Positions 1 to 40,568 of a stretch of 40,568 nt of DNA are shown here, in pieces. Source of the stretch: Rhodococcus rhodnii NBRC 100604 (lineage in GTDB: Bacteria; Actinomycetota; Actinomycetes; Mycobacteriales; Mycobacteriaceae). How positions within the stretch are numbered: position 1 is the first letter of the stretch; every line of letters starts with the position of its first letter. Location of the stretch: NCBI RefSeq assembly GCF_001894925.1, contig NZ_BCXD01000033.1, positions 1-40,568 on the forward strand, written 5' to 3'. The notes under the pieces are model-generated. The model saw only the letters and a list, made by a program, of their open reading frames with translations. It was not told the origin of the DNA and did not search any database. Both the position numbers and the translations under genes were made by a program.

Positions 1-7
1 CCGTCAG

Positions 8-46
8 ACTGTGCCCCCGAACCGGATTCCGGTTCGGGGGCACAGT
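8..46. terminator. Strong hairpin terminator of an upstream gene outside the window
   Basis: A 16-bp perfect stem (8-23 with 31-46) closes a 7-nt loop. There is no T-tract, which is usual for high-GC actinobacterial terminators. It probably ends a gene lying before the window. Its inner stem core (CCCCGAACC/GGTTCGGGG) recurs in the terminator at 3354-3385. Confidence 0.8.
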
Positions 47-184
47 CGTCTCTGTATCCGGAGGTCGAGACCGTGGTTTCCCGGTCGTCCTCGGGTACGA
101 ATCGTGCGACTTTTTCGTGCCGATCACCTGCGGAAATCGCGAACTTTCGGAGATCGTTACCCAGCGATGCGTCGCGCGCCACAG

Positions 185-190
185 TAACGT
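185..190 (+). promoter_or_regulatory. Candidate -10 box for the ABC importer operon
   Basis: TAACGT fits the actinobacterial TANNNT -10 pattern and would place the transcription start near 197, about 77 nt before the first gene. The 5' leader contains a small inverted repeat (GATCC at 202-206, GGATC at 211-215) and a TCTCGAGA palindrome at 248-255. Either could be an operator, but nothing in the sequence confirms this. Confidence 0.35.
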
Positions 191-273
191 GACTCTTCGC
201 GGATCCGTCAGGATCGTGCCTGCGAGGTGCGCATCCTCCTGGATCGTCTCGAGATGACGAAGGGGACACGACA

Positions 274-1173
274 GTGACGTCTACGACGATCGGACGAAAT
301 AGGGCTGCGAAGGCCGTGGCCGTGATGATGGGGGCGGTGGTGGCGGCGGGCTTCGCTGCCGGCTGTACCCGAACCGACAGCGCGAGCGACGAACCCACGC
401 TCGAGAAGCTCCAGAGCGACGGCAAGGTGACCGTCGGCTTCGCGGGCGAAGCCCCGTACAGCTTCGAGGAGAACGGTGAGCTGACCGGCGCCACCGTGGC
501 ACTGCATCGCGAGATCTTCGGGGAACTCGACGTTCCCGAGGTCGAAGGCGTCAACGCGGACTTCGGCGCCCTCATTCCGGGCCTGCAGGCCGGCCGATTC
601 GACGTCGTGAGTGCCGGCATGTCGATCCTCCCCGAGAGGTGCGAGCAGGCACTCTTTTCCGAGCCGGAGTTCAACTACACGACCGCACTCATGGTGCCGA
701 CCGGCAATCCGGCGAATCTCTCGGACATGCAGTCGATCCAGGAGTCCGGCGTGCGCATGGCGGCGATGACCGGCGCCATCGAGTCCGACTACGCGCGCGA
801 ACTCGGCATCGACACGCTCGAGGTCTCGACGCCGCAGGACGGCATGGACGCCGTCGTCAACGGCCGCGCCGACGTCTTCGCGCTGACCGGCATCTCGTTG
901 AACTGGATGAAACAGAACAATCCCGATGTCCCGGTCGACGTGACGCCGTCGTTCGTCGCCGAGATCGACGGGGTCCCGCAGGTCGGTGCCGGTGGAACGG
1001 TCTTCCGCCAGGGTGACGAGGAACTGCGCGACGCCTACAACGAGAAGCTGCGCGAGATCACCTCCGATCCCGAGCGTTACCTCGAGATCGTGGGGCCGTT
1101 CGGCTTCACCGAGGCGGAGCTGCCGGATCCGAATCTGACGACGGCGCAGCTCTGCGAAGGCGTTCCGAGCTGA
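274..1173 (+). CDS. ehuB: Amino-acid/ectoine-type ABC transporter substrate-binding lipoprotein (EhuB-like)
   Basis: A 299-residue periplasmic-binding-protein family 3 lipoprotein. Residues 11-30 form a hydrophobic signal ending in the lipobox GFAAGC, with the lipidated cysteine at 31. The mature part opens with the solute-binding motif VGFAGEAPYSF and carries GRFDVVSAGMSILPERC, both close to EhuB ectoine/hydroxyectoine receptors as I recall them. It would bind the solute outside the membrane and deliver it to the two permeases that follow. The GTG start is preceded by GAAGGGG at 258-264. Family assignment is firm. Ectoine specificity rests on resemblance and on the B-C-D-A gene order, so a polar amino acid substrate remains possible. 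Confidence 0.8.
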   Translation: MTSTTIGRNRAAKAVAVMMGAVVAAGFAAGCTRTDSASDEPTLEKLQSDGKVTVGFAGEAPYSFEENGELTGATVALHREIFGELDVPEVEGVNADFGALIPGLQAGRFDVVSAGMSILPERCEQALFSEPEFNYTTALMVPTGNPANLSDMQSIQESGVRMAAMTGAIESDYARELGIDTLEVSTPQDGMDAVVNGRADVFALTGISLNWMKQNNPDVPVDVTPSFVAEIDGVPQVGAGGTVFRQGDEELRDAYNEKLREITSDPERYLEIVGPFGFTEAELPDPNLTTAQLCEGVPS

Positions 1174-1187
1174 TCGGGAGCTGACGC

Positions 1188-1919
1188 TTGAACGAGAACT
1201 TCGAGGCCTTCCTGGATGCGTGGCCGCGCATCCAGGAGGGAATCCTCGTCACCCTCGAGCTCACGCTCGGTGGAGCATTCTTCGCCCTCGTCGTCGCGCT
1301 GGTACTCGGCCTCTCGGCGCGTGCACACAACATCGTCGTGCGCGGAGCGGCTCGCGTCGTCATCGAGTTTTTCCGCGGTACTTCGCTTCTGGTGCAGCTG
1401 TTCTGGCTGTTCTACGTCGTGCCGCTCATGGGATTCATCATCGACCCGTTGGTGTGCGGAATCGCGGCCCTCGCACTGAACTACGGCGCGTACGGCGCCG
1501 AAGTGGTTCGAGGAGCGATCAATTCGGTTCCGCAGCCGCAGTGGGAGGCAGCGACCGCGCTGAACTTCAGTCCGTGGCAGAAGATGCGCCGCGTCGTCTT
1601 CCCGCAGGCGTGGGCGGAGATGATCCCGCCGCTGACGAATCTGCTCATCCAGTTGCTCAAGGGCACCGCACTCGCGAGTTACATCCTGTTGCAGGACCTC
1701 ACCTTCCAGATCGACAACCTCCGAAGGACCACAGGTGACACGCTGTTCGCATTCGGCGTCGGGCTCGTCATCTACTTCGTCATCGGATACGTGCTGACGC
1801 TCGTGATGAACCTCGTGGAGGTTCGTGCGAAGAACCGGATCGGTGCAGGACCGACGCTGCGGGAAGTGTTCCGGCTCGCGCCGTCCGATCCACGCGGCAA
1901 GGTCGGTGATCCGGCATGA
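1188..1919 (+). CDS. ehuC: ABC transporter permease (EhuC-like)
   Basis: A 243-residue polar-amino-acid-type permease with about five membrane helices. It shows the usual FFRGTSLLVQLFWLFYVVP segment and the EAA cytoplasmic loop around QWEAATALNFSPWQKMRRVV, which contacts the ATPase. The TTG start is chosen because GGGAG lies 7 nt upstream (1176-1180), 14 bases after the receptor gene ends. Its stop overlaps the next ATG as ATGA. The roughly 25-residue C-terminal tail after the last helix is longer than in its partner. It would form a heterodimeric channel with the next permease. Confidence 0.85.
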   Translation: MNENFEAFLDAWPRIQEGILVTLELTLGGAFFALVVALVLGLSARAHNIVVRGAARVVIEFFRGTSLLVQLFWLFYVVPLMGFIIDPLVCGIAALALNYGAYGAEVVRGAINSVPQPQWEAATALNFSPWQKMRRVVFPQAWAEMIPPLTNLLIQLLKGTALASYILLQDLTFQIDNLRRTTGDTLFAFGVGLVIYFVIGYVLTLVMNLVEVRAKNRIGAGPTLREVFRLAPSDPRGKVGDPA

Positions 1920-2560
1920 ACGTCCAGTGGAGTTGGGAACGGGCGGCCGACGCGCTCCCCGTTCTCCTCGAAGGTTTCCGGATCACGCTCATCGCGACGG
2001 TCCTGGGCTTCCTGATCGCGGCCGTGCTCGGTCTCGTGATCGCGATCATCCGTCATTCGTTCCCGAAGTGGATCAGCGCGCCCGTGCGCGCGGTCACCGA
2101 GTTCATCCGCCTCACACCGCTCGTCGTGCAGCTGCTGTTCGTGTACTACACGTTCTCGAGTTTCTCGGCGTTGCAGATCGGTGTCGTGGTCATCGGTATC
2201 CACTACTCGACGTACATGGCCGAGGTCTATCGCGCCGGTATCGAGGCGGTCCCGCGCGGACAGTGGGAAGCCGCCCGGGCGTTGTCGCTCCCGCCCGCCA
2301 GGACGTGGCGCGCGATCATCCTGCCGCAGGCGATTCGCCGCGTCGTCCCCGCACTGGGCAACTACGCGGTCTCGCTGTTCAAGGACACGCCCTTCCTCTT
2401 CGCGATCAGCGTCGTGGAGATGGTCACGGCAGCCCAGCAGTTCGGCGCACGCAACTTCCAGTACCTGGAACCGTTGACGCTCGCCGGCATCATCTTCCTG
2501 GTGGCGAGCTACCCGACGTCACTGCTCATCAGACGATTGGAGAAGCGTCTTGCCGCCTGA
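1916..2560 (+). CDS. ehuD: ABC transporter permease (EhuD-like)
   Basis: A 214-residue HisM/ArtQ-type permease with five predicted helices. Conserved blocks include TEFIRLTPLVVQLLFVYY and the EAA loop near GQWEAARALSLPPARTW, which docks on the ATPase. The ATG overlaps the stop of the previous permease (ATGA), so the two subunits are translationally coupled as expected for a 1:1 heterodimer. The 3' end overlaps the ATPase gene by 11 bases. Substrate identity is inherited from the operon assignment. Confidence 0.85.
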   Translation: MNVQWSWERAADALPVLLEGFRITLIATVLGFLIAAVLGLVIAIIRHSFPKWISAPVRAVTEFIRLTPLVVQLLFVYYTFSSFSALQIGVVVIGIHYSTYMAEVYRAGIEAVPRGQWEAARALSLPPARTWRAIILPQAIRRVVPALGNYAVSLFKDTPFLFAISVVEMVTAAQQFGARNFQYLEPLTLAGIIFLVASYPTSLLIRRLEKRLAA

Positions 2561-3332
2561 GACACCGATGATCCGGTTCGACAAGGTCGTCAAGCAGTTC
2601 GGTGATCACGTCGTTCTCGATCATCTCGACTTCGAGGTCGCGCGGGGTGACCGCGTGACGTTGATCGGGCCGAGTGGGTCGGGGAAGACGACGATTCTGA
2701 GACTGCTCATGACGCTCGAAAAGGTGAACGACGGCGTCGTGTGGGTCGAGGGTGAGCCGCTGTCGCACCAGCGCAAGGGTGAGCGGCTCGTTCCCGCTTC
2801 GGAGAAGTACCTGCGGACGATGCGCAAGCGCATCGGCATGGTGTTCCAGCAGTTCAATCTGTTTCCGAACATGACCGTCGTGGAGAACATCACCGAGGCG
2901 CCGATCCACGTGCTCGGGCAGAGCAAGGAGAGCGCGGTTCGTCGCGCACGCGAGTTGCTCGAGCTCGTGGGCCTCGCCGAGAAGGAGAACGCCCATCCGA
3001 ATCAGCTGTCGGGTGGCCAGCAGCAGCGCGTCGCGATCGCGCGTGCCCTTGCGATGGACCCGGACATCCTGCTGCTCGACGAGGTGACCTCCGCGCTCGA
3101 CCCCGAACTCGTCGCCGACGTGCTCGACGTGCTGCGGCAGATCGCGCGCGACACCGACATCACGATGCTCATCGTGACGCACGAGATGAAGTTCGCGAAG
3201 GACGTCTCCAATCGCGTCCTGATGTTCGACAAGGGCAAGATCGTCGAGGAGGGAACGCCGGAACAGATCTTCACGGCCCCCGAGCACGAGCGGACCAGCA
3301 GGTTCCTCAAGGCGGTCCTCGCGGCCGAATAG
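2550..3332 (+). CDS. ehuA: ABC transporter ATP-binding protein (EhuA-like)
   Basis: A 260-residue GlnQ/HisP-type ATPase. Walker A is GPSGSGKTT (about residues 40-48). The signature is LSGGQQQRVAIARAL. Walker B is ILLLDEVTSALDPE, with Val where Pro is more usual (DEPTSALDP). The H-loop is VTHEM. The TTG start has GGAGAAG just upstream. An internal ATG at 2568 is the alternative and would remove the overlap with the permease gene. It powers solute import together with the three preceding genes, and a strong terminator follows at 3354. No ectoine-degradation genes (eutABCDE type) follow, so the imported solute would be used as a protectant or degraded elsewhere. Confidence 0.87.
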   Translation: MPPETPMIRFDKVVKQFGDHVVLDHLDFEVARGDRVTLIGPSGSGKTTILRLLMTLEKVNDGVVWVEGEPLSHQRKGERLVPASEKYLRTMRKRIGMVFQQFNLFPNMTVVENITEAPIHVLGQSKESAVRRARELLELVGLAEKENAHPNQLSGGQQQRVAIARALAMDPDILLLDEVTSALDPELVADVLDVLRQIARDTDITMLIVTHEMKFAKDVSNRVLMFDKGKIVEEGTPEQIFTAPEHERTSRFLKAVLAAE

Positions 3333-3353
3333 AAGACGATCTTCACGGCCACC

Positions 3354-3385
3354 AGCGGCCCCGAACCACCCGGTTCGGGGCCGCT
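3354..3385 (+). terminator. Terminator of the ABC importer operon
   Basis: A 14-bp perfect stem (3354-3367 with 3372-3385) closes a 4-nt loop, 21 bases after the ATPase stop codon. Its position and strength mark the end of the importer operon. Confidence 0.85.
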
Positions 3386-3423
3386 GCTCGTCGGGCCGGT
3401 GTGCCCGGACGACACGGGCGAGC

Positions 3424-3429
3424 GTATAA
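3424..3429 (+). promoter_or_regulatory. Candidate -10 box for the GntR-MFS pair
   Basis: TATAAA lies in an AT-rich patch (3422-3460) between the operon terminator and the regulator gene. This is the only clearly AT-rich stretch here. The patch also holds an imperfect dyad (ATACAT at 3429-3434, ATGTTGCAT at 3447-3455) that could be an autoregulatory GntR operator. That reading is inference. Confidence 0.4.
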
Positions 3430-3480
3430 ATACATCTTGTGTCTATGTTGCATTCCGACCGCGGATCGGCCGCCGAGTAG

Positions 3481-4119
3481 GTGTACGGCGACGTCAAGGA
3501 GCGCATCCTCGTGGGCGACCTGCCGGGCGGCGAACTCATCAGCGAAGGCGAGGTGGCGACCCGAATCGGCGTCAGCCGCACGCCCGTGCGCGAGGCGTTC
3601 CTGCGGCTCGAGGCCGAGGGATGGATGCGGCTCTACCCCAAGCGCGGCGCGCTCGTCGTCCCGATCCCGGAGGGCGAGGCCGCGAACATCGTGGACGCGC
3701 GCCGGCTCGTCGAGTCGCACGCCGTCACCACGCTCGCCGGCGATCCGCAGCTGCGCGCGCACGTGCTCGCGCAGCTGCACGAGAACTTGGAGCGTCAGCA
3801 CGAACTCGCCCGTCACGGCGACGTCGCGGCCTTCAGCGCGGCGGACGCCGACTTCCACACCGCCATCGTCGGCGGCTCCAACCCGCTGCTGCGCGCCTTC
3901 TACATTGGACTTCGGGAGCGGCAGCGGCGGATGACGGCGCGTTCGCTCGCGCGTGATCCCGAGCAGCTCCCGCGCATCATCGACGATCACACCCGGCTGT
4001 TCACGCTGGTCGAGACGGCCGACGCCGACGGTTTCGACGACGCACTGCGGATCCACATGGAGCAGGTGCACGCACTGCGTCCGCCCGCGCGCGGCGTCCA
4101 GGACGGGGGTGCGCGATGA
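3481..4119 (+). CDS. GntR family transcriptional regulator, FCD subfamily
   Basis: A 212-residue regulator. The N-terminal winged helix (about 1-65) has the GntR signature GVSRTPVREAFLRLEAEGW followed by the wing KRGALVV. The C-terminal all-helical FCD ligand domain (about 75-205) contains metal-binding-type positions in DADFHTAIVG and HMEQVH. A TAG lies directly before the GTG, so this is the most upstream possible start. No clear ribosome site is visible. The stop overlaps the ATG of the MFS gene (ATGA), making that transporter the likely target, with the ligand likely to be its substrate. The ligand cannot be read from sequence. Confidence 0.88.
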   Translation: MYGDVKERILVGDLPGGELISEGEVATRIGVSRTPVREAFLRLEAEGWMRLYPKRGALVVPIPEGEAANIVDARRLVESHAVTTLAGDPQLRAHVLAQLHENLERQHELARHGDVAAFSAADADFHTAIVGGSNPLLRAFYIGLRERQRRMTARSLARDPEQLPRIIDDHTRLFTLVETADADGFDDALRIHMEQVHALRPPARGVQDGGAR

Positions 4120-5396
4120 GCACGACGACCTCGCGGCAGGGCCCCGATGCACCGGCAGCCCCTGTGGGCACGCGGGCGTGGCTCGCGGTCGCGGCGACGA
4201 TGTTCGTCGTCGCGTGGGGCGGCAACGAGTTCACGCCGCTGCTCGTGATGTACCGCGAGGACCACGGCTTCTCGCCCGTCGTGGTGGACGTCTTCCTGTT
4301 CGCCTACGTCCTCGGCATCGTGCCCGGTCTGCTGCTGGGCGGCCCGCTGTCCGATCGGATCGGGCGCAGGCCCGTCCTGATCCCCGCGCCGTTCCTCACG
4401 ATCGCCGGATCGATCGTCCTCGCGGCGGGCGCCGATTCGGCCGCGCTCATCGTCGCCGGCCGCATTCTGTGCGGTGTGGCGCTGGGCCTCGGCATGGCGG
4501 TGGGCGGCAGCTGGATCGCCGAACTCTCCCGCATGGACCCGACGATCCCGCCGGGCGCCCCGGCCCGCCGGGCCGCGATGAGCCTCACCGCGGGTTTCGC
4601 GCTCGGAGCCGGCGTCGCGGGCGTTCTCGCGCAGTGGGCGCCGTGGCCGAGCGGACTCTCGTACAGCGTGCACATCCTGCTGTCGGTCGCGGCGGTCGCC
4701 GCTGTCACCCGTGTTCCGGAGACCCGGGCCGCGCGACGCGACCGTGGTCCGCTGCGTGACGACCTGCGCATCCCCGCGGCGGGCCACCGCCGGTTCGTGT
4801 TCGTCGTCGCCCCGCTCGCACCGTGGGTGTTCGGGTCGGCCGCTGCGGCGTACGCGGTGCTGCCCGCCGTCATGACGTCGCGCACCGAGCTGCCGCTCGC
4901 GTTCTCCGCACTCATGTGCGTCGTCGGGCTCGGTGCGGGCTTCCTCATCCAGTCCCTCGGCCGGCGTATCGACGATCCGCGCAACTCACGCGGTGTGCTC
5001 GTCGCGTTGCTCTTCGTGATCGCCGGAATGGTCGCCGCGGCGATCGCGGCGACCGTCCTCACCGTCCCGGTCGCGATCGTGGCGTCGATCGTGCTGGGCT
5101 GCGGGTACGGCATGGCGCTCGTGTCGGGACTGCAGGAGGTGCAGCGCATAGCCGGACCGGACGACCTCGCGGGCCTCACCGCCGTCTTCTACTCGCTGAC
5201 GTACCTCGGCTTCGCGACGCCCGCGATCATGGCGTCGCTGTCGGAGACGTTCGCGCCCGTCACCTACCCGGTGATGTTCGGGTTCGGTGCGATCGCCGCA
5301 GCGGTGTGCCTCGTGCTCGTCGTCGTGAAGTGGACGGCGCACCTGCCGCAGCGCGGCGATCAGGCGAAGCGGGTCTCGGGCAGCGGCGCGGCGTAG
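4116..5396 (+). CDS. MFS transporter
   Basis: A 426-residue major facilitator protein with about 12 membrane helices. The loop 2-3 signature GGPLSDRIGRRPVL is present. After helix 6 there is a short charged cytoplasmic linker, and the second half begins near FVFVVAPLAPWVFG. It is translationally coupled to the preceding GntR regulator. Substrate is not predictable: both drug exporters and metabolite importers fit. The last 37 bases overlap, tail to tail, the end of the convergent M1 peptidase gene. Confidence 0.87.
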   Translation: MSTTTSRQGPDAPAAPVGTRAWLAVAATMFVVAWGGNEFTPLLVMYREDHGFSPVVVDVFLFAYVLGIVPGLLLGGPLSDRIGRRPVLIPAPFLTIAGSIVLAAGADSAALIVAGRILCGVALGLGMAVGGSWIAELSRMDPTIPPGAPARRAAMSLTAGFALGAGVAGVLAQWAPWPSGLSYSVHILLSVAAVAAVTRVPETRAARRDRGPLRDDLRIPAAGHRRFVFVVAPLAPWVFGSAAAAYAVLPAVMTSRTELPLAFSALMCVVGLGAGFLIQSLGRRIDDPRNSRGVLVALLFVIAGMVAAAIAATVLTVPVAIVASIVLGCGYGMALVSGLQEVQRIAGPDDLAGLTAVFYSLTYLGFATPAIMASLSETFAPVTYPVMFGFGAIAAAVCLVLVVVKWTAHLPQRGDQAKRVSGSGAA

Positions 5397-6679
5397 AGCC
5401 ACCGGTCGAACAGGCCTCGCAGCGACGCGTCGCCCGCGCGGACCGCGAGGTCGACGAACTGCTCGGTCGTCACGAGGCCGTAGCGGTGCTCGTCGGTCCA
5501 TCGGCGCAACAGGGCGAAGAACGCGTCGTCGCCGAGTTCGCGGCGCAGTGCGTGCAGTGTGAGCGCCCCACGCTTGTAGACGCGGTCGTCGAACATCGAC
5601 GCGGGACCGGGGTCGCCGACGACGATCGTGCGCGGTGTGCGTTCGAGTCCTTCGTACGCGCGTTGCGCGTGGATCGCGGCGTCCGCGCGGCCCGAGTTCT
5701 CGGACCACAACCACTCGGCGTAGCAGGCGAAACCCTCGTGCAGCCAGATGTCGCGCCAGCGTCGCGCGGTGAGGCTGTTGCCGAACCACTGGTGCGCGAG
5801 TTCGTGCGCGACGAGCCGCTCGGACCTGCCGGAACCGTCGCAGTGATTGGCGCCGAAGACCGACAGCGTCTGCGCCTCGACGGGAATCTCGAGGTCGTCG
5901 TCCGTCACGACGACGGAGTACAGCGGGAACGGGTAGGGCCCGAAGAGCGTCTCGAACACCTGCATCATCTCGCGCTGGCGCGCGAAGTCGTGCTCGAAGC
6001 CCGCGCGCAACCGCGCCGGGACGTACGCGTCGATCGGGACCGGCTTGGTCGCGACACCGATGCGGTCGTAGTAGCCGATCTGCAGCGTCGCGAGATAGGT
6101 CGACATCGGTTCGGGCTGGTCGTACACCCACGTCGTGCGGCTCGCGCGCGTCCGTCGCTCGGTGAGGGTGCCGTTCGCGACGGCGGTGTAGGGCGAGTCG
6201 GTCGTGATCGCGATCCGGTAGGCGGCCTTCGCGCTCGGGTGGTCGTCGCACGGGAACCACGACGCCGCGCCGTTGGGCTGGCTCGCGACGATCACGCCTT
6301 CGGTGAGTTCCTCGAATCCGACCTGCCCCCAATCGGATCGGAGCGGAGCCGGGGATCCGCCGTACCGCACGACGAACACGACGGCGGCGCCGGACGCGAA
6401 CTCGCGACCGGCGGTGAGGGTGAGCTTGCCGCCGCGGTGGGTGTACTTGACCTTGCCCGCGCCGGCGATCGAGACCTTCGTGACGTCGAGTCGGTCGGCG
6501 AGGTCGAGCGAGAAACTGTTGCGCGCCTGCGTCGTCACGGCCGTGACGGTCGCGGTGGCCTCGAGCCGGTTGCTCGACACCTTGTACGTCAGGTCGAGGT
6601 CGTAGCGCGAGACGCGGTAGCCGCGGTTGCCGTTCTGCGGCAGGTACGAGTCGATCGGCTCGTCGGCGGTTTTCTTCAC
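5360..6679 (-). CDS. Small M1-family zinc metallopeptidase (aminopeptidase type)
   Basis: A 439-residue gluzincin. Zinc ligands are HELAHQWFGN with H292, H296 and E315 (HExxH-x18-E), numbering from the GTG at 6679. The N-terminal beta domain (about 20-200) and thermolysin-like domain are present. The large ERAP1-type C-terminal domain of long M1 enzymes is missing. The usual G-x-M-E-N exopeptidase loop is replaced by a P-V-E-A-Q-T version near 266-271. I choose the GTG that forms a GTGA overlap with the synthetase stop. An upstream ATG at 6718 would give 452 residues. Tight coupling to the synthetase suggests that it trims or degrades the synthetase product, but a general peptidase role cannot be excluded. 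Confidence 0.87.
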   Translation of the reverse strand: MKKTADEPIDSYLPQNGNRGYRVSRYDLDLTYKVSSNRLEATATVTAVTTQARNSFSLDLADRLDVTKVSIAGAGKVKYTHRGGKLTLTAGREFASGAAVVFVVRYGGSPAPLRSDWGQVGFEELTEGVIVASQPNGAASWFPCDDHPSAKAAYRIAITTDSPYTAVANGTLTERRTRASRTTWVYDQPEPMSTYLATLQIGYYDRIGVATKPVPIDAYVPARLRAGFEHDFARQREMMQVFETLFGPYPFPLYSVVVTDDDLEIPVEAQTLSVFGANHCDGSGRSERLVAHELAHQWFGNSLTARRWRDIWLHEGFACYAEWLWSENSGRADAAIHAQRAYEGLERTPRTIVVGDPGPASMFDDRVYKRGALTLHALRRELGDDAFFALLRRWTDEHRYGLVTTEQFVDLAVRAGDASLRGLFDRWLYAAPLPETRFA

Positions 6680-9600
6680 GACGCGCCACCCCAGGGAGCG
6701 ATGGGATTGCCCTGCCATCGGGTCGACGGGGGCACCGCGTCGCCGCGCATCACGAGCGATGCGGGACCCACCGTCGCGCCGTCGCCGAGGCTCGATGCGG
6801 GCAGTGCGACGCAGTGCGGCCCGAGGGTCGCACCGGCGCCGACGGTGACGGTGTCCATGGCCATGATCCGATCATGAAACAGGTGGGTCTGCACGACGCA
6901 TCCGCGTTCGACGGTCGCGCCGTCGCCGAGCGTCACGAGGTCGGCTTCGGGCAGCCAGTACGACTCGCACCACACGCCGCGTCCGATGCGGGCGCCGAGG
7001 CAGCGCAGCCACACCGACAGGGCGGGCGTGCCGGCCGCGAACCGGGCGAACCAGGGAGCCGCGACCGTCTCGACGAAGGCGTCGGCGACCTCGTTGCGCC
7101 ACACGAACGAACTCCACAGCGCGTGTTCCTCGGTACCGATACGGCCGACGAGCAGCCACTTCGCGGCGGCCGACACCGCGGCAGCGACGACCCCCGCGAG
7201 CAGCAGCACGACACCGCCAGTGACGACCGCGAACCAGACGCCGACGGCGAGAGCACGCGCGAGCGTCAGGACGACGGCGAGGCCGATGCCGAAGGTCGCG
7301 AACGCAGCGAACAGGCGGCACGTCTCGACGGCACCGCGCGCGACCGCGAGCCGGCGCGGCGGCTCGTACGTGCGTGAGACGTCGGCGGATTCGGGGGCGC
7401 GCCGCAAGCGCACCGGTGGGCTGCCGAGCCACGACGAGCCCGACTTCGCCTTGGACGGCGCGGCGGAGAGGACGGCGACGAGGCCGTACTTGGGGACGCG
7501 GCGGCCCGGCGCCGTCATCCCGGAGTTGCCGAGGAAGGCGCGCTTGCCGACCTTCGCGCGCTCGATCCGCAGCCATCCGCCGCCGAGTTCGTAGCCGGCG
7601 ATCATCGTGTCGTCGGCGAGGAACGCGCCGTCGGCGACCGTCGTGAACTTCGGCAGCAGTAGCACCGTCGACGCCTCCACACCGCGACCGACCTTCGCGC
7701 CGAGCAACCGGAGCCAGACGGGCGTGAGCAGTCCCGCGTACAACGGGAACAGGAAGGTGCGTGCCGAGTCCATGAGACGTTCGGTCGCCCACACCTGCCA
7801 TCCGACGCGGCTGCGGACGGGGTGGAAGCCCTCGCTCAGCCTGAGCGAGAGTGCGCGTACGCACACGAGTGTCGCGAGCGCGAACACCGCGAGCGCGAGC
7901 AGGGAGCCGGGGATCAGTGCCGCGAACGCGCGGCCGAGGGCGGCGGGGAAGGTCTCGGCGCCGCTCATCGCCCAGGCGACCACGGCGAAGCCGCTCGCGA
8001 GCGCGAGGACGGGCAGGCCCGCGAGTGCGATCGCGCTCGCCCCGTACACCGCGACCCACCAGCGGGCACGCGGCGGCGGATCGGACGGCCAGGCCCTGCT
8101 CGCCTTGCCCACCTTCGCCGCGGGCGAACCGGCCCAGTGCTGCTCCGCCTTGACCTTGCCGAACACCGCCGAGCCCGCCGCGACGTGCGCGCGCTTGCCG
8201 ATCCGTGCGCCCGGCGCGAGCGTCGATCGCGCACCGACCGTCGCGCCCGCACCGATCCTGATCGGGCCGATGTGCACGACGTCGCCGTCGATCCAGTGCC
8301 CGGACAGGTCGACCTCGGGCTCGACGGAGCATCCGCGGCCGAGTTCGAGCATTCCCGTCACGGGCGGGAGGCTGTGCAGGTCGACCCCGCCCTCCACGCG
8401 TGCTCCGAGCGCCCGCGCGAAGTAGACCATCCACGGCGCACCCGAGAGATTCGTCGCGCCGCTCGCGTCGACGACGTTCTGCGCGGCCCACAGCCGAAGG
8501 TGAACGCTGCCGCCACGCGGGTAGGTCCCGGGTTTCAGGCCACGCAGGAGCGTGCGGGCCGCGAGCGCGGCCACGGCCATGCGCCCGGGTGGTGCCACGA
8601 AGACGAGGAAGCCGATCGCCACGATCCACCACGACACCGGCTCGACCCACGGGACGTCGGTGAACCACGAGAGGACACCGACGCCCGCGGCGACCCACGT
8701 CGTCCACTGCAGCGCCGCGAGCGTCGCGATGGGGATCCCCGCGAGGAGCTGGACGATCTGTGCGCGGCGCGGGGTCGGCACGACGGTGCGTTCCTCGACC
8801 TGCGCCGTGGGTGCGAGGTCGTCGAGGAAACGCGCGAGGGCGCCGAGCCGGGGGTGCTCGTAGAGATCGGCGACCGTGATCTGCGGGTGGCGGGTGCGCA
8901 GTGTGGCGACGAGTTGTGCCGCCGCGAGCGAGCCGCCGCCGAGTTCGAAGAAGTCGTCGCGTTCGCCGGTGACCTGCGCGCCGAGGACGTCGGACCATTG
9001 CCGCGCAACCCATTCCGCGGTGTCCGACAGACCGAGCTGCTCGACGGACGAGTCGTCGCTACCGGGAAGCGGCCACGGCAGGGCGTCACGATCGACCTTG
9101 CCCGACGTGCGCGTCGGGAGTTCCTCGACGACGGCGATCCTCGGGACGAGCGCTGCGGGAAGACGCTCGGCGAGTCGGCGATGCGCGGCGTGCAGGTCGA
9201 CGGTGCCGTCCGCGCTCACGACGTACCCGACGAGGACACGGCTGCCCGTCGCGGTGCGACGGACGGCGACGGCACCGCCGCTGACTCCCGGCAGGTGCTG
9301 GAGCGCGGCGTCGATCTCGCCGAGTTCGATGCGCCTGCCGCCGAGCTTGATCTGGTCGTCCGCACGGCCCTGGAAGATCAGGCCGGTGGTCTCGAGGCGC
9401 ACGAGGTCGCCGCTGCGGTACGCGCGGTCCCAGCCGAGAGTGGGCATGGGAGCGTACTTCTCGGCATCCTTCGCGGGGTCGAGATACCGCGCGAGACCGA
9501 CACCGCCGATGACGAGTTCGCCGACCTCGCCGACGGCCACCGGGGTGTCGTCGGGCGCGACGACCGCGAGATCCCAGCCGTCGAGGGGGAGTCCGATCGA

Positions 9601-10590
9601 GACCGGTGAGACGCCGTCGAGCCGCGCCCCGCACGCGACGACGGTGGCCTCGGTGGGGCCGTACGTGTTCCACACCTCGCGGTCGGGAGTCACGAGCCGC
9701 TCGCCGAGCTCGGGCGGGCACGCCTCGCCGCCGAAGATCAGCAGTCGTACGCCGTCCAGCGCGTCGACGGGCCACAGCGACGCGAGCGTCGGGACGGTGG
9801 AGACCGCCGTGATGTCGCGGGCGACGAGCCACGGCCCGAGATCGACCCCGCTGCGGACGAGCGACCGCGGCGCGGGGACGAGGCACGCGCCCGAACGCCA
9901 GGCGAGCCACATCTCTTCGCACGACGCGTCGAACGCGACGGAGAGGCCGGCGAGGACCCGGTCACCGGGGCCGAGCGGGGCATCGGCGAGAAACATGCGC
10001 GCCTCGGCGTCGACGAAGGCTGCGGCGTTGCGATGCGTCACCGCAACACCTTTCGGCAGTCCGGTGGATCCCGACGTGAAGATGATCCACGCGTCGTCGC
10101 CGGGTTCGGGTGCCCGCGTGGCGGAACCGGACGCCGTGACGGCGGCAGTGGGTGCGATGCCGTCGGCCGTCGCGATCGCGGCGACGCCGGCCTCGCCGAA
10201 GACGGTGCGCGCGCGCTCGTCCGGATCGTCGGCGTCGACGGGAACGTACGCGGCTCCCGCCGAGAGCACCGAGAGGATCGTGACGTAGAGCCGGTACGAG
10301 CCGGAGGGCATGCGCACGCCGACACGATCGCCCGCGCCGACGCCTGCGGCTTCGAGCGAGCGCACCCCGAGTTCGATCTCGTCGAGCAGTTCGGAGTAGG
10401 TGAGCGTGACGGCGCCGTCGTCGATCGCCGTCGTGTCGGGGAACCGTGCGGCGGTCTCGGCGAGGATGTCGACGAGTGTCCGCGGGGGCGGTGCTGCGCT
10501 CGACCGCAGCATCGTCTCGGGAATCGGCGGCGACGGTGATGCCGGGGTGTTCCCCGACGGGGTGTCGTGCGGCTCGTTGTCGACGCTCAC
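6676..10590 (-). CDS. Pls/PosA-type single-module nonribosomal peptide synthetase with membrane and hexapeptide-repeat C-terminal half
   Basis: A 1304-residue protein. An adenylation domain (about 35-510) carries IIFTSGSTGLPKG, NTYGPTEAT, YRSGDLVRL, the GRADDQIKLGGRRIELGEID block and SGKVDRDAL. A carrier domain has its pantetheine serine at about 554 (FFELGGGSLAAAQL). From about residue 610, pairs of membrane helices alternate with soluble segments rich in hexapeptide (left-handed beta-helix) turns. No condensation or thioesterase domain is seen. This layout matches epsilon-poly-lysine synthetase (Pls) and relatives, which join one amino acid into a homopolymer at the membrane. Aligning the anchor motifs by eye, I read specificity residues D-A-E-S-I-G-T-V-V-K, which resembles lysine-type codes. 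The GTG start has GAAGGA 11 nt upstream. Confidence 0.88.
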   Translation of the reverse strand: MSVDNEPHDTPSGNTPASPSPPIPETMLRSSAAPPPRTLVDILAETAARFPDTTAIDDGAVTLTYSELLDEIELGVRSLEAAGVGAGDRVGVRMPSGSYRLYVTILSVLSAGAAYVPVDADDPDERARTVFGEAGVAAIATADGIAPTAAVTASGSATRAPEPGDDAWIIFTSGSTGLPKGVAVTHRNAAAFVDAEARMFLADAPLGPGDRVLAGLSVAFDASCEEMWLAWRSGACLVPAPRSLVRSGVDLGPWLVARDITAVSTVPTLASLWPVDALDGVRLLIFGGEACPPELGERLVTPDREVWNTYGPTEATVVACGARLDGVSPVSIGLPLDGWDLAVVAPDDTPVAVGEVGELVIGGVGLARYLDPAKDAEKYAPMPTLGWDRAYRSGDLVRLETTGLIFQGRADDQIKLGGRRIELGEIDAALQHLPGVSGGAVAVRRTATGSRVLVGYVVSADGTVDLHAAHRRLAERLPAALVPRIAVVEELPTRTSGKVDRDALPWPLPGSDDSSVEQLGLSDTAEWVARQWSDVLGAQVTGERDDFFELGGGSLAAAQLVATLRTRHPQITVADLYEHPRLGALARFLDDLAPTAQVEERTVVPTPRRAQIVQLLAGIPIATLAALQWTTWVAAGVGVLSWFTDVPWVEPVSWWIVAIGFLVFVAPPGRMAVAALAARTLLRGLKPGTYPRGGSVHLRLWAAQNVVDASGATNLSGAPWMVYFARALGARVEGGVDLHSLPPVTGMLELGRGCSVEPEVDLSGHWIDGDVVHIGPIRIGAGATVGARSTLAPGARIGKRAHVAAGSAVFGKVKAEQHWAGSPAAKVGKASRAWPSDPPPRARWWVAVYGASAIALAGLPVLALASGFAVVAWAMSGAETFPAALGRAFAALIPGSLLALAVFALATLVCVRALSLRLSEGFHPVRSRVGWQVWATERLMDSARTFLFPLYAGLLTPVWLRLLGAKVGRGVEASTVLLLPKFTTVADGAFLADDTMIAGYELGGGWLRIERAKVGKRAFLGNSGMTAPGRRVPKYGLVAVLSAAPSKAKSGSSWLGSPPVRLRRAPESADVSRTYEPPRRLAVARGAVETCRLFAAFATFGIGLAVVLTLARALAVGVWFAVVTGGVVLLLAGVVAAAVSAAAKWLLVGRIGTEEHALWSSFVWRNEVADAFVETVAAPWFARFAAGTPALSVWLRCLGARIGRGVWCESYWLPEADLVTLGDGATVERGCVVQTHLFHDRIMAMDTVTVGAGATLGPHCVALPASSLGDGATVGPASLVMRGDAVPPSTRWQGNPIAPWGGAS

Positions 10591-10693
10591 GTGCAGTTCT
10601 GTCCTTCACTCGGTGTGTCTCCCCGGTCATTGTTCCCCGGCCGGGGCACGGAATCGCGATGGTGTGGCGAATTCGTGGCACGCGTCGTGGGTG

Positions 10694-10722
10694 TTGACAC
10701 CGGGCGAGACGTCTGTCAGTCT
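10694..10722 (+). promoter_or_regulatory. Promoter for the riboswitch transcript
   Basis: A perfect TTGACA -35 hexamer (10694-10699) is followed after 17 nt by a weak -10 (CAGTCT, 10717-10722). The predicted start near 10729 coincides with the first base of the SAM-IV aptamer, which supports the assignment. Confidence 0.55.
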
Positions 10723-10729
10723 CGATCGC

Positions 10730-10841
10730 AGGTCACGAGTACCAGCATCAAGCCCCGGCTCGCTGGTCGGCAACCCTCCTCCGCGGTGGGGTGCTCCGGG
10801 TGACGACCTGGCCGTAGTCCGACCGGACACGGCAAGCGCGG
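10730..10841 (+). ncRNA. SAM-IV riboswitch
   Basis: The stretch follows the SAM-IV aptamer consensus as I remember it. P1 is AGGTC (10730-10734) with GACCT (10805-10809). The core holds CAAGCCCCGGCT, CGGCAACCCTCC and CCGCGGTGGGGTGC. A 3' hairpin follows, GCCGT-A-GTCC (10811-10820) with GGACACGGC (10825-10833). The pseudoknot pairs CCGCG (10781-10785) with CGCGG (10837-10841). SAM-IV RNAs bind S-adenosylmethionine and turn off sulfur or methionine genes in actinobacteria. The regulated gene starts 113 nt downstream. Its Shine-Dalgarno (GGAGG, 10940-10944) can pair with CCTCC at 10920-10924, so translational control is plausible. Confidence 0.9.
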
Positions 10842-10953
10842 ACTCCTCACGGAATCCCGGCACCACACGATCGTCGCGTGCGCGTCCCGCCGCGCCCCGG
10901 TGGTCCGCTGTTGCCGGGTCCTCCCGGAGTCCCCCGGCTGGAGGGATTCTCCG

Positions 10954-12258
10954 ATGACGACACTGCTCGATCACACCAGGCTCGATGGCGCCGGACTCGA
11001 TCACACCGCCCATCGCTCGGAATGCGCACGGCACGAGACGATTCCGCCGCTCGCCGAGGTGGTGCGCGCCTGCGCCCCGGTTCCCGGCGGGGAGCGGCCC
11101 TACGTCGACTTCGACTGCGCGGCCAGTGCTCCTGCGACGGTCGCGGTCACGCGGCGCATCACCGAACTGCTGCCCACCTACGCGAGCGTCCACCGCGGCG
11201 CCGGCCACCCCTCTGCGGTCTCGACCGAGGCGTACGAATCCGCACGGCGGACGGTCGCGGAGTTCGTGGGAGCGAGGCCCGGCGACGTCGTCGTGTTCAC
11301 CCGCAACACGACGGACGCGCTGAACCTGCTCGCCGGGTGCGTCCCCGGTGAGGTCGTCCTGCTCGACATCGAGCATCACGCGAACCTGCTGGCATGGCGG
11401 AACTCTCGCGTCGTGCCGGCGGCGGACACCGTCGACGAGACCGTACGCCGCGTGGTGGCGGAGCTGTGCTCGCGTCCCACGGCGTTGCTCGCGGTGACCG
11501 GCGCGTCCAACGTCACGGGCGAGACGGTGCCCATCGAACGACTGGCCGACGTCGCGCACCGGCTCGGCGCTCGGATCGCCGTCGACGCGGCACAACTCGC
11601 GCCGCATCGCGCACTCGACATCGCCGCGAGCGGCGTCGACTACGTCGCCTTCTCGGGGCACAAGCTGTACGCGCCGTTCGGTGCGGGTGCGCTCGTCGGG
11701 CGGCGGGACTGGCTCGACGCCGCGCCGCCGCATCTCGCCGGCGGGGGAGCGACGCGAGATGTGCAGGTGGACGGCACGTCCGGTGCGCCCTCGATCCGTA
11801 CGACCTGGCAGCCCTCACCGGCACGCCACGAGGGTGGGACGCCGAACCTGCTGGGCTCGGCCGCACTCGCCGCCGCATGCGAGGAACTGTCCGGCATCGG
11901 GTTCGACGCGATCCGCGAGCACGAGACGAGGCTGTGCGAACGGTTGCTCCACGGGCTGCGCCGCATCGACGGCGTCCGGGTGCACCGGCTGTGGCACGAC
12001 GCCCCCGACACCGTGGGAATCGCGACGTTCACCGTCGACGGCGCGGCCCCGCGCGCTGTCGCGGAACACCTTTCGGAGCAGCACGCGGTGGGGGTGCGCG
12101 ACGGCCGATTCTGCGCGCACCCGCTGCTCGACCGGCTCGGTCTGCAGGGCGGCGCTGTCCGCGCGAGCCTCGGCCTGGGCACGTCCTCCGACGACGTCGA
12201 CGCCCTCCTCGACGCGGTGGCCGATTTCGTCGCCACCCGTCGAGGTCGGCGAGGCTAG
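10954..12258 (+). CDS. Cysteine desulfurase-like class V aminotransferase (SufS/Csd type)
   Basis: A 434-residue PLP enzyme of the NifS/SufS fold. The cofactor lysine is in FSGHKLYAPFGAG, with the preceding PLP-binding aspartate and glutamine in VDAAQLAPH. A substrate-binding ATG-type stretch is seen as RNTTDALNLLA. The C-terminal region has RDGRFCAHPLL, placing a cysteine where SufS-type desulfurases carry the persulfide cysteine. It would move sulfur from cysteine, giving alanine. The ATG at 10954 is chosen because GGAGGG lies 8 nt upstream. A GTG at 10900 in the same frame has no such site. Control by the SAM-IV RNA and the cysteine leader that follows place it in sulfur assimilation rather than general iron-sulfur assembly. 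The exact substrate is open. Confidence 0.85.
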   Translation: MTTLLDHTRLDGAGLDHTAHRSECARHETIPPLAEVVRACAPVPGGERPYVDFDCAASAPATVAVTRRITELLPTYASVHRGAGHPSAVSTEAYESARRTVAEFVGARPGDVVVFTRNTTDALNLLAGCVPGEVVLLDIEHHANLLAWRNSRVVPAADTVDETVRRVVAELCSRPTALLAVTGASNVTGETVPIERLADVAHRLGARIAVDAAQLAPHRALDIAASGVDYVAFSGHKLYAPFGAGALVGRRDWLDAAPPHLAGGGATRDVQVDGTSGAPSIRTTWQPSPARHEGGTPNLLGSAALAAACEELSGIGFDAIREHETRLCERLLHGLRRIDGVRVHRLWHDAPDTVGIATFTVDGAAPRAVAEHLSEQHAVGVRDGRFCAHPLLDRLGLQGGAVRASLGLGTSSDDVDALLDAVADFVATRRGRRG

Positions 12259-12261
12259 TAT
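12256..12261 (+). promoter_or_regulatory. -10 box of the leader-peptide transcript
   Basis: TAGTAT lies 7 nt before the ATG of the leader peptide, so transcription should begin at or next to the start codon. The hexamer contains the TAG stop codon of the desulfurase-like gene. Confidence 0.6.
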
Positions 12262-12268
12262 GTCCGGC

Positions 12269-12358
12269 ATGGCGACACCGCACCTCGACGCACGCAGCCG
12301 TTGGTACTGGCTGCACGTCGACCTGTGCCGCACCTCCTCGGGGTGCTGTCGGCGCTGA
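12269..12358 (+). CDS. Cysteine-rich leader peptide (attenuation uORF)
   Basis: A 29-residue ORF with the core HVDLCR, which marks a recognised group of short actinobacterial leader peptides upstream of sulfur genes. It ends S-S-G-C-C-R-R. Three Cys codons are present, at 12326, 12344 and 12347. The transcript appears leaderless. The segment CTCCTCG (12334-12340), just before the Cys-Cys pair, is complementary to CGAGGAG (12423-12429), which is the ribosome site of the next gene. A ribosome stalled at the Cys codons for lack of Cys-tRNA would cover this segment and free the downstream site. The peptide itself probably has no function. Confidence 0.85.
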   Translation: MATPHLDARSRWYWLHVDLCRTSSGCCRR

Positions 12359-12379
12359 CCGCCCGTTCGGTCCCTTCCC

Positions 12380-12407
12380 CTCACGCGCCCGCTGTCCTGC
12401 GCGTGAG
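12380..12407 (+). promoter_or_regulatory. Hairpin between leader peptide and downstream gene
   Basis: A 9-bp perfect stem (12380-12388 with 12399-12407) and 10-nt loop lie 21 nt after the leader stop and 16 nt before the Shine-Dalgarno. Without a T-tract it may be a terminator of the attenuator or simply bring the leader segment and ribosome site together. Confidence 0.6.
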
Positions 12408-12436
12408 TGGCCCCCGTACACCCGAGGAGTCTCCCC

Positions 12437-13042
12437 ATGTCCCCGACATCTCTGCAGCGCCGTACCGCAACGACCGTCCGGCGACGATCGACCGTTCACC
12501 TCGCCGTCCACGTGCGCGGCGACGGCCACCATCCCGGTGCGCCGGCGTCGGCCCGGGCCGGCGCACTGGACACGTGGGTCGATCTCACGTCCCCCGCCGA
12601 CGATCCGCTCGACCCGACCGCACAGCCGCCGCACCTCGTCCGGGTGCGGGCGACCGACCTGCGCGACGCGCGGGAGCAGTACGTGCGGCTGCGATCCGAC
12701 GGGTCCGCCGCGGCGTTGCTCGACGTCGAGGTGCTGCTGGCGGACGACGCTCGCAGTGCCCGGGCACGACTGGCCGAGCTCGAGGGCATCGTGGCGACGC
12801 GGCCGACGACGGTGCGTTACGTCGGGACGCCCCTCGGGCTCGCGGGCCTGATCTCGGACATCGGATCCGCGGGCGTCGCGGACGGCGTGACGCTCCAGCC
12901 GCTCGCGGCGGAGGGTTCGCTCACCCGCATCGCACGCGGCACCGTGCCCTGGCTGGCCGCACACGGGCTCGTGGCCGATCACGGCGCCGTGGCGCGCGCC
13001 GCCGCGCTCGCCGGCATCGATCCGGCGGTCGCGGCGGTGTGA
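12437..13042 (+). CDS. Short protein resembling a luciferase-like monooxygenase that lacks its core
   Basis: A 201-residue protein not matching a family I can name over its full length. Residues about 20-35 (HLAVHVRGDGHHPGA) resemble the first strand and active-site loop of NtaA/SnaA/DszA-type flavin monooxygenases. Residues from about 75 resemble their last third (helix with LLADDARSARARL, then the block YVGTPLGLAGLISDIGSAG, ADGVTLQP). The roughly 200 residues between, which hold most of the barrel, are absent. GAGGAG (12424-12429) sits 7 nt before the ATG. Regulation by the cysteine leader fits a sulfur-scavenging family. It may be non-catalytic, or a stable deletion derivative. Confidence 0.6.
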   Translation: MSPTSLQRRTATTVRRRSTVHLAVHVRGDGHHPGAPASARAGALDTWVDLTSPADDPLDPTAQPPHLVRVRATDLRDAREQYVRLRSDGSAAALLDVEVLLADDARSARARLAELEGIVATRPTTVRYVGTPLGLAGLISDIGSAGVADGVTLQPLAAEGSLTRIARGTVPWLAAHGLVADHGAVARAAALAGIDPAVAAV

Positions 13043-13052
13043 TCCGGCCGGG

Positions 13053-13574
13053 CTACAGCTCTTCGGGCCGGTGGTAGGCGCCGCGGTGATAGAGCAGCGG
13101 CGCGGTGTCGTCGGCGTCCGGCTCGGCGTGGATGCTCAGCACTCGCGCGATCACGAGCGTGTGATCACCGATGTCGATCCGCTGATCGATCCGGACCCGC
13201 ATCCACGTCGGCGCACCGAGGACGTGCGGCTCGCCCGAGTCGAGCGTCTCCCACATCGCGGTGTCGGCGAACCGTTCGCTCGCGGCCCGCGAGAACCGCG
13301 TCGCGACGGCCCGCTGGTGCTCGCCCAGCAGGTGGACGACCATCGTGTCGGCCTGCTGGGCGGCCGCGTAGGACGATGACGTGCGCGCGATGTTGAACGA
13401 CACGAGCGGCGGATCGAGCGAGAGCGACGCGAACGACGTCGCGGTGAAGCCGACGGGACCGTCCGGCGAGGACATCGTCACGACGGTCACCCCGGCAGGG
13501 TGGCGTCCCAATGCGTCCCGGTACTCCGCGGGAGCGACCCCGGGAACGTCCGTGCGCTGCTCACGCGCCGTCAC
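13053..13574 (-). CDS. Flavin reductase family protein
   Basis: A 173-residue NAD(P)H:flavin oxidoreductase of the split-barrel HpaC/NtaB type. Typical motifs are the N-terminal [10 protein letters not shown], the FMN-contacting [21 protein letters not shown], and the late [20 protein letters not shown] segment. It would supply reduced FMN to a partner monooxygenase. The GTG at 13574 is chosen because GGAGG precedes it by 5 nt. A longer frame exists upstream but overlaps the neighbouring gene and lacks conserved sequence. It converges on the monooxygenase-like gene with a 10-bp gap, which may be chance or may reflect a former two-component enzyme. Confidence 0.85.
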
Positions 13575-13648
13575 GGCAACCTCCACGTCGATGACGAATA
13601 GCTCGACCTCCGACGGTACGTCACCGCCCGGCGCCGTGGCGTGCGCGG

Positions 13649-14122
13649 TCAGTCGACGTCGATCGCGAGGCCAGCGGTGATCCGCACCAGTTCGCGGAAC
13701 GACGTGCGGAACACGGTGTCGGGATGCCCTGCGGCGGCCCACAATTCGGGATAGTCGGCGAGTGCGTTGTCGATGTAGGTCGGCAGATCGGTCGGGTGAC
13801 CGACGGGCGCGACACCCCCCACGGGTTGCGCGGTGACCTCACGCACGAGGTCGAGTGGCGCGCGGGTGAGCGAGCCCCGCAGCCGAGTGCCGGTGTGCTC
13901 GAGTTCGACCTGGTGGCGGCCCGACACGAGCAGGATCACGGGATCGTCGTCGAGCAGGAAGACGAGCGACTTCGTGATCGCGCCCACATCGACGCCGAGC
14001 GCCTCCGCCGCCTGCGCGGCGGTGCGGGTCGACTCGGACTGCGTGACGATCACGCCGTGGTGGCCGCGCGAGATGAGCGTCGCCGCCACGTGGGCGGCGT
14101 TGCGGTGCAGGTGCCGAGTCAT
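13649..14122 (-). CDS. YbaK/ProX-type aminoacyl-tRNA deacylase
   Basis: A 157-residue single-domain protein of the YbaK/EbsC/ProXp superfamily, which hydrolyses mischarged aminoacyl-tRNAs such as Cys-tRNA(Pro). Seen are the early strand [21 protein letters not shown], the catalytic-lysine region [21 protein letters not shown] and the [17 protein letters not shown] loop. The ATG is preceded by TACCCT (14129-14134 on this strand) with 6 nt between, so the message is probably leaderless. It is divergent from the TetR gene. Exact tRNA target is not predictable. Confidence 0.85.
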
Positions 14123-14128
14123 GCGAAC

Positions 14129-14134
14129 AGGGTA
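14129..14134 (-). promoter_or_regulatory. -10 box of the YbaK-type gene (leaderless)
   Basis: TACCCT on the minus strand lies 6 nt before the ATG at 14122, the spacing of a leaderless transcript. Confidence 0.55.
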
Positions 14135-14214
14135 GAAGGCTACTGCCGGGTACGCCCGCGAGGCGTGCGGCGTGACGCACCGCACGCGAATTGTCCTGGG
14201 GTGCGCCGCTGAAA

Positions 14215-14220
14215 TACCGT
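14215..14220 (+). promoter_or_regulatory. -10 box of the TetR gene (leaderless)
   Basis: TACCGT is followed by 7 nt and GTG (14228). This supports 14228 rather than the in-frame GTG at 14219, which overlaps the -10 box. Confidence 0.55.
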
Positions 14221-14227
14221 GGTCGGC

Positions 14228-14875
14228 GTGACCAGTTCGGTGCAGCCCGACCCGGCGGGCCGGGTTCCGCGCCCACCGCGAGACGAGGTCCGTCGTCGAC
14301 TGCTCGACGCGTCCGCCGACGAATTCGCCGCCCGCGGCTTCCGCGGTGCGCGACTCACCGAGGTCGCGGCACGGGCGGGTTTCACGAAGGGCGCCGTCTA
14401 CTCGAACTTCGAGTCGAAGCACGTGCTGTTCGGCGAACTCGTCGCGCGACGCTCGCTCGATCTCGCCGAGCACGTCCTCGCGGAGATCGCGGGAATGCGG
14501 CCCCGTGCCGCGGCGCAGCGCGCGGGCCACCTCGTCGCGACGGCCGTCACCGGCGACGACGGCTGGCCGCTGCTCGTCGTGGAGTTCGCCGTGCTCGCGG
14601 CGCGCGACGAGGCCGTCGCCGCGGAGTATCGGCGGCAGCGTCGCGACATACGGTCGCGGCTGGTCGATCTCGTCGCGGATCGAGCGCGCGAATGGGGTGT
14701 CGGCGACGACATCGACGCCGCCGCAACGGTGCTCTCGCTCACCGCGCTCGTGTCGGGGCTCGTCGTCGAGCATGCGACCGATCCCGAACGGATCGACCGC
14801 GACGCGGTCGCGGCCTCGGTGACGGAGTTCGTCACCGGTGCCGTCGCGGGTGCAGCGTCACGCGAGAAGCGCTGA
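14228..14875 (+). CDS. TetR family transcriptional regulator
   Basis: A 215-residue repressor. Helix-turn-helix residues lie at about 20-65, with the classic FAARGFRGARLTEVAARAG and TKGAVYSNFESKHVLF segments. The C-terminal helical ligand domain resembles the AcrR group (ARDEAVAAEYRRQRRDIR). Start GTG 14228 is preferred from the promoter spacing. A GTG 9 bases earlier is possible. The gene converges with and overlaps by 18 bp the PhaC-like hydrolase, which is a candidate target, as is the divergent deacylase gene. Ligand unknown. Confidence 0.87.
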   Translation: MTSSVQPDPAGRVPRPPRDEVRRRLLDASADEFAARGFRGARLTEVAARAGFTKGAVYSNFESKHVLFGELVARRSLDLAEHVLAEIAGMRPRAAAQRAGHLVATAVTGDDGWPLLVVEFAVLAARDEAVAAEYRRQRRDIRSRLVDLVADRAREWGVGDDIDAAATVLSLTALVSGLVVEHATDPERIDRDAVAASVTEFVTGAVAGAASREKR

Positions 14876-15919
14876 CTCCGAGTCGATCTCGGCGAGGAAG
14901 GCGTCGATCTCCGCGTAGGTCGTCGCCGCGGAGGTGCCACCCGCGACGATGCCGAGGTGGCTGCCCGGGACGTCCACGTAGCGCACGTCCGCTCCCGTCA
15001 GCACGTCGCACGCGCGCCGTGCCGAAGCAGCAGGTGCGATGACGTCGGTCTCGCTGCCCACCACGAGGACGCGCGTCGTCACGTCGGCGAGTGAGACGGT
15101 GCCCGAGCCGAGCTCGAATTCTCCTCGTGCCAGGCGATTCTCGAGGATCAGCTGCCGGCACATCTGCTCGAACACCCGCGCCGGATAGCCCGGCATCGCG
15201 GCCATGAACCGGTCGATCGTCTCCATGTGCGAGAGGCTGTGTTCGTCGTGGAGGTTGCGCAGGACGAACCACGGCCGGGTGAGTTCACGGCGCAGCGCCG
15301 TGAAGCGGTAGCTCGCCTGGACGAGCGGGGCGGGGAAGCGGCCCACCGCGTTGGTTGCCGTCGTGAGCGGGCGCTCGGTGGTCACACGCCCGACGAGGCG
15401 CAGTGGCGCGATCGTCGGGATCTCGCGGTAGTCGATCGGTGTGCCCAGCGCCGCGATCGACGAGATCGGGAGATCGGGGTGGGCAGCGGCGGTGAGCAGG
15501 GAGAGGGTGCCGCCGAGGCTCCAGCCGAGGACGTCCACCTCGGCGTCCCCGGACAGCGCGGAGACGGTCTCGATCGCGTCGGGGACGATGTCGTTCACCC
15601 AGTGCTCGAACCCCAGATCGCGGTCACGAGAAGTGATCTCGCCGAAGTCGAGCGCATGGACGCGATGCCCGGCCGCGACGAGATGCTCCGCGAGCGACTG
15701 ACCGGGACGGAGGTCGTAGCATGTCGCAGGAACGGCGAACGGCGGGACGAGCAGGATCGTGCGGCCGCTCTCGCCGTCGCCGAAGCGATACAGATCGCGG
15801 TGCTCGCCGGGCCGGACGAGAGTCGACGGAGTCCGTGCCGGTTCCCCCATGCCACCGCCGAGCGACAGCCGCCATGCGTTGTGCGCCATCGCCGCCAGCC
15901 GCACTCCCACCCCGTTCAC
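14858..15919 (-). CDS. Alpha/beta hydrolase, PHA-synthase-like
   Basis: A 353-residue alpha/beta-hydrolase with overall similarity to the PhaC polyhydroxyalkanoate synthase family. The nucleophile elbow is GWSLGG, so serine stands where true PhaC enzymes have cysteine (G-x-C-x-G). The acid is likely in GSETDVIAP and the histidine in PGSHLGI. The oxyanion-side motif VPPFAVPATCYDLRPGQSL matches the PhaC-like start of the fold. The GTG start is supported by GGAGG 6 nt upstream. With Ser rather than Cys it is more likely an esterase, depolymerase or acyltransferase than a polymerase. The natural substrate is unknown. Confidence 0.8.
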   Translation of the reverse strand: MNGVGVRLAAMAHNAWRLSLGGGMGEPARTPSTLVRPGEHRDLYRFGDGESGRTILLVPPFAVPATCYDLRPGQSLAEHLVAAGHRVHALDFGEITSRDRDLGFEHWVNDIVPDAIETVSALSGDAEVDVLGWSLGGTLSLLTAAAHPDLPISSIAALGTPIDYREIPTIAPLRLVGRVTTERPLTTATNAVGRFPAPLVQASYRFTALRRELTRPWFVLRNLHDEHSLSHMETIDRFMAAMPGYPARVFEQMCRQLILENRLARGEFELGSGTVSLADVTTRVLVVGSETDVIAPAASARRACDVLTGADVRYVDVPGSHLGIVAGGTSAATTYAEIDAFLAEIDSESALLA

Positions 15920-16065
15920 ACGCGACCTCCGTCGTCTCGGTATTCGGCGAACATGTGTTACCGGAATATACAGACACCGTGTTGCGCCCCCGCCACGTGA
16001 TCGCGCGGCACCGGAAGTTCACCTGTTCTTCCCCGTACGCGTCCGCGGGGTCGGCGCACCCTCAT

Positions 16066-16071
16066 TACGCT
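16066..16071 (+). promoter_or_regulatory. -10 box of the small membrane protein gene (leaderless)
   Basis: TACGCT, then 7 nt, then GTG at 16079. Confidence 0.5.
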
Positions 16072-16078
16072 CCGGCGT

Positions 16079-16408
16079 GTGCTCGAACTCGAACTGCGGG
16101 TCTTCGGCGGAGCGTGCGGCATCGCCGTCGTCGCCGCGCTGGTGGCCGCGCTCGCCACCGGCGAGCCGAGATACGCCGGGCTCGCGGTCGCTGCCGCCGT
16201 CGCGGGCGGGCTCGCCGCGTGGGTCTCGGGCGGATCGGGCCGGGCGAGCAGAACGGGCGCCGGCGGACTCGGGCTGCTGATGGCAGGAGCGATCGTCGCG
16301 TTCACGCCGCTCCTCGGGTGGAGCCTCGGGCCGGGAGTCGCCATGATGATGGTGGGGGCCGTCGTGTTCCTCGCCGGTCTCGACCGGGTCACCCGTCCGG
16401 CGGGGTGA
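16079..16408 (+). CDS. Small four-helix membrane protein, function unknown
   Basis: A 109-residue hydrophobic protein with about four membrane helices (roughly 8-25, 31-48, 61-78 and 82-101), separated by very short loops. It is rich in Ala and Gly and has no recognisable motif. The GTG start follows a -10 box at leaderless spacing. It stands alone between the hydrolase promoter region and the crotonase gene, and I cannot assign a role. Confidence 0.7.
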   Translation: MLELELRVFGGACGIAVVAALVAALATGEPRYAGLAVAAAVAGGLAAWVSGGSGRASRTGAGGLGLLMAGAIVAFTPLLGWSLGPGVAMMMVGAVVFLAGLDRVTRPAG

Positions 16409-16433
16409 ACGGTCGCAGCGCAGCCGCGGTGGT

Positions 16434-16439
16434 TACGCT
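16434..16439 (+). promoter_or_regulatory. -10 box of the crotonase gene (leaderless)
   Basis: TACGCT, then 6 nt, then ATG at 16446. A GGAGG abuts the ATG and is too close to act as a normal ribosome site. Confidence 0.5.
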
Positions 16440-16445
16440 CGGAGG

Positions 16446-17291
16446 ATGACCGACAACCAGGCGACGGCCGACCAGCAGTGGCAGGCGTTCACCGTCGAAC
16501 GCGCCGACGGTGTGGCACGCGTGACGCTCACCGGCCCCGGCAAGGGCAATGCCATGGGCCCCGACTTCTGGGACGAGCTCCCGCGGGTGTTCGCCGAGCT
16601 CGACGCCGATCCCGAGGTGCGTGCGGTGGTCCTGGCCGGTTCGGGACGCAACTTCTCCTACGGCCTCGACCTGCCCGCGATGAGCGGCGGCTTCGGTCCC
16701 GTGCTCGCCGACAAGGCGCAGGCCGGGCCGCGCACCGATTTCCATGCGCTCATCAAGCGCATGCAGTCGGGCGTCAACGCCGTCGCGGACTGCAGCAAGC
16801 CCGTCGTCGCCGCGATCCAGGGCTGGTGCATCGGCGGCGGCGTCGACCTGATCTCCGCCGCGGACGTGCGCTACGCGAGTGCCGACGCGAAGTTCTCGAT
16901 CCGTGAGGTGAAGGTCGCGATCGTCGCCGACATGGGCAGCTTCGCGCGGCTCCCCGCGATCATCGGCGACGGTCACCTGCGGGAGCTCGCACTCACCGGC
17001 AAGGACATCGACGCCGCCCGCGCCGAGAAGATCGGCCTCGTGAACGACGTGTTCGAGGACGCGGACGCCGTCCTCGCCGCGGCGCACGAGACGGCGACGC
17101 AGATCGCGCAGAACCCGCCGCTCGTCGTCCAGGGCATCAAGGACGTGCTCGATCACTCGCGCTCGGCCGCCGTGAACGACAGCCTGCGCTACGTCGCCGC
17201 GTGGAACTCGGCCTTCCTCCCGTCGGAGGATCTCACCGAGGCGATCACCGCGGTCTTCCAGAAGCGTCCCCCGGAGTTCAAGGGCCGCTGA
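16446..17291 (+). CDS. Crotonase-family protein, dienoyl-CoA isomerase-like (EchA21-like)
   Basis: A 281-residue crotonase fold. The oxyanion-hole segments are GSGRNFSYGLDLPA and QGWCIGGGVDLISAADVRYA. The active-site region reads REVKVAIVADMGSFARLP, with an Asp in the position used by delta3,5-delta2,4-dienoyl-CoA isomerases (A-D-x-G) rather than the Glu of enoyl-CoA hydratases. It would therefore more likely shift double bonds in unsaturated fatty acyl-CoAs than hydrate them. The closest relative I recall is mycobacterial EchA21. It is monocistronic, ending in a bidirectional hairpin shared with lexA. Confidence 0.85.
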   Translation: MTDNQATADQQWQAFTVERADGVARVTLTGPGKGNAMGPDFWDELPRVFAELDADPEVRAVVLAGSGRNFSYGLDLPAMSGGFGPVLADKAQAGPRTDFHALIKRMQSGVNAVADCSKPVVAAIQGWCIGGGVDLISAADVRYASADAKFSIREVKVAIVADMGSFARLPAIIGDGHLRELALTGKDIDAARAEKIGLVNDVFEDADAVLAAAHETATQIAQNPPLVVQGIKDVLDHSRSAAVNDSLRYVAAWNSAFLPSEDLTEAITAVFQKRPPEFKGR

Positions 17292-17295
17292 CGCC

Positions 17296-17324
17296 ACGTC
17301 GGCCACGTGAGCCGCGGCCGACGT
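17296..17324. terminator. Bidirectional hairpin between crotonase and lexA
   Basis: A 9-bp perfect stem (17296-17304 with 17316-17324) and 11-nt loop lie between two convergent stop codons, so it can serve both genes. Its last base is the first base of the lexA stop. Confidence 0.65.
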
Positions 17325-17986
17325 CAGATCCGCCGCATCACCGACACGACCTTGCCGAGCACCACGGCCTCGTCGCCGTCGATGACGTCGTAGGCGGGGT
17401 TACGGGGTTCGAGGTACACGTGGCCGCCTCGCCGGCGCAGCACCTTCACGGTCGCCTCGCCGTCGATCATGGCGGCCACGATCTCGCCGGAATGAGCCTC
17501 GTGCTGACGCCGCACCACGACGGTGTCGCCGTCGCAGATCGCCGCGTCGACCATCGAATCGCCGCGAACCCGCAGCGCGAAGACGGTGCCGGAGCCGACG
17601 AGTTCACGTGGCAACGAGAGCATCTCGTCCGCGTGCTCCTCGGCGAGGATCGGTGCGCCGGCGGCGATGTCGCCGACGACCGGAACCGTCACCGTGTTCG
17701 CCGCCGCACGCCCCGGCGCCGCGCCGGCGAGGAACGGCCGGACGTCGAGCTGTCGCGTCATCGCAGTGCCACGGCGCAGAAATCCCTTGTCCTCGAGCAT
17801 CTTCAGATGCTTCGACACGGACGACGTCGAGCGCAGGCCCACGGCGTCGGCGATCTCGCGCGTGCTGGGCGGGCAGCCCCGCGAGTCCGCCCAGTCGCGG
17901 ATCGTCACCAGGATCCGCTGCTGGCGGGGCGGCAGGGTGGAGGCGTCGAGGCCACCGAACATGTCGAGATCGTCGTCACCGGTCAC
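17324..17986 (-). CDS. lexA: LexA-type repressor (SOS regulator or paralogue)
   Basis: A 220-residue LexA-fold protein. The winged HTH (about 15-75) contains TREIADAVGLRSTSSVSKHL. The self-cleavage Ala-Gly is in VGDIAAGAPILAEE, the catalytic serine in VRGDSMVDAAICDGDTVVVR and the lysine in GEATVKVL. The GTG at 17986 is chosen because a TACGAT -10 ends 7 nt upstream. An ATG three codons earlier overlaps that box. I find no GAAC-N4-GTTC SOS box in the promoter, which is unusual for lexA. The HTH is also less similar than expected to standard actinobacterial LexA (S-V-S-K-H where S-V-A-H-Q is usual). It may be a second LexA. Confidence 0.82.
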   Translation of the reverse strand: MTGDDDLDMFGGLDASTLPPRQQRILVTIRDWADSRGCPPSTREIADAVGLRSTSSVSKHLKMLEDKGFLRRGTAMTRQLDVRPFLAGAAPGRAAANTVTVPVVGDIAAGAPILAEEHADEMLSLPRELVGSGTVFALRVRGDSMVDAAICDGDTVVVRRQHEAHSGEIVAAMIDGEATVKVLRRRGGHVYLEPRNPAYDVIDGDEAVVLGKVVSVMRRI

Positions 17987-17994
17987 GCGGCGCA

Positions 17995-18000
17995 TCGTAT
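17995..18000 (-). promoter_or_regulatory. -10 box of the lexA gene (leaderless)
   Basis: TACGAT on the minus strand, then 7 nt, then GTG at 17986. Confidence 0.5.
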
Positions 18001-18043
18001 CGGGGTCGGCCGACCGCACCTGACGGCCCGGAACCCCCGAACA

Positions 18044-18083
18044 CGGCGACGGCCTCCGATCATGTGATCGAAGGCCGTCGCCG
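18044..18083 (-). terminator. Terminator of ppa
   Basis: A 12-bp outer stem (18044-18055 with 18072-18083) holds an inner GATCA/TGATC stem (18058-18062 with 18065-18069). It begins 12 bases after the ppa stop codon on the minus strand. Confidence 0.8.
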
Positions 18084-18095
18084 AAGCAGGTGGTG

Positions 18096-18590
18096 TCAGT
18101 CGCCCTCGACCGACGTCTCGTGACGCGCGACCGCCTCGGAGATGGTGCGCTCGGCATCGGCGCGGCCGACCCAGTCGGAGCCGTCGACGTGCTTGTTCGG
18201 CTCGAGGTCCTTGTAGTGGACGAAGAAGTGCTCGATCGCGTCCAGGTCGAACTTCGAGACGTCGCCGATGTCCTGCACCGAATCCCAGCGCGGATCGCCC
18301 GCGGGAACGCACAGCACCTTGTCGTCGCCGCCGGCCTCGTCGGTCATCTTGAACATGCCGACCGGGCGTGCCTCGACGATGACGCCGGGGAAGACCGACT
18401 CGGGGAGGAGCACCATCGCGTCCAGCGGATCGCCGTCCTCGCCGAGGGTGCCCTCGATGTAGCCGTAGTCGGCGGGGTAGCCGAACGCCGTGTACAGGTA
18501 GCGGTCGAGCTTGACGCGGCCGGTCACGTGATCGACCTCGTACTTGTTCCGCTGACCCTTCGGGATCTCGATGGTGACCTCGAACTCCAC
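18096..18590 (-). CDS. ppa: Inorganic pyrophosphatase
   Basis: A 164-residue family I soluble pyrophosphatase that hydrolyses PPi to phosphate with Mg2+ and drives biosynthetic reactions. Conserved blocks are [14 protein letters not shown], the active site [25 protein letters not shown] with its D-x-D-P-x-D metal site, and [13 protein letters not shown]. Length is normal for actinobacteria. The GTG is chosen because GAGGAAAC lies just upstream and the conserved sequence begins at this codon. The -10 TATCCT (minus strand, 18636-18641) sits in the gap to the divergent dacB gene. Confidence 0.96.
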
Positions 18591-18727
18591 GTCGTTTCCT
18601 CGCTCCGTGCTGCAGGGGGTGATGATTCGACAGAAGGATATCCGTTCGCCGCTAGTGTTGTGGTCACCCGGTGCGGCGCAGCCGCCGACCAATGGGTGCG
18701 CAGGTAGTCGGGGAAGGGTGGGCGAAC

Positions 18728-20125
18728 GTGTCGGGCGAGTCGGGCAAGAAGAGCGGCAACCTGGCCGCGCGGCGGCATCGTTCGACAGTGATCGGCCTCT
18801 CGGCCGCCGTCGTCATCGTCCTGGTGTGCGCGGTCGTGGCGGCGGTCATCGTCGTGCGATCCGGCCCCGGCGACCCGATCGTCGCGGCTCCGCCCGCGGC
18901 CGTGACGGCGGACCCGGGTGTGCAGCCGGTGCCCGAGGACACCGCGCCGCCGTCGCGTGAGGCGCTCGCCGCCGCTCTCGCCCCCGTGGTCGCGAACCCC
19001 GCGCTCGGGACGCTGACCGGCGTCGTGAGCGATGCCGAGACCGGCGAGATCCTCTGGAGCCAGGGCGAATCGCAGCCGATGATTCCCGCGTCGACGACCA
19101 AACTGCTCACCGCCGCCGCGGCGCTGCTCACCCTCGAACTCGACTCCCGCGTCGAGACGACCGTGGTCGCCGGTGCGGAGCCCGGGTCGATCGTCCTCGT
19201 CGGTACGGGTGATCCCACCATCACGTCGCTCCCACCGGACCGGGACGGCTACTACCCCGGTGCGGCGCACCTGACGGACGTGGTCGAGCAGATCCGCGCG
19301 TCCGGCACGGAGGTGACGTCGGTCGCCGTGGACACCAGCCGCTACACCGGATCGCCGATGGCGCAGGGCTGGCTGCCGGAGGACGTCGGCGCCGGGTTCA
19401 TCACACCGACCGAACCGGTCATGATCGACGGCGGCCGCGCCGACCCCGCCGTCGACGCCTCGCCACGCAGCCCGGCACCGGCGCTCGACGCCGCGAAGGC
19501 CCTGGCGAGCGCCCTCGGCGTCCCGCCCGAGTCGGTGGGGACCGGGACCGCTCCCGACGGTGCCCAGGTGCTCGCGACGGTGCAGTCCGCGCCGTTGCGC
19601 GACCGGCTGCTGCAGATGATGGAACACTCGGACAACGTGCTCGCAGAGTCCATCGGACGGGAGGTCGCGATGCACACGGGACGACCCGCGTCGTTCGACG
19701 GCGCCACCGACGCCGTGCTGGGCGCGCTCGCCGATGCCGGCCTCGACACCGGCGGTGCCGTTCTCCACGACACGAGCGGGCTCTCCGTCGACAACCGGCT
19801 CTCGGCCGGGCTGCTCGACGCCGTGCTCACCGAGGCCGTGGGCGACGACCTGCCCGCATTGCGCCCGATGCTCGACTACCTGCCCGTCGCGGGTGCCACG
19901 GGCAGCCTCTCGGAGCGGTACGCGACCGACGGCCGCGTCGGAGCCGGGTGGGTGCGCGCCAAGACGGGCACGCTGTCGGAGGCGAGCGGGCTCGCCGGCT
20001 ACGTCGTCGACAGCAGCACACGCGTCCTCGCGTTCGCGCTGATGTCGAACGGCACCTCGCCCGACGTGAGCAGGCCCGCACTCGACGCCGTCGCGGCGAC
20101 ACTGCGCACGTGTGGCTGCGAGTAG
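18728..20125 (+). CDS. dacB: D-alanyl-D-alanine carboxypeptidase/endopeptidase (PBP4, family S13)
   Basis: A 465-residue class C penicillin-binding protein. It has a signal anchor at about residues 20-43 and a flexible Pro/Ala linker. The three serine-peptidase motifs are S-x-x-K in [11 protein letters not shown]-x-N in EHSDNVLAE and K-T-G in [12 protein letters not shown]. It trims or opens peptidoglycan peptides outside the membrane. The start is uncertain. GTG 18728 follows GGGAAGGG by 9 nt and gives a normal anchor. GTG 18671 in the same frame would add 19 residues. It neighbours ppa, divergently, as in mycobacteria. Confidence 0.92.
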
Positions 20126-20149
20126 CGGCACGAAGGAGGCGGACAGCGC

Positions 20150-21223
20150 ATGACCGAAGGCGCCGAAACGGCGATCGACAGCGCCACGCGTGGCGAGAAC
20201 GCCCTGGCGGGCGCCGTCGACTGGGGGCTCGCGGACCGTGTCGGGCGACGGCTCGCCCGGCCGGGACCTGCGATGTCGCAGTACACGCGCGACGCCGTGC
20301 ACCGCGAACTCGCGACGGCGGCCGAACGCGCCGAAGGCCCCGTCCGCGACGTGACCGCACTCGCCGACGACCGCCCAGTCCCTGCCGCGCGCGTGCTCGA
20401 GCGCGCGGACTGGATCGGAGAGGCGACGCAGTCGATGTCCCGGCTCACGGGCGGCGGCGACACGTCCGGCCTGGTCGCGGGCAAGCCCGCGGGCCTGCAG
20501 ATGGGTGCCGCACTCGCGTATCTGTCCTCGGCGATACTCGGCCAGTACGACCCGTTCTCGGGTGACGACGGCACGCTGCTGCTCATCGCGCCGAACGTCG
20601 TCTCCGTCGAGCGTGCGTTGCGGGTGCGGCCGAGCGACTTCCGGATGTGGGTGTGCCTGCACGAGGTGACCCACCGGGTGCAGTTCTCGTCCGCACCGTG
20701 GCTCGCCGGCTACATGCAGGAGAGCGTCGACCTCCTCGCGGGCGAGGACGAGGAGTCGATCACGGACGCCGCGTCGCGGATCGTGACGGCGGTGCGCTCC
20801 AGGGGCGAGACGAGCGAGGAAGGGGCGCCCGGCGGCGTCCTGGGGGTGCTGCGTGCTACGCAGCCACCCGCGCAGCGCGCTGCGCTCGATCGCCTGCTCG
20901 TCCTCGGCACTCTTCTGGAAGGGCACGCCGATCACGTCATGGACGCCGTCGGCCCGGCCGTCGTCCCCACCGTCGCGACGATCCGCGGTGCGTTCGATCG
21001 CCGCCGCGCCCGCCGCGGCGACCCGCTCCAGCGCCTCGTGCGCGCCCTGCTCGGCCTCGACGCGAAGATGGCGCAGTACGTGCGCGGCAAGGCCTTCGTC
21101 GACGCCGTCGTCGGCAGGGTCGGGATGGCCGAGTTCAACACGATCTGGACCGACGCCGACACGCTGCCGACTCTCGCCGAGATCGAGCGGCCCGAGGCGT
21201 GGATCGCCCGCGTGCTCGCGTGA
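20150..21223 (+). CDS. Zinc-dependent metalloprotease of the actinobacterial Rv3626c type
   Basis: A 357-residue protein. The zinc motif HEVTH lies in VCLHEVTHRVQF, with a downstream candidate third ligand in the EGHADHVMDAVG segment. Earlier regions ending in LVAGKPAGLQMGAALAYLS are characteristic of this family, often annotated as a zinc-dependent metalloprotease or putative hydrolase. GGAGG (20133-20137) precedes the ATG. Its stop overlaps the tilS start (GTGA), a conserved neighbourhood. Substrate is unknown to me. No signal peptide is seen, so it is probably cytoplasmic. Confidence 0.85.
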   Translation: MTEGAETAIDSATRGENALAGAVDWGLADRVGRRLARPGPAMSQYTRDAVHRELATAAERAEGPVRDVTALADDRPVPAARVLERADWIGEATQSMSRLTGGGDTSGLVAGKPAGLQMGAALAYLSSAILGQYDPFSGDDGTLLLIAPNVVSVERALRVRPSDFRMWVCLHEVTHRVQFSSAPWLAGYMQESVDLLAGEDEESITDAASRIVTAVRSRGETSEEGAPGGVLGVLRATQPPAQRAALDRLLVLGTLLEGHADHVMDAVGPAVVPTVATIRGAFDRRRARRGDPLQRLVRALLGLDAKMAQYVRGKAFVDAVVGRVGMAEFNTIWTDADTLPTLAEIERPEAWIARVLA

Positions 21224-22212
21224 CGGTCTCGCGCGGGCCGCTACCCGAGACCGCCGCGATCCTCGAGCTCCGGCGCGCCGTACGGGGGTGGCTCGCGGAG
21301 CGAGGTGCGGACGAGGTGGCCGTCGCGCTGTCGGGTGGTGCCGACTCGCTCGCCCTGTGTGTGGCGGCCGTCGCGGAGGCCGGCGCGGTGCGCGCGATCG
21401 TCGTCGATCACCGGCTGCAGCCGGGCTCGGACGAGGTCGCCGAGGCCGCGGCCGGCGCCGCACGCACGCTCGGCGTCGCGGACGCCGTGGTCGTGGCCGT
21501 CGACGCGCGCAGCGGCACCGGCGGTCCCGAGGCGGCGGCGCGCGCGGCGCGGTATCGCGCGCTCGACGAACACCGCGGCAACGCCCCGGTCCTGCTCGCG
21601 CACACCCTCGACGACCAGGCCGAGACGATGCTGCTCGGACTCGCGCGCGGCTCCGGCGGCCGGTCGATCCAGGGGATGCGCGCGTGGGACGCGCCGTGGG
21701 GCAGGCCGCTGCTCGGCGTCCGGCGCGCGACGACTCGCGCGGCGTGCACCGATCTCGGACTGTCCCCGCACGAGGACCCTCACAACAGCGATCCCGCGTT
21801 CACGCGCGTCCGGGTCCGGCGCGACGTGCTGCCGGTGCTCGAGGCCGCGCTCGGGACGCACGTCCCGATCGCACTCGCGAGGACGGCGGCCCAACTCCAG
21901 GACGACGGCGATGCACTCGACGCCGTCGCGGCCGCGACGGCCGACCGGGTGCTCGGGCACGAGGACCTCGACGCCACCCTGCTGGCGCCCGAGCCCGCGG
22001 CGATACGCCGCCGCGTCCTGCGGACGTGGCTCGTGCGCGAAGGCGCGACGGCGCCCACCGACACCCAGCTGCGGGCGGTCGACGCCCTCGTCGCCGACTG
22101 GCGCGGGCAGGGCCCCGTCGCCGTCGGCGGTGGCCGCCCGGACGCGAGGTTGGTCGTGATCCGCCGCCGTGGGAAGCTGATGATCGGACAGGACGACCGA
22201 CGAAGGGTTTGA
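21220..22212 (+). CDS. tilS: tRNA(Ile)-lysidine synthase
   Basis: A 330-residue N-type ATP pyrophosphatase. The PP-loop SGGADSLAL comes early, followed by [13 protein letters not shown]. The [19 protein letters not shown] block and the RP-L-L-GVRR linker precede a short C-terminal substrate domain. It converts the wobble cytidine of the AUA-reading tRNA(Ile) to lysidine, an essential modification. The GTG start overlaps the stop of the metalloprotease gene (GTGA), and the P-loop position fits family norms. Only 4 bases separate it from the hpt start. Confidence 0.93.
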
Positions 22213-22216
22213 CGGC

Positions 22217-22771
22217 GTGTACGAGGCCGACATCGCATCCGTGCTCATCTCGGAAGACGACATCCGTCGCCGAACCTCGGAGCTGGCGGAGGAGGTCGCC
22301 GCACGCTATCCCGAGGGCGGCCCCGACGGAGACCTGCTGCTGATCGGCGTCCTCAAGGGCGCGATCTTCTTCATGACGGACTTCGCGCGGGCACTGCCCA
22401 TTCCGGCGCAGATGGAGTTCATGGCCGTCAGCTCGTACGGCTCGTCCACGTCGTCGTCGGGAGTCGTGCGGATCCTCAAGGACCTCGACAAGGACATCGA
22501 GGGCCGTCACGTCCTCATCGTCGAGGACATCATCGACTCGGGCCTGACCCTGTCGTGGCTCATCCGCAACCTCGAGACCCGCAACCCGGCGTCGCTCGAC
22601 GTCGTGACGCTGCTGCGCAAGCCCGAGGCGACGAAGGTCGAGATCGACGTCGAGTACATCGGCTTCGACATTCCCAACGAGTTCGTCGTCGGTTACGGCC
22701 TCGACTACGCCGAGCGCTATCGCGACCTGCCGTACATCGGCACGCTCGATCCGTCCGTCTACGGCGGCTGA
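22217..22771 (+). CDS. hpt: Hypoxanthine phosphoribosyltransferase
   Basis: A 184-residue type I phosphoribosyltransferase that salvages hypoxanthine/guanine to IMP/GMP. The PRPP-binding loop is [14 protein letters not shown]. The early [12 protein letters not shown] and the C-terminal purine-contact [20 protein letters not shown] are typical. The GTG start has GAAGGG about 10 nt upstream. The tilS-hpt-ftsH arrangement is widespread in bacteria; here one small gene intervenes before ftsH. Confidence 0.95.
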
Positions 22772-22798
22772 TCGCCCGCGGGGCGGGGCCGGCTCCAC

Positions 22799-22804
22799 TA
22801 CCGT
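22799..22804 (+). promoter_or_regulatory. -10 box of the VOC gene (leaderless)
   Basis: TACCGT, then 6 nt, then ATG at 22811. Confidence 0.5.
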
Positions 22805-22810
22805 GAGTTG

Positions 22811-23224
22811 ATGCTGATCCTCGGATCGATCGTGCTCGGCGCCGCTGACGTTCCGCGCGCGACCCGGTTCTGGTGCGACGCGCTCGGGCTCGAGCCCACC
22901 GAGCCGCTCTCCGGCAACGAGTTCACCGGCCTGCGGGACGCGGACGGCAGAACCGTCCTGTCGATCCAGCACAGCGACACGGAGCCGGAGCCGGAACCGC
23001 GCCTGCACCTCGACCTCTTCGCACGCGACAGCGCTGATCAGGCCGCCGAGGTCGAGCGCCTCGTCGGGATCGGTGCGCATCGCGTCGACTGGCCCCGCTA
23101 TCCGGCCGACGCGGATTTCGTCGTCCTCGCCGACACCGAGGGAAACCTGTTCTGCGTCGTCGACGACGCGCGTGCGTCCGAGCCGTTCCGTTTGTTCCGT
23201 GAGCGGGATGCGGAAAAGGGCTGA
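22811..23224 (+). CDS. VOC (glyoxalase/bleomycin-resistance fold) family protein
   Basis: A 137-residue protein with the two beta-alpha-beta-beta-beta repeats of the vicinal oxygen chelate fold. It opens with IVLGAADVPRATRFWCDALG and ends with FVVLADTEGNLFCVVDD. The late Glu in the D-T-E-G-N-x-F-C motif is a common metal ligand or structural residue. Substrate cannot be predicted in this diverse family. The ATG is at leaderless spacing from its -10 box, so it is probably expressed separately from hpt. Confidence 0.85.
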   Translation: MLILGSIVLGAADVPRATRFWCDALGLEPTEPLSGNEFTGLRDADGRTVLSIQHSDTEPEPEPRLHLDLFARDSADQAAEVERLVGIGAHRVDWPRYPADADFVVLADTEGNLFCVVDDARASEPFRLFRERDAEKG

Positions 23225-23373
23225 CCTGGGCGCCGGAGGGCGGCGGCCGACGGGGTGAGCCGTCACACGTGTGAGCGAGGGAACCAGCGGCCCCGGCTCG
23301 TGCGTTGACCACGTGACGCAGTGGGGTCCGGTGGCGACCTCGCGGCGGCCGGAGCCGCGTTTCACGCATCGCG

Positions 23374-23379
23374 GTAACC
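23374..23379 (+). promoter_or_regulatory. Candidate -10 box for ftsH
   Basis: TAACCT lies in the 275-base gap before ftsH and would give a 5' leader of about 115 nt. I found no riboswitch or clear hairpin in that leader. The only purine-rich stretch (GAAAGGA, 23471-23477) is 22 nt from the ATG, too far for a normal ribosome site. Confidence 0.4.
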
Positions 23380-23499
23380 TGGATTGTCCGATTGTCGCGG
23401 CGCCGTCGCGGTCGTCGGCCGAACCGAACGCGCACGGCCACCCGCCACCGGCACCCACGAACGAACTCGCGAAAGGACCGGCCACCTCGGTCGACCTGT

Positions 23500-25959
<2,460 letters not shown>

Positions 25960-25998
25960 CGGTGCGACCGGCGTGTGATGGGCGACAGGGCCGATCAC

Positions 25999-26004
25999 TA
26001 GGCT
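25999..26004 (+). promoter_or_regulatory. Candidate -10 box of the folate operon
   Basis: TAGGCT in the 133-base gap between ftsH and folE would give a leader of about 80 nt. I see no recognisable riboswitch in it. Confidence 0.4.
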
Positions 26005-26092
26005 GTACAACCGTCCCGGGCCGCGTACCGCGTCGGGTGGCACGTGGCAGCGTCCGGCGGCGTGTGCAGCGAGAAACACGAGGAGTATCGGG

Positions 26093-26728
26093 TTGTCGGT
26101 AGGCGATATGAGCGACCCCGCGGCGTTCGCAGACGCCGTCGCGATCGCGACGGGCCGTACGTTCGATCAGGCACGGGCCGAGGCCGCGGTACGCGAACTG
26201 CTGCTCGCCGTCGGCGAGGATCCCGATCGTCCCGGCCTGCGCGACACTCCGGCGCGCGTCGCCCGGTCGTACCGAGAGATCTTCTCGGGCCTCTACACCG
26301 ACCCCGGCGACGTGCTCGGGACGACGTTCGACGAAGAGCATCGCGAGCTCATCGTCGTCCGCGACATCCCGATGTACTCGACGTGCGAGCACCATCTCGT
26401 GTCGTTCCACGGCGTCGCCCACGTCGGGTACATCCCGGGCCGTGAGGGCAGGGTGACCGGCCTGTCGAAGCTCGCGCGCGTCGTCGATCTGTACGCCAAG
26501 CGCCCGCAGGTCCAGGAGCGGCTGACGAGTCAGGTCGCCGATGCCCTCGTCCGCAAGCTCGAACCGACCGGCGTCATCGTCGTGATCGAGGCGGAGCATC
26601 TCTGCATGGCGATGCGCGGCATCCGCAAGCCGGGTGCCCGCACCACGACGTCCGCGGTTCGTGGTTCGCTGCAATCGAATTCGGCGTCGCGAGCCGAGGC
26701 ACTCGACCTCATTCTCCGGGCACGATGA
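26093..26728 (+). CDS. folE: GTP cyclohydrolase I
   Basis: A 211-residue enzyme converting GTP to dihydroneopterin triphosphate, the first step of folate synthesis. Zinc and active-site residues are visible in [22 protein letters not shown] and in [11 protein letters not shown]. The [14 protein letters not shown] helix is also typical. I chose the TTG at 26093 because GAGGAG (26079-26084) is 8 nt away. The ATG at 26108 has only a weak AGG close by and would shorten the protein by five residues. The stop overlaps the folP ATG (ATGA). Confidence 0.95.
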
Positions 26729-27597
26729 CCGCCCCCGTCCCGATCCCCACGCCCGGCCGGACCCTCGTGATGGGCATTCTCAACGTCACGAGCGATTCGT
26801 TCTCCGACGGCGGCCGGTATCTGGACCGCGACGCCGCACTCGCGCACGGCCTCGCGCTGCGCGACGCCGGTGTGGACATCGTCGACGTCGGCGGCGAGTC
26901 GACGAGGCCCGGCGCCGATCGCGTCGATCCCGCAGTCGAGGCCGAACGTGTCGCGCCGACGATCCGCGATCTGGTGGCGGAGGGGATCTGCGTCAGCGTC
27001 GACACGATGCGGGCGTCGGTCGCGCAGGCCGCCCTCGAGGCCGGCGCGACGATCGTCAACGACGTCTCCGGTGGCCGTGCGGACACCGACATGGTGCGGG
27101 TCGTCGCCGACGCCCGCGCACCGTGGATCCTCATGCACTGGCGGTCGGCCGCCGATCACATCCATCGCGGTACCGCCGAGCACTACGACGACGTCGTCGC
27201 CGACGTGTCGAACGAACTGCTCGCGCAGGTCGACCTCGCGACGGCGGGGGGCGTCGACCCGGCGTCGATCATCCTCGACCCCGGCCTCGGGTTCGCGAAG
27301 AACGCCCAGCACAACTGGGAGCTGCTCGCCGCGCTCCCGCACTTCGTCGATCTCGGCTTCCCCGTCCTCATCGGCGCGTCGCGTAAGCGGTTCCTCGGCA
27401 GCCTGCTCGGCGGCGAGACCCCGCCGCCGCCCACCGATCGCGACGTCGCGACGGCTTCGGTGTCCGCGCTCGCCGCGGCGAAGGGGGCGTGGGGCGTGCG
27501 CGTCCACAACGCCCCTGCGACGCTCGACGCGATCGCCGTCGCGCACGCGTGGCGCGACGCGGAGACCCGACGCGGAGCCCGCGATGTCGACACCTGA
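26725..27597 (+). CDS. folP: Dihydropteroate synthase
   Basis: A 290-residue TIM-barrel enzyme joining hydroxymethyl-dihydropterin pyrophosphate and p-aminobenzoate, the sulfonamide target. Signature blocks are [47 protein letters not shown] and the late [10 protein letters not shown]. The start overlaps the folE stop and the end overlaps folB by 14 bases. It is one member of a tightly coupled E-P-B-K folate operon. Confidence 0.95.
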
Positions 27598-27973
27598 CCG
27601 CATCGACTCCGGCGACCGCATCGAGCTGCGTGGCCTGACGGTCCGCGGCCGTCACGGGGTGTTCGACTTCGAGAAGCGCGACGGCCAGGATTTCGTCGTC
27701 GACCTCGTCGTTCGGCTCGACCTCGCGCCTGCTGCGGCATCGGATGCGCTCACCGACACCGTCCACTACGGCGAACTCGCGGACGTCGCGGCGACCATAG
27801 TCGCCGGACCGCCGCACGACCTGATCGAGACGGTCGCGGGCCGGATCGCCGACGCCGTCCTCGCCTACGACGCGCGCATCACCGCAGTCGAGGTGACGGT
27901 GCACAAGCCGTCCGCGCCGATCCCACTGACCTTCGCGGACGTCGCGGTCGTCGTGGTTCGAGAACGCTCGTGA
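27584..27973 (+). CDS. folB: Dihydroneopterin aldolase
   Basis: A 129-residue small octameric aldolase that converts dihydroneopterin to the hydroxymethyl-pterin used by FolK. Conserved are [20 protein letters not shown] at the N-terminus with the pterin-binding part, [22 protein letters not shown] and the C-terminal [11 protein letters not shown], whose Lys is catalytic in the family. The ATG lies inside the end of folP. Its stop forms a GTGA overlap with folK. Confidence 0.95.
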
Positions 27974-28491
27974 CTCGCGCCGTCCTGTCGATCGGCTCGA
28001 ACATCGGTGACGCCGCCGCGCATCTGCAGTCGGCCGTCGACGGGCTCGCCCCGCACGTCGTTGCCGTGTCGCACGTGTACCGCACGGCGCCGTGGGGTGG
28101 CGTCGAGCAGGCCGACTTCCTCAACGCCGTTCTCGTCGTCGACGACGACGCGGCGTCGTGCCGCGACTGGCTCACGCGTGCGCAGGCACTCGAGGCCGCA
28201 GCGGATCGGGTACGCGACGTGCGGTGGGGGCCGCGGACGCTCGACGTCGACGTCGTCAGCTGCACCGACGGCGATCGGGACGTGATCAGTGCCGATCCGG
28301 AACTGACGTTGCCGCATCCGCGGGCGCACGAGCGCGCGTTCGTGCTGCTGCCGTGGCTCGACGTCGAGCCGGACGCCGTACTCGCCGTCGACGGCCGTGA
28401 GGTTCCGATCGCCCGGCTCGCCGCCGAGGTACCCGACAGGGACGGCGTCGTCCGTGCCGACCGGGAACTCGCGTGGGGGGAGCGACGATGA
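27970..28491 (+). CDS. folK: 2-amino-4-hydroxy-6-hydroxymethyldihydropteridine diphosphokinase
   Basis: A 173-residue HPPK enzyme transferring pyrophosphate from ATP to hydroxymethyl-dihydropterin. Motifs are [13 protein letters not shown], the [17 protein letters not shown] loop and the [13 protein letters not shown] segment with the two Mg-binding Asp residues, then [16 protein letters not shown]. The GTG overlaps the folB stop. It completes the folate set in this operon. Confidence 0.95.
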
Positions 28492-28952
28492 AGCCGACCC
28501 GCGTCTGGGATCTCGTCATGGTCGCGGTCACGGCCGCGATCGCGGCGTGGCTGCTCGCGCGCGGTTTCTACGGCTCGTTTCCGCCGATCGCCTGGTTCGC
28601 GGGCGCGTCGCTGTATCCCGTCGTCGCGATCGAGGTCGTGCTCGCGTTCATGATCCGCTCGCGGATCGAGAAGCACCGCATCGGTGACATGCCCGGACAG
28701 ATCCACCCGATCACCGCGGCGCGAGCCGCAGCGCTCGCGAAGGCCTCGGCCCTCGTGGGAGCCGCCGTGGGTGGTGTGTGGGCCGGTTTCCTCGTCCACG
28801 TCGTTCCCCGCGGCAACGACGTGCAGGCCGCGGCCGCCGACGTACCCGGCGCCTGGGTGGGACTCGGGGCGGCGGTGGCACTGCTCGCCGCGGGCCTGTG
28901 GCTCGAACACTGCTGCCGCGCACCCCACGATCAGGACGACTCGCCGTCCTGA
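28488..28952 (+). CDS. DUF3180 family membrane protein
   Basis: A 154-residue integral membrane protein with four predicted helices (about 8-27, 35-57, 80-102 and 117-138) and a charged C-terminus. Between helices 2 and 3 it has the DUF3180-like segment GQIHPITAARAAALAKASAL. The ATG overlaps the folK stop (ATGA). The gene follows folK throughout related genomes as far as I recall, but its function is unknown. Confidence 0.85.
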   Translation: MKPTRVWDLVMVAVTAAIAAWLLARGFYGSFPPIAWFAGASLYPVVAIEVVLAFMIRSRIEKHRIGDMPGQIHPITAARAAALAKASALVGAAVGGVWAGFLVHVVPRGNDVQAAAADVPGAWVGLGAAVALLAAGLWLEHCCRAPHDQDDSPS

Positions 28953-28995
28953 CGAGACGTGTTCGCGCGCACTCTTCAGGGCTGGTCTCGCCAAG

Positions 28996-29001
28996 TACCC
29001 T
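28996..29001 (+). promoter_or_regulatory. -10 box for the gene at 29008 (leaderless)
   Basis: TACCCT, then 6 nt, then ATG at 29008. It suggests an internal promoter within the folate/pantothenate array. Confidence 0.5.
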
Positions 29002-29007
29002 GGTGGT

Positions 29008-29934
29008 ATGACGAACCCTGGTCGGCCCAAGCCGTCGCGGCGCCGGTCCTCGGGGCAGCTCGTCGTCGCGGGCCTCATCGGTCTCGCCGTCGTGGCGTCG
29101 TTGTTCGTGGTGTTCAGCGACAGCGTCGTCCTCCTGCGTGTGGGTGTCGTGATCGGAGCGTGGGCCGCCGTCCTCGGCGCGATCGCGCTCACGAAGTACC
29201 AGCGCGAATCGGCGCTCGACAAGGCGAAGACGAAGGACCTCCAGACCGTCTACGAGCTGCAGCTCGATCGGGAGATCGCGGCGCGCCGCGAGTACGAGCT
29301 CACCGTCGAACAGCGGGTCCGGCGCGAGGTGGGTGCCGACGCCTCGGAGATGGCGGCACTGCGCGCCGAACTCGCCGCGCTGCGCAAGAGCCTCGAGACC
29401 CTGTACGAGGGTGCGCTGCCGACCGAACGGATCGCGCTGCGCGCCGATTCGACCCGGATCCAGGAGATCGGCTCGCGGTACGAGCACGCCCAATCCGGTC
29501 TGTTCGTGCCCGGCTCTGCTCAGCGCCCGCAGGACGACGCCGCGACGAACGGCGAGGTCGACGACGAGGACGCGCCGCTGACGGCCGAGACGACCGAGGT
29601 TCCCGAGGTCGCACCCCGTCCTGCTCCCGCACCGCCGCCCGCTCCCGCGCCGCAGGCCCCTGCACCACCGCCCGCGCCGCGCCGCGAGCCCGCGGCCTGG
29701 ACCGCGCACCGCGCACCCGAGCCCGAACCGGAGCCCGTCGCCGAGCCGGAGTCACAGCCGGAACCCGCCGTCGCCGAGACCGCCGAACCGGACGAGCAGC
29801 CGCGTCGCCGGCGCCGTCGCGCCCTCGAAGACGACTCCGGTGCCCACACGGGAGGGCTCTCGGTCGCCGAGATCATCGCCAACATGCAGGCGTCCGACGA
29901 CTCGGGTGGCGGCCGTCGACGCCGCGCGGACTGA
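29008..29934 (+). CDS. Membrane-anchored Ala/Pro/Arg-rich protein (Rv3604c-like)
   Basis: A 308-residue protein with two N-terminal membrane helices (about 19-38 and 42-61). A charged helical stretch at about 65-135 probably forms a coiled coil (KAKTKDLQTVYELQLDREIA onwards). Low-complexity Pro/Ala/Glu sequence follows at about 195-265, then a basic RRRRRR patch and a short conserved C-terminus, GGLSVAEIIANM. Its place between DUF3180 and the Rossmann protein matches mycobacteria. The amphipathic C-terminal element suggests a protein-docking motif. Role unknown; membrane scaffold or cell-envelope function is conjecture. Confidence 0.75.
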   Translation: MTNPGRPKPSRRRSSGQLVVAGLIGLAVVASLFVVFSDSVVLLRVGVVIGAWAAVLGAIALTKYQRESALDKAKTKDLQTVYELQLDREIAARREYELTVEQRVRREVGADASEMAALRAELAALRKSLETLYEGALPTERIALRADSTRIQEIGSRYEHAQSGLFVPGSAQRPQDDAATNGEVDDEDAPLTAETTEVPEVAPRPAPAPPPAPAPQAPAPPPAPRREPAAWTAHRAPEPEPEPVAEPESQPEPAVAETAEPDEQPRRRRRRALEDDSGAHTGGLSVAEIIANMQASDDSGGGRRRRAD

Positions 29935-29952
29935 CAGCACCTCGACACGGCG

Positions 29953-29958
29953 CGCTAT
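29953..29958 (+). promoter_or_regulatory. Candidate -10 box for the pantothenate genes
   Basis: TATCCT, 19 bases after the preceding stop, would start a transcript with a leader of about 55 nt ending in an AGAGGGA ribosome site (30008-30014) before GTG 30020. Confidence 0.45.
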
Positions 29959-30019
29959 CCTCGCCCCTGAACGTCCGGTACCCGCGATGCGTGGACTGGA
30001 ACGAACGAGAGGGAAGACC

Positions 30020-30946
30020 GTGACCTCATTCGGGATCACACCTGGGCCCGCACCTGCGCGGCTGACCATGGGAATCGTCTCCGCGGGTCGTGTCGGCACC
30101 GCACTCGGCGCAGCGCTCGAGCGCGTCGGCCACGTCGTCGGCGCCGTGTCGGCGGTGTCCGATGCCTCGCTTCACCGGGCCGCGACGCGACTGCCCGAGA
30201 GCGTCGTCGCTTCGCCACCCGACGTCGCCGCGAGGTCGGAACTGCTGATTCTCGCCGTCCCCGACACCGAACTCGACGGCCTCGTGCGCGGCCTCGTCGC
30301 GACGGGAGCCGTCCGGCCGGGGACGATCGTGGTCCACACGTCCGGGGCGCACGGGATCGGGATTCTCGCGCCGCTCACCGAGACGGGAGCCGTGCCGCTC
30401 GCGATCCATCCCGCCATGACCTTCTCGGGCCACGACGAGGACACCGCCAGGCTGTCGTCGGCGTGCTTCGGCGTCACTGCCGCCGACGAGACCGGGTACG
30501 CCGTCGCGCAGTCGCTCGTGCTGGAGATCGGCGGCGAGCCCGTCCGCGTCCGCGAAGAGATGCGCACGCTCTATCACGCCGCACTCGCGCACGGCAGCAA
30601 TCACCTCGTCACGCTGGTCGCCGACGCCGCTGCTGCATTGCGCGCCGCACTCGCGGGCGACGAGCTGCTGGGCCAGCAGCTCGTCGACGACCAACCGAAC
30701 GGGCTCGCGGAGCGTGTGCTCGCGCCGTTGCTGTCGGCCGCGCTGGACAACGCACTGCGACGCGGGCGCGGCGCGCTGACCGGGCCCGTCGCGCGAGGCG
30801 ACGTCGAGGCCGTCGCTGCGCATCGCCGCGCGCTGGACGGAGTCGACCCGGACCTCGCCGAGAGCTATCGCGCCCTGGCGCTGCACACCGCGCAGGCGGC
30901 GCGATCGACCGACACCATGATCGAGATGCTGGAGCGACGAGCGTGA
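30020..30946 (+). CDS. Rossmann-fold DUF2520 protein upstream of panC
   Basis: A 308-residue two-domain protein. The N-terminal NAD(P)-binding Rossmann fold shows [21 protein letters not shown], then [14 protein letters not shown] and HTSGAHG. The C-terminal helical DUF2520 domain contains [19 protein letters not shown]. It resembles NADP-dependent ketopantoate- or pyrroline-carboxylate-type reductases in layout. Because it directly precedes and overlaps panC (GTGA), a role in ketopantoate reduction or another pantothenate step is tempting but unproven. The GTG start is supported by AGAGGGA 5 nt upstream. An ATG at 30068 is an alternative. Confidence 0.82.
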
Positions 30947-31854
30947 GCGACGAGCGCGGATACACCGCGGGAGAACTGACCGTGCACCACGACCCGGCCG
31001 GCGTGCGCCGAGTGTCCAAGGCGCTGCGCGGCGTCGGCAGACGGGTCGCCCTGGTCCCGACGATGGGTGCACTGCACGCGGGTCACCTCGAACTCGTCCG
31101 CGCGGCACAGAGCACGGGTGCCGTCGTGATCGTCTCGATCTTCGTCAACCCGCTGCAGTTCGGGCCGAACGAGGACCTCGACGCGTACCCCCGCACCCTC
31201 GACGACGACCTCGCTCTGCTCCGCTCGGCCGGCGTCGAGCTCGCGTTCGCCCCGACGGCGGCCGCGATGTATCCGTCCGGTCCGCGGACGACGGTCCACC
31301 CGGGTCCGCTCGGCGCCCAGCTCGAGGGCGCGAGCCGTCCCACGCACTTCGCGGGGATGCTCACCGTGGTCGCGAAGCTGCTGCAGATCACCGCACCGCA
31401 CGAGGCGTTCTTCGGCGAGAAGGACTACCAGCAGCTCGTGCTCATCGATCAGATGGTCACCGATCTCGACTTCGACGTTCGGATCGTCGGGGTGCCCACG
31501 GTGCGCGAACACGACGGGCTCGCACTTTCGTCGCGCAATCGGTATCTCGACCCCGAGCAGCGGGCCGCCGCGACGACGCTCTCGGCGGCGTTGACTGCGG
31601 GCGCGCACGCCGCTGCCGGGGGACCGGACGCGATCATCTCGACCGCACGCGCAGTGCTCGCGACGAGCCCCGAGATCGAGGTCGACTATCTCGAACTCCG
31701 CGGGCCCGGACTCGGGCCCGTCCCGGACGAGGGCGACGGGCGTCTGCTCGTCGCCGCGCGAGTCGGCAGCACCCGGCTCATCGACAACGTCGGCGTCGCA
31801 GTCGGCACCGGCTTCGCGGCGCGCGGCGCCGACGATCTCCACGAACTCTCCTGA
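30943..31854 (+). CDS. panC: Pantothenate synthetase
   Basis: A 303-residue cytidylyltransferase-fold enzyme joining pantoate and beta-alanine with ATP. Conserved are [16 protein letters not shown] with the HIGH-like motif, [33 protein letters not shown] and the KMSKS-like SSRNRYL. The GTG overlaps the previous stop. Followed by panD, which makes the beta-alanine it uses, and by coaX, which phosphorylates the product. Confidence 0.95.
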
Positions 31855-31895
31855 ACCGCAATCGCTTCCACTGCACGACCGCGAAGGGCCACAGC

Positions 31896-32354
31896 ATGTT
31901 TCGTACGATGATGAAATCCAAGATCCACCGCGCGACCGTGACGCACGCCGACCTCCACTACGTCGGGTCGGTCACTGTCGATCAGGACCTCATGGAGGCC
32001 GCCGATCTGCTCGAAGGCGAGCAGGTCGCGATCGTGGACATCGACAACGGTGCCCGCCTCGAGACCTACGTCATCGCCGGTGAGCGCGGCAGTGGTGTCA
32101 TCGGGATCAACGGTGCGGCAGCGCATCTGGTTCACCCTGGCGATCTCGTCATCCTCATCGCCTACGGCGTCATGAGCGAGGAGGAGGTGCGCGACTACGA
32201 TCCGCGCGTCGTCTTCGTCGATGCGGACAACAAGCAGGTCGAGGTCGGCAGCGACCCCGCACACGCCCCCGAAGGGTCCGGGCTCGTGACGCCGCGCATG
32301 CTCGCCGACGGGGCCGTGTGCACTCCCGACGGCGTGTGCTCGCCGGCGGTGTGA
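31896..32354 (+). CDS. panD: Aspartate 1-decarboxylase
   Basis: A 152-residue pyruvoyl-dependent enzyme making beta-alanine. The self-processing site is the Gly-Ser bond in [13 protein letters not shown] near residue 25. The active-site Lys in [15 protein letters not shown] and the [17 protein letters not shown] block are intact. GAAGGG precedes the ATG by about 8 nt. The C-terminal tail ends with a Cys-containing [10 protein letters not shown] segment and is about a dozen residues longer than in the mycobacterial enzyme as I recall it. Confidence 0.95.
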
Positions 32355-32358
32355 CGTC

Positions 32359-33174
32359 GTGCTCCTCGCCGTCGACATCCGGAACACGAACTCCGTCATC
32401 GGGCTGTTCTCCGGGTCGGGCGATCACGCGAAGCTCGTGGCGGACTGGCGGATTCGTACCGAACCGGGAGTGACCGCCGACGAGTTGGCGCTGTCCTTCC
32501 GGGGTCTGCTCGGCGACGCCGCCGACTCGATCACGGGCGTCTCGGCCCTGTCGACGGTCCCGTCGGTGCTGCGGGAGTTGCGGGTCATGCTCTCGCGGTA
32601 CTGGTCGCACGTCCCGCACGTCGTCGTGGAGCCGGGAGTGCGCACGGGGGTTCCGCTGCTCGTCGACAATCCGAAAGAGGTCGGCGCTGATCGCATCGTC
32701 AACGCGCTCGCGGCGTTCCATCGATTCGACTGTGCCGCGATCGTCGTCGACTTCGGGACGTCGACGGTCGTCGACGTCGTCTCCGAGAAGGGTGAATTCC
32801 TCGGGGGTGCACTGGCTCCCGGCGTGGAGATCGCGTCCGATGCGCTGGCGTCGCAGAGCGCGGCGCTCCGGCGATTCGAACTCGTGCGGCCCCGATCGGT
32901 GCTGGGCAAGAACACGATCGAGGCGATGCAGGCGGGTGCCGTCTTCGGCTTCGCCGGTCTCGTCGACGGCCTGGTCGGACGGGTCCGCGACGAGGTCGTC
33001 GGCTTCGGCGACGACGCGGGTGCGCGACGGGCGACTGTCGTCGCGACAGGTGTGACGGGCGGGCTGATCGTTCCCGAGTCGCGCACGATCGAGCACTACG
33101 AGCCGAACCTCACCCTCGAGGGGTTGCGGCTCGTGTACGAGCGAAATCAGGCTCGGCGAGCGCGCCGAACCTAG
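32359..33174 (+). CDS. coaX: Type III pantothenate kinase
   Basis: A 271-residue ASKHA-fold kinase, the first committed step of coenzyme A synthesis. The phosphate-1 motif is [16 protein letters not shown], followed by [31 protein letters not shown] and [21 protein letters not shown]. It begins 4 bases after panD. It is the last gene of the long plus-strand array, and its stop shares a CTAG with the convergent EspG stop. Confidence 0.94.
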
Positions 33175-33187
33175 TGCACCGGTTCGG
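33165..33187. terminator. Bidirectional hairpin over the coaX/espG stop codons
   Basis: A 7-bp stem CCGAACC/GGTTCGG (33165-33171 with 33181-33187) has a 9-nt loop. It spans both convergent stop codons, which overlap in the palindrome CTAG (33171-33174). Confidence 0.6.
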
Positions 33188-33953
33188 ATCGCGTGTCGTC
33201 GATCGCCGCTCCGACCAGTTTGTGGATGTGATTGCCGAGCGACTCGTCGGGTCCCGGCAGCAGCGATACGGTTCGTGAATTCGAGATCACGAGGTAGCGG
33301 CCGTCGTCCGCGAGATCGACCCAGCGGACTTCCCGTGCGGGGCCGGTCGCGCGCTCGGAGATCGTGGCGCCCGAGTAGACCTCGATTCGGCCCGCGCTCG
33401 TGCGCGGCAGACCGAGGATCCTCTCGAATCGCTGTGCAGGAGTGGCGCGGGCGTCGGGAGCGCGTAGCCAGGAGGCATCGGCGTCGAACTCGTCGCGACG
33501 GTCGAGGTCCCGCAGTTCGGCGTCGATGCGTGGTCGCCGTCCCGGCGCCGCCGGAGGCAGTGCTCGCACCGCACTCGCACCGCAGTCCGCGAAGGAGATG
33601 CCGGCCAGGTGAACTGCGCCCCCGGAGTGGTGGTCCGGCCCGGGATCCTGGCGCATCACGACGGCGCGAGGCCCCCGGACCGCGATGTAGGAGCGGATCT
33701 TCTCCGCGTCACCCGCTCCCGAGAAACCGCAGATGTACACGCGCGCTTCGGGGTCGAGCATCGTCGCGAACGCCCAGTACAGATCGTCGTCCAGCCGTGA
33801 GCGAAAACCGGTCGCCGCCTGCAGGCATTCGCGTTCGTACTCGTCCGTGGTCTCGGACGTCGACCGGTACTGGAACGGGTAGTGCGGCCGATCGACGCCG
33901 AACGCACGCCACGCCACTTGATAGGTGAGTGGATCGAAGGCCCAGGATGTCAT
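33171..33953 (-). CDS. ESX secretion-associated protein EspG
   Basis: A 260-residue cytosolic chaperone-type protein of the EspG family. It opens with [19 protein letters not shown], then [20 protein letters not shown], and has the mid-protein [23 protein letters not shown] strand-helix. It ends with [13 protein letters not shown]. In mycobacteria EspG binds the tip of PE-PPE heterodimers and delivers them to the type VII machine. The ATG overlaps the stop of the PPE-like gene (ATGA), and an upstream in-frame extension is only a shadow of that gene. Family call is by overall pattern. Confidence 0.82.
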
Positions 33954-35329
33954 CGCTGCGAACGACTTTCGTCGTCCGTCGTCCGCCACGGCGTCTCGCC
34001 GCCGAGGACGGGCGTGACGGCTCGAACGGCGCCGTCGTGGATCCAGTCCTGCAATTCGTCGCCCTTGAGGTAGTCGGGCGTCTTGTGCTCGTCGTCCTTG
34101 TCTCCGTTGCCGCCGCGCGCTCCTCCCATCGGAGCCATGCCCATCCCCGCCCCGGCTGCACCGGGCCGGCCGGGCATCGCAGCGGCCGTCGGGCGTCCAC
34201 CGGCGGCGCCGCCAGGGCCTGCGACGACGCTGCCTGCAGCCGATGGCGGAACCGACCCGCCGCCGATGCCGCCGACACCTCCGGCCGAGCCGCCACCGCC
34301 CGATCCGACGCCGCCGGACCCGAGTCCACCCGCGCCTCCTGGAGTGCCCCCGAGCCCCGAGATTCCGCCCGGCTGCGCACTGGCAGCCACCGTCTGCGAC
34401 CCTGCCTCGGGTGCGTCCGGAGGCGTCCACGAGTCCTCGCCTCCGAGCGCTGCGTCGGCTGCGGCAGCGGGATCTGTGGTGGGGGCCCCGTCGGACCCGG
34501 CGGGGCCGACGGCCTCGCCATCGAGTGGCACTCCCGACTGCGTCGGCGCACCTCCCGTGGGTCCCGCGCCGCCGGGAGCCGACCAGGGCGATCCCGAGGA
34601 TCCGCCACTGCCGGGGCCGTACCCGCCCGGGGTCGCGGCACCTCCGTCGATCGGTGACTGCACAGCGGGGAAACTGGGGAGACCGCTTGCAGTGGGGGAG
34701 ATTCCGTTGCCGTAGTAGACGGAGTTGAGGACCTGGACTGCCTGCTGCTTCGCGGCTTCACGCCGTTCGTCGTCCCAGCCGTCTGCGCCGAAGAAGCCTG
34801 CGACCTTCCCCGGGAAGGTCGCAGCGGGCTCGGGAGGCAGATTCGACTTGGTCTGGCTCAGCGAGTCGGAGAGCATTCCGATCTGGCGCGCAAGAAGATT
34901 CGATGCGTCTGCCAGTCGTGCGGAGTCGTGGGCGTACCCGACGATGGCTGTCGATGCACCCTCGCCGGACGCGCCCTGCCACTTCTCCGATATCGCGTTA
35001 CCGATCGTGACAGCGAAGGTTTCGAATGCGTCCGCGACGGTGTTCGCGGCGCTCGCCCATTCCTGCCGGAATGCTTCGAGTGCTTCCGCCTGGATCGGTT
35101 CGACATTCGCGACCAACTGGACGTGCTCGAATGCGTCGAAGTTGGTGCAGGCGACGCTTCGTGACTGGATCTCGAGATCGGCGTACTGCGGAAGAGATGC
35201 CAGCCCGGGCGCAGGGCTACCGGCGGGCCCGATGAACTGTTCTGCCCGACCGGAGATCATCGGCAGGTGCTGCAGGTTCGCGACCACCTCGTCGATGCCG
35301 GGGATATGAGGTTGAGCAGGAGATGTCAC
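33950..35329 (-). CDS. PPE-like type VII secretion substrate with Gly/Pro/Ala-rich region
   Basis: A 459-residue protein in three parts. A helical N-terminal domain (about 1-165) carries a W-x-G motif in EKWQGASGEG. A roughly 220-residue Gly/Pro/Ala/Ser low-complexity region follows, rich in GGxG and PGG. A conserved charged tail comes last, with KTPDYLKGDELQDWIHDG and then AVTPVLGG, of a type seen at the end of actinobacterial PPE/WXG secretion substrates. It starts 4 bases after the PE-like gene and is followed by EspG, the expected chaperone. Exported role unknown, possibly at the cell envelope. Confidence 0.8.
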   Translation of the reverse strand: MTSPAQPHIPGIDEVVANLQHLPMISGRAEQFIGPAGSPAPGLASLPQYADLEIQSRSVACTNFDAFEHVQLVANVEPIQAEALEAFRQEWASAANTVADAFETFAVTIGNAISEKWQGASGEGASTAIVGYAHDSARLADASNLLARQIGMLSDSLSQTKSNLPPEPAATFPGKVAGFFGADGWDDERREAAKQQAVQVLNSVYYGNGISPTASGLPSFPAVQSPIDGGAATPGGYGPGSGGSSGSPWSAPGGAGPTGGAPTQSGVPLDGEAVGPAGSDGAPTTDPAAAADAALGGEDSWTPPDAPEAGSQTVAASAQPGGISGLGGTPGGAGGLGSGGVGSGGGGSAGGVGGIGGGSVPPSAAGSVVAGPGGAAGGRPTAAAMPGRPGAAGAGMGMAPMGGARGGNGDKDDEHKTPDYLKGDELQDWIHDGAVRAVTPVLGGETPWRTTDDESRSQR

Positions 35330-35333
35330 CGGA

Positions 35334-35714
35334 TCACGCGCCGATCGTGCCGGTGACGCGCGCCAATGCCTGCGATGTCTCGTCGTCGGTCGTCAGTGTC
35401 TCGGCGACCTGGGCACCCACCATGTCGTGAATCGCCCTCAGGCACGCGATGTGCTCGTCGAGTCGATCGATGAACTGCTGAGTGGTTTCGGAGAGGATTG
35501 CGTCGAGTTCATGGGCGCAGCCGAAATTGCCCAGCCATCCTTCGAACGTCCACCGCTGGTTCATTTGCCGCTTGACGTTCTGCAGTTTTTCGATCGCCTC
35601 GGTTGCCGCTCGCGCGCAGTCGCTTGCGACTGTCGGGTCGAGAACAAGCTCACCTGCCTTCGCCTGCGCGACGTACACCAGCAGAGTGTCCAACCCGGTG
35701 ACGGCGTCCGTCAT
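35334..35714 (-). CDS. Small PE/WXG-like helical protein, partner of the PPE-like protein
   Basis: A 126-residue protein predicted as a helical hairpin without signal peptide or membrane segment. The turn region RWTFEGWLGNFGCAHEL carries a W-x-G-like element. Its size, helical content and position directly before the PPE-like gene suggest the small partner of the secreted heterodimer, but I do not see a canonical Y-x-x-x-D/E export signal. The ATG at 35714 follows GGGGGGA and is preferred to an upstream in-frame start that lacks a ribosome site. Confidence 0.72.
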   Translation of the reverse strand: MTDAVTGLDTLLVYVAQAKAGELVLDPTVASDCARAATEAIEKLQNVKRQMNQRWTFEGWLGNFGCAHELDAILSETTQQFIDRLDEHIACLRAIHDMVGAQVAETLTTDDETSQALARVTGTIGA

Positions 35715-35769
35715 CGTTCCCCCCCAAGGAAAGGTCGCGGTAATGCTGACCGCGTCCAAACGGTAGTCG

Positions 35770-36297
35770 TCAGGCGGGCATCTCGGCAACAAGGGCATCG
35801 CCGACCTTCAGCGCCCAGTCACACATCGGCGTCGTGTCTTTGGTGAGCGCGGATCTCCCGACCTGCATCAACGCGAGTCCACCACTGTCGAAAGGTACGG
35901 CCATGTGGCAGAAGGTGCCGGGCTCGTCGCTGGCCTGCCGAAAGACCACCACGTGCCGACCTGCGACCTCGAGATCCCGGAAGTCGACGTTGTCCGGGCT
36001 GTTGTGGAATCGTTCGGTACTCCCTGTTGACGACGCGGTGATGATCAGTCCGATGTCATCGTTCTCCCACCCGCAACTGCTCTCGCCAGCCTTGCGCGAG
36101 TTCAAACCGGGGCCTTCGGTTGCTGGGTCGAGAGTGGCTCGGACGAGCGCTTCGTCGGAGAGGGTGCAGGGATCCCATGCATCCGGAACCGCTGACGTCG
36201 TGGGTGCGCCTGACGTTTCGCCGGTGCCACAGCCTGCAACGCTCAATGCGAGCGCTGCGAGCACAGCGGCAGACAGCACGCTCGTTCTCGACGTCAT
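35770..36297 (-). CDS. DUF3558-type lipoprotein
   Basis: A 175-residue exported lipoprotein. Signal sequence residues about 5-20 end in the lipobox LSVAGC. The mature domain begins with the DUF3558 hallmark WDPCTLSDEALVRATLDP and has paired cysteines in SSCGWEND, TFCHMAV and PMCDWA, likely disulfides. The ATG has GAGGGGG just upstream. It is first in the minus-strand cassette with the PE-like, PPE-like and EspG genes. DUF3558 lipoproteins often accompany such cassettes in Nocardiaceae, perhaps as envelope docking proteins. Confidence 0.85.
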   Translation of the reverse strand: MTSRTSVLSAAVLAALALSVAGCGTGETSGAPTTSAVPDAWDPCTLSDEALVRATLDPATEGPGLNSRKAGESSCGWENDDIGLIITASSTGSTERFHNSPDNVDFRDLEVAGRHVVVFRQASDEPGTFCHMAVPFDSGGLALMQVGRSALTKDTTPMCDWALKVGDALVAEMPA

Positions 36298-36455
36298 CGT
36301 TGCCCCCTCGGCGGTCCTGTAAGCGCACAAAGTATTGCACCTGCTCGATTCCTCACTTGGTGAGGCCGACGATCGCGGCCGCGCGCATCTATGCCGAGGG
36401 TGTGGTCGGTGTCACGTACCTGCGTCGAAGCCTTCCCTGCGGCCCGATGCTGTGC

Positions 36456-36461
36456 CACAAT
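36456..36461 (+). promoter_or_regulatory. -10 box of the second leader-peptide transcript
   Basis: CACAAT, a weak match to TANNNT, is followed by 7 nt and the GTG at 36469, the same spacing as at the first cysteine leader. Confidence 0.45.
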
Positions 36462-36468
36462 CGCTGAC

Positions 36469-36510
36469 GTGATCGCGACCATGAGTGCTCAGGAGTGTTG
36501 TCGGGGCTGA
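36469..36510 (+). CDS. Short Cys-Cys leader peptide ahead of the cysteine-dioxygenase-like gene
   Basis: A 13-residue ORF reading M-I-A-T-M-S-A-Q-E-C-C-R-G, ending 40 nt before the cupin gene. Tandem Cys codons lie at 36496-36501. The transcript appears leaderless from GTG; an internal ATG at 36481 is an alternative start. The bases just before and into the Cys pair (36488-36497) can form a 10-bp helix with one bulge with 36531-36541, which contains the cupin ribosome site. This is the layout expected for translational attenuation by cysteine supply. Short polycysteine leader ORFs of this kind are known in mycobacteria. Confidence 0.7.
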   Translation: MIATMSAQECCRG

Positions 36511-36541
36511 ACGCTGCCCTGAATCCACCCCACTCCTGGAG
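36488..36541 (+). promoter_or_regulatory. Ribosome-site-sequestering hairpin
   Basis: CTCAGGAGTG (36488-36497) pairs with CACTCCT-G-GAG (36531-36541, one bulged G). GGAG (36538-36541) is the only ribosome site for the ATG at 36551. A possible inner GGG/CCC stem (36503-36505 with 36528-36530) could extend the helix. Confidence 0.65.
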
Positions 36542-36550
36542 TCGTCTCTC

Positions 36551-37099
36551 ATGCCTTCCGGCACTTCTTCTGTCGTTTCCCCTACCCGTTTTCGGCCGTC
36601 CGACCTGCGTCAACTGACCGATCGGTACGCGCTCGACGTCATCGACGGCCGCTACGACCACGTGATCCCGGAGTCGTTGCCCACCGACGAGCGCTGGGCC
36701 ATCCGCATCCACGAGAGTGACGACGTCGATGTCTGGCTGATCAGCTGGGTTCCCGACAAGTCCACCGAATTGCACGACCACGCAGGCTCTTTGGGCGCGC
36801 TGACCGTCGTCACCGGGTCGCTGTCCGAGTTCCGGTGGTCGGGTGACCGGCTCGAGCACCGCGTCATCCCCGCCGGCGCCGGCGCCGGGTTTCCCTTCGG
36901 CTGGGTTCACGACGTGACGCTCGCACCGCAACCTCCCACCGACGATCCTGTGGCGCCCACGCTGAGCGTCCATGCCTACTCGCCGCCGTTGACGGCGATG
37001 TCGTACTACGAGGTGACTCCGCGAGGAACGTTGCGGCGCACCAGATCCGAACTCACGAGCGTTCCCGAGCACGCGACCGCTCCGGCGCAGGGGGCCTGA
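36551..37099 (+). CDS. Cysteine dioxygenase family cupin
   Basis: A 182-residue cupin of the cysteine dioxygenase type, which would oxidise cysteine (or a related thiol) to the sulfinic acid with Fe(II) and O2. Iron ligands are the two His of ELHDHAGSLGALTVVTGSL and a third in FGWVHDVTL. The Tyr in VHAYSPPL matches the catalytic tyrosine region. The ATG at 36551 has GGAG 9 nt upstream. It is controlled by the Cys-Cys leader and followed 3 bases later by a rhodanese. The substrate could also be mercaptopropionate or another small thiol. Confidence 0.85.
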   Translation: MPSGTSSVVSPTRFRPSDLRQLTDRYALDVIDGRYDHVIPESLPTDERWAIRIHESDDVDVWLISWVPDKSTELHDHAGSLGALTVVTGSLSEFRWSGDRLEHRVIPAGAGAGFPFGWVHDVTLAPQPPTDDPVAPTLSVHAYSPPLTAMSYYEVTPRGTLRRTRSELTSVPEHATAPAQGA

Positions 37100-37102
37100 A
37101 CC

Positions 37103-37528
37103 GTGATCACCATCGACCGCATGCTCGAGCAGGCTCGCTCCACCTACACCCGAATGCCGGCGCAGGACCTCCCGGCCGCCGTCGCGCGCGGCGCGATCGT
37201 CGTGGACATCCGTCCGCAGGCGCAGCGCGACCGCGAGGGGACGCTCCCTGGCGCCCTCGCGATCGAGCGCAACGTCCTCGAATGGCGCTGCGATCCGCTC
37301 GGCGAGGCGCGGCTCGCGGTCGCCGTCGATCACGACGTCGAATGGATCGTCGTGTGCTCCGAGGGCTACACGTCGAGCCTCGCCGCGGCCTCCCTGCAGC
37401 AGCTCGGGCTGCACCGCGCGACCGACCTCGTCGGTGGATATCAGGCGTTGCGCGCCGCAGGGCTGCTCGGAGTCGTCGTCGGGGCTCGGCACTGCACACG
37501 TGAACTCGCGACGGTCGCGTCGCACTGA
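37103..37528 (+). CDS. Rhodanese-like sulfurtransferase
   Basis: A 141-residue single rhodanese domain. AIVVDIRPQAQRDREGTLPGA is the conserved first half. The active-site loop C-S-E-G-Y-T-S-S carries the persulfide-forming cysteine in the usual C-x5-(S/T) arrangement. It follows the cupin with a 3-base gap and presumably shares its cysteine-responsive transcript. Paired with a thiol dioxygenase it could handle the sulfane or sulfite sulfur released. This is inference from context. Confidence 0.88.
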   Translation: MITIDRMLEQARSTYTRMPAQDLPAAVARGAIVVDIRPQAQRDREGTLPGALAIERNVLEWRCDPLGEARLAVAVDHDVEWIVVCSEGYTSSLAAASLQQLGLHRATDLVGGYQALRAAGLLGVVVGARHCTRELATVASH

Positions 37529-37576
37529 GGCCGGCAGCGGCCGGGCAGGTGGTTCGGTCGTGGCGCTGCAGTCGAT

Positions 37577-37582
37577 TACCCT
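37577..37582 (+). promoter_or_regulatory. -10 box of lysS (near-leaderless)
   Basis: TACCCT, then 8 nt, then GTG at 37591. No ribosome site is visible, consistent with a leaderless or one-base leader. Confidence 0.5.
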
Positions 37583-37590
37583 GGTGATCC

Positions 37591-39102
37591 GTGAGTGATG
37601 CACAGCGGACACACGAGGACGACACGCCCGAACAGATTCGGATTCGCCACGAGAAGCGGGCTCGCCTGCTCGACGAGGGCAAGCAGGCCTACCCGGTGTC
37701 CGTCCCGCGCACGCATTCGCTCGCCGAGGTCCGCGCCGCGCATCCCGACCTGGAGCCCGACACCGCGACGGGCGAGCGCGTCGGCATCGTCGGCCGCGTC
37801 ATCTTCCTCCGCAACACGGGCAAGCTCTGTTTCGCGACGCTGCAGGAGGGCGACGGCACGCAGCTCCAGGCGATGATCAGCCTCGCGAACGTCGGCGAGG
37901 ACGAACTGGCTGCCTGGAAGTCGGACGTCGACCTCGGCGATTTCGTGTTCGTCGGCGGCGAGGTCATCAGCTCGCGACGCGGTGAGCTCAGTGTGATGGC
38001 GGATTCCTGGCAGATGGCCTCGAAGTCGCTGCGTCCGCTGCCCGTCGCGCACAAGGAGATGAGCGAAGAGGCGCGCGTCCGCCAGCGCTACATCGACCTC
38101 GTGATGCGCCCCGAGGCACGGGACATGGCCCGCAAGCGCCCGCTCGTCGTCCGCGAGTTGCGCAACGCGCTCGAGAACCGTGGTTTCGTCGAGGTCGAGA
38201 CGCCGATGCTGCAGACGTTGCACGGTGGCGCTGCGGCACGTCCGTTCGTGACGCATTCGAATGCGCTCGACATCGACCTGTTCCTGCGGATCGCGCCGGA
38301 GTTGTTCCTCAAGCGCGCGATCGTCGGCGGGATCGACAAGGTCTTCGAGATCAACCGCAACTTCCGCAACGAGGGCGTCGACTCGACGCATTCGCCCGAA
38401 TTCGCGATGCTCGAAACGTACGAGGCGTACGGCACGTACGACGACTCGGCCCGCATGATTCGCGAACTCGTGCAGGAGGTCGCGATCGGTGCGTTCGGAA
38501 CGACCGCAGTCACGCTCGCCGACGGCACCGAATACGACTTCGGTGGCGAGTGGAAGACGCTCGAGATGTATCCGTCGCTGTCCGCGGCGATCGGCACCGA
38601 AGTGACGCCGGACACAACCGTCGAGGAATTGACGGCGCTCGCGGAGCGCGTCGGGCTCGAGATTCCCGAAGGGAAGGGCTACGGCCACGGCAAGCTCGTC
38701 GAGGAATTGTGGGAACACCAGTGCGGCGATCAGCTGTACGAGCCCACGTTCGTGCGCGATTTCCCCGTCGAGACCTCGCCCCTCACCCGTGATCACCGCA
38801 GCAAGGCCGGCGTCACGGAGAAGTGGGATCTGTACGTTCGCGGATTCGAGCTCGCGACCGGCTATTCGGAGTTGATCGACCCGGTCGTTCAGCGCGAACG
38901 CTTCGCCGATCAGGCACGGCTCGCTGCGCGTGGTGACGACGAAGCAATGCTGCTGGACGAGGACTTCCTCGCGGCGATGGAGCAGGGCATGCCCCCGACC
39001 ACCGGCACGGGTATGGGAATCGACCGCCTGCTCATGGCGCTCACGGGTCTCGGCATTCGTGAGACCGTGCTCTTCCCGTTGGTCAAGCCGCAGGGGCACT
39101 GA
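37591..39102 (+). CDS. lysS: Lysine--tRNA ligase, class II
   Basis: A 503-residue class II synthetase. The N-terminal OB fold binds the anticodon (about 60-165, [21 protein letters not shown]). Motif 1 lies near [13 protein letters not shown], motif 2 is [21 protein letters not shown] and motif 3 is [13 protein letters not shown]. The GTG start follows a -10 at near-leaderless spacing. It is a housekeeping gene next to coaX in mycobacteria, but here separated from coaX by the ESX cassette and the cysteine genes. It converges on a pseudogene with 11 bases between stops. Confidence 0.96.
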
Positions 39103-39113
39103 CACCGGGCCGC

Positions 39114-39757
39114 TCAACTCGGGCGGATCGAGGCGATCACACCCTCCACGACCTCGGCACCCTGCGCGCCGGGCACATTCTGGTGCAGTTCGATGATCAG
39201 AACCATCACTTCGGCGGTGGCGAAGCCGGGAGTGGCAACTACGTCGAACCGTGCGGAGCCGGGATCGTACTCGGTGTCGGGTGAGATGTCGGTGACGTGA
39301 GCCGTGTAGTGCACGGCAGGGCGCCCGTCGATGTCGAACTCGTGCGCATCCGAGTATTCGACTGTCGGGAGCTTTCCTGTGCGATCGGAGAAGATCCGCT
39401 CAGCTTCCTCGACTTCCTGTCTGGCGGCGGTGTCCAGGTCGATCCCGTTGCGTCCCGCGGCACCCGTCATGCCCAACGGTCCAGCCGACCCGTCACGACA
39501 GTGATCGGTTGCGGCTCACCCGGTTCGACGGGGACTTCGGGCGGCGGGAACATCATCGACGGAAACCCGTCCGGAAGCGGTGGTGGCGGGGTGGCGTCGG
39601 CGCGGCTGGGTGGAGCGAGTGCCTCACGGAGTTGTGCCATGTCGGAATCGTCCGGAGCGGTCGGGCCCAGGCTTGCCAGGTGCGGAATCGCGAAGACGAC
39701 CCCGTATCCGGCCGCGATCGTGACCCCGAGTCGGATCAGGCTCTTGCGCAACGTCAC
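39114..39757 (-). pseudogene. Frameshifted paralogue of the neighbouring anchored exported protein
   Basis: This copy aligns without gaps to the next gene over both halves: 39504-39757 against 40279-40532, and 39114-39503 against 39774-40163. The 115 bases equivalent to 40164-40278 are missing. The loss shifts the frame, so the N-terminal part stops at 39467. The C-terminal part could restart at ATG 39470, which overlaps that stop (ATGA). About 38 codons are lost, including the YDVPPDWERRHGAIAGWDD region. A cysteine near the C-terminus of the intact copy is Tyr here. If made, the downstream fragment would lack a membrane anchor. Confidence 0.8.
39522..39757. repeat. Diverged tandem duplication, copy 2 N-terminal half
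   Basis: These 236 bases align without gaps to 40297-40532, with long identical runs such as the segment around 39641-39694 against 40415-40468. They show that the two genes arose by tandem duplication. Confidence 0.85.
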
Positions 39758-39773
39758 GAGTCTCCTCGAAGTC

Positions 39774-40532
39774 TCAACTGACACGAAGTGAAGAAATGAT
39801 CCGGTCTGCAACACTCGGGCCGCGCGAACCGGGGATTCCCTGGTCGAGTTGCACGATGAGCACCATCACCTCGGCCGTCGAGAAGCCCTTGGTCGCTACG
39901 ACGTCGAACTGAGCAGATGGCGGGTCGCAAGTGGATTGTCTGGGAATGTTCGTCACCTGGGCGGTGTATCGAACAGCGGGCTGACCATCGACAACCATCT
40001 CGATGCGGTCGGAGTACTCGATCGTCGAGACGCGGCCGTCCTCTGCCGCGAAAAACTGCTCCGCACGGCGAATCTCATCCCTTGCCGCAGAGTCGAGGTC
40101 TATTCCGTTTCTGCCCGTTGCCCCGGTCAATCCCAGTCTCGATGCCGATTCGTCATGGCAGTGTCCCGCGCCGATGCGGGCGATACTGCTGTAGGCGATG
40201 TCGTCCCAGCCCGCGATCGCGCCGTGGCGCCGTTCCCAGTCCGGCGGAACGTCGTATGTGAGGCCGAATTTCGTCGCAATCGGTTGTGGTAGACCCGGCT
40301 CGACGGGGACTTCGGGCGGCGGGACCGACACCGACGGGAATCCGTCAGGCAGCGGTGGCGGTGGCGTGGTCTGGGTGTGGCTGGGTGGAGCGAGTGCCTC
40401 CCGTAGTCGTGCCATGTCGGAATCGTCCGGAGCTCTCGGGCCCAGGCTTGCCAGGTGCGGAATCGCGAAGATCACTCCGTATCCGGCAGCGACGGTGATC
40501 CCCAATCGGGCAAGGCTCTTGCGCAGCGTCAT
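39774..40532 (-). CDS. Membrane-anchored exported protein of unknown function
   Basis: A 252-residue protein with one N-terminal hydrophobic segment (about 8-30, GITVAAGYGVIFAIPHLASL), a Pro-rich linker (about 50-82) and an extracytoplasmic domain containing two cysteines (G-H-C-H-D and S-T-C-D-P-P) that may form a disulfide. The C-terminal part has the pattern FSTAEVMVLIVQLDQGIPGS. The ATG follows GGGGGATG. I do not recognise the family. Similar small anchored proteins occur beside type VII cassettes in Nocardiaceae. It is duplicated in tandem with the pseudogene 16 bases downstream. Confidence 0.75.
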   Translation of the reverse strand: MTLRKSLARLGITVAAGYGVIFAIPHLASLGPRAPDDSDMARLREALAPPSHTQTTPPPPLPDGFPSVSVPPPEVPVEPGLPQPIATKFGLTYDVPPDWERRHGAIAGWDDIAYSSIARIGAGHCHDESASRLGLTGATGRNGIDLDSAARDEIRRAEQFFAAEDGRVSTIEYSDRIEMVVDGQPAVRYTAQVTNIPRQSTCDPPSAQFDVVATKGFSTAEVMVLIVQLDQGIPGSRGPSVADRIISSLRVS

Positions 40533-40568
40533 TCATCCCCCAGAAGAGCAACCAGTCGAAACGATACC

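Follow-up and report, generated by a model that had tools for sequence, protein, structure and literature searches.

A putative pls-pldII-type gene pair for making and trimming epsilon-poly-L-lysine in Rhodococcus rhodnii NBRC 100604

We analyzed a 40,568-nucleotide stretch of the Rhodococcus rhodnii NBRC 100604 genome (contig NZ_BCXD01000033.1, positions 1 to 40,568; hereafter the window). Its reverse strand carries a gene for a Pls/PosA-family synthetase followed by a gene for an M1-type metallopeptidase, with the following features in window coordinates:

6676..10590, (-): pls-type gene for a Pls/PosA-family, NRPS-like synthetase, 1304 aa, GTG start
9079..10476, (-): adenylation (A) domain, residues ~39-504 (PF00501)
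9097..9930, (-): ten specificity residues D221 A222 E225 S264 I285 G287 T309 V317 V318 K498, reading DAESIGTVVK (alignment)
8824..9015, (-): carrier (thiolation, T) domain, residues 526-589 (PF00550, E 3.8e-12)
6700..8754, (-): C-terminal, putatively polymerising region, residues 613-1297 (TIGR02353 match and hydropathy)
6676..6679, (-): GTGA overlap of the peptidase GTG start and the synthetase TGA stop (ORF coordinates)
5360..6679, (-): pldII-type M1 metallopeptidase gene, 439 aa, GTG start at 6679 (PF17900 and PF01433)
5735..5806, (-): HExxH-x18-E zinc site, H305 E306 H309 E328 in 452-aa numbering (alignment)
10900-12258, (+): class-V aminotransferase gene, divergent, upstream of the synthetase gene
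4116-5396, (+): MFS gene, downstream, converging with the M1 gene and overlapping its end by 37 bases

The C-terminal region of the synthetase scores 736.6 bits against TIGR02353 (NRPS_term_dom), for which the curated cut-off is 423.1. Pfam matches at E values up to 0.001 comprise AMP-binding, PP-binding and two hexapeptide families, together with AMP-binding_C below its own cut-off. No condensation or thioesterase family was matched at this threshold, which leaves the A and T domains without either, as in Pls/PosA enzymes. Hydropathy peaks at residues 612-630, 656-674, 854-872, 893-911, 1093-1111 and 1121-1139 form three membrane-helix pairs (612-674, 854-911 and 1093-1139) that alternate with hexapeptide-rich segments, and a weak seventh peak lies at 946-964. 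The three pairs agree with the published Pls layout of three C domains with six membrane segments between them (PMC8117764), and by hydropathy the protein thus has the six helices and three tandem domains of the Pls/PosA family. An earlier reading made from the DNA letters alone (hereafter the sequence-only reading) had described the same order of domains, helices and hexapeptide segments as well as the absence of condensation and thioesterase domains, and Pfam, TIGR02353 and hydropathy confirm it. Judged by the family scores, chance is excluded. A profile search found a single TIGR02353 gene above cut-off in the genome, which also has three PF01648 matches as candidate carrier-activating enzymes.

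The adenylation domain was aligned with the solved epsilon-poly-L-lysine synthase 7wew (639.6 bits, 64% identity, 317/492), whose strain we take to be S. albulus, and all ten code letters are equal between the two proteins. The code read by eye in the sequence-only reading, described there as close to lysine-type codes, has identical letters, and the Glu that it placed at the position suited to a cationic side chain is E225 in the alignment. A non-basic code had been named as evidence against that reading; the alignment gave a lysine-type pocket, in which positions 2 and 3 are Ala and Glu. The alignment register was checked on PosA, the delta-poly-L-ornithine synthetase of Acinetobacter baumannii, whose aligned core gives DMEHNGTVS at nine covered positions, equal to the letters of the published code DMEHNGTVSK (PMC10522769). 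PosA belongs to the same family and has the pocket Asp and Glu in common with the window synthetase; in PosA, however, code positions 2 and 9 are Met and Ser, identity is 44% over a 135-residue core, and the gene forms a single-gene operon (PMC10522769), unlike the window pair. Position 2 has been proposed to set side-chain length, with Phe for diaminopropionate or diaminobutyrate, Met for ornithine and Ala for lysine (PMC10522769). The gamma-poly-diaminobutyrate and beta-poly-diaminopropionate synthetases have the same architecture as the window protein (PMC8117764) but Phe at position 2 (PMC10522769). A Streptomyces plasmid relative (L126), 33% identical to the window synthetase, has the code DFECLSAVTK, and the genes after it are of the diaminobutyrate transaminase family and for an aspartate kinase.

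The M1 gene could also start at an in-frame ATG at 6718, which would give an ORF of 452 aa (6718..5360, (-)); the public record of the protein (P0003) has 439 aa, i.e., the GTG form. Both the GTGA overlap between the synthetase stop and the start of a compact peptidase and its HExxH-x18-E site had been noted in the sequence-only reading and were found at the positions given above. By alignment, E281 occupies the GAMEN-like position of the N-terminus-binding Glu, within the letters PVEAQ, and Y381 is the catalytic Tyr, so the zinc site, Glu and Tyr of an M1 enzyme are all present. GAMEN is the canonical M1 motif. These catalytic residues are alike in 97 of 99 aligned sequences, the window's included. 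In the remaining two (L007 and L051), zinc site and Tyr stretch are both present; the letters VEAQ were sought in them and not found, leaving E281 unconfirmed there. Among solved structures, the best sequence match is the zinc metalloprotease 6a8z, presumably from Deinococcus radiodurans, and the closest named relative among the matches listed is from Rhodococcus triatomae (68%).

Conservation of the pair was followed in a main set of 99 loci (19 plus 80 named, some genomes being in both parts), from which the window's copies (L001, L005) and three weak matches (L002-L004) were left out. The code DAESIGTVVK occurs in 99/99 loci, and the M1 gene lies downstream on the same strand in 98, the other locus (L082) being at a contig end with no M1 in reach. 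In five loci, from Tsukamurella and Williamsia (L047-L050, L054), the M1 gene is set apart from the synthetase gene by at least 267 to 2067 bases, and in L096 by at least 45. A lack of the M1 neighbour in relatives had likewise been named as evidence against the sequence-only reading, which withstands this count, though some lysine-code copies do lack M1. The synthetase was detected above cut-off in 28/28 genomes of the genus Rhodococcus. Outside the genus, 6 of 16 same-order genomes in the relatives sample have a full-length match with at least 60% identity. It is not universal: counting the window's own genome, 30 of 148 in a class-wide sample have it, and at least two same-family genomes (G109 and G125) are without it. 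In the class-wide sample, 29 of 36 other listed places were examined and seven left out; codes were readable at 26 of the 29, comprising 24 lysine-type and two DFEY-type (L152, L154 and L155 gave no code and stand outside this count). M1 adjoins 22 of these 24 lysine-type synthetases, and none was found in the ~1.5 kb after the synthetase in the other two, L138 and L145, the latter having the lysine code at just 36% identity to the window synthetase. In a further set of 19 loci, M1 is beside all 11 ordinary, i.e., not second-copy, synthetases (L110, L114-L123), one of which (L116) has the code DAESVGTVVK.

Besides these, several copies depart from the pairing. Divergent synthetases in related genomes (L105-L109; 32-35% identical) have the code DFEYLGTVTK in 5/5 cases, and no relative of the window M1 was found in their fetched 10-11 kb loci. 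Three Rhodococcus genomes have a second copy with no M1 within ~4 kb; two of these copies have the full lysine code (L111 and L112), and one is partly readable, its frame being broken near residue 225 (L113). Two DFEY-type loci (L156 and L157) and L155 have a different, leader-bearing M1 nearly 1 kb downstream (34-36% identity over the part covered). Among five Streptomycetaceae plasmid loci, M1 is present in L124, L125 and L159, and none was seen within 2.5 kb in L158 and L160. The pls-M1 pairing is therefore strong yet not obligatory. On the R. opacus plasmid pROB01, the second, M1-less copy sits among CYTH-CHAD, PhoU and Pst genes. A link of the chromosomal pls to phosphate genes was sought without success: relatives of the pROB01 CHAD, PhoU, PstB and histidine phosphatase genes occur in 0/80 named loci's flanks (up to 5 kb), and a relative of its MarR gene in 8/80.

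Nine window neighbours were also sought in the fetched flanks of the 80 named relatives, a second permease (1916-2560) being left out. The most frequent were the class-V aminotransferase (22/80), a tRNA-editing protein (20/80) and a flavin reductase (15/80), followed by MFS (7/80), GntR (6/80), an ABC ATPase (3/80) and the 12407-13042 ORF (1/80); the ABC permease and alpha/beta hydrolase were found in none. The aminotransferase and MFS genes are not steady partners of the pair, and a larger conserved cluster was rejected, as none of the nine exceeds 22 of the 80. Chance was also rejected as the origin of the GTGA overlap, since Streptomyces L124 has the same overlap and M1 is conserved beside pls.

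Comparison with described systems places the pair in a known type. The window synthetase shares 53.7% full-length identity with a Streptomyces protein annotated as Pls, whose gene likewise runs into an M1 gene through a GTGA overlap. Layout and overlap in Streptomyces sp. NBC_01454 are the same as in the window. The two M1 proteins are only 44% identical, and the Streptomyces partner has a leader, which the window M1 lacks. In S. albulus, pldII encodes an M1-type degrading enzyme directly downstream of pls and translationally coupled to it (PMC9223678; PldII was compared by description), and the window M1 gene, with its GTGA overlap, has the same position and coupling. Repression of pldII led to longer polymer and lower self-tolerance (PMC9223678), and the Streptomyces pls partner is reported to degrade epsilon-poly-L-lysine (epsilon-PL) (PMC8117764, PMC9223678). 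Corynebacterium variabile DSM 44702, a coryneform actinobacterium of a different genus that was compared by description, has a Pls and peptidase operon as in the window; expressed in S. coelicolor, its synthetase gave a product confirmed as epsilon-PL, but no polymer was detectable in cultures of C. variabile itself (PMC8117764), so operons of this kind may be silent. The pls-pldII arrangement is thus not new, being translationally coupled in S. albulus and an operon in C. variabile, and the window pair is a further example of an operon type common to many actinobacteria. The sequence-only reading went too far in calling the product undescribed for this lineage, as Rhodococcus was included in 2021 among the genera with Pls homologues, whose pockets are identical or highly similar to those of confirmed Pls (PMC8117764). 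A novel product was rejected because the code is identical to that of known Pls. The open-licence literature searched yielded no account of epsilon-PL being isolated from Rhodococcus, which is weak evidence of absence.

One modest difference from S. albulus concerns location. There, PldII is placed outside the membrane (PMC9223678), whereas no signal peptide was seen in the window M1 by hydropathy and alignment, and the protein thus lacks the export feature of its S. albulus counterpart. In 96 relatives' loci, the distance from the pls stop to a conserved YLPQNG-type motif near the M1 start has a median of 12 codons, which leaves little room for a leader; in two further loci, L007 and L051, it is 10 and 19 codons. 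A hydrophobic stretch before M1 was flagged in one of these 96 loci (L050), within a long upstream frame of unclear coding status. By eye, the Streptomyces M1 partners L124 and L159 begin with a twin-arginine-like leader, and the Kitasatospora partner L125 is, like the window M1, without one. Because the window M1 shows no signal peptide, the hydrolase is probably cytoplasmic in Rhodococcus and relatives, and trimming would take place inside the cell, not outside as in S. albulus.

The family, domains, code, catalytic residues, gene overlap and conservation described above are features of the sequences themselves. On this basis, we consider it very probable that the window pair is a pls-pldII-type operon making and trimming epsilon-PL, with lysine as the predicted substrate, epsilon-PL as the predicted product and M1 as its putative hydrolase. 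The A domain would activate L-lysine as adenylate, which would be loaded onto the carrier domain of the synthetase. The membrane-embedded C-terminal region would join the lysines, alpha-carboxyl to epsilon-amino, into epsilon-PL, and the coupled M1 may take lysines off the polymer, which would restrict chain length and protect the producing cell. That the pair makes and trims a cationic isopeptide homopolymer had already been proposed in the sequence-only reading, and the family assignment, the lysine-type code, the M1 catalytic residues and the published pls-pldII operons (PMC9223678, PMC8117764) support this part of it well.

The same enzymology could serve another purpose, the polymer having a cellular role as an intracellular or envelope polycation and not being a secreted antimicrobial. 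We regard this as possible, if on the unlikely side. A synthetase above cut-off in 28/28 Rhodococcus genomes would suit a core function more than an optional antibiotic, and the window M1 without a visible signal peptide and the M1-less pROB01 copy among CYTH-CHAD, PhoU and Pst genes point the same way; the lack of relatives of CHAD, PhoU, PstB and histidine phosphatase in the flanks of all 80 named loci, together with the two same-family genomes devoid of the synthetase, argues against it. It is quite improbable that M1 acts as a general aminopeptidase that shares the operon but leaves the polymer alone: clipping of ordinary peptides is common among M1 enzymes, the solved structure closest in sequence is a zinc metalloprotease and some lysine-code synthetases have no M1, yet M1 is the only steady pls partner among the genes tested and its Streptomyces counterpart is reported to degrade epsilon-PL (PMC8117764, PMC9223678). 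That the synthetase polymerises a different diamino acid, such as ornithine, diaminobutyrate or beta-lysine, or a derivative is very improbable. In favour of this, codes are no proof of substrates, one pocket change in PosA shifts substrate preference (PMC10522769), and L145 shows that the lysine code by itself is not confined to a single close clade. Against it, the window synthetase has Ala at position 2 as in lysine enzymes, not Met or Phe, and all ten letters of 7wew, and the divergent paralogues L105-L109 have the code DFEYLGTVTK and no relative of the window M1 in their loci.

Returning to the preferred reading of a pls-pldII-type operon, we put forward, as a decidedly tentative and rather unlikely extension, that epsilon-PL in Rhodococcus and relatives may be a core cellular polycation and not an optional secreted antibiotic. 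It would be made at the inner membrane face and turned over by the cytoplasmic M1, and in some strains a second, hydrolase-free copy may have been recruited into a phosphate/polyphosphate neighbourhood. Other actinobacteria are already known to have this enzyme pair, which has been studied as an industrial Streptomyces trait. With a synthetase in every Rhodococcus genome searched and an apparently intracellular hydrolase, tractable laboratory strains would allow tests of a natural role for epsilon-PL other than as an antibiotic.

At their 3' ends, the M1 metallopeptidase gene of the window and an MFS transporter gene are convergent and overlap by 37 bases:

4116-5396, + strand, MFS transporter gene
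5360-6718, - strand, M1 gene

At the Tsukamurella and Williamsia loci L047-L050 and L054, the pls and M1 genes are separated by at least 267 bases. A DoxX-type gene on the opposite strand lies between them at L054, and the intervening ORFs at L047 include one of 327 aa with no Pfam match. No M1 partner lies within about 4 kb of the second synthetase copies carried by three Rhodococcus genomes (L111, L112, and L113). Among these copies, L112 (the same as L127/L128) is located on plasmid pROB01 of R. opacus B4 (record 423171-427049), where its neighbours are CYTH-CHAD, MarR, response regulator, histidine phosphatase, PhoU, and PstSCAB genes. All three M1-less copies have a MarR relative close by, and two of them a CHAD relative.

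The synthetase at L145 (G065:C214) has exactly the lysine code of the window, DAESIGTVVK, despite only 36% identity to the window's synthetase; no M1 gene was seen in the approximately 1.5 kb downstream of it. The code DFEYLGTVTK was read in Pls-like paralogues of five genomes (L105-L109), which are divergent, with 32-35% identity. The first two genes 3' of the L105 paralogue encode a BPL_N-like protein and a HGSNAT_cat/acyltransferase-type protein.

At three loci of the class-wide sample (L155-L157), a different, leader-bearing M1 protein is encoded nearly 1 kb 3' of the synthetase, whose code is DFEY-type in two cases and unread in the third. Because of these downstream leader-bearing proteins, non-lysine polymers, too, may be accompanied by M1 proteins.
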